Positions 1-51,261 of a stretch of DNA of 51,261 bases are shown piece by piece. How positions within the stretch are numbered: the stretch's first letter is position 1; each line of letters opens with the position of its first letter. The notes under the pieces are model-generated. The model had not been told where the DNA came from and made no database searches. It saw only the letters and a list, made by a program, of their open reading frames with translations. This DNA comes from Azotosporobacter soli (GTDB lineage Bacteria; Bacillota; Negativicutes; SG130), in NCBI RefSeq assembly GCF_030542965.1, contig NZ_JAUAOA010000025.1, positions 1 to 51,261 of the forward strand, read 5' to 3'. Position numbers and translations under genes: made by a program.

Positions 1-16
1 TGACAACTGTTATACA

Positions 17-84
17 AAAACTCACCACTTTCTTATAATAGAGGGTGTTCAGGCCACTATACAAAGAAAGGACTGGTGAGTTTT
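17..84 (+). promoter_or_regulatory. Inverted repeat that can mask the tnpA ribosome binding site
   Basis: Bases 17-34 can pair with 64-70 plus 74-84 (18 pairs, three-base bulge at 71-73). The right arm contains the tnpA Shine-Dalgarno region (about 64-72) and runs up to the ATG at 85. A TATAAT box lies at 34-39, at the end of the left arm. A transcript started from it would lack the left arm, while read-through RNA from outside would carry both arms and hide the start. Translational masking in a tnpA leader is known for IS200 and read-through protection for IS10; applying it here is inference. The same repeat may also serve as the left-end DNA hairpin recognised by TnpA. Confidence 0.55.
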
Positions 85-540
85 ATGGGACAAAGTTTAG
101 CACATACAAAATGGCAGTGCAAGTACCACATAGTATTTACGCCGAAGTTTAGACGGAAAATAATCTATGGTCAATATCGTGAAAGCATAGGAGAAATATT
201 ACGAAGGCTATGCAGTTATAAGGACGTAAAAATCATAGAAGGTCATCTAATGATCGATCATGTGCATATGTTAGTATCGATACCGCCAAAATTCAGTGTT
301 TCTGCATTTATGGGGTATCTAAAAGGAAAAAGTGCGCTAATGATATTTGAACAGCATGGTAATTTGAAATACAAATATGGGAATAGGCACTTTTGGGCAG
401 AAGGATATTATGTTAGTACAGTAGGGCTAAATGAAGCGACGATCAAGAAGTACATTCAAGAACAAGAAAAACATGATCAAGCAATAGATAAACTGAATGT
501 ACGAGAGTACGATGACCCTTTTAAGGGTAACGTGAAGTAG
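85..540 (+). CDS. tnpA: IS200/IS605-family transposase TnpA (copy 1)
   Basis: A 151-residue Y1-type HUH transposase that moves single-stranded DNA. The HUH motif is visible in DHVHMLVSIPP near residue 58, the nucleophile tyrosine in TIKKYIQEQ near residue 125, and the family's N-terminal TKWQCKYHIVF is present. Length is normal for the family. I start at ATG 85 because it aligns with the start of the second copy at 50750; GTG 76 is in frame but closer to the purine-rich site. No tnpB follows, so the element is IS200-like. It is clearly more AT-rich than the neighbouring genes, consistent with transfer. Copy 2 shares about two thirds of its residues by eye, so this is a different element. Confidence 0.93.
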   Translation: MGQSLAHTKWQCKYHIVFTPKFRRKIIYGQYRESIGEILRRLCSYKDVKIIEGHLMIDHVHMLVSIPPKFSVSAFMGYLKGKSALMIFEQHGNLKYKYGNRHFWAEGYYVSTVGLNEATIKKYIQEQEKHDQAIDKLNVREYDDPFKGNVK

Positions 541-547
541 TACAAAC

Positions 548-676
548 ATCCCTTTAGGGATAGCAAAAGTGATTAGACCGTAGTGGCTTGAACAAAGTGA
601 AAGCCAGCGTCTTGAGACGCCGGCTAGTAATAGAGGCTTATAGCCTCAGTGCAAACCACCCGTTAGACGGGTGGTT
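548..676 (+). repeat. Right-end hairpin cluster of the IS200-like element
   Basis: Four consecutive hairpins follow tnpA: ATCCC/GGGAT at 548-561, AGCCAGCGTC/GACGCCGGCT at 602-625 (one mismatch), GAGGCT/AGCCTC at 633-647 and a perfect nine-pair stem AACCACCCG/CGGGTGGTT at 654-676. IS200/IS605 ends are marked by such subterminal hairpins, and the last one has the AACCAC/GTGGTT form also seen near copy 2 (50627). I take 676 or just beyond as the likely right end; the cleavage site cannot be set from sequence alone. Bases 677-814 contain nothing I can assign. Confidence 0.5.
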
Positions 677-814
677 CTGATTTTAGTAAGTTTTTAAAGG
701 TCACGCGATTTTTGTTTAAGTTTTTTAAGTGAGGAACCGGCAGGAGTGCTAAAACTTGTACAGAAGTGAAGGGAAGTCAAGGGACGAGTCTAAGCACGGG
801 AAGGGGTCATATTG

Positions 815-1759
815 ATGAGAAGATGTGAATGGAGTATAGGGGTAGTAATGATTGCTCTGCTAATGAGTGTAGCGGCAGGGAGTGCGGCGGCGCAGGTGCA
901 GGATCAAGGAGAATACTATTGCAGTAACCCGCGCGCCGCGTCGAATGATAAATACAAAAACGTCGCGGAGAATTGGTGGCCTGCATTTGTCTTGAAAGAG
1001 TTTGACAAGGTTGCCGCAGCGCCTGGCGTCGACTGGACGCAGGAGATGAAAACGCCGGGAGTCGTCGATGAATGGATCGATAAGGCGGCGGCCAAAGGCT
1101 GGGTCGTCAAGCGGGGGCCGAAAGATGCGGCGGTCGGCGCCATCTTGATTGTGTCGGATTTTCAAAATCATATGGCAAGGTTGGCGATTATTAAAGAGGT
1201 TTATGCGTGGGGAGCCGTTGCGGAATCGGTCGAACCGGAACGCGGCGATACCGGGCATGTCTTTGAACAGGAATATAAATGGCTAGACTTGTATCGCAAT
1301 CCGAAGCAGTCTTTCATCGGTTACATTTGGCCGGTGAAACAGGCGGATTACGACAAAGCGCCGCAGGAGTTTGAGGCAAAACGTTTTACGCTGAAAGGCG
1401 AACATGTCTATAAAGGCTGGCGGGAATCTTGGGGGCCGGTGTGGGTAATCAAGGAGTTTGACAAACTTGCTCCGGGCGGCGGCATGGATTGGAGCGGAAA
1501 AGTGGATGCTTGGCTGACGAATGCGGCAAAAAAAGGCTGGAAGGTATCGTATGATGCTTCAGGTGCTAAGCCGGGGGCGATATTATTGCGCATCGAAAAT
1601 AAAAATGAAATGTGGCTTCAGATTGTACGCGAAGTCAAGAGCGACCGTGTCGTCTTGGAGATGCTGGGCTATCCGGTGCATCGGGTCGTTCGCGAGGAAA
1701 TCAAGTTCTCTGATTTGCCGCAAAAGAATTTCACCGGGTATATCTTGCCGGAAAAATGA
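815..1759 (+). CDS. Secreted protein with two degenerate CHAP-like repeats
   Basis: A 314-residue protein with an N-terminal signal peptide: basic start, hydrophobic stretch, then AAAQ near residue 27. The mature part is a duplication: ENWWPAFVLKEFDKV...GVDW, GAILIV and GYIWPVK in repeat 1 match ESWGPVWVIKEFDKL...GMDW, GAILLR and GYILPEK in repeat 2. The pattern (helix, GAI strand, terminal GYI) resembles the CHAP peptidoglycan amidase fold, but the position of the catalytic Cys holds Trp/Gly and only repeat 1 keeps an NH pair where the His is expected. I infer a non-catalytic, possibly cell-wall-binding, secreted protein. ATG 815 is chosen because AAGGGG ends 8 bases upstream. Family assignment is tentative. 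Confidence 0.55.
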   Translation: MRRCEWSIGVVMIALLMSVAAGSAAAQVQDQGEYYCSNPRAASNDKYKNVAENWWPAFVLKEFDKVAAAPGVDWTQEMKTPGVVDEWIDKAAAKGWVVKRGPKDAAVGAILIVSDFQNHMARLAIIKEVYAWGAVAESVEPERGDTGHVFEQEYKWLDLYRNPKQSFIGYIWPVKQADYDKAPQEFEAKRFTLKGEHVYKGWRESWGPVWVIKEFDKLAPGGGMDWSGKVDAWLTNAAKKGWKVSYDASGAKPGAILLRIENKNEMWLQIVREVKSDRVVLEMLGYPVHRVVREEIKFSDLPQKNFTGYILPEK

Positions 1760-1839
1760 TCGGCTCGATGAAAATCGATTTGAAAGGTATGTTATAGTAA
1801 AAAGACAAGCTTTCGTTTAAAGGAGGTTCGGCAAAAGAA

Positions 1840-2355
1840 GTGACGGATGATGTGTTGAAAAGTGATTTGATTCTTAAACAAATCGAACAGAGCGGCTTTG
1901 CGGAAAAGGTCGTCGAAGTGGATGAGGAAACGATGGGTCTGTTGATTGTCCAATTGGGAGAGCGATTATTTGCTCTCCCGGGCAGTGAAGCGCGGGAAAT
2001 TATGCCATTTAGCGCAAGCACATGGATTCCGGGGGCAACAGCGATATTGCCCGGGGTAATGAATATTCGGGGCGATGTGGCTGCCGTGATTGACGTCAAG
2101 AAAGTCCTAACGGTGCCTGAAGCCGGAAGCGGCGCAGGCTGTTTTTTTGTATTGCTGCGTCACGGAGACGGTCGCAGCGGACTTCTCGTGGATGATATCG
2201 TGGATGTTATCGAACTGTCTGTCGCTGAAAATATGCCGCTTCTCTCCAGTTTAGATGTCGGCTGGCAGCGTTTTGCCGCCAGCCAGTTTGATTATCAGGG
2301 ACGGATCGTTACGGTGTTAAAGGTAGAACAATTGATTGAAGCGGTACGGCTTTGA
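1840..2355 (+). CDS. cheW: CheW-like coupling protein
   Basis: A 171-residue CheW-domain protein that would link receptors to the CheA encoded at 6839. After about 35 variable residues comes the CheW core: LLIVQLGERLFALPGSEAREIMP, then the GVMNIRGDVAAVIDVKK segment typical of the family, and a C-terminal GRIVTVLKVEQLI strand-helix. It starts with GTG behind AAGGAGG (1820-1826), a rather long spacing. It is the first gene of the chemosensory operon; a TG-extended TATAGT at 1793-1798 could be its promoter. The next gene overlaps its stop by one base, so translation is probably coupled. Confidence 0.85.
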   Translation: MTDDVLKSDLILKQIEQSGFAEKVVEVDEETMGLLIVQLGERLFALPGSEAREIMPFSASTWIPGATAILPGVMNIRGDVAAVIDVKKVLTVPEAGSGAGCFFVLLRHGDGRSGLLVDDIVDVIELSVAENMPLLSSLDVGWQRFAASQFDYQGRIVTVLKVEQLIEAVRL

Positions 2356-2744
2356 TGGATCAGGATGCTTTGGAGGTGCTGGTTTTCTTCAGCGGCGAAA
2401 GTTGTTACGGCATTGATATTGAACAAATCGCATATCTGGCGGATCCGTCACCAACGCAGGAGGCCGTTTCTTTTGAAGAATTGATGAGGTCAAATGTTTC
2501 GCAGCAAGAGGGGCGACGAAAACGGATCAGCGTTAAGGGCCATGAAGAGATACTGGTTTTGATTCCTGAACCGGAGACGGTGAGCAATCTTTCGCTGCGC
2601 GATATCCGTCCGTTACCTGCGGTTTTTAAAGCGGCGCAGCCGCTGGGCGTCTGGGGCTTGGCGCAAAAGGAAGGTCGGTTAATCATATTGCTTGATCTGT
2701 ATAAAAATCTGCAGTTTAAAGAGCTTGTGCGGCAAGCGCAATGA
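2355..2744 (+). CDS. Second, divergent CheW-like protein
   Basis: A 129-residue protein with a reduced CheW-like fold: LEVLVFFSGESCYGIDIEQIAYL at the start, a central insert rich in charged residues, and WGLAQKEGRLIILLDLYKNL at the end. It lacks the clear IRG motif of the first CheW. Its ATG shares a base with the TGA of the preceding gene, and its own stop overlaps an ATG of the receptor frame, so it belongs to the same transcript. A second coupling protein next to one receptor and one CheA suggests a dedicated array. The CheW assignment rests on the end segments and context. Confidence 0.65.
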   Translation: MDQDALEVLVFFSGESCYGIDIEQIAYLADPSPTQEAVSFEELMRSNVSQQEGRRKRISVKGHEEILVLIPEPETVSNLSLRDIRPLPAVFKAAQPLGVWGLAQKEGRLIILLDLYKNLQFKELVRQAQ

Positions 2745-2764
2745 AAAAAAGCAAGGAGGATATG

Positions 2765-4294
2765 ATGAATAGCAGTTTAAAAGTTAAAATCATCGGGATC
2801 ATGGCATTATTTATGTGTTGTCTGGTCGCGCTATTATCGTATATTTCGATTTCCGCGACGCTGCAGCGAGGCGAAACCCGTCTGCATGAATATCAGGAAA
2901 CGCTGTACAAACAAAAGACGGATAATATGAAGAATTTGGTGGAGGCCGTTTCTAGCACGACAAACTCGATGTCGGAGGCGGAGGCGAAGAATTTTGTGCG
3001 TAACGCTCGTTACGGCAGTGACGGTTATTTTTTGGTGATTAATAGCAGCGGCAATGTCGTGGTTCATATCGACCCTCTGTTGGAAGGCAAAGAGCTGTCG
3101 GCTGTGCGTGATGCCAATAATAACGCGTTTTTGTTGAAATTGCTTGAGCAGTGCAGAGATAAAGGCGAAGGCAATGTCGAATACATGTGGATGAAGCCTG
3201 GCGCGGCAAAAGCCGAAGCGAAATCGTCCTACGGCAAGTCCATCGGCAAGTGGAATTGGATTGTTATCACAGGAATTTACCTGGATGATGTGGAGGCGGC
3301 TGTTCAGAAAGAAGAGAATTTGATTCACCAGGAAATTTGGAGTACGGTACAGCGATATTTGTTGATTTCGGCGTTGGCGCTATTGCTGATTGTGGCGCTG
3401 GCCACTTTCTTTATCAACCGCTACATCACTCAGCCGCTGGCGGGTGCGATTACCAAGGTGAACAATTATGCGGCGAAGATGGAAGATACGGTGACAACCC
3501 AAGCCAGTTTCTCGTTGGAACTCTCTTCTTCGGTCAGTGAAATATCCGCGACGATGGAAGAATTCTCTTCTTCGGCCGTTCTAATCGCCAATCACAGTCA
3601 GGGTGTAGCCGACAGTGCAGCACAGACGCTGCAGAGGACGCGGGAAGGCGTCGCAGAGGTAGAAGGCCTGATGGGAAAAATGAAAGAAATATACAATGAT
3701 AACCAGGTGAACATTCAGGAAATTGTTGCTTTGGGGCATAAGTCGAACGAAGTTAGCAAGATCATGGAGTTCATCAATAATATTGCGAGCCAGACACGCT
3801 TGATCGCGTTCAATGCAGCCTTGGAAGCGGCCAGCGCGGGAGAAGCGGGGAAACGTTTTGGCGTGGTTGCTCTTGAAATCCGCCGTCTGGCCGATAGCGT
3901 GATGGAATCGACTAAGGAAATTGAGGGGAAGATTACGGAAATTGTCGCAGCCGTGAGTCGCCAAGTTGTTGCTTCGGAAAAAAACACGAAGGGAATTGAA
4001 GAGGGCATGGCGTATTCGGAGCGAACTGTGTCGATTATTTATGACATTGAGAATGCTGCCGATCAGACGACGGATGCCGTCAGCCAGATCGTCCTGTCGA
4101 TCCAACAACAACAGACTGCAGGAGAACAAGTGCTGACCGCGCTGCGTCAAATCAAACAAGGGACAAATGAAAATACGACAATGATCCAACAAACCAAGAC
4201 GATCAGCAAGGAATTGAGCGATTTGGCGGAAGAGCTGGAACAAGTTGTCAAGCGTGGCAGTGAAACTGCGGCAAGAAAAGGAACCGACGCCTAG
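2765..4294 (+). CDS. Methyl-accepting chemoreceptor with sCache domain and atypical tip
   Basis: A 509-residue receptor: membrane helix near residues 5-27, a periplasmic single-Cache domain (YGSDGYFLVINSSGNVVVH, later WNWIVITGIYLDDVE), second membrane helix around 200-223, then a long cytoplasmic coiled coil. The hairpin tip reads IASQTRLIAFNAALEAASAG, not the usual [17 protein letters not shown] found in the receptors at 13677 and 48611. I chose ATG 2765 because AAGGAGGA (2753-2760) sits just before it; ATG 2741 would put this site inside the gene. The ligand is unknown; sCache domains often bind small organic acids. It is embedded between cheW and cheB and is probably the only dedicated receptor of this system. 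Confidence 0.88.
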   Translation: MNSSLKVKIIGIMALFMCCLVALLSYISISATLQRGETRLHEYQETLYKQKTDNMKNLVEAVSSTTNSMSEAEAKNFVRNARYGSDGYFLVINSSGNVVVHIDPLLEGKELSAVRDANNNAFLLKLLEQCRDKGEGNVEYMWMKPGAAKAEAKSSYGKSIGKWNWIVITGIYLDDVEAAVQKEENLIHQEIWSTVQRYLLISALALLLIVALATFFINRYITQPLAGAITKVNNYAAKMEDTVTTQASFSLELSSSVSEISATMEEFSSSAVLIANHSQGVADSAAQTLQRTREGVAEVEGLMGKMKEIYNDNQVNIQEIVALGHKSNEVSKIMEFINNIASQTRLIAFNAALEAASAGEAGKRFGVVALEIRRLADSVMESTKEIEGKITEIVAAVSRQVVASEKNTKGIEEGMAYSERTVSIIYDIENAADQTTDAVSQIVLSIQQQQTAGEQVLTALRQIKQGTNENTTMIQQTKTISKELSDLAEELEQVVKRGSETAARKGTDA

Positions 4295-4305
4295 GAGGAG
4301 CTGTC

Positions 4306-5325
4306 ATGAATGAGGAAAAACCATTTGTCAGGGTTTTAATCGTCGGCGAACTTGTGATTGCAGAAAGTGAAATGGCGGCAGCCGGCATTCGGGTGATTGG
4401 CGTGACCGGCAGTGGGAAAGAGGGCGTGAATCTGACGCGTCGTTTGTGCCCGGATGTAATCATGATTGTGGTTGAAACGCCGCAAAGTGATGATTTGGAA
4501 GCGATTGAAGTCATCATGAAAAATCAGCCTACGCCGATCCTGCTGCTTGTCGGCTGCCTCGACGAACGTCTCGCGCGTGAAGCAGTAAGCCGGGGCGCGC
4601 TCGAAGTGTTTCAAAAAGAAGAATTCGATTCGCGCTGCCGCCGGCAATTGCTGCATAAGCTGCGCGTATTGGCGGGGGTGAAGGTAATCCGCCACATCAG
4701 CGGCAGGGAAGAAGGACGCGCCAATAGCGATGCGATGTCTGCCAAAATGAAAAAAGAGCATTTGAAGGCGGTGATTATCGCCTCTTCGCTGGGCGGCGCG
4801 GCAATCCTGGAAATAATATTATCGCAATTGGCGGCCGATTTTCCGGCACCGATTGTGGTGGCACAACACATTTCGGAAGGGTTTTCCGAAGAACTGGCGG
4901 ATTGGCTGGATCATAAGACGTCGCTGACGGTACGCGTCGCGACGCACGGTGCGCGGCTTTTGCCTGGACTCGTTTTGATCGCACCGCCGGAATATGACGT
5001 CAGGATTGCAGCGCAGGGAACGGTAGCGTTGTCGCCTTGCCTACCCGGCGTAATTTATCATCCCTGTTGCGACAGTCTGCTCTCTTCGGCGGCGGACGTA
5101 TATCAAGAAGCTGTGGTTGGCGTCATCCTCACTGGAATGGGGGCGGACGGCGTGGAAGGAATCGCGGCGATTAAACGGGCAGGCGGGTTTACGATGGCTC
5201 AAGATGAAGAGTCCTCTTTGATTTATAATATGCCGCGTCTGGCAATTGAACGCGGTTTGATCGATCTTGTCGTCTCCGCAGATGCGATTGCTGCGGAGAT
5301 TAAGAAGGCGGTTTTCGTATGCTGA
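4306..5325 (+). CDS. cheB: CheB-type methylesterase with non-phosphorylatable receiver
   Basis: A 339-residue protein with CheB architecture. The C-terminal methylesterase domain is intact: Ser in IASSLGGA, His in VAQHIS and Asp in GVILTGMGADG form the expected triad for removing receptor methyl groups. The N-terminal receiver is degenerate: the segment that should read VIVMDIEMP is VIMIVVETP, so Val55 replaces the phosphoacceptor Asp, and the acidic pair near the N-terminus is replaced by GE. Phosphorylation by CheA is therefore unlikely and the esterase may be constitutive or protein-controlled. AGGAGG at 4293-4298 supports ATG 4306. cheR starts inside its last codons. Confidence 0.9.
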   Translation: MNEEKPFVRVLIVGELVIAESEMAAAGIRVIGVTGSGKEGVNLTRRLCPDVIMIVVETPQSDDLEAIEVIMKNQPTPILLLVGCLDERLAREAVSRGALEVFQKEEFDSRCRRQLLHKLRVLAGVKVIRHISGREEGRANSDAMSAKMKKEHLKAVIIASSLGGAAILEIILSQLAADFPAPIVVAQHISEGFSEELADWLDHKTSLTVRVATHGARLLPGLVLIAPPEYDVRIAAQGTVALSPCLPGVIYHPCCDSLLSSAADVYQEAVVGVILTGMGADGVEGIAAIKRAGGFTMAQDEESSLIYNMPRLAIERGLIDLVVSADAIAAEIKKAVFVC

Positions 5326-6803
5326 ATCAAGAAACGATGTTGCAACGTCTGGATTTGGAGCGGATAGGACAATGCATCAATCAGCGTTATGGTTTGGAGT
5401 TTTGTCACCGACAGCTGGACTTGTTGGGAGAAGCGGTAGAGAAACGCTGCAAAGCGAACGGCTCTTGTACTCTGGCACAGTATCAAGATTTACTGCAGCG
5501 GGAAGAGGAGTCGCTGCAGTTAATCCAATTGTTGGCAGTGCACGAGACTTACTTTTTTCGTGAGGCGGCTCAATTCGACGTCATGCGCCAACACGTGATG
5601 CAGCGAATAGCGCAAGAGAAGGAGCGCCCGTTGCTTCGCTTTTTAAGTGCGGGTTGCTCGACCGGCGAAGAAGCGTACTCGATCGCGATGGCGCTTCTTG
5701 ACATAGCGGGGGTGGGAGCTGAATGGGACTTTGAAGTGATTGGCGTCGATGTGGATCCGGCAGCGATACGAAAAGCGCAGCTTGGAAATTACGGCCCCTA
5801 TTCCTTCCGCGGCTGTTCGATGGCGCTACGCAGTCGTTATTTCAAACCGCTCGGTTCGGATCGTTTTGTAATCAATGAAACGATAAAAGAAAAAGTGCGT
5901 TTTGAAGTGTTGAACTTATTTGAACCTGACTATCCGGAGTGGCTAAAAAAAATTGACGTTGTCTTTTATCGCAATGTATCCATTTATTTTTCAAAACTCC
6001 AACGTGCGCAACTCTTCAACCGTTTATCGGGATTGCTTGCTTCTGCCGGATGCCTGTTTGTCAGTTGTACGGAAACGCTGTATCATGATACGCAACAGAT
6101 GGAACTGGTAAACAGCGGTGACGTTTTTTATTATCGAAAGAAGGATGCAACGAAACTTTCCCCGGCAAAGGAAAAAGAGGCTCTCAGGGCGAGGCCCTGT
6201 CGGACGCGGCCAAAAAGGCCGGAAGAAAGTGTAAAATGGATCAGCAAGCCGTTATTGCCGGAGCGGCATGAAGCGGTGAAAAGGATAGAACGATTGCACG
6301 CCGATCCACTGGCGACGGTGCTTGAAATGCTGAAGGACAAGCAATATGACGAGGCCATTGCTTCTTTAGATCGGTGGATTTCCTGTGAACCGTTATGCAC
6401 AAAGGCGTATACGCTAAAAGCCAATGTGCTGTTGAATCGGCAGTGTATAGAAGAAGCCGAGGAACTCTGTCATACGGTGCTTGTGATGGATGTTTTTTGT
6501 CTGGAAGCCTATTTGCTATTGGGCATGGCGGCGAAAATCGCCGGAAAGTGCGAAGAGGCCATACAACGATTTAAAAAAGCGGTTTATGTATCGCCGGAGT
6601 GCTGGCTGGCGCATTTTTTTCTCGCGCAGCTGTATCAACTACGCAAGGAGGATGCGTATGCGAGACGTGAATATCAAGTGGTGATGCGTATTTTGGAGCA
6701 GGGCGGTTTTGCAGAACATGGTTTGAGTTTTTTTCTGCTGGCGGTTCAATTGGACGATCTGATTCGCTTGTGTCGGCATCAGATTGATGGTCTAAGAGAG
6801 TAG
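5319..6803 (+). CDS. cheR: CheR methyltransferase fused to TPR domain
   Basis: A 494-residue protein. Residues 1-270 form a CheR SAM-dependent glutamate methyltransferase: all-helical N-domain, ETYFFRE, SAM-binding SAGCSTGEEAYSIAM and FYRNVSIYF (usually CRNVLIYF). A basic linker of about 30 residues leads to a C-terminal region with tetratricopeptide repeats (for example AYLLLGMAAKIAGKCEEAIQRFKKAV). CheR-TPR fusions are typical of chemosensory systems that do not drive flagella, such as Wsp and Frz-like systems. It overlaps cheB by seven bases, so the methylation enzymes are probably made in fixed ratio. Confidence 0.9.
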   Translation: MLNQETMLQRLDLERIGQCINQRYGLEFCHRQLDLLGEAVEKRCKANGSCTLAQYQDLLQREEESLQLIQLLAVHETYFFREAAQFDVMRQHVMQRIAQEKERPLLRFLSAGCSTGEEAYSIAMALLDIAGVGAEWDFEVIGVDVDPAAIRKAQLGNYGPYSFRGCSMALRSRYFKPLGSDRFVINETIKEKVRFEVLNLFEPDYPEWLKKIDVVFYRNVSIYFSKLQRAQLFNRLSGLLASAGCLFVSCTETLYHDTQQMELVNSGDVFYYRKKDATKLSPAKEKEALRARPCRTRPKRPEESVKWISKPLLPERHEAVKRIERLHADPLATVLEMLKDKQYDEAIASLDRWISCEPLCTKAYTLKANVLLNRQCIEEAEELCHTVLVMDVFCLEAYLLLGMAAKIAGKCEEAIQRFKKAVYVSPECWLAHFFLAQLYQLRKEDAYARREYQVVMRILEQGGFAEHGLSFFLLAVQLDDLIRLCRHQIDGLRE

Positions 6804-6838
6804 GTTGCTGCTCTTCGAATAAGGAAGGGGATACGCTT

Positions 6839-9004
6839 TTGGATGTGAAGGTTTTTTTAACGCGCTTTGCTGTTGAGTCGGCTAAACATTGCGATCAGAT
6901 GGAAAAAGAATTGCTTTCATTAGAGAAAGACGGCGTTTCCCGACAGAAATTCGATTCGATTTTTCGCATTGCCCACACGATAAAAGGCGCATCCAGGATG
7001 CTGAAATTGACGCCGATTTCTGAAGTGGCGCATAGGATAGAAGATGTGTTGGAAGAATTGCGCAGCGAGCAACGCTCCTTGTCACAGACGGTGATGGACC
7101 AGTTGCTGTTGGCCGTCGATGGAATCCGGGAAATGATCGCCAATGTTGCAGAGGGAAAGGAACTGCCGGAAACCTTGCCTCCGGCCTGTGAGGCGCTGAA
7201 AACCTGGTTGGCTGCAGAGCGCGAGTCGGATCGGATGCCTCCTCTTACTGCAGCTGTTTTCCAAGGAGAACGCATGACAGAGCAAGAGGAAGCAAGTACG
7301 GAGAGCGTGCAGACAACGGATTTCGTTCAAATCCGTTCGGACCAATTAGATGAATTAATCCAATTAATGGGCGAGCTGGTTTCTTTTCAGTATCGGAAAA
7401 AAACGCAACTGGATAAAATGCGGGAACTCTTGCAACTTTCGACGGCTTCTTTATCGTTACTGGAAGGCAAGGGGAGAGCGCTTGCGCAAGAAGGAAAAGA
7501 TGCTGTAACCGCTATCCAGCGTCAGGTTCGGCAGGTACATGATTTGCTGCGGGATGACATGGTCGTCGAAAATCTTTTGACCTGCGATTTACAGGAACGT
7601 ACGTTAAAGATTCGCATGCTGCCTATTTCTACGCTGTTTGGCAGGATTAACCGTGGCGTCCGTGATTTTGCACGGGCAAATGGAAAAGAAGTCGAATTTT
7701 ACGGTGAAGGCGGCGACACGGAACTGGATCGCAAAATCATTGAACAGTTGGGGGACTGCTTGATCCATATGATTCGCAATGCCATTGACCATGGAATCGA
7801 AACTTCTGAGGAACGGATCAGGCAGGGGAAAAATCCCCGTGGTCAGATCCGTTTAACGGCTTTTTATGATGGCGGCGGCGTTACCTTGGTCATTCATGAT
7901 GATGGTGCCGGGATCAATTTGCCGGAGGTCAAAGCGACGGCGCTGAAGAAGGATTTAATCAGCGAAGCGGCGGCGGATACGATGACGGAAATGGAATTGC
8001 TGGATTTGCTTTTTCTGCCCGGATTCAGTACGAGTCCGATTATTACGGATATATCGGGGCGCGGCGTCGGCATGAACGTTGTCAAAGAGACGATTGTCGA
8101 AACTTTGAAAGGCTCTGTCCGGATTCAAAGCGTCCAGGGCAAAGGAACCTCTTTTTTTCTTAAGGTGCCGATTACGCTGGCGTTGTCGAGGATGCTGATC
8201 GTGGCGACGGGGAAACATCGTTTTGCACTTCCGTCATATTCGGTGCAAGAAGTGCTGACTGTGGCGAAGGATCAGATCATTGAGGTCATTAATAAGCGTG
8301 CTGTGCGTGTTCGCGAACAAATTCTTCCGTTGGAGGAACTGCAGACGCTGCTCGATTATCCGCAACCTGTGCCGCGTGAAGGAGCGGAAATGGTGGTGGT
8401 CTTGCTGTCTTCAGGCCCGGATCGCTTAGGGCTGATCGTTGATTCTGTGGTCAGCGAAGCCGATATGGTGATAAAATCGCTGCCGGAATCGATGGAGAAA
8501 TGGCCATTGCTTGCCGGATTTACTGTAGGCGGACAGGATGAGGTGATCAGCGTGTTAAGCGTCGCGGCTTTGCTGCAGCAAAGCAGAAAAAGTAAAAATG
8601 CACAGGTAGGGACGGTTGGCGGCGACGTTGCCTTACAAGGCAAAAAAATCCTGGTCGTTGATGATTCTGGCAATACGCGCGAGATTGTAAAAAGCATTCT
8701 GGAATCTTATGGATATCAGGTTGACTTGGCGGAGGATGGGCTGGAGGCGCTGGAAAAAACCGGCCGAAAATTGTATGATGCGGTGATTACTGACGTTGAA
8801 ATGCCGCAACTGGATGGCTTTAGTCTGACCGCTCATTTGCGGCAGGATGAGCGATATCGCCAAACTCCGGTGATCATCGTGACGTCGCGGGAAAAGCCGG
8901 AAGACAAACGGCGCGGGATTCAAGTCGGCGCCAATGCCTATATCGTCAAGGGCGCCTTCGATCAGAACAATCTGATTGAAACGCTGCAAAACTTGATTGG
9001 CTAA
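6839..9004 (+). CDS. cheA: CheA-REC hybrid histidine kinase
   Basis: A 721-residue hybrid kinase. The N-terminal HPt (P1) carries His46 in RIAHTIKGASRML. No P2 docking domain is visible. The dimerisation and ATPase domains follow, with HMIRNAIDHGIE, DDGAGIN and GRGVGMNVV; then a CheW-like regulatory domain and a C-terminal receiver with ILVVDDSGN, the phosphoacceptor in ITDVEMPQLDG and Lys in YIVKG. The attached receiver means phosphate can move within the protein, as in phosphorelays. TTG 6839 lies 9 bases after AGGAAGGGG; GTG 6845 is a possible alternative. It is the kinase core of the operon and likely feeds the receiver, DHp and NtrC-type proteins downstream. Confidence 0.92.
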   Translation: MDVKVFLTRFAVESAKHCDQMEKELLSLEKDGVSRQKFDSIFRIAHTIKGASRMLKLTPISEVAHRIEDVLEELRSEQRSLSQTVMDQLLLAVDGIREMIANVAEGKELPETLPPACEALKTWLAAERESDRMPPLTAAVFQGERMTEQEEASTESVQTTDFVQIRSDQLDELIQLMGELVSFQYRKKTQLDKMRELLQLSTASLSLLEGKGRALAQEGKDAVTAIQRQVRQVHDLLRDDMVVENLLTCDLQERTLKIRMLPISTLFGRINRGVRDFARANGKEVEFYGEGGDTELDRKIIEQLGDCLIHMIRNAIDHGIETSEERIRQGKNPRGQIRLTAFYDGGGVTLVIHDDGAGINLPEVKATALKKDLISEAAADTMTEMELLDLLFLPGFSTSPIITDISGRGVGMNVVKETIVETLKGSVRIQSVQGKGTSFFLKVPITLALSRMLIVATGKHRFALPSYSVQEVLTVAKDQIIEVINKRAVRVREQILPLEELQTLLDYPQPVPREGAEMVVVLLSSGPDRLGLIVDSVVSEADMVIKSLPESMEKWPLLAGFTVGGQDEVISVLSVAALLQQSRKSKNAQVGTVGGDVALQGKKILVVDDSGNTREIVKSILESYGYQVDLAEDGLEALEKTGRKLYDAVITDVEMPQLDGFSLTAHLRQDERYRQTPVIIVTSREKPEDKRRGIQVGANAYIVKGAFDQNNLIETLQNLIG

Positions 9005-9030
9005 ATGAAACGCAAAGGAGAAGGCGGCAG

Positions 9031-9372
9031 ATGAAGATATTATTGATTGAAGATGATGAGTTGATGCGCGATATGATCACGATGGTTCTTGCCATGGAAG
9101 GGCACGAAGTGAGCGGCGCGGCGACGGGCGAAGTTGCACGCGCGCTATTCAACGCAGGCGGCTATGCTGCGGTGATTTCCGATATGTATTTGCCGGATAC
9201 CGATGGCTTTGAACTGTTTGCCGAACTGAAGGCGGTGCAACCGGAGTTGCTTTTTTTGCTGCTGAGCGGCGAAACAGATGAAGCGGTGCTGCGCAAAGCG
9301 GCCGCGCTCGGAATTCCTTATATTGAAAAAGATGAGAACTTTGCGGAACGGATAGCGGCGGCGTTGAAATAA
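9031..9372 (+). CDS. Stand-alone receiver (CheY-like) protein
   Basis: A 113-residue single receiver domain. The acidic pair is in LLIEDDEL, the phosphoacceptor is Asp51 in VISDMYLPDTDG, the conserved Ser is in LLLSGETD and the Lys in YIEKDE. It has no output domain, so it would act by protein contact or as an intermediate in phosphotransfer. It sits 26 bases after the hybrid cheA and directly before the lone DHp domain, a position that suits a step in a relay. A flagellar-switch CheY role is less likely because no flagellar gene is nearby, but it cannot be excluded. Confidence 0.88.
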   Translation: MKILLIEDDELMRDMITMVLAMEGHEVSGAATGEVARALFNAGGYAAVISDMYLPDTDGFELFAELKAVQPELLFLLLSGETDEAVLRKAAALGIPYIEKDENFAERIAAALK

Positions 9373-9408
9373 AGCGCGGCAGCTAAGTGGATAAAGGGAG
9401 CTGGAACG

Positions 9409-9609
9409 ATGGAAGAAGAGAAGATGTCGGCAAAAATGTTTCACGATTTGAATCAGCCGCTTAATTCGATCAAGATGATTTCGGGAGGAATCTTATATAT
9501 GCTGAACCAAGGCAAAAAGTTGCCGGAAGAAGAATTGGCCCAGTGCATGAAGGAAATAGCGGCGCAGACGGATCGCATCGCCGCGATGCTGGTTCGTCTG
9601 AAAGAATAA
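9409..9609 (+). CDS. Lone histidine-kinase DHp (HisKA) domain, putative phosphotransferase
   Basis: A 66-residue protein that matches only the dimerisation/histidine-phosphorylation hairpin of NtrB-type kinases. His12 is in the H-box MFHDLNQPLNSIKM, and the second helix ends in QTDRIAAMLVRLKE, exactly where the ATPase domain would normally begin. No ATPase domain follows: only 45 bases separate it from the next gene. It has its own AAAGGGAG site (9393-9400) and ATG. By analogy with Spo0B-like proteins it could dimerise into a four-helix bundle and pass phosphate between receivers, here between CheA-REC or the lone receiver and the sigma-54 activator. Function is inferred from domain and position; a remnant of a broken kinase is the alternative. 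Confidence 0.72.
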   Translation: MEEEKMSAKMFHDLNQPLNSIKMISGGILYMLNQGKKLPEEELAQCMKEIAAQTDRIAAMLVRLKE

Positions 9610-9654
9610 GCGGCTGCGCCTGCCTGTGGAGGGCTGACAAGGAGAGGCTAGCAA

Positions 9655-11130
9655 ATGAAGATATTGCTTGTAGATGATGAGCAGCATAGTTGTCAGGCTA
9701 TGCTATGGTTCTTAAAACATCAAAATCATGAGGTGACCGAATGCGCCAGCGGCGAAGAAGCGTTGACGAAGTTTGCCGAAGGGCAGTATCCGTTGGTGTT
9801 GTCGGATATCCAAATGCCCGGCATGTCGGGTGTTGATCTGGCGGCTGCCATCAAAAAGCGACCGGAGAGCTGGCAAACCGATGTGGTTTTGTTTACCGGG
9901 CATGCTGACATCAACGCGGTGATTGCCGCGCTGCGGGTCGGCGTCTATGATTATTTGAAAAAGCCGGTCAATCCTGAAGAATTGGCTTCGGTTATTGAGC
10001 GCGTCGCCGAACATCAAGCGTTGTTGCGGGAAAACAAGCGTTTGACCGAACGCTTTCAGGATGAGGTGCACGCTGCGACTGCAGAGACGCGCCAGGAACT
10101 GGTTCAGATGAAGCAGTTGGTTGCCGAATCGACGATTGGCGCCATCGGCTTATTTTCCGATTGCATGCGCAAAATTGCAAAGCAGGCCGAGCAATTGCAC
10201 GCGGATCGCTCGATTCCGGTTTTGATTGAAGGCGAAACCGGAACCGGCAAAGAAGTGGTTGCAAAGCTAATCCATTACGGCAGCCGTTTTGACCAACTGA
10301 GCGCGGCCTCGTTTGTTGACATCAATTGTGCGGCGCTGGCGCCGACTTTGTTTGAGAGCGAACTGTTCGGCTATGAGGCGGGTTCGTTTACCGGCAGCAT
10401 GGCAAGAGGCGCGAAAGGAAAATTCGATCTGGCTTACGGAGGAACGCTACTGCTCGATGAAATCGGCGAGATTCCGCTGGAACTGCAGGGGAAATTGCTG
10501 CGCGTCCTGCAGGAAAAAGAGTTTTACCGGGTTGGCGGATTGAAAAAGATCAAAACCGATATCCGTTCGATCTGCGCTACGAATATTCCGCTGGCCAAAC
10601 GTGTCGAAGAAGGCACATTTCGCAAAGATTTGTATTTTCGCCTCAAAGTGGCTCATATTGTTATACCGCCGCTGCGCGAACGAAAAGAGGAAATTTTGCC
10701 GATGGCCAAATTGTTCATGCAAAAATTTGCACAGCAGAAGAAGAAAAAGTTTACACAGTTTGATAGTGAAGCAGTACGGATGCTGGAAACATATGACTGG
10801 CCGGGGAATATCAGAGAACTGCAAAATGTGATCGAATATGCAGTGTTTGCCTATGATGCAGAAACTTTGCAAGCGGAGCACATCAGCGGTTTGCTGCGCC
10901 AGAGAGTAACGTCATTGCCGGAAGCGGCGTCACAGGACAACCTCTTGGCGATACCGATTCCGGCGAATGGCTATTCATTGAAACAGTATACGGCAGATGT
11001 TATTCTAAAAGTGTTAGCGGCGCATGAGGGAAATCAGTCGGCGGCGGCGAATTATTTAGGCATTTCGCGCCGGGCGTTATCGTACCGCTTAGAAGAAATG
11101 CGCAAGAAAAAAGAAGACGGCAAAATGTGA
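9655..11130 (+). CDS. NtrC-family sigma-54-dependent response regulator
   Basis: A 491-residue regulator: receiver with LLVDDEQ, Asp51 in VLSDIQMPG and Lys in YLKKPVNP; a coiled linker around 118-150; an AAA+ domain with Walker A GETGTGKE, Walker B TLLLDEIGE, and the sigma-54-contacting loop reading GSFTGS where GAFTGA is usual; and a C-terminal Fis-type helix-turn-helix (NQSAAANYLGISRRALSYRL). It would open promoters bound by RNA polymerase-sigma-54. A consensus sigma-54 promoter lies only 160 bases downstream of its stop, before the GGDEF gene. It is the last gene of the chemosensory operon and the likely output of the relay. Confidence 0.93.
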   Translation: MKILLVDDEQHSCQAMLWFLKHQNHEVTECASGEEALTKFAEGQYPLVLSDIQMPGMSGVDLAAAIKKRPESWQTDVVLFTGHADINAVIAALRVGVYDYLKKPVNPEELASVIERVAEHQALLRENKRLTERFQDEVHAATAETRQELVQMKQLVAESTIGAIGLFSDCMRKIAKQAEQLHADRSIPVLIEGETGTGKEVVAKLIHYGSRFDQLSAASFVDINCAALAPTLFESELFGYEAGSFTGSMARGAKGKFDLAYGGTLLLDEIGEIPLELQGKLLRVLQEKEFYRVGGLKKIKTDIRSICATNIPLAKRVEEGTFRKDLYFRLKVAHIVIPPLRERKEEILPMAKLFMQKFAQQKKKKFTQFDSEAVRMLETYDWPGNIRELQNVIEYAVFAYDAETLQAEHISGLLRQRVTSLPEAASQDNLLAIPIPANGYSLKQYTADVILKVLAAHEGNQSAAANYLGISRRALSYRLEEMRKKKEDGKM

Positions 11131-11132
11131 CA

Positions 11133-11190
11133 AAAACTTCTCACAAAAACTTCCCAACCGGGAAGTTTTTGTGAGAAGTTTTCTTTTTTT
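11133..11190 (+). terminator. Terminator with perfect 23-bp stem
   Basis: Two perfectly complementary 23-base arms (11133-11155 and 11160-11182) enclose the loop AACC and are followed by CTTTTTTT. It starts right after the stop of the sigma-54 activator and is an evident intrinsic terminator for the chemosensory operon. Each arm holds two related ACTTC units. The centre lies about 135 bases upstream of the sigma-54 promoter, which is also a usual enhancer distance, so a second role as activator binding site is possible. Confidence 0.85.
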
Positions 11191-11289
11191 ACTTACCCCA
11201 GTAATTAATAAACAAGCGTTGACTTAAAATCAGGCCGCGAAGGATAAGGGGTGTGCAGAAGAAAAAAAGAAACAGAAGAAAACATTTTT

Positions 11290-11307
11290 TTGGCATGAAT
11301 CTTGCAA
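11290..11307 (+). promoter_or_regulatory. Sigma-54 (-24/-12) promoter
   Basis: The sequence TTGGCATGAATCTTGCAA fits the sigma-54 consensus TGGCAYRN4TTGCW at every position, with the GG and GC elements ten bases apart. Transcription would start near 11317 and give a leader of about 60 bases before the GGDEF start at 11380. The adjacent upstream gene encodes a sigma-54 activator, which strengthens the call. Confidence 0.85.
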
Positions 11308-11379
11308 TGACAGTGGTACTGTCTGAAGAAAAGACGAAATTAAAAAAAAGTGCAGGGGTAAACAGTAAGGAGTGAACGG

Positions 11380-12336
11380 GTGTTGACAGGAAATATGCTG
11401 GCTGCGGATTTAGATACATTGAAAAAGTATTATGACGTTGCAAGAATCGTCGAACCGGCGCTGGGGTGTGCGGACGGTTCACGTATATATGCGAATGAGC
11501 CGATAAAACAGCAAGGAGAAGAAGTTTGCCGTCATTTCGGCCATAAAGGGCGACAGTGCAATTCATGTCTTTGTTTGCAAGCGATAGAAAACAATGAGAC
11601 ATTCGTGAAAACCGAAGTATTGGACGGCAACATTTATATGGTTACAGCGATGCCGTTGAAGAAAGAAGGCCGCATGGTGGCGCTGGAATTGATCAAATTG
11701 ATCAGTGAACGGACGATCGGGCTTTTGACCGAGTTGCCGCAGGAGAATACGCGTTTGTATCACTCCATTGCCAAATTGCATGACTGGGCGACCAAGGATG
11801 CGCTGACCGATATTTACAATCGCCGCTTTATTGACGAAAGATTGCCTAAGGCGATGAAAAAAGCCAAACAACAGTGCGAGCCGTTTTCCATTGTGATGGC
11901 TGACATCGACTGGTTCAAATTGATCAATGACCGATATGGACACGGGGTCGGGGATGAAATATTAAAGAGCTTTGCCGCAACGATTGAAAATAATATCCGA
12001 AGCGACAACGGCGACTGGGTCGCGCGTTACGGCGGGGAAGAATTTTTGATTTTTTTGGATAACTGTTCAGATAAGGGCGCCTATAAGGTTACGGAAAAGC
12101 TGCGGCGCATCATCGAGCAGACGCAATTATTTACCAAAGCAGGCGTGCTGCACATTACCGCCAGCTTTGGCATCCATACTTTCGGCAAGCGGGATGAAAC
12201 GTTGCAGCAGTTAATGGAACGGGCGGATCGAAACCTTTATCAGGCCAAGCAATCGGGACGCAATTGCACGATAGCCGAATATGTTCCGACACGAAGTGAA
12301 GTTTCCTGCCGTGAAAACTGCAAATATGCAAAATGA
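11380..12336 (+). CDS. GGDEF diguanylate cyclase with Cys-rich N-terminal sensor
   Basis: A 318-residue protein. Residues 1-130 form a PocR/PAS-like sensory region with a cysteine group, CRHFGHKGRQCNSCLCLQA, that could hold a metal or Fe-S centre (inference). Residues about 145-305 are a GGDEF domain with the active motif RYGGEEFLIF, so it should make c-di-GMP from two GTP. The inhibitory RxxD site just before it reads DNGD, so product inhibition through the I-site is probably absent. GTG 11380 follows AAGGAG at 11367-11372. It sits behind the sigma-54 promoter and ahead of an EAL-HDOD gene. Confidence 0.88.
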   Translation: MLTGNMLAADLDTLKKYYDVARIVEPALGCADGSRIYANEPIKQQGEEVCRHFGHKGRQCNSCLCLQAIENNETFVKTEVLDGNIYMVTAMPLKKEGRMVALELIKLISERTIGLLTELPQENTRLYHSIAKLHDWATKDALTDIYNRRFIDERLPKAMKKAKQQCEPFSIVMADIDWFKLINDRYGHGVGDEILKSFAATIENNIRSDNGDWVARYGGEEFLIFLDNCSDKGAYKVTEKLRRIIEQTQLFTKAGVLHITASFGIHTFGKRDETLQQLMERADRNLYQAKQSGRNCTIAEYVPTRSEVSCRENCKYAK

Positions 12337-12374
12337 TGCTTTGCTAAATGGAGTGAAAAAAGGAGATCGCGTTT

Positions 12375-13580
12375 GTGAAAGTTTTTGTTGCCCGTCAACC
12401 AATTTTTGAACAAGGCTTCCGCGTTTTTGCCTATGAGATGCTGTTTCGTCAAAGCGAGGTCAATGCATATAATGCGGCGGACGGTGAACAGGCAACCGCC
12501 AGCGTTATCACCAACAGCCTTTGGGTCATGGGACTCGATTATCTTACCAACGGAAAAAGAATATTTATTAATGTGACGGAAAGAATGCTGAAAGAGAATG
12601 CATTGAGTCTGCTGCCGCCGGATCAGGTTGTGCTCGAAATACTGGAAACGGTCGAACCGGATGCGGAAGTAATTGAAAGCTGTCGTAAATTAAAGCGCCA
12701 GGGATTTATGTTGGTGCTGGACGATTTTGTCTTTCAGCCTCGTTTTCAGCCTTTAGTTGAAATTGCCGATATTATTAAGGTCGATTTTTTAACGACGGGG
12801 CTGCTCGAACAAGAGCGGCTGATCCGGCGCTGTGAACATTTACCGGTGCGATTTTTAGCGGAAAAAGTGGAAACGAATGAACAATATGAGCAGGCGCTTC
12901 GCTTGGGCTATGACTATTTTCAAGGTTATTTTTTCAGCAAACCGGTGATTTTGTCGGCGAAAGACATCCCGGCGAATAAGCTCAGCATAGTTAAAGTGTT
13001 ACAGGAAATTCGGCGGCCGGAATTGCAACTGGATAAGCTGCGCAACGCGATTCAAAAAGATGTGTCGTTGGCGTATAAGCTGCTTGCTTTTATCAACTCG
13101 GCCCATTTCGGTTTTAAAAGCCAGATCGGTTCGATCCAGCAGGCGTTAGCCTTGCTCGGTAAAAAAGAAATTGTCAAGTGGATGTCGTTGGTCGCGCTGA
13201 AAGAAATTGCCGAGGGTAAAAGCGATGAATTGTTGATGAACTCGCTGGTGCGCGGGCGGCTGTGCGAACTTGTGGCGGTCGAAATCGGCCTGGTGCGGCA
13301 TCGGGATGAAGCCTTCACGATGGGCTTATTTTCCTTGGTGGATGCGCTCTTGAATAAACCGTTGGCGGACATTTTAAAACTGCTGCCGCTGCCGGAAGCC
13401 GTCCAAGAGGCGCTCTTGGGACGGGAAAATGCATTCTTTCGTTTGTTGGAGCTGGCTCGGGCTTGCGAACGCGGCGATTGGCCGATAATTCAATCTTACG
13501 CGAAGCGAATGGATATCGAATTGGCTAAGTTGTGGGAATTGGTGCTGCTGTCGATCAAATGGAGCAAAGAAAATGAATAA
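12375..13580 (+). CDS. EAL-HDOD domain signalling protein
   Basis: A 401-residue protein of the YuxH/CdgJ type. The N-terminal half is an EAL-like domain: YEMLFR replaces EALLR, FINVTE, LEILETVEP, LDDFVF (usually DDFG), IIKVDF, LAEKVET and YFQGYFFSKP can all be aligned. Several metal-binding residues remain but the loop glycine after DDF is lost, so phosphodiesterase activity is uncertain and related proteins are usually inactive. The C-terminal half is an HDOD domain (LAYKLLAFINSAHFG...). GTG 12375 follows AAGGAG. It is 38 bases after the GGDEF gene and almost certainly in the same sigma-54 transcript. Confidence 0.88.
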   Translation: MKVFVARQPIFEQGFRVFAYEMLFRQSEVNAYNAADGEQATASVITNSLWVMGLDYLTNGKRIFINVTERMLKENALSLLPPDQVVLEILETVEPDAEVIESCRKLKRQGFMLVLDDFVFQPRFQPLVEIADIIKVDFLTTGLLEQERLIRRCEHLPVRFLAEKVETNEQYEQALRLGYDYFQGYFFSKPVILSAKDIPANKLSIVKVLQEIRRPELQLDKLRNAIQKDVSLAYKLLAFINSAHFGFKSQIGSIQQALALLGKKEIVKWMSLVALKEIAEGKSDELLMNSLVRGRLCELVAVEIGLVRHRDEAFTMGLFSLVDALLNKPLADILKLLPLPEAVQEALLGRENAFFRLLELARACERGDWPIIQSYAKRMDIELAKLWELVLLSIKWSKENE

Positions 13581-13676
13581 GTTTCTGCCGCGTCACAGTG
13601 ACGCGAGATGAAAAGATATTTATGCAACATAAATATAAAAATGCGCAATTACAAAAAGAAGTAGGAGGAATTTTCA

Positions 13677-15368
13677 ATGAAGCAACGTATGCCGATTGGC
13701 GCTCAATTAGGTATTCTGATGGGAATCGCTCTGACCTTGATGGTCGTATTGCTGAGCGTGATCCTCTATGAATTCAAAGAAACCAGCGCGGCTTATCAAA
13801 ACATGCTCTCCGGCGCGGTGCAGCGTACGATGGCCCTGCAGGAGGCGCAGGATGATTTCCATGAAGGGATCAGCGAACTGCGTGGCTATATCGCGTACAG
13901 CGATGCCAAATATGCGGCGGATACAATGACCTTGTTCAAGCAAAGCGACAACGCGGTAAAAGAATTCAGCGCCGCAGTGCCGACAGCCGCAACGAGAGCG
14001 TTGGGCGAAAAACTGCATGAAGCAATGACTTCATACATGGCGGATATTCAAGAAGTGCTGCGTCTGAAACAGGCCAATGACCCGGCTTATCTGACGGTCT
14101 TGGCTGGCGCGCGCGGCAAGACGGAGCTTGTCAACAAAGCGTTCGAAGAAGTGATGGCTTCGCAGGATGCGACATTAAAGCAACGGGTCAAAGAACTCAA
14201 TGATCGACAGGCGATGCTGTTTACTACCGTTATTGTCACAAGTTTGGCGGGCATTGCGCTGATTATCGGCTTGCTGATCTGGTACAGCCGTCAACTGGCG
14301 CGCCGAATCGGCAATTTGCGCGGCGATATCGTCGCGCTGAGCGAACTCGATTTATCGCGGCCAGATGTATACCCCAGCCGCAACGATGAGATTGGCGATA
14401 TGGCGGAAGCAATGATTAAAATGAAACAGGCACTGCAGGAAATTGTCCGTCTGCTCCGTCGCAACGCTGAAACGTTGGCGGCTTCCAGCGAAGAACTGTC
14501 CTCTGCGGTGGAAGAACAGTTGCAGGTGTCGGAAAATATCGCCAGAACGATAACCGATGTGGCTGGCGGAGCCGATCGGAACACGAATCACATCGGCGAA
14601 ATTAGCGGCGTAATTCAGGAAGTCGGCGCACGGGCCGAAGAGATAAGCGCCAGCGCGGTTCAAGTCAATCATGTCACGCAGGATGCGGTCGGCGATGCGG
14701 ATCAGGGGATGAAACTGATTCATCGCCTGGTGGCGCAAAATGAAACAATCGGGACGTCGATGGTCGATATTACCAGAGTGTCTGAAGCGCTGGTCAAGGG
14801 TTCCGATGACATTCAAGACATTGTAATCACAATCCGAAACATTGCGGGGCAGACCAATCTCTTGGCGCTTAATGCGGCGATTGAAGCAGCCAGAGCTGGA
14901 GAAGCCGGACGCGGTTTTGCCGTAGTGGCGGAAGAAGTTCGCAAACTGGCCGAGCAAAGCGCCGGAGCTACCAACCATATTGAAGAGATCATCAGTAAAA
15001 TGACGACCGATATTCAGTTTTCCGTCGATGCAGTCGCGAAAGCCAACGGCGAAGTCGTTGCGGGAAAAACGGCAACCGATGAAACGCAGCAGGGATTCCA
15101 GGCGATTCTTGGCAAACTGGGAAAAGTAAAAGAAGGCATTGAACAGATCGGCCGTGCAGTCGAGGAGACGGCACACGGCATGCAATCGGTGGTCAGCAAT
15201 GTGCAAAATATCGGTTCAGTGGCGGAAGAAACAAGCGTCAGTGCGCAGACGGTAGCAGCCGCGGCCGAAGAACAAAGCGCGAGTTTCCATGAAGTAAGTT
15301 CGAATTCTGATTCGTTGGCGCAAATGGCAACCGAACTGAACGGAATTACGGCGCGCTTTAAAATGTAA
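13677..15368 (+). CDS. Methyl-accepting chemotaxis protein, canonical tip
   Basis: A 563-residue receptor: first membrane helix at about 9-30, a helical periplasmic domain of four-helix-bundle type to about residue 180, second membrane helix around 183-204, a HAMP domain, and a signalling coiled coil with the canonical tip [20 protein letters not shown]. The C-terminus has [14 protein letters not shown] methylation-type repeats. TAGGAGGAA precedes ATG 13677. Unlike the receptor at 2765 it should couple to the cell's main chemotaxis kinase. It stands alone between the c-di-GMP genes and a strong terminator; the ligand is unknown. Confidence 0.92.
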
Positions 15369-15373
15369 CGCAG

Positions 15374-15409
15374 ACAGCCCGGTCGAAAAAAATCGACCGG
15401 GCTGTTTTT
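15374..15409 (+). terminator. Intrinsic terminator after the chemoreceptor
   Basis: Stem ACAGCCCGGTCGA (15374-15386) with TCGACCGGGCTGT (15393-15405), A-rich loop, followed by a short T run. It closes the receptor transcript just before the TetR promoter. Confidence 0.88.
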
Positions 15410-15412
15410 AGA

Positions 15413-15454
15413 TTGACAAACTAATGCGATTAGCCTTATTATTAATGTAATTAG
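15413..15454 (+). promoter_or_regulatory. Promoter and two TetR operator-like palindromes
   Basis: TTGACA at 15413-15418 and TATTAT at 15437-15442 (18-base spacer) form a likely promoter. Two similar 13-base palindromes, CTAATGCGATTAG (15421-15433) and TTAATGTAATTAG (15442-15454), have centres 21 bases apart, two helical turns, one inside the spacer and one overlapping and following the -10. This arrangement fits autorepression of the TetR-efflux pair by two dimers. Binding is inferred. Confidence 0.7.
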
Positions 15455-15491
15455 TTAAGCGAAAATAGAATTGAGCAAAAGAGGGAAAGAA

Positions 15492-16085
15492 ATGGCGACA
15501 CGCGTAGGTTTGGATCGCAAGGAAATCATAATGGCGGCGGCTGAAATTGCCGATCAGGAGGGCCTGAGTAAATTGACGCTCAAGCTCGTTGCACAGCGAC
15601 TCGGCGTAAAGACGCCGTCGCTTTACAATCATATGGAAGGCTTGCCGGAATTAAAACGGGCGATGGCGGTATGGGGCACGCAGCTTTTAAAGGAAACGAT
15701 CAGTGAAGCCGCAATCGGCAAGGCAAAAGCGGAAGCCGTATTGGCGATTGCGGTCGCTTACCGTTCCTTTGCGCATCAACGGCCGGGATTATACCGGGCG
15801 ATCATTGCCGCGCCGGATCGTGAATGCGTCGAGCAGAAGGAAGCGATTGCCAGTTTGATGGCGGTCATTAAGAGGGTACTGAAAGCATACGCTCTGCCAG
15901 AAGATAAACATATTCATGCGGTGCGCGGTCTGCGCAGCATGATGCATGGCTTTGTGACGCTGGAGATGGCGGGCTGGTTTGTCGGCGCAGTTGAAAAAGA
16001 GGAAAGTTATCTTCAATTGATTGCAACGTTCGTCAACGGCATTACGCTACAGTCTAGCGCGCAAACGATTGATGCAGGCAAGTGA
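15492..16085 (+). CDS. TetR-family transcriptional repressor
   Basis: A 197-residue TetR-type regulator. The helix-turn-helix is at about residues 25-48 (LTLKLVAQRLGVKTPSLYNHMEG), followed by a helical ligand domain of the WHG-like type. ATG 15492 is used since GAGGGAAAG lies just upstream; TTG 15471 would overlap that site. It is ten bases ahead of the efflux transporter gene and probably represses both, with the pump's substrate or a similar compound as inducer. The paired palindromes at 15421-15454 are the likely operator. Confidence 0.9.
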   Translation: MATRVGLDRKEIIMAAAEIADQEGLSKLTLKLVAQRLGVKTPSLYNHMEGLPELKRAMAVWGTQLLKETISEAAIGKAKAEAVLAIAVAYRSFAHQRPGLYRAIIAAPDRECVEQKEAIASLMAVIKRVLKAYALPEDKHIHAVRGLRSMMHGFVTLEMAGWFVGAVEKEESYLQLIATFVNGITLQSSAQTIDAGK

Positions 16086-16095
16086 GGTGGTTTAG

Positions 16096-17283
16096 ATGGA
16101 AATTTGGCGAAGAAACTTATTGGTATGCTGGTTTGGCGTGTTTGTTACATCGGCTGGATTGAGTCAGGTTATCCCGATCATGCCGTTATATATCGCGCAT
16201 TTGGGCGTGGAGAATACGGCGGAGATCGAACGCTGGTCAGGCATTGCGTTTGGCATCACGACGCTAGTCATGGCGCTCGTCTCGCCGATCTGGGGCAAGG
16301 CGGCTGACAAGTACGGCCGCAAGCCGATGCTGCTCAGAGCCAGTTTGGGCATGGCTGTCGTGGTCACGGCAATGGGGTTCGTGCATAATGTTTACCAATT
16401 GATTGGTTTACGTTTATTGCAGGGCACGATTTCCGGCTTCTATGCCGGATCGATCACGCTGATCGCGACGCAGACGCCGAAAAATCATACGGGTTGGGCG
16501 CTGGGGACGTTAGCTACCGGTTCGATGGCCGGTATGTTGATCGGACCGCTGGTCGGAGGTTTTTTGTCAGAGCATGTAGGTATGCAAAGTGTGTTTTTGT
16601 CGACCGGAGTGTTGCTGCTGGTCGCATTCTTCTTATCGCTGTTTTTTGTTAAAGAGCAGTTTACCCGTTCCGAAGAAGAGGCATTGGGCTTTCAAGAGGT
16701 CTGGCGGCAACTGCCGAATCAGGGCTTGGTCATCACGCTGATCATCACGACGTTTGTCTTGCAGGCTGCGTTGTATTCGATTGAACCGATCATTACCGTA
16801 TATATAGCGGAGCTGTCGCACGACACGACGCATGTGGCGCTGCTTTCGGGCCTGGTTTTCGCTTCATCCGGATTGGCCAGCTTTATCGCTGCCCCAAGGC
16901 TTGGGAAGCTGTCGGATAAAATTGGATCGGAAAAAGTCATGCTGACCGCGCTGATCGTCGCCGGAATCGTTTTTATTCCGCAGGCGTTGGTGGAAAATCC
17001 CTGGCAACTGATGGCGTTGCGTTTTATCCTTGGCCTTGCTACCGCGGGATTACTGCCTTCAATTAACACGTTGGTGCGGCGCAGCGTACCGGATGCGGTA
17101 GCCGGACGTGCGTTCGGCTATAACCAGTCGGCGCAGTTTCTCGGTACGTTCAGCGGTGCGGTGGCCGGAGGGCAGATCGCGGCGCTGTTCGGCATCCATT
17201 ATGTGTTTTTTATTACCAGTTTTTTGTTGCTGGCGAATGCAGCGTGGTTTTATCAGGGCATTTATCGCAAAGCTGCGCTGTGA
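16096..17283 (+). CDS. MFS drug-efflux transporter, MdtG-like
   Basis: A 395-residue major facilitator with twelve predicted membrane helices. The DHA1 motif A reads GKAADKYGRKPMLL between helices 2 and 3. Segments such as WSGIAFGITTLVMALVSPIWG, ALGTLATGSMAGMLIGPL, LISAPRLGKLSDKIG-like sequence and AGRAFGYNQS match what I recall of E. coli MdtG. It probably exports small toxic compounds across the inner membrane using the proton gradient. Its gene follows the TetR repressor by ten bases. The exact substrate cannot be read from the sequence. Confidence 0.88.
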   Translation: MEIWRRNLLVCWFGVFVTSAGLSQVIPIMPLYIAHLGVENTAEIERWSGIAFGITTLVMALVSPIWGKAADKYGRKPMLLRASLGMAVVVTAMGFVHNVYQLIGLRLLQGTISGFYAGSITLIATQTPKNHTGWALGTLATGSMAGMLIGPLVGGFLSEHVGMQSVFLSTGVLLLVAFFLSLFFVKEQFTRSEEEALGFQEVWRQLPNQGLVITLIITTFVLQAALYSIEPIITVYIAELSHDTTHVALLSGLVFASSGLASFIAAPRLGKLSDKIGSEKVMLTALIVAGIVFIPQALVENPWQLMALRFILGLATAGLLPSINTLVRRSVPDAVAGRAFGYNQSAQFLGTFSGAVAGGQIAALFGIHYVFFITSFLLLANAAWFYQGIYRKAAL

Positions 17284-17348
17284 GGCATGCGGCAAAGCCT
17301 GCGTCCTGTCATCTTTCTGACAAACCAGACACGAATGCGCAGAGGGTT

Positions 17349-17421
17349 TTGACAAGGTATTTTGATTAGAGTACAATAAATAACGGCAATAACGATGACG
17401 GCATGCCCTGGGCGTGCCGTC
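17349..17421 (+). promoter_or_regulatory. Promoter and leader hairpin of the thioesterase-racemase operon
   Basis: TTGACA (17349-17354) and TACAAT (17372-17377) are 17 bases apart, a near-consensus housekeeping promoter. The leader then contains a stem GACGGCATGC/GCGTGCCGTC (17397-17421, one wobble) followed by TTTCATT. The stem could work as an attenuator or as a weak terminator for transcripts coming from the transporter gene. Confidence 0.6.
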
Positions 17422-17447
17422 TTTCATTCAATAGAAGTGAGGCTGTA

Positions 17448-17885
17448 ATGATGGTAAGCGTAACAGATAAGGTTCGATTTGTAGAAACCGATATGATGGG
17501 TGTCGTCCATCATTCCAATTATTTTCGCTGGTTTGAGATGGCGCGCGTGGCGTTTCTTGCCAAAGCCGGCCTTACACTGGGCGATTTTTTAACCGCTGGC
17601 TTTCTTTTTCCGATTGGCGAAGTCAGCTGCTCCTATAAAGCGCCGGCGCGTTTTGATGACGCCATACGCATCGAGGCGACGCTGGAAGAGTTCAGTCGGG
17701 TTAAGATGGCGTTCAGTTACCGGGTGGTGCGCAGCGCGGATGAAGTGCTGTTGGCTGAAGGCCGCACACGCAATGTCTTCACCGACCAATCCGGCAAGAT
17801 TTGTCGTTTGCCGGACGAGTACTACCTGCCATTGGCGGCGCTAAAAGAAAAGGAAAGACAGGAGGCCGGTCATGACGGACGATAA
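17448..17885 (+). CDS. Acyl-CoA thioesterase, 4HBT (hot-dog) family
   Basis: A 145-residue hot-dog-fold protein of the YbgC/4-hydroxybenzoyl-CoA thioesterase type. The N-terminal signature VRFVETDMMGVVHHSNYFRW contains the catalytic Asp region, and CSYKAPARFDDAIRIEA matches the family's second strand. It would hydrolyse an acyl-CoA in the cytoplasm; the substrate is unknown. ATG 17448 or the next codon 17451 both lie well behind AAGTGAGG. The end overlaps the racemase start by 14 bases, so the two are coupled. Confidence 0.88.
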   Translation: MMVSVTDKVRFVETDMMGVVHHSNYFRWFEMARVAFLAKAGLTLGDFLTAGFLFPIGEVSCSYKAPARFDDAIRIEATLEEFSRVKMAFSYRVVRSADEVLLAEGRTRNVFTDQSGKICRLPDEYYLPLAALKEKERQEAGHDGR

Positions 17886-18675
17886 AAAGAATTTGCCGAT
17901 CGGCGTTTTTGATTCCGGTATCGGCGGCTTGACCGTGGTAAAGGAGCTGCGTGCATTGCTGCCGGGCGAAGACATCATTTATTTCGGCGACACAGCCAGG
18001 GTTCCTTATGGACCACGGCCGCCGCAGCAGATTCTAACATTTATGCAGCAGATTCTACGCTTTTTTGCCGCTCAACCGGTTAAGCTGGCTGTTGTGGCTT
18101 GCAACACGATGACGGCGCTCGGCGTGGAGGCAAATCAGGGACGTTTTGCATTTCCGCTGGTCGGCGTGGATACCGGCATGGCGGCTGCGCTCAATTACGG
18201 GACAAAGGTCGGCCTGTTGGCGACCCAGGCGACGGTTACCAGCGGCAAGCATGCCGAGAAGGCGCGGCTTTTTAACGCACGCGCCGAAGTGACGGGTGTT
18301 CCCTGTCATGATTTTGTACCGTTGATTGAAGGCGGCCAGCTAAGCGGTCCAGCGGTGGAGGCGGCTGTTGCCAGTTATCTTGCGCCGCTTTGTCAGGCCG
18401 GTGTTTCTTCGCTGGTGCTGGGCTGCACGCATTATCCGCTCTTGACGCCGCTGATTCGCGAAAAGGTCGGCGATGCGATGGCAATTATCAATCCGGCGCT
18501 GGAGACGGCAACTGCGGCGCAGGAAGTATTGCGACAGCAGGCACTGTTGGCCGGACCCGCGCGAAAGGGCGCGACTCGCTTGTGCTTTTCCGCACTAACG
18601 GAGCAGGTGCGAATGATGGCAACGCAAATTTTAGATGGAGAGTGCAGTCTGGAAGAGGTGGAATTGCCGGACTGA
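17872..18675 (+). CDS. murI: Glutamate racemase
   Basis: A 267-residue enzyme that converts L- to D-glutamate for peptidoglycan. The FDSGIGGLTV start, YFGDTARVPYG, first catalytic Cys77 in VVACNTMTA and the second Cys in VLGCTHYPLL are all present. Length is normal. In a glutamate-fermenting cell this enzyme competes for the same substrate as the mutase operon at 28743. It follows the thioesterase with overlap and precedes a membrane-anchored unknown. Confidence 0.95.
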   Translation: MTDDKKNLPIGVFDSGIGGLTVVKELRALLPGEDIIYFGDTARVPYGPRPPQQILTFMQQILRFFAAQPVKLAVVACNTMTALGVEANQGRFAFPLVGVDTGMAAALNYGTKVGLLATQATVTSGKHAEKARLFNARAEVTGVPCHDFVPLIEGGQLSGPAVEAAVASYLAPLCQAGVSSLVLGCTHYPLLTPLIREKVGDAMAIINPALETATAAQEVLRQQALLAGPARKGATRLCFSALTEQVRMMATQILDGECSLEEVELPD

Positions 18676-18726
18676 ATTTGCTATACTAAATGAATGTGAT
18701 TAAAACAATGGGATGGGGGCCTGAGC

Positions 18727-19275
18727 GTGAACGTAGTATTTCTAATCATTGGCTTACTAGTCTTGGTGGCGGCAGCCGTGCGGCTGTATATTGCCGGCCA
18801 GGGCGATGCGGAATTCGAATTCCTGGTGAAAGAGCGGACGCAATTTGCCGTAAGTGAAGAAACGGAAAGCTATATGGAATTGACCTGCCGTGTGCCGTTT
18901 GTCAACAAAGGCAGTCAGGATGGAACGATCATGGATGCGTATCCGCGTACGCTGCTGCCGTATGAACAGTTTGACAAACTGGAAGCTGTGGGACGTTTGG
19001 AACTGGAAGATGCGCCGCGCGTCGATAATTATTTTGAAGCGGTGATCATTCCTAAAGGCACGGGGCAGGCGGTGAATGTAACGCTGCGTCTGACGGATCG
19101 CAAGAGCATGGGTTTGCGCAGTGCGCTTGATGCCATGGTGGGGAATCGCGTGGATCTGCCGGTTGATATTGTTTATCAGGTGGTGGCGCGCAGCGACTGG
19201 TACATCAACAAGAAACGCTTGGTGCTGACCTCGGAAGAACTTGCGGCGGCCTTGGCTGCAAAAGGAGGAGAATGA
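18727..19275 (+). CDS. Membrane-anchored protein of unknown function
   Basis: A 182-residue protein I do not recognise. Residues 3-24 form a hydrophobic anchor; the remaining beta-rich part (FLVKERTQFAVSEE, ELTCRVPFVNKGSQDGTIMD, VDLPVDIVYQVVARSDWYINKKRLVL) looks like an extracytoplasmic Ig-like or sandwich fold. One Cys is present. GTG 18727 is preceded by a G-rich site. Its stop overlaps the ATG at 19272 and the two genes are probably cotranscribed, so a link with the CofE-like protein is possible. Confidence 0.7.
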   Translation: MNVVFLIIGLLVLVAAAVRLYIAGQGDAEFEFLVKERTQFAVSEETESYMELTCRVPFVNKGSQDGTIMDAYPRTLLPYEQFDKLEAVGRLELEDAPRVDNYFEAVIIPKGTGQAVNVTLRLTDRKSMGLRSALDAMVGNRVDLPVDIVYQVVARSDWYINKKRLVLTSEELAAALAAKGGE

Positions 19276-19277
19276 GC

Positions 19278-19934
19278 ATGGCGGAATTGGAACTGGTGCC
19301 GGTAAAGACGCGAATTCTTACCGATAAAGATGATATTGTCGATATGATTGAAAAATACGCAAAGGATCTGATTGGGCCGGATGACGTCATTTCAGTGGCG
19401 GAAAGCGTGGTTGCAATCACGCAGGGCGAATTTACGCGCCCGGAGGATTTGAATCCCGGCTGGCTGGCGCGCATCATGTGCCGCTTTGTGCCGCAAAAAG
19501 GCAGCCTGTCCAGTGTCTACGGCATGCAGGCCGCGATGAATTATGAGGGAGAATGGCGTATGGCTTTCGCGATGCTGGTTGGCATGGCGGCCAAATGCAT
19601 CGGCAAGAGCGGCGTCTTTTATCAGATGGCGGGACGTCAGGCGGCGCTGATCGATGATGTCACAGGCACGATGCCTCCGTTTGATAAGTGCCTGGTGTTC
19701 GGACCGAAAAAGCCGGTTGAAGTCGCAGAAGCGATTCGCGAACGCCTTGGCTGCTACGGCGCGGCCGTTGCCGACGTTAATGATCTGAAACGGGCCTTGA
19801 TTGTCGGCGTATCGCCCGGTGTTGATCCGAAAGAGCTGTCACGGATCCTGATCGATAATCCGTTTGGTAACGCGTCGCAGAGAACGCCGGTCGTTATTAT
19901 AAAAAATTATGCCAAGGTATTGGCGGGGAAATAA
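19278..19934 (+). CDS. CofE-like (F420-0:gamma-glutamyl ligase fold) protein
   Basis: A 218-residue protein resembling the CofE/FbiB-N ligase family: VPVKTRIL at the N-terminus, DVISVAESVVAITQGEF, a central glycine-rich stretch and a DDVTGTMPPFDKCLVFGPKKP region. True CofE adds glutamate to coenzyme F420-0, but F420 is not expected in this kind of bacterium and no other F420 gene is here, so the substrate is probably different. ATG 19278 is preferred because GGAGG (19264-19268) is at a better distance than for ATG 19272. It is cotranscribed with the anchored unknown before it. Confidence 0.65.
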   Translation: MAELELVPVKTRILTDKDDIVDMIEKYAKDLIGPDDVISVAESVVAITQGEFTRPEDLNPGWLARIMCRFVPQKGSLSSVYGMQAAMNYEGEWRMAFAMLVGMAAKCIGKSGVFYQMAGRQAALIDDVTGTMPPFDKCLVFGPKKPVEVAEAIRERLGCYGAAVADVNDLKRALIVGVSPGVDPKELSRILIDNPFGNASQRTPVVIIKNYAKVLAGK

Positions 19935-19941
19935 GAAGCGG

Positions 19942-19970
19942 TTGAAAAAACAATGATTTCGTATTACACT
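19942..19970 (+). promoter_or_regulatory. Putative promoter for the dehydratase-type operon
   Basis: TTGAAA (19942-19947) and TACACT (19965-19970) are 17 bases apart, just after the CofE-like gene. Transcription would start near 19977, leaving a leader of about 130 bases that contains the hairpin at 20015-20070. Confidence 0.45.
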
Positions 19971-20014
19971 TACAACTAACTATAAGGCTGGAGCGTTATA
20001 GGACGTTTCTTGCC

Positions 20015-20070
20015 GGCGGATGCTTGCAGGGAGGATAGGGAAGTGCACTATCCTCTTTGTTGCGTCCGCC
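20015..20070 (+). other. Structured 5' leader of the dehydratase-type gene
   Basis: An outer stem GGCGGATGC (20015-20023) with GCGTCCGCC (20062-20070, one wobble) encloses a second stem GAGGATAG (20031-20038) with CTATCCTC (20048-20055). No T run follows, so it is not an intrinsic terminator. It lies 36 bases before the ATG at 20107. A regulatory leader or protein-binding RNA is possible; I recognise no known riboswitch class. Confidence 0.45.
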
Positions 20071-20106
20071 AGTCGGTTGCTATCAGAAAGGCAAGGGGGC
20101 GGGCAT

Positions 20107-21084
20107 ATGGCGCGCATCGGTGTTACGACCACCGTTCCGGTGGAAATTATTCTGGCGGCGGGACATGTTCCCGTGGATTTGAACAATATATTTATTACGC
20201 ATCCCGAGGCGAACCGGATGATTGATATGGCGGAAGATGCCGGTTATCCTCGCAATCTATGCGGTTGGATCAAAGGACTGTACGGCGTTGTGGTGGGGCA
20301 AAAGGACATCGATACCGTCATTGCCGTTACGCAGGGAGATTGCAGCAACACACATGCATTGATGGAGACTTTTACGCTGGCGGGGATTGATACGATACCG
20401 TTTGCCTATCCGTACGACCGGGACTATGATTTGCTGAAACTGCAAATGGAAAAGCTGATGAGTTCGCTGGGCACCGACTGGGAACAGGTGATGACGGTGA
20501 AACGTCGGCTGGACGGATTGCGCGGTAAAATTGCCGAACTCGACCGCATGACCTGGCAGGACAATGTCGTCAGCGGTGCGGAGAATCATTTGTATCAGGT
20601 GTGCTGCAGTGATTTTAACGGCGACGCGACCTTGTTCGAAACGCAGTTGGATGCATTTATGGCGGAGGCGGCCAAGCGCAACGAATTTACCGAGGATTTG
20701 CGCATCGGCTATATTGGCGTGCCGCCGATTTTCACCGATTTGTATGACTATATGGAAAGTATGGGCGCGCGCGTCGTCTTTAATGAAGTGCAGCGACAAT
20801 TTGCGATGCCGTTTGGTATCGAGGACCTGGTTGAGCAATATCGTCATTACACGTATCCATATGGCGTGTTTGATCGAATTGAAGACATTCAGGCGGAAAT
20901 TGAGCGGCGCAATCTGGATGGCATCATCCATTATGTGCAAAGTTTTTGTTTTCGTCAGATTGAAGATATGATTTTTCGCCAAAAATTGGATGTTCCGGTT
21001 TTGACGGTCGAAGGAGACCGGCCCGGAAAACTGGATGCCCGGACACGACTACGGCTTGATAGTTTTTTAGAAATGCTGCGATGA
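20107..21084 (+). CDS. 2-hydroxyacyl-CoA dehydratase D-type / double-cubane Fe-S protein
   Basis: A 325-residue protein of the HgdB/YjiM superfamily. Conserved cysteines are in NLCGWIKG, QGDCSNTHA and SFCFRQIED, which would hold an Fe-S cluster. Real dehydratases have two different subunits, but only one is encoded here, next to a single activase. That single-subunit arrangement is also seen for the double-cubane cluster proteins and YjiM/YjiL, so this may be a low-potential reductase rather than a dehydratase. ATG 20107 follows AAGGGGG; the open frame upstream (from 20020) has no ribosome site. Substrate unknown. Confidence 0.75.
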   Translation: MARIGVTTTVPVEIILAAGHVPVDLNNIFITHPEANRMIDMAEDAGYPRNLCGWIKGLYGVVVGQKDIDTVIAVTQGDCSNTHALMETFTLAGIDTIPFAYPYDRDYDLLKLQMEKLMSSLGTDWEQVMTVKRRLDGLRGKIAELDRMTWQDNVVSGAENHLYQVCCSDFNGDATLFETQLDAFMAEAAKRNEFTEDLRIGYIGVPPIFTDLYDYMESMGARVVFNEVQRQFAMPFGIEDLVEQYRHYTYPYGVFDRIEDIQAEIERRNLDGIIHYVQSFCFRQIEDMIFRQKLDVPVLTVEGDRPGKLDARTRLRLDSFLEMLR

Positions 21085-21094
21085 GGTGTAAGAT

Positions 21095-21859
21095 ATGTTT
21101 TGCGGATTGGATTTAGGCAGCCGCAGTGTGAAACTGGTGTTGCTTGATGAAACGGGAGTTAAAGAAAGCCGGGTGTTTGCTACGGTCGATTTTTATCGTC
21201 AGTATGGGCGACGTACCGAGGAAGGTCTGGTAGTGGATTTTGCCGCAATCGGAGCCGGTGGTGTGGAAAAAGTCGTGGCGACCGGTTACGGCAGAAATAC
21301 GCTGGATCTGGCTGGCGTTGAAGTGATTGCCGAATTGAAGGCGCATACCAAAGGCGCGGTTTGGCAAACCGGGCTAAGCGACTTTACGTTGCTGGATCTG
21401 GGCGGGCAGGACAGCAAGGTCATCAAAGTTAAAAAAGGCCGCATGGTCGATTTTGCCACGAATGATAAATGCGCTGCCAGTACCGGACGTTATCTGGAGA
21501 ATATGGCGGCGGTTCTTGGCGTAAGTCTTGAAGAACTAAGCAGTCATAGCGAGAATCCGGTAGAGTTGTCGGCAACCTGTGCAATTTTCGGCGAATCGGA
21601 ATTGATCGGCCGGATTATTGAAGGACACAGCGTTCCGACTTTGTCGGCGGGCGTCAATTATACGATTTTTAAACGAATCAAACCGATGCTGAATTCTTTG
21701 CACAGCGAAGTACTGGTCTTTACCGGGGGCGTGGCCTTGGGACAAGGCGTGCGAAAACTCTTGGCCGCAGAACTTAACAGCGAAGTTGTCGTGCCGCCGC
21801 AGCCGCAATTGAACGGTGCGATCGGCTGCGCCGCATATGCCATGGAAAAGAGGGGATAG
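21095..21859 (+). CDS. Dehydratase activase / ATP-dependent electron donor (HgdC-type)
   Basis: A 254-residue ASKHA-fold ATPase of the CoA-dehydratase activator family. LDLGSRSVKLVL and LLDLGGQDSKVI are the phosphate-binding loops; Cys in NDKCAASTGR and in ATCAIFGESE are the ligands for the [4Fe-4S] cluster shared between two subunits. It injects electrons into the partner protein at very low potential with ATP hydrolysis. It lies ten bases after its presumed partner and two bases before the next gene, so all belong to one operon. Confidence 0.88.
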   Translation: MFCGLDLGSRSVKLVLLDETGVKESRVFATVDFYRQYGRRTEEGLVVDFAAIGAGGVEKVVATGYGRNTLDLAGVEVIAELKAHTKGAVWQTGLSDFTLLDLGGQDSKVIKVKKGRMVDFATNDKCAASTGRYLENMAAVLGVSLEELSSHSENPVELSATCAIFGESELIGRIIEGHSVPTLSAGVNYTIFKRIKPMLNSLHSEVLVFTGGVALGQGVRKLLAAELNSEVVVPPQPQLNGAIGCAAYAMEKRG

Positions 21860-21861
21860 AG

Positions 21862-23511
21862 ATGCTGCTGGGAATTGATGTAGGGGGAACGTTCACCGAT
21901 GCGGTGGCGGTCGCGGATGGCCGTGTGCTTGAAACGGTCAAGGTACCGACGACGCATGATGATTTGCTGGTCGGCATCTTAGCCGCGCTGGATCACATCG
22001 TATCGCGCTGCCCACGTCAGATCAGCCGGGTTGCCTTGTCGACCACCTGGGTTACGAATGCGGTGGTGGAAGGCAAGCTCGATCCGGTTGAACTGCTTGT
22101 CATGGCGGGGCCGGGTTTGAACCTTAGCGGTTTATTGCCGGTGACGCCGCGCTTTTTGACAGGCTATGTGGATCACCGCGGTATTCAGGTCCAAGCGCCT
22201 GATGACGGTGAATTGCAGCAGCGCATTCCGAAGACGGCGGATTCCGTGTACGCGGTGTCCGGCAAGTTTTCCGTGCGCAATCCCGACGCAGAACAGCAGC
22301 TGAATGCTTGGCTGAAAGAGCATCGCCAAGCCGAACATGTGACGCTGGGCGGAAAATTATCCGGCTCGCTTAATTTTTTGCGCCGTACGAACGGCGCTTA
22401 TTTCAATGCCGCCGTTTGGCGGCGCTTTAAAGATTTTGAAGCCGCGATCAATCAGGCGCTTGCTGCGCGTGACATCATAGCGCCGCTCGTGATCTTGAAA
22501 GCGGATGGCGGAACGATGCCGCTGACGGCGGCCGGAGAAATGCCGGTGGAAGCGATTTTTACCGGGCCGGCGGCCAGCGTTATGGGAATACAGGCATTGA
22601 CCGACTGTCGCGGAACGATGGTTTCGCTCGATGTGGGCGGCACGACGACCGATCTGGCGTTATGGCAGGATGGACAACCTCTTTTGGCGGCGGGCGGTGC
22701 GTTTGTCGAGCGCTATCCGACTGCGGTACGCGCATTTCAGTTGTTGTCTGTCGGCGTTGGCGGCGATAGTGAAGTCCGTTTGGCAGGCGAAGAGGTAGTC
22801 GTTGGTCCGCTGCGCCGCGGCCCGGCGATGGCGAATGGCGGAACTGTGCCGACGCTGTCGGATGCGATGATCGTGCTTGAGGAAGCTTCGTTCGGCTCGC
22901 GAAAATTAGCGGAAGCGGCGATGGATCAATTGGCTCTTCCTGGCTTGACGGTACGGGAAAAGGCGGAAACCGTGCTGCAGGCGGCGGCACGGCAAGTCGT
23001 CGTCGCGATTCGACAGATGCTGCTGCGCGAAGAAACGAAACCGGTTTATCGGGTGGCGGAGATTACGCAGCCTGTGATTCTTGATTTGCAAGGAGTCATT
23101 GGCGTCGGCGGTGCGGCCGCTCCGATTGCGAAACGGGCGGCGGCTTTGCTTGGTGCGGCTTGCGTTTTGCCGGAACATGGCGAGGTTGCCAATGCGATTG
23201 GTGCGGCGGTTAGCCGCCCGACGCTTGAAATTAATCTGCGCGCCGACACCGTGGCCGGCCGTTATTCAGTTGGCGAACTCGGCCTTGAGGCGGCGCTGCC
23301 GGTTGGTGTGCGGACGGTTGCCGCAGTGACGGATTTTGCGAAGCAGCTTCTTTGTCAGCGTGCGACTGAATTGAAAATGGAGCAAGGTGAGAGCGAAGTG
23401 GTTTCCTTGGAATCATTTCCTGTTGTCAAAGGTTTCAATCGCAGCGGTTGGATTTATCAGTGTCGTATGCAATTGACGCCGGGCGTTTTAATGCGGCTTG
23501 AGGAGGCGTGA
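21862..23511 (+). CDS. Hydantoinase/oxoprolinase-A-like ATPase
   Basis: A 549-residue protein of the HyuA family: N-terminal GIDVGGTFTDAV, STTWVTNAVVEGK, a central second nucleotide-binding part VSLDVGGTTTDLALW and GVGGDSEVR. These enzymes use ATP to open hydantoin or 5-oxoproline rings, normally with a HyuB partner, which is missing here. It is shorter than the full-length class (about 680 residues). In an operon with an Fe-S activase it may have a different role. Start ATG 21862 is two bases after the activase stop. Substrate unknown. Confidence 0.8.
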   Translation: MLLGIDVGGTFTDAVAVADGRVLETVKVPTTHDDLLVGILAALDHIVSRCPRQISRVALSTTWVTNAVVEGKLDPVELLVMAGPGLNLSGLLPVTPRFLTGYVDHRGIQVQAPDDGELQQRIPKTADSVYAVSGKFSVRNPDAEQQLNAWLKEHRQAEHVTLGGKLSGSLNFLRRTNGAYFNAAVWRRFKDFEAAINQALAARDIIAPLVILKADGGTMPLTAAGEMPVEAIFTGPAASVMGIQALTDCRGTMVSLDVGGTTTDLALWQDGQPLLAAGGAFVERYPTAVRAFQLLSVGVGGDSEVRLAGEEVVVGPLRRGPAMANGGTVPTLSDAMIVLEEASFGSRKLAEAAMDQLALPGLTVREKAETVLQAAARQVVVAIRQMLLREETKPVYRVAEITQPVILDLQGVIGVGGAAAPIAKRAAALLGAACVLPEHGEVANAIGAAVSRPTLEINLRADTVAGRYSVGELGLEAALPVGVRTVAAVTDFAKQLLCQRATELKMEQGESEVVSLESFPVVKGFNRSGWIYQCRMQLTPGVLMRLEEA

Positions 23512-23513
23512 AT

Positions 23514-24842
23514 ATGGAACGCAAAGAATTGGGCTTGGTTTTTTTTCCGGCATTTGACTGGGCGATATCGCAGACGCATCCGGAACGGCAGGAACGATTG
23601 CTTTATACACGTGATCAACTTCTTGAAGAAGGGGTGCTGGATCTGCCGCAGATCAGAGAATATCGTCCCGGCATGGCCGAGTGGGCCGACTTGGAACGCG
23701 TGCATATCGGCGTGCCGGGGCTTGAAAGTTTGGTTAAGGATGCACATCGCGTCGCAGCCGGCGGTGCTATCGAAGCGGGGAAAGCGGTGTGCAGCGGTGA
23801 AACGGCGCGTGCTTTTGCTTTGGTGCGTCCCCCGGGGCATCATGCGATGCGGGTGGTGCATGGCACGCGAGGATTTTGCACGGTTAATATGGAAGCGATC
23901 ATGATTGAACATCTCAGACGGCATCATGGCATTGGACGGGTGGCGATCGTCGATACTGACGTGCATCATGGCGACGGTACACAAGACATTTATTATCATG
24001 ATCCGGACACGCTTTTTATTTCCTTTCATCAAGATGGCCGCACCCTCTATCCGGGCAGCGGTTTTGTCGAAGAGCAGGGCGGTCCGGCAGCGTTCGGCAC
24101 GACGTTTAATATTCCGCTGCCGGTCGGAACCGGCGATGCGGGTTTGCACCGCGTGCTTGACGAATTAGTTCTGCCGGTTTTAGCTGACTTTAAGCCGGAT
24201 TTGATCATTAATTCAGCCGGACAGGACAACCATTACAGTGATCCGCTGGCTAACATGTCGGTCACGGCGCAAGGCTACGGACGATTGGCAGAAAAACTTC
24301 GCGCCGATGTTGCAGTGCTGGAAGGCGGCTATTCGATTGAAGGCGCGCTGCCTTACGTCAATCTGGGAATCCTGCTGGCAATGGCGGGACTTGATTACAG
24401 TCGCGTAATCGAACCGGATAGAGAACGTTGTCCGGCGCAATCGGCGGATGTTACCGCATATATTGAAAAATTGATACAGGAACGACGCCAGACTTGGCGG
24501 GAGCGCGAAAATTTGAAGCGACGCGAAATAGCACGTTGGGGCGATGAGTGGCAACGGCGGCGCAGCGTTTATTATGATGACAGCGGTATCGAGGAGGAAC
24601 AGCGGGAAACGGCGCGGCTTTGTCATCATTGTTATGGCTGGCAGGGTATCGATACCAGTTCACGCGGCAGTTTTGGCCGCAAAAGCGCCTATGCGGCGAT
24701 CATTCCGCGAAATGCCTGCAAACGTTGCCTTCAGGAGGCGCAGGATGCCGTATGGTCGGCTAAACAGGCTGGGCGGCATCAATATTATTATATACAGAAC
24801 CGTCAGACGGATTGTCTGGAACGGATAGGAGGAAAAAAATGA
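23514..24842 (+). CDS. Histone-deacetylase-family amidohydrolase with C-terminal Cys4 extension
   Basis: A 442-residue protein. Residues 1-310 form an HDAC/AcuC-like zinc deacetylase: RPPGHHAM (paired His), [13 protein letters not shown] (Zn ligands Asp and His), [13 protein letters not shown] and LEGGYS. After a charged coil of about 50 residues the C-terminus carries CHHC and CKRC pairs ([17 protein letters not shown]), a possible zinc-binding module not typical for the family. Substrate is unknown: acetyl-polyamine or protein lysine are options. GAGGAGG supports ATG 23514. Its TGA overlaps the ATG of RNase PH. Confidence 0.85.
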
Positions 24843-25579
24843 AGCGAATAGACGGCCGAGAGGCTGATGAAATACGACGGGTAAAGATCATTCGTAACTA
24901 TTTGAAATATGCTGAGGGCTCGGTGTTAATCGAACTCGGCAACACCAAGGTCATTTGCGCGGCGACGGTGGAAGAGCGAGTGCCGCACTTTTTAAAGGGG
25001 ACTGGCAGTGGTTGGGTAACGGCGGAGTATTCGCTCCTGCCGCGCTCGACGCATACTCGCAACCAGCGGGAAGCTGCCAAAGGCAAAGTGACGGGACGTA
25101 CGCAGGAAATTCAGCGTCTGATTGGTCGTGCTCTGCGTAGTGTCGTCGATCTCAAGGCGCTTGGTGAACGGAGCATCACGGTGGATTGCGACGTTATTCA
25201 GGCCGACGGCGGTACGCGGACCGCGGCGATTACCGGCGCTTTCGTCGCACTGGTTGACGCGATGGACAGCTTTTATGACGCGAACCGGACTTTTCCGGTC
25301 AAGGATTTTTTGGCGGCGACTAGCGTCGGCATCATAAATGGCGCAGCGGTGGTCGATCTTTGCTATGAGGAAGATTCCAACGCGATTGTCGATATGAACG
25401 TCGTTATGACCGGTAGCGGCGAATTTGTTGAAGTGCAGGGTACTGGCGAACAACGTCCGTTTTCGCGTCAGGAAATGAATGACATGCTTGCGCTGGGCGA
25501 AACAGCTATTGAGGGGCTGATCGACTATCAAAAGGATATCTTGGGCGCGCTGACCTGGAAAGTGGGGCGTGAAGCATGA
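24839..25579 (+). CDS. rph: Ribonuclease PH
   Basis: A 246-residue phosphorolytic exoribonuclease that trims tRNA 3' ends. [53 protein letters not shown] and [21 protein letters not shown] are typical. ATG 24839 follows AGGAGG at 24827-24832. It overlaps the deacetylase stop by four bases and the rdgB start by four, a frequent rph-rdgB-yfcE arrangement in Firmicutes. Confidence 0.96.
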
Positions 25580-26172
25580 AAGAAATCGTAGTGGCGACCA
25601 AGAATGCGAAGAAGATCGTCGAATTGAAGGCGGCATTGGCTGGATTGCCGGTGCGTTTATTGTCATTGGCTGAAGTTGCGGATGTCGAAGAAGCGGTGGA
25701 AGACGGCGTTACTTTTGAAGAAAATGCGCTGAAAAAGGCGCAACATTATCTGGCCGCGACCGGGCGGGCTTGTCTGGCGGACGATTCGGGGCTCGAGGTA
25801 GATGCTCTGGGCGGTGCGCCGGGCGTTTATTCCGCCCGGTATGGCGGAGAAGCGGCCAATGATGCCGCGAATAACGCGAAATTACTTAGCGAATTGGCTA
25901 CTGTGCCGCAGGAAAAACGGACGGCTCGTTTTCGTTGTGTACTGGTTTTTCTTGATCTTGACGGTCGCAAGATCATCAGTGAAGGCGCTTGTGAAGGAAG
26001 TATCGGCTATGAGGCAAAAGGGGAGCATGGGTTCGGTTATGATCCGCTCTTTCGTTTGGCCGACGGCAATCGCGCGATGGCGGAACTGACGATGGCGGAA
26101 AAGAATGCGATCAGCCATCGCGGTAATGCGGTGCGGGTGATGGCTGAAAAACTCAAGGGGGTTCTGGGGTGA
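25576..26172 (+). CDS. rdgB: XTP/dITP pyrophosphatase (RdgB/HAM1)
   Basis: A 198-residue house-cleaning enzyme that hydrolyses XTP, ITP and dITP to keep them out of nucleic acids. [17 protein letters not shown] at the start, [23 protein letters not shown] in the middle and [16 protein letters not shown] near the end are diagnostic. The ATG overlaps the rph stop, and its stop overlaps the GTG of the phosphodiesterase, so the three are translationally coupled. Confidence 0.96.
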
Positions 26173-26642
26173 AAATTGGCGTCGTTAGCGATTCGCATGG
26201 TCAGCGCGCGGCACTGAAGGTGGCGGCGCAGGCGTTGGGTGAAGTCGATCTTTGGCTTCATGCGGGCGATTGCAGTCAGGATGCGAGTGCGCTGGCTGAA
26301 GTCTCGATCGCGCCGATCATTGCGGTAAAGGGAAATTGCGACGGTTCGGTACAAACGAAAGCAGATGAATTTATTACGCTGTCTGGCTGCCGCCTTTGGC
26401 TTACGCATGGACACCGACATGGCGTGAAATGGAATTGCGACGAACTTGTGTGGTGGGCGAAGGAATACCAGGTTCAAGGCGTGATCTACGGACACAGTCA
26501 TTTGCCGGATTGTCATTGGGAAGACGGAGTGCTGCTGCTTAATCCCGGCAGCGTCGCATTACCGCGCCAGGGAAGAGCGAGCTGCGCTCTGCTTGAAGTG
26601 ACGGATGAAGGTGTTTTGACTGCGCGAATAATTGAACTATAA
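26169..26642 (+). CDS. YfcE/MJ0936-type metallophosphodiesterase
   Basis: A 157-residue calcineurin-like phosphoesterase. The metal ligands appear in VVSDSHG, LHAGDCSQD, VKGNCDG, LTHGHRHG and YGHSHLPD, in the family order. It would act on a small phosphodiester; the physiological substrate is not known for this group. GTG start overlaps the rdgB stop. A terminator follows directly. Confidence 0.9.
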   Translation: MKIGVVSDSHGQRAALKVAAQALGEVDLWLHAGDCSQDASALAEVSIAPIIAVKGNCDGSVQTKADEFITLSGCRLWLTHGHRHGVKWNCDELVWWAKEYQVQGVIYGHSHLPDCHWEDGVLLLNPGSVALPRQGRASCALLEVTDEGVLTARIIEL

Positions 26643-26644
26643 AG

Positions 26645-26695
26645 GAAGAGGCTGAATGCGAAGCAAGGATGCATGCAAACAGCCTCTTCTTTTTC
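26645..26695 (+). terminator. Intrinsic terminator after the phosphodiesterase gene
   Basis: GAAGAGGCTG (26645-26654) pairs with CAGCCTCTTC (26680-26689), then TTTTTC. It ends the long operon that begins at 20107. Confidence 0.82.
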
Positions 26696-26805
26696 TATAT
26701 AAAAGGTAAAAAAAGGAAAAAAAGGCGGCTGTGTAGAATATAATCTTCACGAGTAACAAGCCATCGGGGGTTACTGATAAAAGGATAAAGAAAGGGATGG
26801 TTGTT

Positions 26806-27486
26806 ATGAAATGTCCTTCTTGCCAGATTGAAGTGCCGATGGAAAGCAAATTTTGCCAAGCGTGCGGCGCCAGGATGGAAGCTACGTTAAATACGACGAG
26901 TTGCCCACTGTGCGGTGAACGGATGACGCAGGAGGCGAAATTCTGTAGCGCGTGCGGTGCGCTAAAAGATGCACCACAGCCGGGCCCGCCGCCGCTCAAG
27001 GTTTTTGCCGGACGTCCCGACTTTCATGGCAAAGGCGTTGGCGTCGGAATGCGTGCAGTCGCGACTGTACTCGACTTGATGATTTTATTTGCGCTATCCT
27101 TCGTTTTGGCGATCTTTTCCGGCGGCAGTAGCGCTACGGGTTTTTCTTTAGAAGGGGGACCGTTTTTTCTAATGAGTTTTACCGGTTTTGCTTATTATAC
27201 TTTTTTCGAATGGAAGCTGGCGGGCACGCCCGGGAAATTAGCGCTGGGACTGCAAGTGGTAAAGGTTGACGGAACGGCTTGCGATTTGCAGGCTGCCTTG
27301 ATCAGAACCGTATCGCGCATTGCGGATGGATTGTTCTTCTATCTGGTTGCCGCGGTGGCCGTCTGGAGCAGTGAATCGAACCAGCGTCTCGGCGATCGCA
27401 TTGCCGGGACACTCGTGGTGCGACGCGAAGTCCGACAAACTTGGAAACAAATGAAAGATGAGGCTTTTAATAGCGATGACGAATGA
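26806..27486 (+). CDS. Zinc-ribbon RDD-domain membrane protein
   Basis: A 226-residue protein. The first 50 residues hold two zinc ribbons, CPSC...CQAC and CPLC...CSAC. After a Pro-rich linker comes an RDD domain with three or four membrane helices (ATVLDLMILFALSFVLAIF, FFLMSFTGFAYYTFFEW, IADGLFFYLVAAVAVW) and GTPGKLALGLQVVKVDG, NQRLGDRIAGTLVVRR. Function is unknown; RDD proteins have been linked to ion or small-molecule transport. ATG 26806 fits AAAGGG at 26791-26796; ATG 26797 is immediately after it. A hairpin AGTAAC/GTTACT at 26752-26775 lies in its leader. Confidence 0.78.
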   Translation: MKCPSCQIEVPMESKFCQACGARMEATLNTTSCPLCGERMTQEAKFCSACGALKDAPQPGPPPLKVFAGRPDFHGKGVGVGMRAVATVLDLMILFALSFVLAIFSGGSSATGFSLEGGPFFLMSFTGFAYYTFFEWKLAGTPGKLALGLQVVKVDGTACDLQAALIRTVSRIADGLFFYLVAAVAVWSSESNQRLGDRIAGTLVVRREVRQTWKQMKDEAFNSDDE

Positions 27487-27526
27487 TCGGACGGCATAAC
27501 AGTGTTGTGCGCAGCGAAAGAAATAA

Positions 27527-27562
27527 AACAAGCCTGTCGACGTTGTCGATAGGTTTGTTTTT
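27527..27562 (+). terminator. Intrinsic terminator after the RDD gene
   Basis: AACAAGCCTGTCGAC (27527-27541) pairs with GTCGATAGGTTTGTT (27545-27559) through two wobbles, followed by TTT. It isolates the glutamate fermentation cluster from the upstream gene. Confidence 0.82.
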
Positions 27563-27653
27563 GAATGGTGAGAAAAAGCATCAAGTGCGGCAAGGGTGAT
27601 GCGAGGGAGGGAAGAGGTGACGGAAAAAATAAGAATGTTTAATCAGAAAATTG

Positions 27654-27721
27654 TTGCCAGAGCCAGAACTCTGTGGCATAATAATAATAGATTCGCAGAT
27701 TGGACTGATCCATTAGTCCAA
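27654..27721 (+). promoter_or_regulatory. Promoter and palindromic operator before the GntR gene
   Basis: TTGCCA (27654-27659) and CATAAT (27677-27682) are 17 bases apart. Just downstream, TTGGACT (27700-27706) and AGTCCAA (27715-27721) form an inverted repeat with an 8-base centre, placed about 10-30 bases after the expected start, a position where a bound dimer blocks elongation or initiation. Autoregulation by the GntR protein encoded at 27746 is inferred. No second copy was seen before glmS, so regulator and mutase genes may share this control. Confidence 0.6.
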
Positions 27722-27745
27722 TGGCCCAATCTTGGAGGGTAGCAT

Positions 27746-28690
27746 ATGGTTTTGCAACGAATGGGCGTTCCGATTTATCTTCAAGTAAAAAATCATATCC
27801 TGGAAAAAATTCGTAGCGGTTTTTATCAACCTGGCTCTAAACTTCCGACGGAAAGGGATTTGGCAACGGAACTCGGCATTAGTCGTAATACCGTCAGCGC
27901 TGCGTACAAGGAATTGCTTCTGGAAGGTGCGCTGGAGGCTAGACAAGGCAGAGGAACGTTTGTTAAAGGTGCGAATACTGGCGAGGAGACGGGAGGACGA
28001 CGGGAACGGCTGCTGAGAATCATCGATGATGCGATGGGAAAAGTCGTTGAACTCGGTTTCTCGGTGGAACAGTTTGCCGCGTTTGTGACTATCCGGGCCA
28101 AAGAGAAAGCGGAAGCGGTACGTGAACTTCGGGTCGCAGTAGTGGATGTGACGCACGAATACATTCAGCGTTATATTTCGCAAATCGGCCAAATGGCGCA
28201 TCTACGCTTTGAACCGTTGCTCTTGTCGGAGCTCGGGGCAGAACAGTCGGCGGAACTGTTGAAGGTATGCCAGTTGGTTGTCACGCCGCTTGAGCATCAG
28301 GCTGCGGTGGCGGCGATCACGGATAATCCTGCAAAAGTAGTGCCGGTTGCTACGATGGCTTGTTTGGAAGCGGTGGTGAAAATCGCTCGCCTGCCGGCAG
28401 AAACGCGTGTGGCCGTTGTTGCCGATCATCGCGAATTTATGGACAGTCTGACCGCTTTTTTGACGAAAATGGGTTTGCAGCAAATCAAGATGGAGTTTGT
28501 CCCAAGTGAAGGTCGGGCTGCGCTGCGTGATTCGCTGGCGCCGTACCAAGTCATTGTGGCCAGTGAGGCTGGGGAACGCTTGGTTGGCCCGTTAGTCACA
28601 GCGAATCAGAATATCATCGTCTTTTACTATGAAATCGACCGTGGATCATTGAATCAGTTGCTGACGCGACTGCTCAACTTTACGGTTTGA
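27746..28690 (+). CDS. GntR-family regulator of the glutamate fermentation cluster
   Basis: A 314-residue regulator. Residues 5-75 are a GntR winged helix (VPIYLQVKNHILEKIRSG, LPTERDLATELGISRNTVSAAY, GRGTFVKG). After a linker comes a domain of alternating strands and helices (LRVAVVDVTHEYIQRYISQIG, QLVVTPLEHQAAVAAI, VAVVADHREFMDSLTAFL) that looks like a periplasmic-binding-type or receiver-like sensor fold, different from FCD or UTRA. The effector is unknown; glutamate or a pathway intermediate would make sense. GGAGGG precedes ATG 27746. It lies 52 bases ahead of glmS in the same direction. Confidence 0.85.
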   Translation: MVLQRMGVPIYLQVKNHILEKIRSGFYQPGSKLPTERDLATELGISRNTVSAAYKELLLEGALEARQGRGTFVKGANTGEETGGRRERLLRIIDDAMGKVVELGFSVEQFAAFVTIRAKEKAEAVRELRVAVVDVTHEYIQRYISQIGQMAHLRFEPLLLSELGAEQSAELLKVCQLVVTPLEHQAAVAAITDNPAKVVPVATMACLEAVVKIARLPAETRVAVVADHREFMDSLTAFLTKMGLQQIKMEFVPSEGRAALRDSLAPYQVIVASEAGERLVGPLVTANQNIIVFYYEIDRGSLNQLLTRLLNFTV

Positions 28691-28742
28691 ATAAAAATTC
28701 CCGGTACCATAGCAAAAATGCAGAGAAAAGGAGACATTAGGG

Positions 28743-29168
28743 ATGGAAAAGGAAAAAGTAAAGGTTATCTTGGGCGTAATCGGCGCCGATTGTCATGCAG
28801 TGGGGAACAAAATTTTGAACCATGCGCTGACTGCTGCTGGGTATGAGGTTGTTAATCTTGGGGTTCTCGTACCTCAAAATGAATTTGTAAGCGCAGCAAT
28901 CGAAACCAATGCGAAGGCAATCCTGGTCGCTTCCCTTTATGGTCATGGAGAAATTGACTGCCGCGGCCTGCGGGACCGTTGCAAAGAAGCCGGTATCGGC
29001 GACACGCTGCTTTATGTCGGCGGCAATCTGGTTGTCGGAAAAACCGACTTTACCGAAGTTAAAAACAAGTTTCTGGCGATGGGGTATGACCGGGTATATG
29101 AACCGGGAATTCTTCCAGACCAGGTCATTGAAGACCTGAATAAGGATATGGCCTCCCGGGGGGCATAA
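28743..29168 (+). CDS. glmS: Glutamate mutase, cobalamin-binding subunit S
   Basis: A 141-residue B12-binding subunit of coenzyme B12-dependent glutamate mutase, which converts L-glutamate to (2S,3S)-3-methylaspartate. The base-off/His-on motif is DCHAVG with His18 as cobalt ligand; ASLYGHGE and [10 protein letters not shown] follow, as in the sigma/MutS subunits of clostridia. Length is normal. It begins the structural genes of the pathway and is followed two bases later by glmL. The name glmS here means mutase S, not glucosamine synthase. Confidence 0.95.
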
Positions 29169-29170
29169 GC

Positions 29171-30559
29171 ATGCATAACGTTCTGCTGATTGATTTCGGC
29201 AGTACCTATACTAAAATCACCGCAGTGGACTTGTTGAAAGAAGAGATTCTGGGTACTGCAAGAGGAATCACGACAGTGACCACCGATATCATGGATGGTC
29301 TTAACCAAGCCTTGGAGGATTTATTTTCGCGCACGGGCAAGCTTGAATTTTCTAAAGTGCTGGCTTGTTCCAGTGCTGCCGGTGGGCTCAAAATGGTCGC
29401 CATTGGCTTGGTGCCCGAATTGACAGCCGAAGCTGCCAAACGGGCGGCGCTTGGCGCAGGAGCCAAGGTGCTGGGGGTGTTTTGCCACGAACTCAGCGAG
29501 TATGAAATCGAAGAAATTGCCGCGTTGGAACCGGATATTTTACTTTTGGCAGGCGGAACTGATGGCGGGAATAAAGATGTTATTTTGCATAATGCGCAAA
29601 TGCTTACGCAGCTAGGTAAAGACGTGCCAACCGTTGTGGCCGGCAACAAGTCGGTTGCGCCGCGTGTCGTCAAACTCTTGTCGACGGTGATGAGTGAAGT
29701 CGAGCATACGGAGAATGTCATGCCGCGCTTGAATGAACTCAATATTGAACCGGCAAGAAATACGATTCGCAATGTATTTTTGAAAAAGATTGTCGAGGCC
29801 AAAGGGTTGAACAAGGCGAACAGCTTTGTCGACCGTATGGTGATGCCGACGCCGGCTGCGGTATTGAAAGCGGCGGAACTCCTCAGCGCCGGCACCGCGC
29901 ATGAAAAAGGTTGGGGCGATTTGATGGTGGTAGATATCGGCGGTGCGACCACGGATATTTATTCCATTGCCAAAGGGAATCCCAGTAAATCCAACGTAGC
30001 CTTGCATGGTTTGCCCGAACCGTTCGCGAAACGTACGGTCGAAGGCGACCTAGGCATGCGTTACAGTGCGACGGCTCTTTTAAAGGCTGCAGGGGCGCCT
30101 TTGATCGCCGGGTATGCCGATGAAAGCGAAGAGGCGGCGATTGACTACATTCATAAGGTGGAGAACCAGGTCGATCATCTGCCGGAAACAACGGCGGAAA
30201 AAAGACTGGAGATTGCGATGGGCAAGGCGTGCACCCGCTTAGGGGCCGATCGCCATGTCGGACAGCTGGAAACGATGTTCACGGTACATGGCCCGGTTTT
30301 TGTCCAGGTTGGCAAAGACTTGACCAATGTGACACGCGTCATCGGTACTGGCGGCGTCATTGTGACGCATCCGACGCCGGAAGCGATTTTGGCGGGCATT
30401 CAGTTTGGTGATGACGCCGCACATATTCTGAAACCGGAAGATCCGGATTATTATGTGGATAAAGAGTACATTTTGGCGGCCATGGGGCTGCTGGCTGAAG
30501 AATCGCCGGATGCGGCGGTGCGGATGATGAAAAAATATATCATACGGAGGGAAAAATAG
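29171..30559 (+). CDS. glmL: GlmL (MutL) protein of the glutamate mutase operon
   Basis: A 462-residue ASKHA-family protein always found between the two glutamate mutase subunits. The phosphate loops are in [15 protein letters not shown] and [27 protein letters not shown] is also typical. It is thought to act as an ATP-dependent chaperone or reactivase that exchanges damaged cobalamin; this is family inference, not shown here. Its TAG overlaps the GTG of glmE by one base, so mutase and helper are made together. Confidence 0.92.
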
Positions 30560-32010
30560 TGGAACTTAAGAATAAAAAGTGGTCCTTGGACCAGTTTCAT
30601 GCAGTGAGAAAAGACGTACTGACGCAATGGCCGACTGGCGCCGAAGTTGACTTCGAAGAAGCGGTTAAATTCCATCAGACGATTCCGGCAAAAAAACATT
30701 TTGCCAAGCGTTTGGTAAAAGCGAAAAAGAACGGTGAGACGTTGACGCAGCCGCGTGCCGGCGTTGCTCTGCTCGATGAGCATATCAACCTGTTGAACTT
30801 CCTGCGTACGGAAGGCGAAGCGGATTTGTTGCCGACTACGATCGACAGCTATACACGTCAAAATCAATACAAAGAAGCACAAAACGGCATTGAAGAAAGC
30901 CAACGTGCCGGACGTTCGCTCTTGAACGGCTTTCCGGGCGTAAATCATGGCGTAAAAGGCGTGCGCAAACTGATCGAAAGTGTTGACGGACCGCTGCAAG
31001 TGCGTCACGGCACGCCGGATGCCCGCCTCTTGACTGAAATTACTCTGGCTGGCGGTTTCACTTCGTATGAAGGCGGCGGCATCTCATACAATATCCCTTA
31101 CGCGAAAAGCGTATCGCTCGAACAAACGATCCGCGACTGGCAATATGCCGACCGTCTTGTCGGTTTGTATGCTGAGCATGGCGTCGAAATCAACCGTGAA
31201 CCATTCGGCCCGTTGACCGGTACGCTGGTTCCGCCGAGCATTTCACACTCCGTTGCCGTGATCGAAGGTTTGCTGGCGGCTGAGCAAGGCGTTAAGAATA
31301 TCACGCTCGGCTACGGCCAATGCGGCAACCTTGTGCAAGATATTGCGGCCATCAAGGCGCTGGAACAATTGGCGGAAGAGTATTTTGCCAAACATGGTTA
31401 CAATGACTGCGTATTAACGACAGTCTTCCATCAATGGATGGGCGGTTTCCCGCAGGATGAAGCGAAAGCATTCGCCGTTATTTCCTGGGGCGCTGCCGCA
31501 GCTGCGATGGCAAAAGCGACGAAAGTCATCGTTAAGACGCCGCATGAAGCGTTGGGCATCCCGACGAAAGAGGCGAATGCACAAGGCTTGCGGACTACGA
31601 AACAGCTTATTAACATGTTGGCGGATCAGCCGTTCCCGATCACTACCGATGTTCAAGCGGAGATCGATATGATTAAAGCGGAAGCCCGCTGCATTTTGGA
31701 CAAAGTCTTTGAATTGGGCAATGGCGACTATGCTGTCGGTAGCGTCCGTGCTTTTGAAGCCGGCGTACTCGACGTACCGTTTGCACCTAGCCAATATTCC
31801 TTGAACAAAATTTTACCGGCACGCGACAATCGTGGTGCGGTTCGCCTCTTTGACGTCGGCAATCTGCCGTTCAGCAAAGACATCATCGACTTCCACAAAG
31901 GTAAGATTGACGAGCGCGCTAAAGCCGAAGGCCGTAGCGCCAGCTTCCAAATGGTTATCGATGACATCTATGCGATTTCGAAAGGTCGCCTGGTTGGTCG
32001 TCCCCGTTAA
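30559..32010 (+). CDS. glmE: Glutamate mutase, catalytic epsilon subunit
   Basis: A 483-residue catalytic subunit with the TIM-barrel fold that binds glutamate and the adenosyl group. [52 protein letters not shown] and [13 protein letters not shown] are characteristic, including the arginine-rich substrate grip. GTG start overlaps the glmL stop and follows GGAGGG. Together with GlmS it forms the heterotetramer that makes 3-methylaspartate. A large hairpin separates it from the next pathway gene. Confidence 0.95.
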
Positions 32011-32021
32011 ATAAAAGTTAC

Positions 32022-32072
32022 TGCCGTCCCTGGTTTTTACTGGATAGAGTCCGGCGAAAACCGGGGATGGCA
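32022..32072 (+). other. Large intercistronic hairpin between glmE and mal
   Basis: A 16-pair stem (32022-32037 with 32057-32072, two wobbles) is topped by a second five-pair stem CTGGA/TCCGG (32040-32044 and 32050-32054). No T run follows, so it is not an ordinary terminator. It may stabilise or be cut in the mRNA to set different levels of mutase and lyase. Confidence 0.55.
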
Positions 32073-32129
32073 ATATACTGACTTAGAGATAAGAAGAGCA
32101 ACAAATTTTAGAGAGCGGAGTGAAGAGAA

Positions 32130-33380
32130 ATGAAAATTGTTGATGTAGTATGTTCTAAAGGTCGTACGGGATTTTATTTTGATGACCAACGTGCCATTAA
32201 AGCAGGCGCTAAGCATGATGGTTTCAATTATGTAGGCGAAACGGTGACGCCTGGATTCCGTTCCATTCGTCAAGCGGGCGAAGCGGTATCGGTCATGATC
32301 GTGCTCGAAGACGGACAAGTCGCATACGGCGATTGCGCAGCCGTTCAATATAGCGGTGCAGGCGGACGCGATCCGTTGTTCTTGGCTGATGATTTTATCC
32401 CGGTAATCGAAAAAGAAATCAAACCGATGCTGGTCGGCCGCGAACTCGATTCGTTCCGCAAACTGGCTGGCGAAGTGGATAGCATGAAAGATGCCAAAAC
32501 CGGCAAACTGATCCACACCGCACTTCGTTATGGTATGAGCCAAGTACTGCTTGACGCGGTCGCTAAAAGCAAAAAGAAACTGATGTGCGAAGTGGTTGCT
32601 GAAGAATACGGCACGACGGTAAGTGAAGTGGCGATCCCTATTTTCACGCAATCCGGCGATGACCGTTATGACAATGCAGATAAGATGATCATCAAAGGCG
32701 CGCAGGTTCTGCCGCATGCCTTGATCAATCATGTTGCCGACAAGCTGGGCAACAACGGCGAAAAACTGCTGGAATACGTTACCTGGTTGCGCAACCGTAT
32801 TCTGAGCCTGCGTCAGTCGAAAGAATACAACCCGGTGCTGCATATTGACGTATACGGCACAATCGGCGCTGCGTTCAACATGGACATGGATCGTATGGTT
32901 GCTTATTTCCGCGAACTGGAAAAAGCGGCGGATCCGCTTCATCTGCGTATTGAAGGACCGATGGACGTGGAAGAGCGTGAAAAGCAAATGCTGGCGCTGA
33001 AAGAATTGACCGCCCGTTTGCATGCAGAAAAAATCAATGTCGAAGTGGTTGCCGACGAATGGTGCAACACGCTTGACGATATCAAGTATTTTGCGGATAA
33101 CAAGGCAGGCGACATGCTGCAAATCAAAACGCCGGATCTCGGCGGCATCAACAATACGATTGAAGCGGTTATCTATTGCAAAGAAAAAGGCGTCGGCGCT
33201 TACCAAGGCGGCACCTGCAATGAAACCGACCGTTCCGCGCAGGTTTGCGTACATGCAGCGATGGGCACGCAGCCGGTACAAATTTTGGCTAAACCGGGTA
33301 TGGGCGTAGATGAAGGCTTCATGATCGTGTATAATGAAATGGAGAGAATTTTGGCTTTGCGCCAAGCACGGAAAGGATAA
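32130..33380 (+). CDS. mal: Methylaspartate ammonia-lyase
   Basis: A 416-residue enolase-superfamily enzyme that removes ammonia from 3-methylaspartate to give mesaconate. Typical segments are MKIVDVVCSKGRTGFYFDDQ, QVLPHALIN (the active-site His region), the Mg-binding acids in LHIDVYGTIG, RIEGPMD and VVADEWCN, and the catalytic Lys in LQIKTPDLGGINNT. Length (about 413 in clostridia) is normal. It is the second step of the pathway and follows the mutase genes after 119 bases. Confidence 0.96.
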   Translation: MKIVDVVCSKGRTGFYFDDQRAIKAGAKHDGFNYVGETVTPGFRSIRQAGEAVSVMIVLEDGQVAYGDCAAVQYSGAGGRDPLFLADDFIPVIEKEIKPMLVGRELDSFRKLAGEVDSMKDAKTGKLIHTALRYGMSQVLLDAVAKSKKKLMCEVVAEEYGTTVSEVAIPIFTQSGDDRYDNADKMIIKGAQVLPHALINHVADKLGNNGEKLLEYVTWLRNRILSLRQSKEYNPVLHIDVYGTIGAAFNMDMDRMVAYFRELEKAADPLHLRIEGPMDVEEREKQMLALKELTARLHAEKINVEVVADEWCNTLDDIKYFADNKAGDMLQIKTPDLGGINNTIEAVIYCKEKGVGAYQGGTCNETDRSAQVCVHAAMGTQPVQILAKPGMGVDEGFMIVYNEMERILALRQARKG

Positions 33381-33389
33381 GATGCCGCG

Positions 33390-34322
33390 ATGAAATCGGT
33401 TATGCTTGAACAGTTGATGTACGCCAGTTATTTTGCTCCACGGGGGCGTGCCCGCATGTATATTTTGGGCCAGCAGATCAGTGAACGCTATCTGTCGCCG
33501 CTCGACCGTCTGATCGGCGTCATCGGCGATTCGGGCGCCGGGAAATCTTCGATCATAAAAGGGATGTTTCCTGGTCTCGAATTGACAAACGATGATGACG
33601 GAGTTAATGTTCGACCGCTTCCGCTTTTGAAAAATATTGACAAAGGGTTCTTTTCCAGTCATACCTATCATGTGGATATCCGGTTCGAAATGGCGTTTAC
33701 CCAGCTGCATGCATTGGCCGATGCGGTTCGTCAGGCTTTAGCACACGGAAAGCGGGTCATCGTAGAGCACTTTGACCTGCTCTTCCCGGTGCTTGGTATG
33801 AATGCCGATGTTATTCTTGGCGTGGGGGGCGAAGTCATCGTCGTGCGTCCGAATATTTTCGGTCCAATGCCCAAAGAGGTCGTCGATGTTGTCGTCAAGA
33901 CGCTGCGCTTTCGAAAAATGGCCCATACGGCCGAGGATATCGTACAGCGCATGCTGCTTAAGGATTATGGCGCGATCCTTCCTTTTGGACATCGCGACGT
34001 TCATAACGGCTTTGTCCTTGAGTATCCGATCGAACTTGGCGTCGATCTGGTCGATTTGGAGCGAAAAGTCAAAGAGGTCATCGAAGAAGGGGTCTCGGTC
34101 AGCTATTCTGATGAAGGCCACATTCGATTGGGTGAAGATACCTGGGAATGCACCGGGCCGCGTATTCATGTGAAGAACACAGAAGACATCGAGAACTTCC
34201 GTCTGGTTCATGAATATAAATTTGACAGCAAGACAAAAACATATCTCATCATTGGTTTAGTCGGTCCATCATCTGAAGATTTGGACGGATTAGCCGTGTT
34301 GACCCAAGCGGCTGCCTTTTAA
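33390..34322 (+). CDS. P-loop NTPase of unknown role in the methylaspartate cluster
   Basis: A 310-residue protein. Walker A is GDSGAGKS at residues 46-53 inside LIGVIGDSGAGKSSIIKGMF, followed by acidic and His-rich stretches (VIVEHFDLLFPVLGMNADV, ILPFGHRDVHNGF) and a C-terminal half with strands such as IRLGEDTWECTGPRIHVKN. I recall similar proteins being named after an alanyl-tRNA synthetase additional domain and lying in glutamate-mutase or citrate-lyase-type clusters, but it has no aminoacylation motifs. It could be a kinase for the lyase's CoA-like prosthetic group or a pathway chaperone; both are guesses. It sits nine bases after mal and ends in a palindrome. Confidence 0.7.
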   Translation: MKSVMLEQLMYASYFAPRGRARMYILGQQISERYLSPLDRLIGVIGDSGAGKSSIIKGMFPGLELTNDDDGVNVRPLPLLKNIDKGFFSSHTYHVDIRFEMAFTQLHALADAVRQALAHGKRVIVEHFDLLFPVLGMNADVILGVGGEVIVVRPNIFGPMPKEVVDVVVKTLRFRKMAHTAEDIVQRMLLKDYGAILPFGHRDVHNGFVLEYPIELGVDLVDLERKVKEVIEEGVSVSYSDEGHIRLGEDTWECTGPRIHVKNTEDIENFRLVHEYKFDSKTKTYLIIGLVGPSSEDLDGLAVLTQAAAF

Positions 34323-34332
34323 AAGGCAGCCG
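34309..34332 (+). other. Perfect 24-bp palindrome across the stop of the P-loop gene
   Basis: CGGCTGCCTTTT is followed at once by its complement AAAAGGCAGCCG, spanning the TAA stop. Only GTTTATC follows, so termination would be weak. It may lower transcription into citD or stabilise the upstream mRNA. Confidence 0.5.
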
Positions 34333-34364
34333 GTTTATCTAAGACAGAAATGGAGGAGACAGGG

Positions 34365-34661
34365 ATGGGCAAAGTAACGAAAATCGCCCAAGCCGGCACT
34401 CTCGAATCCAGTGACGTAATGGTCACCGTAGCTCCGGGAGAGGTTGGCAGCGGCGTTAAGGTAGAAGTGGAAAGCATTGTGATGGCGCAATACGGTGCGG
34501 AAATCAAGCGTGTGCTGGAAGCGACCGTAGCAAGCCAAAATGTAACGGATGTATATGTGAAGGCGGCCGATCGCGGTGCGCTTGACTGTACGTTAAAGGC
34601 TCGGTTATTGACCGCGTTATCGAGGGCTGGCGTTGAAGTAAAGGAGGGTGTGCTATGCTAA
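34365..34661 (+). CDS. citD: Citramalate/citrate lyase acyl carrier protein (gamma subunit)
   Basis: A 98-residue acyl carrier, the normal CitD length. QAGTLESSDVMVTV contains the serine (Ser15 here, Ser14 in Klebsiella) that carries the phosphoribosyl-dephospho-CoA arm. In this operon the complex most likely cleaves (S)-citramalate to acetate and pyruvate rather than citrate. ATG 34365 is used: GGAGGAGA ends six bases upstream and the length then fits; ATG 34350 overlaps that site. Its end overlaps citE by seven bases. Confidence 0.93.
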   Translation: MGKVTKIAQAGTLESSDVMVTVAPGEVGSGVKVEVESIVMAQYGAEIKRVLEATVASQNVTDVYVKAADRGALDCTLKARLLTALSRAGVEVKEGVLC

Positions 34662-35536
34662 ACGATTTGCGTCGTAGCCTGCTCTTCATACCTGGAAATA
34701 GTCCGAGTATGCTGCAAAATGGCGGCGTATTTGAAGCGGATTCCGTGATTCTCGACTTGGAAGATGCCGTGGCGCCCGGCGAAAAAGATGCGGCGCGTTT
34801 TTTGATCGCACATTCGCTGCGCACCGTGGATTACGGACAGAGCGAAAAGATGGTACGCATCAATCCGCTCGACACGTTTGCCGCCGCCGATATTGCGGCG
34901 ATTGTGCCTTGCGCGCCTGATGCGCTGTTGGTGCCTAAAGTGGAAAGCGCAGAAGACATTCTGAAAGTCGTGGCGATGGTGGAAGCGGCCGAACAGCCGG
35001 GGCAAAAACCGGTGAAACTGGTGGCTCTTCTCGAAACGCCGCGCGGCATTGTCGAAGCCTATCCAATAGCCAAATCGCATGAGCGCGTTGTCGCGTTGGC
35101 GCTTGGCGCAGAAGATTACACCGCGGGTCTTGGTGCGACGCGTACGCGCGAAGGGCAGGAAATTTTCACCGCGCGCACGCTGGTGATCAATGCAGCAGCC
35201 GCCGCAGGGATTCAATCGATCGATACTCCGTTTACCGATGCCAATGATGATGAAGGTCTCAAAGCCGACACCGAACTATGCCGTCATCTTGGCTTTAACG
35301 GCAAACTGTCGATCAATCCGCGCCAAATCGATGTGATTCATGGCGTCTTCAATCCGAGCAGTGATGACGTCGACTGGGCAGAACAAGTGCTGCAAGCGAT
35401 TCGTCAGGCGGAAGCGGAAGGATCTGGAGTGGCGTCGTTGAACGGTAAAATGGTCGACCTGCCTATTGTCAACAGGGCCAAGCGAACGTTAGAGTTAGCC
35501 CGCCTGGTAGGTCTCACGGGGAGGGACGAATCATGA
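34655..35536 (+). CDS. citE: Citramalyl-CoA/citryl-CoA lyase beta subunit
   Basis: A 293-residue TIM-barrel lyase that splits the acyl-carrier-bound citramalyl thioester to pyruvate and acetyl-ACP. LRRSLLFIPGNSPSMLQNGG, DSVILDLEDAVAPGEKDAAR, VRINPLD, LVALLETPRGIVEAY and GAEDYTAGLGATRT are the usual CitE blocks with the Mg-binding Glu and Asp. It overlaps citD and citF, so the three subunits are made together. Citrate lyase specificity cannot be excluded from sequence alone, but mutase and methylaspartase upstream favour citramalate. Confidence 0.94.
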   Translation: MLNDLRRSLLFIPGNSPSMLQNGGVFEADSVILDLEDAVAPGEKDAARFLIAHSLRTVDYGQSEKMVRINPLDTFAAADIAAIVPCAPDALLVPKVESAEDILKVVAMVEAAEQPGQKPVKLVALLETPRGIVEAYPIAKSHERVVALALGAEDYTAGLGATRTREGQEIFTARTLVINAAAAAGIQSIDTPFTDANDDEGLKADTELCRHLGFNGKLSINPRQIDVIHGVFNPSSDDVDWAEQVLQAIRQAEAEGSGVASLNGKMVDLPIVNRAKRTLELARLVGLTGRDES

Positions 35537-37074
35537 AAAATGCAATTGGGCGAGAAATACCGCAAGCATTAGCTGGTTTTGCCAGTGTGAAACCATTTGC
35601 CGGTGCGTTTGCTACGCCGCCGGATATGGCGCGTCGTGCGCCGCTGGTAAAGACAGTAAAGCCTCAGACGGGAAAACTTTTAAATAACTTGGAAGAAGTG
35701 TTTGACAGGATCGAGATTAAAAACGGCATGACGCTCTCTTTTCATCATCATTTGCGCAACGGCGACGGCGTCGTCAACATGGTGCTCGAACTGGCTGCTA
35801 AACGCGGTCTGAAAGATCTCACAGTAGCACTTAGCTCGATTTTTCCGGTGCATGCACCGTTGATTGAACATATTAAAAATGGCGTGGTAAGCGGTCTAGA
35901 CACCAACTATATGTCAGGCCCGGTTGCGCAGGCCGTATCGCGAGGCTTATTGGATAAACCGGTCGTTATGCGTACGCATGGCGGGCGGGCCAGAGCGATC
36001 GAATGCGGTCAGATGGTTGTCGATGTCGCCTTTATTGCGGCGCCGGCGGCTGATCCGTACGGCAATTTGAATGGTGCGCAGGGTTCGGCGGCTTGCGGCT
36101 CGATGGGCTATGCGTTCCCGGATGCGCAATACGCGCAAAATGTTGTGGCAGTTACCGATCATCTTGTCGAATATCCGCTTGCGCCGATTTCGATTCCTCA
36201 AACAAGGGTCGATTACGTGGTTAAGGTTGACAAAGTCGGCGATCCGAAAGGCATCGTATCCGGCACGACTAAGATTACAAAAGATCCGGTTGGTCTGAAG
36301 ATTGCTTCTTTGGCGGCCAAAGTGATTGAAGCGGCAGGCTTGATCAAAGACGGTTTTTCCTTTCAGACCGGAGCTGGCGGAGCATCGTTGGCAACCGCCC
36401 ATTTTGTTCGGCAAATGATGGAGAAAAAATCAGTCGTCGGCAGCTTTGCGCTTGGCGGCATCACCGGATATATGGTGGAAATGCTAGAAAAAGGTCTCTT
36501 CCGCCGTTTACTCGATGTGCAAAGTTTTGATTTGGATGCGGTTCGTTCGATGGGAGAAAATGCCGACCATTTGGAAATCGGCGCGGATTTTTACGCGAGT
36601 CCTTTTAATAACGGGTGTGCGGTCAATCAATTGGATGCGGTCATTTTGGGCGCGACAGAAATTGATACGGCTTTCAACGTCAATGTCGTCACCGGTTCCG
36701 ACGGGGTGATTATGGGCGGTAGCGGCGGTCATTCGGATGCGGCTGCCGGTGCGAAAGTCACGATTATCGTAGCCAATTTGCTGCGCGGTCGTTTGCCGAT
36801 CATCGTAGACAAAGTGCTGACGGCTACGACGCCGGGCGAAACGATTGACGTGCTGGTTACCGAGCGCGGCATTGCGGTTAATCCGCAGCGGGCCGAACTC
36901 AAGGCGCAGCTCTTGGCTGCGGGCTTGCCGGTGAAAGATATCGATGAACTGAAAGCGTTGGCTGAAAAATTGGCCGGAGCGCCGCAGGCAATCAAAACCG
37001 GCGAAAAAATTGTCGCCGTGGTGGAATATCGCGATGGCACTGTCATCGACGTGGTCCGCCAAGTGGAGGGATAA
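35533..37074 (+). CDS. citF: Citramalate/citrate lyase alpha subunit (ACP transferase)
   Basis: A 513-residue acetyl-ACP:citramalate ACP-transferase, the first half-reaction of the lyase. LSFHHHLRNGDGVVNMVLELA, YMSGPVAQAVSRGLLDKPVV, MRTHGGRARAIECG, the GAGGASLA stretch and GSDGVIMGGSGGHSDAAAG are typical CitF motifs. Length is normal. ATG overlaps the citE stop by four bases. The order citD-E-F-C places the ligase last, unlike the classical citrate operons where citC comes first. Confidence 0.95.
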   Translation: MKNAIGREIPQALAGFASVKPFAGAFATPPDMARRAPLVKTVKPQTGKLLNNLEEVFDRIEIKNGMTLSFHHHLRNGDGVVNMVLELAAKRGLKDLTVALSSIFPVHAPLIEHIKNGVVSGLDTNYMSGPVAQAVSRGLLDKPVVMRTHGGRARAIECGQMVVDVAFIAAPAADPYGNLNGAQGSAACGSMGYAFPDAQYAQNVVAVTDHLVEYPLAPISIPQTRVDYVVKVDKVGDPKGIVSGTTKITKDPVGLKIASLAAKVIEAAGLIKDGFSFQTGAGGASLATAHFVRQMMEKKSVVGSFALGGITGYMVEMLEKGLFRRLLDVQSFDLDAVRSMGENADHLEIGADFYASPFNNGCAVNQLDAVILGATEIDTAFNVNVVTGSDGVIMGGSGGHSDAAAGAKVTIIVANLLRGRLPIIVDKVLTATTPGETIDVLVTERGIAVNPQRAELKAQLLAAGLPVKDIDELKALAEKLAGAPQAIKTGEKIVAVVEYRDGTVIDVVRQVEG

Positions 37075-37076
37075 TC

Positions 37077-38126
37077 ATGTTGTGGGGACAGGTTGAAGAA
37101 CGAAGCATCGACCTTGCCAATCAACGCCAAGTGGGTCAGGTACGCGAGTTCCTGGCCCCTTTTTCCCTGTCTTTCGATGGTTTGGTCGATTATACGGTTG
37201 GCTTTTATCGGGACGGGAAATTGGTTGCGACTGGATCGAGAAAAGGCGAAGTCTTGCGCAACATTGCCGTGGACGAGTCTTTACAGGGCGAAGGACTTAC
37301 GGCGAGCGTCGTCAGCCATTTGATGAAGCAGGCAAGCCGCCAGGGGTTACACCATTACTTCTTGTTTACCAAGCCGTCAACCGCGGCTCAATTTACAGCA
37401 CTGGGCTTTAAAGAGATTGCCCGCAGTGAACCCCATGCCGTTTTATTGGAAACGGGCATGGGTTCTGTTGCTTCTTATTGCAAAGACCTCGCGAATAAAG
37501 CGGCGATCTTGCCTAAAGGAAATCGGGCGGCTCTTGTCGTGAACTGCAATCCGTTTACGCTAGGGCATAAGGCGGTAATCGCTAAGGCTGCGGCAGAGAA
37601 TGATGCGGTCATTGTTTTTGTCGTCAGCGAGGAAGGCTCGCTGTTTCCGTTCTCGGTACGTTATCGCTTGGTGCAGGAAGGTGTACGCGAATATAAGAAC
37701 GTATTGGTCTTACCGGGTGGCCCATACATCATATCGGCCGCCACCTTTCCGGCGTACTTCACACGCGGCGACGCAGCCGTTGCAGCGCAAACGCGCCTCG
37801 ATGTGACTGTCTTTGCCCACCATATCGCGCCGGCACTTGGCGTTACGCGGCGTTACGTAGGGACAGAACCATACTGCGCGGTTACTGACGCATACAATCT
37901 GGCGATGATGGATATTTTGCCGGAATACGGAGTTGAATTGCGAGAAATGCCGCGTGTAATGACAGGGGACAAAGTGATCAGTGCGTCTACGGTCAGAGAA
38001 CTGATAAAAAAAGATGACTGGGAAAATCTGCGAGAACTGGTTCCTGAAACGACCTATCAATACCTGATTTCAGAAGAGGCGGCAGAGGTGATCCGTAGGG
38101 TGAAGGGCAGCGCGTCGAGACATTGA
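37077..38126 (+). CDS. citC: Citrate (citramalate) lyase ligase, acetate:ACP ligase
   Basis: A 349-residue activator that acetylates the lyase's prosthetic arm using ATP and acetate. The N-terminal third is a GNAT-like domain (VATGSRKGEVLRNIAVDESLQGEGL); the rest is a nucleotidyltransferase with VVNCNPFTLGHKAVI (HxGH-like) and VFVVSEEGSLFPFSVR, ending with ISASTVRELIKKDDWENL. It starts two bases after citF. CitX and CitG, which make and attach the prosthetic group, are absent from the window. Confidence 0.93.
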   Translation: MLWGQVEERSIDLANQRQVGQVREFLAPFSLSFDGLVDYTVGFYRDGKLVATGSRKGEVLRNIAVDESLQGEGLTASVVSHLMKQASRQGLHHYFLFTKPSTAAQFTALGFKEIARSEPHAVLLETGMGSVASYCKDLANKAAILPKGNRAALVVNCNPFTLGHKAVIAKAAAENDAVIVFVVSEEGSLFPFSVRYRLVQEGVREYKNVLVLPGGPYIISAATFPAYFTRGDAAVAAQTRLDVTVFAHHIAPALGVTRRYVGTEPYCAVTDAYNLAMMDILPEYGVELREMPRVMTGDKVISASTVRELIKKDDWENLRELVPETTYQYLISEEAAEVIRRVKGSASRH

Positions 38127-38160
38127 TGGATTGTAAATTAACTAAATATTTTAAAATGGA

Positions 38161-38195
38161 ATTTTGTATACAAAATACAAATGGCGTGATATAAT
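38161..38195 (+). promoter_or_regulatory. aspA promoter with 16-bp palindromic operator
   Basis: ATTTTGTATACAAAAT (38161-38176) is a perfect palindrome with the TTGTATACAA core often bound by FCD-type GntR regulators. TATAAT follows at 38190-38195, and the -35 (TTGTAT or TATACA) lies inside the palindrome. A bound protein would block polymerase. The regulator is not adjacent to it in this window. Confidence 0.6.
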
Positions 38196-38224
38196 AGGGG
38201 TGAAAAACCATGGAGGTGTGCTTT

Positions 38225-39646
38225 ATGCGTATAGAAAAAGATTTTCTTGGAGAAATTGAAATTCCGGACAATTTGTACTACGGAGTGCAAACGACACGAG
38301 CTTTGCATAATTTTGCCATTACGGGTCACACGCTCAATGAAGATTTTATCGTGGCGCTGGCAATTGTTAAAGTGGCGGCTGCGCGTGCAAATATGCGTAC
38401 TGGCCGCATGCCGGCTAAAGTCGGCAAAGCTCTTGTTGCGGCAGGCGAAGAAATCATTGCCGGAAAATGGCATGATCAATTTGTCGTTGACTGCATCCAA
38501 GGCGGTGCAGGTACTTCGATGAACATGAATACCAATGAAGTCATGGCCAATCGCGCACTGGAAATCATGGGCGAGCAAAAGGGCAATTATGCGCTTGTTT
38601 CGCCGAACAACCATGTGAACATGGCACAATCGACCAATGACGTCATTCCGACGGCGATTCGCATCTGCACGATTCGCAAAGCGAAAAAACTGATTGATGC
38701 GATGAACGGTTTGGCGCATGCATTTGTTGCCAAAGGCGACGAATTCAGCGGTGTACTGAAAATGGGCCGCACGCATTTGCAAGATGCCGTGCCAATCACA
38801 ATGGGACAAGAGTTTTATGCGTATGCGGAAGCGGTTAAGCGTTCGATGCGTCGGATCCAGGCGATTGTCAAGAATCTGCATATCGTCAACATGGGCGCGA
38901 CTGCTGTCGGTACCGGCCTGAATGCGGAACCGGAATACATCCAATTCGTTGCGCAAGAATTGTCGGACCTGACGGGTGAAGCGATCATTTCCGCTAACAA
39001 TCTGGTTGATGCAACGCAAAACACCGACGAGTTGGCGGAAATTTCCGGTACTTTGAAAGTAGCGGCGCTGGCTCTTTCTAAGATTGCCAATGACCTGCGC
39101 TTGATGGCTTCCGGTCCTCGCTGCGGCTTGAACGAACTGGCGCTGCCTGCAATGCAACCCGGTTCGTCGATTATGCCTGGCAAAGTTAATCCGGTTATTC
39201 CGGAAACCGTGAACCAAGTGGCGTTCCAAGTAATCGGCAATGATCTGGCAATCAGTTTGGCTGTTGAAGCCGGTCAATTCGAGCTGAATGTCATGGAACC
39301 GGTTATGGCATATAATCTTTTCAATTCAATGACAATCCTGACCAATGTGGTCAATACGCTCAATCATAAGTGCATCCAAGGCGTAAAAGCCAATGTGGAA
39401 CGCTGCAATGAACTGGTCGGCGCAAGCGTCGGCGTAATGACGGCTTTGCTGCCGCATATCGGCTATGAGCAATCATCTTTGATTGCAAAAGAAGCGTTAA
39501 GCACCGGCCGGCCGGTAAAAGAAATTATTTTGAGCAAAGGCTTGCTCAGTGCGGAAAAATTGGAAGTGATTCTTTCGCCGAGCGAAATGACGAAACCCGG
39601 TATTGCCGGCAAACAATTCCTCGCAGCTGCGGAAGTCTGCAAGTAA
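38225..39646 (+). CDS. aspA: Aspartate ammonia-lyase
   Basis: A 473-residue aspartase/fumarase-superfamily enzyme. EKDFLGEIEIPDNLYYGVQT, GAGTSMNMNTNEVMANRA, SPNNHVNMAQSTND, KMGRTHLQDAVP and the signature GSSIMPGKVNPV are seen. The GTSMNMN and LGE-type start favour aspartase over class II fumarase. It turns aspartate into fumarate plus ammonia, feeding the fumarase and fumarate reductase encoded next. GGAGGTG supports ATG 38225; ATG 38210 would overlap that site. The palindrome upstream suggests its own repression. Confidence 0.9.
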   Translation: MRIEKDFLGEIEIPDNLYYGVQTTRALHNFAITGHTLNEDFIVALAIVKVAAARANMRTGRMPAKVGKALVAAGEEIIAGKWHDQFVVDCIQGGAGTSMNMNTNEVMANRALEIMGEQKGNYALVSPNNHVNMAQSTNDVIPTAIRICTIRKAKKLIDAMNGLAHAFVAKGDEFSGVLKMGRTHLQDAVPITMGQEFYAYAEAVKRSMRRIQAIVKNLHIVNMGATAVGTGLNAEPEYIQFVAQELSDLTGEAIISANNLVDATQNTDELAEISGTLKVAALALSKIANDLRLMASGPRCGLNELALPAMQPGSSIMPGKVNPVIPETVNQVAFQVIGNDLAISLAVEAGQFELNVMEPVMAYNLFNSMTILTNVVNTLNHKCIQGVKANVERCNELVGASVGVMTALLPHIGYEQSSLIAKEALSTGRPVKEIILSKGLLSAEKLEVILSPSEMTKPGIAGKQFLAAAEVCK

Positions 39647-39697
39647 TCGCAAAAAACGCTTGGCAGCGTAAGAAAAATTGAAGTGGGTGAAATATAC

Positions 39698-40939
39698 ATG
39701 GGCTTGCACGAAGATGCACTGAAATTCCATCGCGACAACCATGGTAAATTAGGGATTTGCAACAAAGTCCCGCTCAAGAATGGACATGATTTGAGCCTGG
39801 CTTATACGCCGGGGGTAGCCGAGCCCTGCAAGGAGATTCATGCCGACAAGGATTTGTCGTTCGAATACACCTGTCGCGGCAACATGGTGGCCGTGGTCAG
39901 TGACGGCACCCGCGTTTTAGGACTTGGCGATATCGGACCGGAGGCGGCGATGCCCGTCATGGAAGGGAAAGCGATTTTATATAAGGCTTTCGGCGATGTG
40001 GATGCTGTGCCGATCTGTCTCGACACAAAGGATGCAGCGGAATTTATCCGCGCAGTTCGCCTGTTGCAACCGTCTTTTGCCGGGATTAACTTAGAAGATA
40101 TTGCTTCGCCCAAATGTTACGATATCGAAGACGAACTCAAAAAAATCATGGACATCCCTGTTTTTCACGATGACCAGCATGGCACCGCGATTGCTGCGGT
40201 AGCTGGCGTTATCGGCGCGCTTCGCTTTGTCGGCAAAGCGATCAATGATTCCACCGTCGTCGTCAATGGCGCCGGCGCTGCCGGAACTGCGATCGTAAGC
40301 CTGCTTTTGAATGCCGGCGCCGGTGACGTCATCATGATGAACTCTAAGGGTGCGATGTATGAGGGTATGGATATGGGACGCGTCAACCGCGTACAGGCGG
40401 CTCTTTTGCCTAAGACGAACAAGGCGGCGCGCCGCGGTTCGCTGGCCGAAGTCGCTAAGGGCGTTGATGTGTTGATCGGCGTTTCAACGGCTGGCGCGTT
40501 TACGCCGGAGATTGTCGCTGCGATGGCGGAAAAGTCGATCGTCTTCAGTCTGTGCAACCCAGATCCTGAAATTAGTTACGCGGCTGCCAAGGCTGCCGGT
40601 GCGGCTGTAGCGGGAACGGGGCGTTCTGACGCGCCGAACCAGATCAACAATGTTATCGTCTTCCCGGGGATTTTCCGCGGCGCCATTGATGTGCGTGCGC
40701 GTCAGATCAATGAAGCGATGAAACTGGCGGCGGTATATGCCATCGCAGGGTTGGTCGCCGATTCGGAACTGAGCGATGATTTTGTCATACCGGATATCTT
40801 TGACAAACGGGTGGCTCCGGCGGTAGCGGCTGCAGTGGCTAAGGCGGCGATGGAAACGGGCGTGGCGCGAATTAAGGTCGAGCCCGAAGAAGTCCGCCGT
40901 TTGACGGCAGAGCGGATTGGTTTGCAGTCGTCTTGCTGA
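39698..40939 (+). CDS. Malic enzyme (NAD(P)-dependent, decarboxylating)
   Basis: A 413-residue short malic enzyme: malate to pyruvate and CO2. LSLAYTPGVAEPCKEI, GLGDIGPEAAMPVMEGK, NLEDIASPKCYDIED, FHDDQHGTAIAAVAGV, the Rossmann VVNGAGAAGTAI and FSLCNPDPEIS are diagnostic. ATG 39698 lies behind GGGTGA; GTG 39683 is less likely. It is 51 bases after aspA, so aspartate can be oxidised through fumarate and malate to pyruvate while another part of the fumarate is reduced. A strong terminator follows. Confidence 0.93.
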   Translation: MGLHEDALKFHRDNHGKLGICNKVPLKNGHDLSLAYTPGVAEPCKEIHADKDLSFEYTCRGNMVAVVSDGTRVLGLGDIGPEAAMPVMEGKAILYKAFGDVDAVPICLDTKDAAEFIRAVRLLQPSFAGINLEDIASPKCYDIEDELKKIMDIPVFHDDQHGTAIAAVAGVIGALRFVGKAINDSTVVVNGAGAAGTAIVSLLLNAGAGDVIMMNSKGAMYEGMDMGRVNRVQAALLPKTNKAARRGSLAEVAKGVDVLIGVSTAGAFTPEIVAAMAEKSIVFSLCNPDPEISYAAAKAAGAAVAGTGRSDAPNQINNVIVFPGIFRGAIDVRARQINEAMKLAAVYAIAGLVADSELSDDFVIPDIFDKRVAPAVAAAVAKAAMETGVARIKVEPEEVRRLTAERIGLQSSC

Positions 40940-40962
40940 AATAAAGGCATATAGAACAATAA

Positions 40963-41000
40963 ATAGGACTCGAAGAACATTCTTCGAGTCCTATGTTTTT
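40963..41000 (+). terminator. Intrinsic terminator after the malic enzyme gene
   Basis: A perfect 15-base inverted repeat (40963-40977 and 40980-40994) is followed by GTTTTT. The real loop would be about six bases (AACATT). It ends the aspA-malic enzyme transcript. Confidence 0.88.
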
Positions 41001-41061
41001 AGAAAATTGCATCTTTTCTCCTTTGCGACAAAAGGGGCTAATAAAGTAGTCTAGCTCAGAA

Positions 41062-41077
41062 GATTGTGATATAATAC
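41062..41077 (+). promoter_or_regulatory. Extended -10 promoter before the fumarase genes
   Basis: TGATATAAT gives a TGn extension plus TATAAT at 41070-41075; there is no good -35 element. It lies 54 bases before the fumarase start and after the terminator, so it probably drives 41129 onward. Confidence 0.45.
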
Positions 41078-41128
41078 ACGATATGGTGTGTCTTAAATAG
41101 ACCATTTTTTCTGAATAGGAGGATTCGA

Positions 41129-41974
41129 ATGCGTACGATCGAAGTGGAAAAAGTCACTGAAGCCATTGCCAAGATGTGCGTGGACGCCTGTTACTACCTG
41201 ACTCCGGACGTCTATGATGCGCTAGTGGCCGCGAAAAGCACCGAAGAATCTCCCCTGGGGAAAGAACTCCTCACCCGTCTGGTGGAAAATGCCGACATCG
41301 CTCGCGAAGAGCAAATGCCGATCTGTCAGGACTGCGGCATGGCGGTAGTTTTCCTGGAAATCGGACAAGACGTACATTTTACCGGCGGCAATCTGGAAGA
41401 TGCCGTCAATGCAGGCGTAGCAAAGGGTTACACTGAAGGCTACCTGCGCAAATCCGTGGTCAGCGAGCCGCTCTTTAACCGCAAGAACACCGGCAACAAT
41501 ACGCCGGCCGTCGTGCATTTGAGCATCGTACCTGGCGACAAAGTAAAAATCAAGATGACGCCGAAGGGGTTCGGCAGTGAAAACAAGAGCGCACTGAAAA
41601 TGCTTGTTCCGGCCGATGGTCTGGAAGGCGTCAAAAAAGTCGTGCTCGACACGGTTAAGACCGCCGGATCAAATCCCTGCCCTCCGATGGTTATCGGCGT
41701 CGGCATCGGCGGCACGATGGAAAAAGCTTCGCTCCTGGCGAAAAAAGCTCTGATGCGTCCGGTCAACAAGCACAATGCCAATCCGGATTATGCTAAGCTG
41801 GAAGAAGAGCTGCTGACGATGGTTAACAAAAGCGGCCTTGGTCCGCAAGGACTCGGCGGAACGACTACCGCCATCGGCTTAAATGTCGAATATTATGCAA
41901 CCCATATCGCCGGCTTGCCGGTCGCAGTCAATATCAGCTGTCATGCCACGCGGCATGCCGAAGTTGAGCTGTAA
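41129..41974 (+). CDS. fumA: Class I fumarase / possible mesaconase, alpha subunit
   Basis: A 281-residue N-terminal domain protein of two-subunit Fe-S hydro-lyases. The three cluster cysteines are in PICQDCGMAVVF, GSNPCPPMVIGVG and ISCHATRHAE. With the beta subunit it interconverts fumarate and malate. The same enzyme type catalyses mesaconate hydration to citramalate in clostridial glutamate fermenters, and no other mesaconase is seen in this window, so either or both activities are possible. AGGAGGATTCG precedes the ATG. The beta gene follows after 14 bases. Confidence 0.9.
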   Translation: MRTIEVEKVTEAIAKMCVDACYYLTPDVYDALVAAKSTEESPLGKELLTRLVENADIAREEQMPICQDCGMAVVFLEIGQDVHFTGGNLEDAVNAGVAKGYTEGYLRKSVVSEPLFNRKNTGNNTPAVVHLSIVPGDKVKIKMTPKGFGSENKSALKMLVPADGLEGVKKVVLDTVKTAGSNPCPPMVIGVGIGGTMEKASLLAKKALMRPVNKHNANPDYAKLEEELLTMVNKSGLGPQGLGGTTTAIGLNVEYYATHIAGLPVAVNISCHATRHAEVEL

Positions 41975-41988
41975 GGAGGAACAGAATA

Positions 41989-42546
41989 ATGCCAGAAGTG
42001 AAACGTATTATTACTCCCTTGACGGAAGACGTCTCCCGTTCCCTGAAAGCTGGCGACACTGTACTGATTTCCGGCACGATCTATAGTGCCCGTGACGCGG
42101 CTCATAAGGTGATGACTGAAGCATTGGACCGTGGCGAAACCTTGCCGGTCGACTTCACGAATCAGATTGTTTATTATCTTGGACCGTCCCCGGCTAAACC
42201 GGGTCGTCCGATCGGTTCGGCCGGTCCGACTACCGCCGGACGTATGGATGCGTATACGCCGAAAATGATCGAACAAGGCCTGAAAGGCATGATCGGCAAA
42301 GGCTATCGCTCCGATGCGGTCGTAGACTCGATGAAGAAGCATGGTACGGTGTATTTTGCAGCGATCGGCGGCGCAGCCGCTTTAATTGCAAAAACCATTA
42401 AAACGTATGAAGTGCTCGCGTATCCTGAGCTTGGCGCGGAAGCGCTGGCTAAATTGACGGTAGAAGATTTCCCTGCGATTGTAGTTATCGATTGCGAAGG
42501 CAATAATTACTACGAAGAAGGGCAAAAACCTTACCGTAAAATTTAA
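41989..42546 (+). CDS. fumB: Class I fumarase / possible mesaconase, beta subunit
   Basis: A 185-residue subunit with the swivelling C-terminal domain of class I fumarases. LKAGDTVLISGTIYSARDAAHK, GPSPAKPGRPIGSAGPTTAGRMD, MIGKGYRS and YFAAIGGAAALIAK are typical substrate-binding segments. Length is normal. It is directly downstream of the alpha subunit and ahead of the fumarate reductase genes, but a large structured region separates them. Confidence 0.92.
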   Translation: MPEVKRIITPLTEDVSRSLKAGDTVLISGTIYSARDAAHKVMTEALDRGETLPVDFTNQIVYYLGPSPAKPGRPIGSAGPTTAGRMDAYTPKMIEQGLKGMIGKGYRSDAVVDSMKKHGTVYFAAIGGAAALIAKTIKTYEVLAYPELGAEALAKLTVEDFPAIVVIDCEGNNYYEEGQKPYRKI

Positions 42547-42624
42547 CGAAGCAACGGCCGGCTCTCTGCGACAATGCTTGTTGCGGCAAAAGCGCAGGGG
42601 GCTGGCATCACTTTTCTTGCTTCG
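42547..42624 (+). other. Nested stem structure between fumB and the reductase genes
   Basis: CGAAGCAA (42547-42554) pairs with TTGCTTCG (42617-42624); inside, a 14-pair stem (42557-42570 with 42593-42606, three wobbles) holds a small ACAA/TTGT hairpin. ATCACTTTTC after the inner stem is a poor T run, so termination would be partial. A second hairpin CGGCGT/ACGCCG sits at 42673-42688. It probably sets the reductase level relative to fumarase. Confidence 0.45.
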
Positions 42625-42724
42625 CTTAAGAGGAAAAAACAAATTTATGTCGAATAAACCTTATCTGTCGGTCGGCGTTGATACGCCGTAATATGGACTG
42701 ACAAATTTTATAGGAGGTAAAAGC

Positions 42725-43339
42725 ATGCGCAACATGGATTTCTGGATTCGCCGTATTCACTCTCTATTAGGGTTGGTCGCCGTCGGGGGGTTCTTATTGG
42801 AGCATATCTATACGGTCTCGACAGTGATGGCTGGTCCTGCTGTATTTGACAAAAATGTAGCAGCACTCGCGGCTATGCCGTTCCTTGTTCCAATTGAAAT
42901 CATCTTTATCGGAGCGCCGCTCGCATTCCATGCGATCTTTGGCGTTATCTATGCACTGAAAGCTCGCAACAATCCTACTAGCTATGGTTATTGGAACAAC
43001 TGGATGTTTTGGCTGCAACGCATGACTGCGTACATTGCATTCGCATTCATTCTGTACCATGTATGGACCCTGCGTATTGTGGGCAAAGCAATGGGACATC
43101 AGCTGATCGGCTACAATTTCATGCATAATATATTGGCAGACCCAATTGTTTATGCAGTCTACTGTCTCGGTTTGTTGGCTTCCATTTTCCATTTCACCAA
43201 TGGTCTGTGGGCGGTTGCCATCACCTGGGGTATTACGGTTGGACCTCGTGCACAACGTCTCGTAAGCGTCGGCACCATGGCTCTTTTCGTACTCATTTCC
43301 AGCGTCGGTCTCACTGCGTTGAGCCATTTCGTGAAATAA
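42725..43339 (+). CDS. sdhC: Fumarate reductase/succinate dehydrogenase cytochrome b subunit
   Basis: A 204-residue membrane anchor with five helices, the di-haem type B fold. Histidines likely to bind haem are in RIHSLLGL, LEHIYTV, LAFHAIFGV, LYHVWTL and IFHFTNGLW. It passes electrons between menaquinone and the soluble subunits. In a fermenter that makes propionate or succinate the physiological direction is probably fumarate reduction, but succinate oxidation cannot be excluded. TAGGAGG precedes ATG 42725. Confidence 0.92.
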   Translation: MRNMDFWIRRIHSLLGLVAVGGFLLEHIYTVSTVMAGPAVFDKNVAALAAMPFLVPIEIIFIGAPLAFHAIFGVIYALKARNNPTSYGYWNNWMFWLQRMTAYIAFAFILYHVWTLRIVGKAMGHQLIGYNFMHNILADPIVYAVYCLGLLASIFHFTNGLWAVAITWGITVGPRAQRLVSVGTMALFVLISSVGLTALSHFVK

Positions 43340-43364
43340 TTAAGCAATAAGGGAGAGAACCTAC

Positions 43365-45122
43365 GTGAAAAAGAAGATTATTGTAGTTGGCGGCGGCTTG
43401 TCCGGCCTGATGGCTACCATGAAAATCTGCGAAGCTGGCGGCGAAGTAGAATTGTTTTCACTCTGTCCGGTGAAGCGTTCTCACTCCGTATGTGCCCAAG
43501 GCGGCATTAATGCGGCTATGAATACCAAAGGCCAAAATGACTCTACAGCGGAACATTTCGACGACAGCGTCTATGGTGGTGACTTCCTCGCCGACCAAAC
43601 CGCTGTTAAAGGCATGGTCGAATCGGCGCCGAAACTGATTGAAATGTTTGATCGCATGGGCGTTACGTTTACCCGTACGGCAGAAGGTCTGTTGGATCTG
43701 CGTAACTTCGGCGGTCAAAAAAATAAGCGTACCTGTTTCTCTGGTGCAACGACTGGTCAACAGCTGCTGTACGCGCTCGACGAGCAAGTTCGTCGTTATG
43801 AAACAAAAGGCTCGGTCAAAAAATTCGAAGGCTGGGAATTTTTGAAGATCATCAAGAATTCCGCCGGCGAATGCCGCGGCATGTTGGCGCAGAATATGGC
43901 GACGATGGAAATCGAAGCGTTTGCTGCTGATGCGGTTATCCTCGCAACGGGCGGCCTGGGTCTGGTCTTCGGTAAAAGCACGAACTCGACAATTTGCACC
44001 GGTGCTGCTGCAGCTGCCGTTTACCAACAGGGCTGCGCACTCGGCAACAGCGAATTCATCCAAATTCATCCGACCGCTATTCCTGGCGACGACAAACATC
44101 GCCTGATGTCTGAGTCGGCACGCGGTGAAGGCGGCCGGGTTTGGACGTATAAAGACGGTCAACCGTGGTACTTCCTGGAAGAAAAATATCCGGCATACGG
44201 CAACTTGGTGCCGCGCGATATCGCGACCCGTGAAATCTTCCATGTCTGCGTAGACTTGAAATTGGGCGTCAATGGCGAAAACCAAGTGTATCTTGACCTG
44301 TCGCACATTGACAGCGACTATCTGAACCGTAAATTGGGCGGCATTCTGGAAATTTACGAAGAGTTCGTCGGCGACGATCCTCGCAAAGTTCCGATGCGCA
44401 TCTTCCCGGGCGTTCATTATTCGATGGGCGGCATTTACGTAGATCGTCATCATCGCACCAACATTCCGGGCCTGTTCGCGTCCGGCGAGTGCGATCACCA
44501 GTACCATGGCGCAAACCGTTTGGGTGCGAACTCGTTGCTGTCGGCAGCTTACTCCGGTACGGTTTCCGGTCCGAGCGCGATGAAATGGGTATCTTCCGAA
44601 CAAGAAGGTCCTGCATTGACGGAAGCGGAACTGAAAGCGGCGAAGGAAGCGGAAGTTGCTGCCTTTGACAAGCTGATGAGCATGAACGGCAGTGAAAATG
44701 CATACCAACTGCACAAAGAGCTGGGCGACGTGATGTTGGAAAACGTAACGATCGTTCGCGTAAACGAAAAATTGCAAAAAACCGACGAAAAGCTGCAAGA
44801 ACTGCTGAAACGTTGGGATAATATCGGTCTTTGCGATACGGGCCGCTGGGCTAATCAGGAAGCTATGTTTGTGCGTCAACTGCGCGGCATGATCCTCTTA
44901 GCGCGTGCGATCACGCTGGCCGCCTTGAATCGTAATGAAAGCCGCGGCGCGCATTACAAGCCGGAGTTCCCGGATCGTAATGACGCAGACTGGCTGAAGA
45001 CTACCGTCGCGAAGTTCAATCCTGCAACTATGGCGCCTGATCTAACATATGACGAAGTGGACATTTCTCATATCAAACCGCGTCCGCGTCGCTATGACGT
45101 TGTCAAGGAGGTTAAGAAATAA
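43365..45122 (+). CDS. sdhA: Fumarate reductase/succinate dehydrogenase flavoprotein
   Basis: A 585-residue FAD-binding catalytic subunit. VVGGGLSGLMATMKICEAGG binds FAD, RSHSVCAQGGINAA contains the His that links FAD covalently, and HPTAIPG, SESARGEGGRVW, FPGVHYSMGG and SGECDHQYHGANRLGANSLL form the active site. GTG 43365 follows GGGAGAG. It is 25 bases after sdhC and three bases before sdhB, all one operon; the CAB order is typical of the Firmicutes type B enzyme. Confidence 0.95.
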   Translation: MKKKIIVVGGGLSGLMATMKICEAGGEVELFSLCPVKRSHSVCAQGGINAAMNTKGQNDSTAEHFDDSVYGGDFLADQTAVKGMVESAPKLIEMFDRMGVTFTRTAEGLLDLRNFGGQKNKRTCFSGATTGQQLLYALDEQVRRYETKGSVKKFEGWEFLKIIKNSAGECRGMLAQNMATMEIEAFAADAVILATGGLGLVFGKSTNSTICTGAAAAAVYQQGCALGNSEFIQIHPTAIPGDDKHRLMSESARGEGGRVWTYKDGQPWYFLEEKYPAYGNLVPRDIATREIFHVCVDLKLGVNGENQVYLDLSHIDSDYLNRKLGGILEIYEEFVGDDPRKVPMRIFPGVHYSMGGIYVDRHHRTNIPGLFASGECDHQYHGANRLGANSLLSAAYSGTVSGPSAMKWVSSEQEGPALTEAELKAAKEAEVAAFDKLMSMNGSENAYQLHKELGDVMLENVTIVRVNEKLQKTDEKLQELLKRWDNIGLCDTGRWANQEAMFVRQLRGMILLARAITLAALNRNESRGAHYKPEFPDRNDADWLKTTVAKFNPATMAPDLTYDEVDISHIKPRPRRYDVVKEVKK

Positions 45123-45125
45123 ATT

Positions 45126-45878
45126 ATGAGCAATCAAAAAACAGTTCATTTTATTATTGAACGCCAAGATTCTCCGACGAGCGCTCCTTACACGGAAGAA
45201 TTTGTTCTGCCTTACCGTCCTGCGATGAATGTTGTTTCTTCGCTGATGGAAATTCAAAAGAATCCGGTAACCAAAGACGGCAAGAAAACCACTTCCGTCG
45301 TTTGGGAATGCAACTGCCTCGAAAAAGTCTGCGGCGCTTGCATGATGGTCATCAACGGTAAGGCGCAACAAGCTTGCGCGGCGCTGATTGATCATTTGCA
45401 ACAGCCGATCAAACTGCAGCCGGCCAGAACGTTCCCGGTCGTGCGCGATTTGATGATCGATCGCGGCGTGATGTTTGAAAGCTTAAAAAAGGTTAATGCC
45501 TGGGTGGAAGTGGACGGCACTTATCCGGTAGGTCCGGGGCCGCGTCAAAACCCGAAGACGGCTACCGAGGCTTATGAGATTTCGCGCTGCATGACTTGCG
45601 GTTGCTGCATGGAAGCCTGCCCTAACGTGAACCGTGGTTCCGAATTTATCGGACCTGCGCCGATGGGCCAGGCACACCTCTTCAATCTGCATCCGATTGG
45701 CGAATATCAAAAAGAAGAACGCATGGAAGCTTTGATGGAAAAAGGCGGTCTCGCCAGTTGCGGCAACAGCCAAAACTGCGCCGAAGCCTGCCCGAAAGAC
45801 ATCAAACTGACCACTTATATTGCCAAGCTGAATCGTGCGGTGAACAAACACGCGATCATGAGTCTGCTGGACAAATAA
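45126..45878 (+). CDS. sdhB: Fumarate reductase/succinate dehydrogenase iron-sulfur subunit
   Basis: A 250-residue electron-transfer subunit. The [2Fe-2S] ligands are in ECNCLEKVCGACMMVINGK with a later QQAC; the [4Fe-4S] and [3Fe-4S] clusters are in CMTCGCCMEACPNV and CGNSQNCAEACPKDI. It connects FAD and the haem subunit. The gene closes the operon and a terminator follows at once. Confidence 0.95.
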   Translation: MSNQKTVHFIIERQDSPTSAPYTEEFVLPYRPAMNVVSSLMEIQKNPVTKDGKKTTSVVWECNCLEKVCGACMMVINGKAQQACAALIDHLQQPIKLQPARTFPVVRDLMIDRGVMFESLKKVNAWVEVDGTYPVGPGPRQNPKTATEAYEISRCMTCGCCMEACPNVNRGSEFIGPAPMGQAHLFNLHPIGEYQKEERMEALMEKGGLASCGNSQNCAEACPKDIKLTTYIAKLNRAVNKHAIMSLLDK

Positions 45879-45891
45879 GAATACGATGTTT

Positions 45892-45937
45892 GACCCCCAC
45901 AATGGCTTTGCCTGCTGTCGGGGGTCTTTCTTCTTTT
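45892..45937 (+). terminator. Intrinsic terminator after the reductase operon
   Basis: GACCCCC (45892-45898) pairs with GGGGGTC (45920-45926), followed by a T-rich run TTTCTTCTTTT. Confidence 0.82.
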
Positions 45938-46012
45938 AAACGGAGTTTGGCTGTAAAATCGACTGGAGAAGTGGAGTTGCAGCGGAAATAAGAAAAAAGT
46001 TTATAAAAGTAG

Positions 46013-46041
46013 TTGACGATAAAATGTTATGGTGATATAAT
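46013..46041 (+). promoter_or_regulatory. Promoter of the tRNA-Pro/Gly/Arg cluster
   Basis: TTGACG (46013-46018) and TATAAT (46036-46041) with a 17-base spacer, seven bases before the first tRNA start allowing a very short leader. Confidence 0.85.
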
Positions 46042-46054
46042 AAATCTTGTCGTT

Positions 46055-46131
46055 CGGGGCGTGGCTCAGCTTGGTAGAGCACCTGGCTTGGGACCAGGGG
46101 GTCGCAGGTTCGAATCCTGCCGCTCCGACCA
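46055..46131 (+). tRNA. tRNA-Pro (TGG)
   Basis: Acceptor arms CGGGGCG and CGCTCCG pair fully (one wobble), anticodon stem CCTGG/CCAGG frames loop CTTGGGA with anticodon TGG, T-loop GGTTCGAATCC is standard and CCA is encoded. First of three tRNAs in one transcript. Confidence 0.97.
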
Positions 46132-46145
46132 TCCTTATAAAATGT

Positions 46146-46219
46146 GCGGGTGTAGCTCAATGGTAGAGCCCTAGCCTTCCAAGCTAGCCACGTGGGTTCG
46201 ATTCCCATCACCCGCTCCA
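46146..46219 (+). tRNA. tRNA-Gly (TCC)
   Basis: Acceptor GCGGGTG pairs with CACCCGC, anticodon stem CTAGC/GCTAG holds loop CTTCCAA with anticodon TCC, T-loop GGTTCGATTCC is standard and CCA is encoded. Fourteen bases after tRNA-Pro. Confidence 0.97.
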
Positions 46220-46224
46220 TTTTT

Positions 46225-46301
46225 GCGCCTGTAGCTCAGTTGGATAGAGCAACGGCCTTCTAAGCCGTGTGTCGAGCGTTCGAATCGCCCCAGGCGCACC
46301 A
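46225..46301 (+). tRNA. tRNA-Arg (TCT)
   Basis: Acceptor GCGCCTG pairs with CAGGCGC, anticodon stem ACGGC/GCCGT holds loop CTTCTAA with anticodon TCT, and CCA is encoded. Last tRNA of the cluster. Confidence 0.96.
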
Positions 46302-46316
46302 AATTTAAAATCTCCG

Positions 46317-46342
46317 GTTCTAGCGTTGCTAGAGCTTTTTTT
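46317..46342 (+). terminator. Terminator of the tRNA cluster
   Basis: GTTCTAGC (46317-46324) pairs with GCTAGAGC (46328-46335), followed by seven T. Confidence 0.85.
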
Positions 46343-46454
46343 GTTTGTAAAGATCTTCTTGCGCCTTGCATTTTGGGAAGACATGACACTGGGAGAAGGG
46401 GCGCATGAGGAATGATAGAAGATAAGAAGCTTTGTTTATAAAGGAGAGAAAGTT

Positions 46455-47054
46455 ATGGCGCAGGAGATAAACAAAGAGCGGGACTTTTTAGTGATGGATT
46501 TTGAATTTACTACGCACAAAAGCATGATCGGTAAGCCCAGGGCTTTTTTCCCGGAGATCATTGAGGTTGGCGCGGTACGCACCGCGGCGCCGGAATTTTT
46601 ACTGACAGAGACGTACCAAAGCTTTGTCAAACCGCGCTTTTTTCCGCGTTTGACGCAGGAGTGCAAAGACATTGCCATGATAAGCCAGGCGGATGTGGAT
46701 GGCGGTCAGACGCTCGAGGAAATGATCACCGCCTTGCATAAACTCTACGAACCGGGCAAGACGCTCTTTGTCGCCTGGGGCGAGGCGGATCGTCAAGTCT
46801 TATTGGAACAATGCCGTCGGTATAAGATTGACTATCCGTTTGTTGAAGAGGACTATCTTGATTTAGCGGTCGCTTATAAAGAGTTTTACGACTTGCCCAG
46901 ACGGCATTCGTTGAAACACGCGATCGAGGAACGGGAACTTGAAAGCCATGGCTTTTGGCATATGGCGATCAACGATGCGGTGAATACGGCCAAGGTATTG
47001 CAGCATTTGATTGCTGCAGGCTGGCGCTGGCAAGAACCGGAAGTTGCTTTGTAA
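46455..47054 (+). CDS. DEDDh 3'-5' exonuclease, KapD/ERI-1-like
   Basis: A 199-residue exonuclease. The metal-binding acids are in LVMDFEFT, the second Asp in AWGEADRQVL and the final His-Asp in HMAINDAVNTAKV, giving the DEDDh order. The insert after MDFEFT (residues 20-35) resembles the ERI-1/KapD branch, which trims RNA ends or acts in sporulation control. The physiological substrate is unknown. AAGGAGAG precedes ATG 46455. A terminator overlaps its 3' end. Confidence 0.85.
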   Translation: MAQEINKERDFLVMDFEFTTHKSMIGKPRAFFPEIIEVGAVRTAAPEFLLTETYQSFVKPRFFPRLTQECKDIAMISQADVDGGQTLEEMITALHKLYEPGKTLFVAWGEADRQVLLEQCRRYKIDYPFVEEDYLDLAVAYKEFYDLPRRHSLKHAIEERELESHGFWHMAINDAVNTAKVLQHLIAAGWRWQEPEVAL

Positions 47055-47073
47055 GCATCTTCCGGCTCTTTTT
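47037..47073 (+). terminator. Terminator overlapping the exonuclease stop
   Basis: CCGGAAG (47037-47043) and CTTCCGG (47059-47065) plus an inner TGCTT/AAGCA stem, followed by CTCTTTTT. The stem begins inside the last codons of the gene. Confidence 0.82.
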
Positions 47074-47226
47074 ATGTGAGCGAAGATATTTCTGGGGAGA
47101 TGCGTAAGCGAAGTTTTTGTGTTTACAGGATTTTTCCAGCTGAAAGGGAATATAGGATAAGAGATAGACTGCCTGGCGAAAAACGATGGGGATGAAGCGG
47201 AGACTTAAAAACGAAAGGAGCAGACT

Positions 47227-48162
47227 ATGAAAGTATATGAAAATATCACGCAACTGGTTGGCAACACGCCGCTGCTGGAATTGAAAAATTTCGCCGCGCG
47301 CAATGCCTTGAAAGCAAAGGTATTTGCAAAATTGGAATATTTTAATCCGCTGGGCAGCGTTAAGGACCGCGTAGGGTATGCGATGGTAAAAGCAGCGGAA
47401 GAAGAGGGGGTTTTGCAACCGGGTGGTGTATTGGTGGAACCGACCAGTGGCAACACTGGGATTGGTTTGGCGTTCATGGCGGCGGTGCGCGGTTATCGTC
47501 TGATTCTGACGATGCCGGAAACGATGAGCGTGGAACGGCGCAATCTGTTGAAGGCGCTTGGCGCTGAAATTGTTTTGACGCCCGGAGATAAGGGGATGAA
47601 AGGAGCCATTGCCAAGGCGCAGGAATTAGTTGACGCGCATCCGGGCGCGGTGATGCCGCAGCAGTTTAAAAATCCGGCGAATCCTGAAATCCACCGCAAG
47701 ACGACTGCGGAAGAGATCTGGCGTGATACCGACGGGCAGGTAGATGTGTTTGTCGCTGGCGTCGGAACAGGCGGAACGGTCACTGGCGTTGGCGAAGTCT
47801 TAAAAGAGCGCAAGCCGGCAGTGAGGATTGTCGCGGTGGAGCCGGCCGATTCTCCGGTCCTGTCGGGCGGAAATCCGGGAGCGCACAAGTTGCAGGGAAT
47901 AGGAGCAGGGTTTGTTCCGGAAATATTGAATGTCAAAATCATTGATGAGATCATTCAAGTTCAGGCGATGGATGCGTTTAAGAGGGCGCAGGAACTGGCG
48001 AAATGCGAAGGCGTTCTGGTGGGTATTTCGAGCGGCGCCGCTCTTCATGCAGCTGCTCAATTGGCGGCTAAAGAGGAGTATGAAGGGAAACGCATTGTCG
48101 TATTGTTTCCGGACGGTGGTGAACGTTATTTGTCAACGGCGCTATTTCAGGAAGATGACTAA
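47227..48162 (+). CDS. cysK: Cysteine synthase (O-acetylserine sulfhydrylase)
   Basis: A 311-residue PLP enzyme that makes cysteine from O-acetylserine and sulfide. The PLP lysine is Lys46 in [44 protein letters not shown] and [11 protein letters not shown] are the substrate- and phosphate-binding loops. Length is normal. AAAGGAG precedes the ATG. It is a single gene between two terminators; the 150-base leader shows no T-box or SAM riboswitch that I can recognise. Confidence 0.95.
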
Positions 48163-48191
48163 GAAAAAGAAGATAAAATGAAATAAAGTTA

Positions 48192-48220
48192 TTGACAATA
48201 TAAGCTAAAAAGAATATAAT
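48192..48220 (+). promoter_or_regulatory. Consensus promoter of the tRNA-Arg gene
   Basis: TTGACA (48192-48197) and TATAAT (48215-48220), both perfect, with a 17-base spacer. Confidence 0.92.
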
Positions 48221-48240
48221 CAGCAAGTAAGTTATTCAAT

Positions 48241-48317
48241 GGCTCCGTAGCTCAGCTGGATAGAGCGTTTGACTACGAATCAAGAGGTCGCAGGTTCGAC
48301 TCCTGCCGGGGTCACCA
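48241..48317 (+). tRNA. tRNA-Arg (ACG)
   Basis: Acceptor GGCTCCG pairs with CGGGGTC (two wobbles), anticodon stem TTTGA/TCAAG holds loop CTACGAA with anticodon ACG (read as ICG), T-loop GGTTCGACTCC and CCA are present. It is a monocistronic tRNA with its own promoter and terminator. Confidence 0.95.
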
Positions 48318-48326
48318 TTGAGATGT

Positions 48327-48353
48327 AAAGGTCTGCAATTGCAGACCTTTTTT
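48327..48353 (+). terminator. Terminator of the tRNA-Arg gene
   Basis: A perfect palindrome AAAGGTCTGCAA/TTGCAGACCTTT followed by more T. From 48354 to 48610 no gene is evident apart from a nine-codon frame at 48491-48517 with a strong ribosome site. Confidence 0.85.
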
Positions 48354-48610
48354 GCTTTTTACAAAAGGTAATTAAGGAAAATATTTACAAAAACAACAGC
48401 CTGCGATATTATTGAATTAATTATTATAGAAAGTGAAGAATATTTTTGCTACACTTATGCGGCTTTTTTGCTATACTATAAGGAGGAAAAATGCCTTTAA
48501 TGTATAATAATCTATAAGTCTGAAAAAAACGATAAAGAACGAGGTTGAATTTTAGGCTTAGGCTGTGAGAAAAATTGCCTTGAAAGATGAAGCAGAGGGG
48601 GAGTTCGTTT

Positions 48611-50575
48611 ATGGGAAGCAACAGCTTAAAGAGTCGGTTAGTGTTATTATTTATCTTGTTTGCATTGATTCCGGCGGCGATTGGAGGCGCTATCAGCGCT
48701 TATCTGAATTTATCATCGACAAAAGAAGCTTCTGTGCGCAGCAATGGAAATGTGGCGGAACAGGTGGCGGCGCATGTCGAGTTGATGGTAGACGATTCGC
48801 GAGGTTTAGTGGAAGGGTTGGCGGCATCTTCAACGGCGAAAGCGATGGATGCGGCAGCTTTGAAGGAAACGGTTTTGGCCATACAAAAAGCGAACCCGCA
48901 GTTTGAGCTGATCTATGTAATGGATGTGACGGGCATGCAGATCGCCAAAACATCTGGAGCACTGGGGCCGCGTGGCGATCGACCTTATTTTAAAGAAGCG
49001 GCCAAGGGAAGCACGTTTATCACGGATGCCTATATTTCTACCGCGACTAATGCACCGACAGTAACGGTTGCGTCGCCGATTAAAAACGCCAGCGGCGCCG
49101 TCATTGGCGTATTCGCTGCGGATATCAGCCTCAAATCCTTTGCCGAACTGACGGGTTCGATAAAGATCGGGCAAAAGGGATATGTTGAAATCGTTGACAA
49201 CAAGTCAATTTTATTGGCTTACCCCGACTCCGAAAGAGTCATGAAACGCGACAGCATTGATAAATTGGATTATGCGCGCAAACTGACGGAAGGAAAGAGC
49301 GGTTGGTCCGAAGGTGATTCGAGTCGCGGGGATAAGACATTAGCCAGCTATGCCGCTATTAAATCCCTGGGCTGGGGCGTTATTGCGCATGAACCAAGTT
49401 CAGAAATAACGGCTGCAGCGCTTGCCTCAGTCAAGGCCCTGGCGATTGTTTTGTTGTTATGCTCAATTTTGGCGATCATCACCGCGCTTTATATTGCTAA
49501 GGGAATTGCCGAGCCGATGCAAAAAGTTGTCGGCGTTGTTGAAAAAATCGCTGCCGGAGATCTGGCTGTCGACTTGAAAGCGAGAGGCGTGCAGGAAGTC
49601 AATCAGTTGGTCGACGGGATCAATCACATGACGCAATCACTGCGCGATATTATCCGCCACACGACGGGCGTCTCTGAATCGGTGGCTGCGGCGTCTGAGG
49701 AACTGGCCGCGTCGGCGGCTGAAGTCGGCAAAGCTTCGGAAGAAGTGGCGCAAACGATCCAGCACGTCGCGACCGGTGCAAACGACCAGGTGAATTTGTC
49801 AGAACGTTCCAGCCGTGTGATGCAAGAAATGCTTACTTCGATTTCCGATACGGTCAGTGCGGCAGGACGTGTGGCCGCTGTTTCCAAACAGAGCGAACAA
49901 GCAGCGGAGAGCGGCATTTCACGCATTGAGCAGGCGGTCAATCTGATGCAGGCTATTCATTCGGATGTGGACTCCACCGCGAAAATGATTCATGCACTTG
50001 GTGAAAAATCGCGGCAAATCGGCCAAATCGTCGAAGTAATCACGAATATTGCCGGACAGACGAACTTATTGGCGTTGAATGCCGCTATCGAAGCGGCGCG
50101 CGCCGGCGAACAGGGGCGCGGTTTTGCGGTCGTGGCCGATGAAGTGCGTAAGCTAGCTGAACAGTCGGAAGAGGCTGCGAAAGAAATTGCACAGATCATC
50201 GGTGCGATTCAAAGTGAAACGGTTCAGAGCGTGAATGCGATGGATCGGGGGAATAAGCAGGTCGCCCAAGGCGTCGAAGTGGTTGCTTCTTCGGGGGAAG
50301 CGTTTAATGAAATTTACCAGGCGATTAAGCAAATGGGCTCAGAAGTACAGGCGATTGTCGGTTTGATGGAACGTCAGCAGCATAGTAGTGCGGAAGTCGA
50401 GCGTTCTTTTGGCGGTATTGCCGATTCGGCGCGTTTGAACGCCGCAAGTTCGCAGGAAGTGGCTGCAGCCAGCGAAGAGCAAAGCGCTGCCGTTCATGAT
50501 ATTGTCCAAGCGGTCGATAATGTGGCGCAGATGGCTGAATCGATGCAGGTTTCGGTCAACCGCTTCAAATTATAG
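48611..50575 (+). CDS. Methyl-accepting chemotaxis protein with dCache domain
   Basis: A 654-residue receptor. First membrane helix at about 9-30; a large periplasmic double-Cache domain to about residue 270 ([56 protein letters not shown]); second membrane helix near 278-300; HAMP; and a long coiled coil with the canonical tip [20 protein letters not shown]. dCache domains often bind amino acids, which would suit an amino-acid fermenter. AGAGGGGGAG supports ATG 48611 over ATG 48587. A terminator follows. Confidence 0.93.
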
Positions 50576-50583
50576 TTGCATGG

Positions 50584-50616
50584 AAAGCCCGGCAAAATGT
50601 CGGGCTTTCTTTTTTT
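50584..50616 (+). terminator. Intrinsic terminator after the dCache receptor
   Basis: AAAGCCCGGCA (50584-50594) pairs with TGTCGGGCTTT (50598-50608, one wobble), followed by a long T run. Confidence 0.88.
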
Positions 50617-50626
50617 GTATAAAGAA

Positions 50627-50739
50627 AACCACGCGCTAGGCGTGTGGTTCCGGAAAGCTTATAGCTATAAGTAGAAAAGAAAAGCCTCCTTTGCTAGAAT
50701 AAATGCAGGTTTGCCGACCGCATAAACTAACAAAGGAGG
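50627..50739 (+). repeat. Left end of second IS200-like element with ribosome-site-masking repeat
   Basis: An AACCACGCG/CGTGTGGTT hairpin (about 50627-50649) is followed by an inverted repeat of 13 bases with one mismatch: 50685-50697 and 50727-50739. The right arm includes AAAGGAGG, the ribosome binding site of tnpA. A TAGAAT box at 50695-50700 overlaps the end of the left arm, as in copy 1, so only read-through RNA would carry both arms. Confidence 0.55.
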
Positions 50740-50749
50740 AGTATCCAAA

Positions 50750-51220
50750 ATGGATAACAGCAGTTTAGCACACACAAAATGGAAATGCAAATACCATATA
50801 GTTTTCGCACCGAAATACAGAAGACAAATCATATATGGGAAAATAAAAAGTGATATCGGAGTTATACTGAGAAAGCTATGCGAACATAAAGGTGTTGAAA
50901 TTATAGAAGCAAGTGCTTGCCCGGATCACGTTCACATGTTGGTAAGCATACCGCCGAAAATAAGCGTGTCAAGTTTTGTGGGGTATCTAAAAGGAAAGAG
51001 TTCATTAATGATATTTGATAGGCATGCGAACTTGAAATATCGATATGGCAATCGACAGTTTTGGTGTAAAGGATACTATGTAGATACAGTAGGTCGAAAT
51101 AAAAAAGCAATTGAAGAGTATATCAAAAATCAGTTAAAAGACGATGTGATCGCCGAGCAACTTACTTTGAAAGAGCTAGTTGACCCGTTCACGGGTGAGC
51201 CAGCAAAAAAGTCGAAATAA
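50750..51220 (+). CDS. tnpA: IS200/IS605-family transposase TnpA (copy 2)
   Basis: A 156-residue Y1 HUH transposase. HUH is in DHVHMLVSIPP and the nucleophile tyrosine in AIEEYIKNQ; SLAHTKWKCKYHIVF opens the protein as in copy 1. AAAGGAGGAG lies ten bases before the ATG but can be hidden in a stem. About a third of residues differ from copy 1, so it is a separate element of the same family. Base composition is AT-rich relative to the host. A hairpin ACCCC/GGGGT at 51222-51235 follows the stop, as in copy 1; the right end lies beyond the window. Confidence 0.93.
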   Translation: MDNSSLAHTKWKCKYHIVFAPKYRRQIIYGKIKSDIGVILRKLCEHKGVEIIEASACPDHVHMLVSIPPKISVSSFVGYLKGKSSLMIFDRHANLKYRYGNRQFWCKGYYVDTVGRNKKAIEEYIKNQLKDDVIAEQLTLKELVDPFTGEPAKKSK

Positions 51221-51221
51221 G

Positions 51222-51235
51222 ACCCCTTTAGGGGT
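51222..51235 (+). repeat. Hairpin after tnpA copy 2
   Basis: ACCCCTTTAGGGGT folds into a five-pair stem just after the stop codon. Copy 1 has the matching ATCCCTTTAGGGAT at 548-561, so it is a conserved part of the right end. Confidence 0.6.
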
Positions 51236-51261
51236 AGACTGAAAAGGCTATGCGGTTGGCG

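Follow-up and report, generated by a model that had tools for sequence, protein, structure and literature searches.

The 66-residue protein encoded at positions 9409..9609 on the forward strand of the window (the whole stretch of 51,261 nucleotides from Azotosporobacter soli that was analyzed) is a free-standing DHp (HisKA) hairpin with a phospho-acceptor at His12 and no ATPase domain. As the initial annotation had noted, its gene lies between two receiver-bearing genes, namely a single-domain receiver (REC; 9031..9372) and an NtrC-like activator (9655..11130). The protein is probably a DHp-only histidine phosphotransferase, a relic of an NtrC-partnered HisKA kinase, that would serve in a relay from CheA to REC, then to DHp and on to the NtrC-like activator. 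It had been described initially as a minimal Spo0B-type phosphotransferase linking CheA to the activator. A Spo0B-like role is indeed the best explanation for a conserved lone DHp with an invariant His in a locus that runs from CheA to an NtrC-type gene, but the second domain of Spo0B is missing.

The translated ORF reads MEEEKMSAKMFHDLNQPLNSIKMISGGILYMLNQGKKLPEEELAQCMKEIAAQTDRIAAMLVRLKE. Its two helices span residues 2-33 and 40-65, its H-box is MFHDLNQPLNSIK, and the protein stops at residue 66, where helix 2 ends and the linker to an ATPase domain would start. The gene has its own purine-rich ribosome-binding site (AAAGGGAG, 9393..9400, forward strand), which was read from the sequence 8 nucleotides 5' of the ATG. 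Residues 4-62 match the Pfam HisKA family (PF00512) with an E value of 8e-6 and 26.2 bits against a curated cut-off of 26.9 bits. A Pfam scan gave no HATPase match in the protein, and the Hpt profile (PF01627) did not match it either. Against a profile made exclusively from full-length kinases of other loci the frame scores 75.4 bits, and thus its HisKA homology is firm. With that profile, no other frame of the window exceeds 7.2 bits, and 20 dinucleotide shuffles gave at most 14.1 bits.

AlphaFold2 predicts a single confident hairpin (pLDDT 91.7). Over 63 residues, the model superposes on the DHp of HK853 from T. maritima at 1.0 A, and the range for the HK853 and EnvZ-chimera DHps together is 1.0-1.1 A. 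Foldseek E values for the model are weak because the hairpin is so short. A profile search of the PDB with DHp recovered FixL and other DHps, and a PDB search with the single sequence recovered designed coiled coils only. NCBIfam assigned no name to the protein. The H-box and helices had been called NtrB-type; the H-box and both helices are present, but HDLNQPL belongs to the FixL/TtrS class of H-boxes and is not NtrB's own. The DHp gene is in frame with the upstream receiver gene, with one TAA and 12 open codons between them. Expression of a read-through REC-DHp fusion from the window was considered and rejected, given the good ribosome site and the different frame found in two relatives. The option that 9409-9609 is a chance ORF was likewise rejected.

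Further members were sought in a genome-collection search and in 380 genomes of the class Negativicutes. Seven additional DHp-only members were found, all with E values below 1e-33, in Sporomusa silvacetica, S. ovata, Sporomusa sp. KB1, S. acidovorans and the genomes G117 (CTSoil_075), G036 and G317. The next matches (E value of 1e-19 or weaker) are full-length kinases, except for a broken copy in G117, and a phylum-wide sample of 398 genomes contained no other DHp-only member. A short match in G463 was rejected as a member, as it has no H-box and appears to be a remnant. The eight genomes span four families, and in every one DHp occupies the equivalent place, after a CheA with a receiver and a lone REC and before the NtrC-like activator. 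HATPase is absent from every DHp-only or REC-DHp protein scanned. The initial annotation had proposed to check relatives for conservation of the frame and selection on it, and had named a lack of conservation of His12 as a refutation. Conservation and selection are both evident: all 27 of the 27 DHps compared keep His12, and pairwise dN/dS values for DHp range from 0.03 to 0.28 wherever they can be estimated, which indicates that the protein is under purifying selection.

All genes of the surrounding cluster are on the forward strand. It opens with a CheW-like coupling protein (1840..2355; 28% identity to the CheW domain of CheA), followed near its head by a chemoreceptor with sCache_2 and MCPsignal domains (2741..4294), a CheB methylesterase (4306..5325), a CheR methyltransferase with TPR repeats (5319..6803) and CheA (6839..9004). 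REC, DHp and the activator come next, and then a GGDEF diguanylate cyclase (11380..12336), an EAL-like/HDOD protein of the YuxH type (12375..13580) and a second chemoreceptor of the 4HB_MCP type (13677..15368). The presence of a CheA with Hpt, HATPase and CheW domains together with MCP, CheR and CheB genes identifies this as a Che-type system.

CheA combines an Hpt domain (P1, with His46), the kinase core, the CheW domain and a C-terminal receiver, and it has no P2 domain. Its catalytic motifs are intact, and the P1 His and kinase motifs are also intact in all eight DHp-only loci. REC has 113 residues with Asp51 and the other catalytic residues intact, and the acidic pair, Asp51, Ser/Thr and Lys are kept in eight of eight loci. 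It is the presumed partner of DHp and its presumed donor. The activator has the REC-AAA-Fis HTH architecture, and Asp51 of its receiver is the presumed phosphoryl acceptor. Its sigma-54 interaction AAA domain, its Fis-type HTH and its receiver, along with the single sigma-54 gene (rpoN) in the genome, mark it as NtrC-type; it scores below the NCBIfam equivalog cut-offs, of which AtoC is the nearest.

The CheB proteins of these loci show a separate trend. The CheB receiver in the window (4306-4650) is decayed, with neither the acidic DD pair nor the phospho-Asp that relatives keep. In S. acidovorans, CheB has lost its entire receiver, and the G036 locus gave no CheB match. DHp-only CheA systems seem to be losing CheB control.

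The presumed output of the activator is a -24/-12 promoter-like box, TGGCATGAATCTTGCA (11291..11306, forward strand), located 73 nucleotides 5' of the GGDEF gene, the first gene behind it. The box is 3' of a terminator-like inverted repeat with a run of T nucleotides (11131..11190, forward strand; read from the sequence), which separates the activator gene from the GGDEF unit. Each of the eight DHp-only loci has a -24/-12 sequence, TGGCATGcTTTTTGCA, in the corresponding intergenic spacer that follows the activator gene, and 12 of the 23 full-kinase loci have one like it no more than 600 bases away. In most related loci, the equivalent box precedes the 4HB_MCP chemoreceptor gene. A scan of the entire window gave no excess of sigma-54 sites (31 found and 30 expected). 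Since sites of such quality occur at chance frequency across the window, the evidence for this promoter is its conserved place, which became apparent only by comparing orthologous intergenic regions.

Three further copies of the same variant of the box are present in the genome (G000:C3:96151-96166, 99337-99352 and 342949-342964), and these are possible additional targets of the activator. In two related loci, an inverted repeat, AAAAAGCATGC...GCATGCTTTTT, overlaps the conserved box (L067, about 6780-6830; L033, about 11560-11600), and this repeat is absent from the window's copy of the region. S. ovata carries a stand-alone second copy of the activator receiver behind a sigma-54 box (L065, 10585-10995), which is 76% identical to the receiver of the window's activator.

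From this gene set, we infer a series of phosphotransfer steps, their direction and the dimerization of DHp. Two copies of DHp would form the usual four-helix bundle. The chemoreceptor array would control CheA, which would place phosphate on His46 of its Hpt domain and pass it to Asp51 of REC, either directly or through its own receiver. Phosphorylated REC would donate to His12 of DHp, and DHp to Asp51 of the activator, which would then drive the promoter at 11291-11306 ahead of the presumed output unit of GGDEF, HDOD and chemoreceptor genes. The initial annotation had DHp link CheA to the activator. REC, located just upstream and fused to DHp in Sporomusa, is more likely to be the direct donor than CheA itself. 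CheA might phosphorylate the activator directly.

The origin of DHp can be traced to kinases that partner the same activator family. The closest full kinases directly adjoin an orthologue of the activator in 23 of the 23 loci used for the tree, and thus the pairing of DHp and activator predates the loss of the ATPase domain. These orthologues are 46-70% identical to the activator, and the full-length relatives that were scanned have a PAS, Cache or CHASE sensor along with HATPase. A single clade (90/90) holds all eight DHp-only systems in the activator tree, and it groups with four full-kinase systems (100/99) among the rest. Apparently, the kinase of an ordinary kinase-activator pair lost its sensor and ATPase domains once, when the CheA cluster took over. 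It had been argued at the outset that a full kinase at this place in relatives would reveal a truncation here. Full kinases do adjoin orthologous activators elsewhere, but eight genomes share the DHp-only form as a conserved lineage, and it is no local truncation.

A comparison of alignment columns fits this reduction, in that residues close to the His or facing the receiver are mostly kept and kinase-only positions are altered. The residues H, Q+4, P+5, L+6, N+7, K+10, G+15 and I+38 are common to DHp-only proteins and full kinases, whereas A-5, G-3, E+1, I+2 and two Arg residues of helix 2 (R+44 and R+53) are constant or nearly so in full kinases and have changed or drifted in DHp-only proteins. 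At H+1, all eight DHp-only proteins have Asp, while 22 of the 23 full kinases have Glu. In CrdS, an E-to-D change at H+1 abolished autophosphorylation and left phosphatase activity intact (PMC3510030). Because one related full kinase (G009) also has Asp at H+1, and because this residue is common in HisKA proteins generally (PMC3510030), Asp at H+1 supports but does not prove the loss of a kinase role.

The same residues bear on the main rival to the relay, a receiver-controlled phosphatase. Here DHp would dephosphorylate an activator that had been phosphorylated directly by CheA or by acetyl phosphate, and REC phosphorylated by CheA would alter this activity. We consider this alternative unlikely, though it has precedents. 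HisKA domains dephosphorylate their partner regulators with no need for the acidic residue at H+1 (PMC3510030), CheS3 of R. centenum is a hybrid kinase that CheA3 regulates by phosphorylating one of its receivers, with no relay through it (PMC3868531), and similar control has been proposed for NmpS (REC-HisKA-CA), which acts ahead of the NtrC-like NmpR (PMC11841059). However, the CheS3 and NmpS receivers control an intact kinase, of which there is none here, and the locus encodes no other kinase for the activator. His12 is also invariant, even though the phosphatase activity of HisKA domains does not strictly require the His. Position H+4 of DHp is Gln and the usual Thr or Asn is missing, which would count against a phosphatase, but full kinases have Gln there too and the position is therefore uninformative on this activity.

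The link between REC and DHp is most evident in five Sporomusa-group genomes, where the two are fused in a protein of about 200 residues with DHp at the C terminus. DHp is a separate gene in the window, G117 and G036, and its frame relation to REC is different in each of the three. The fused and free forms together argue that REC is the partner of DHp. As the window and G036 fall outside the other DHp-only systems in the activator tree, separate genes are probably the older state. The fusion, and the tendency of DHp hairpins to dimerize, would also suit a scaffold or dimerization tag that dimerizes or localizes the receiver or activator and passes no phosphate. This function seems improbable to us, because the conserved surface is the H-box itself (HDLxQPLNSIK) rather than the dimer core alone, and because the His is lost only in the broken copy.

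DHp and the activator are also lost together. A CheA orthologue is present in nine genomes of the class, eight of which have both DHp and the activator. The ninth, G312, keeps CheA and REC, and DHp, the activator and the promoter are all absent. A second locus in G117 lacks the activator and retains a DHp remnant with a His-to-Tyr change and a stop. Given the eight genomes with both genes and the two activator-less loci with no intact DHp, DHp appears to go with the activator, although the NtrC-less loci number just two and one of them is decaying altogether. The broken G117 copy occupies about 7100-7420 of a che locus that has no NtrC gene (L070), and its stop comes early.

These loci offer a second output. 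An Hpt-REC-REC-GGDEF protein is encoded between CheA and REC in G312 (L122, 7875-9914), in the second G117 locus (L070, 7421-9462) and in G036 (L033, 7449-9125), which carries this protein as well as DHp and the activator. The CheA cluster would feed this protein as an alternative output in G312 and the second G117 locus, and as an additional one in G036. Like the DHp route, this output begins with a His-phosphotransfer domain (Hpt match). A broader idea, on which we are evenly divided, is that REC is a hub with exchangeable His plug-ins, wherein the kinase-derived DHp would lead to sigma-54 transcription and Hpt-REC-REC-GGDEF to c-di-GMP. CheA, the receptors and REC would then replace, in trans, the sensor and ATPase of the dismantled kinase.

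The phosphate might instead flow the other way, with DHp returning phosphate from the activator to REC and thereby serving adaptation. Spo0B-type transfer is reversible (PMC5898713), CheA has its own receiver, and the decay of CheB in several loci implies that adaptation may sit elsewhere. Nevertheless, the locus shows no other source of phosphate for the activator and DHp is present wherever the activator occurs, and we regard such a sink or reverse relay as very improbable. That DHp is a functionless decaying kinase fragment is scarcely credible, for while the protein is short and has full-length relatives in other genomes, its conservation in eight genomes of four families, low dN/dS values, invariant His and occurrence in both free and fused forms contradict this; a recent truncation or pseudogene was rejected on the same eight-genome conservation.

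If the relay operates as proposed, nature would have dissected a histidine kinase here in an unusually clean way, keeping only the receiver-contacting hairpin and tying it to a chemotaxis-type array. The locus would provide a minimal two-helix phosphotransferase of 66 residues along with a natural REC-DHp fusion, and an example of a kinase taken apart and re-plugged. Culturable relatives would offer a side-by-side series of full kinase, free DHp, fused DHp and lost DHp. With it, one could try to tell the DHp residues used for autophosphorylation from those used in receiver contact, and study how relays evolve from two-component pairs.

Among openly licensed papers, we found no DHp-only protein in a chemosensory locus, and none of HisKA type that stands between CheA and an activator of the NtrC type, which is weak evidence for novelty. 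A close parallel is Spo0B of the Bacillus Spo0F-Spo0B-Spo0A relay. As is proposed for DHp, it is a kinase-derived dimeric hairpin phosphotransferase that acts between a single-domain receiver and a transcription regulator. The gene logic of REC, DHp and activator matches Spo0F-Spo0B-Spo0A, and the Sporomusa REC-DHp protein would equal a Spo0F-Spo0B fusion. Spo0B has a second, C-terminal ATPase-like domain. Without such a domain, DHp is not a member of the Spo0B family. Also, Spo0B is fed by KinA-type kinases, whereas DHp would be fed by a CheA array and is the hairpin alone, still recognizable as HisKA.

Two other phosphotransferases resemble DHp in part. ChpT, from the CckA-ChpT-CtrA relay of Caulobacter, is a dimeric DHp phosphotransferase without autokinase activity (PMC3433190). 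It differs from DHp in keeping a C-terminal ATPase-like domain (PMC3433190), in its hybrid kinase donor and in its target, CtrA. PhyT, from the general stress relay of Sphingomonas, is a degenerate kinase that was first taken for a phosphatase and passes phosphate from the single-domain receiver SdrG to the output regulator (PMC5898713). Unlike the lone DHp, it sits in the membrane, has a degenerate ATPase domain and carries an HRxxN motif. Since Spo0B, ChpT and PhyT all keep a degenerate ATPase-like domain and DHp has none, it belongs to none of these families. HmrB of Caulobacter is a small ATPase-less hairpin protein proposed to be a dimeric atypical phosphotransferase (PMC11481889), but it has 108 residues, two candidate His residues and no reported Foldseek likeness to known structures, whereas DHp is a plain HisKA domain.

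In Rhodospirillum centenum (CheA3-CheS3; PMC3868531) and Myxococcus (CheA3/CrdS-CrdA; PMC3510030), Che-like systems are known to target a HisKA kinase or an NtrC-like activator. CheS3 and CrdS are both complete HisKA kinases that include an ATPase domain, whereas here DHp alone is left. The FixL/TtrS-type kinases encoded beside NtrC-like regulators in Negativicutes differ in having PAS, Cache or CHASE sensors and HATPase, and in having no CheA in the loci read, but they share with DHp the same DHp family (H-E-I-N-Q-P-L) and an orthologous activator.
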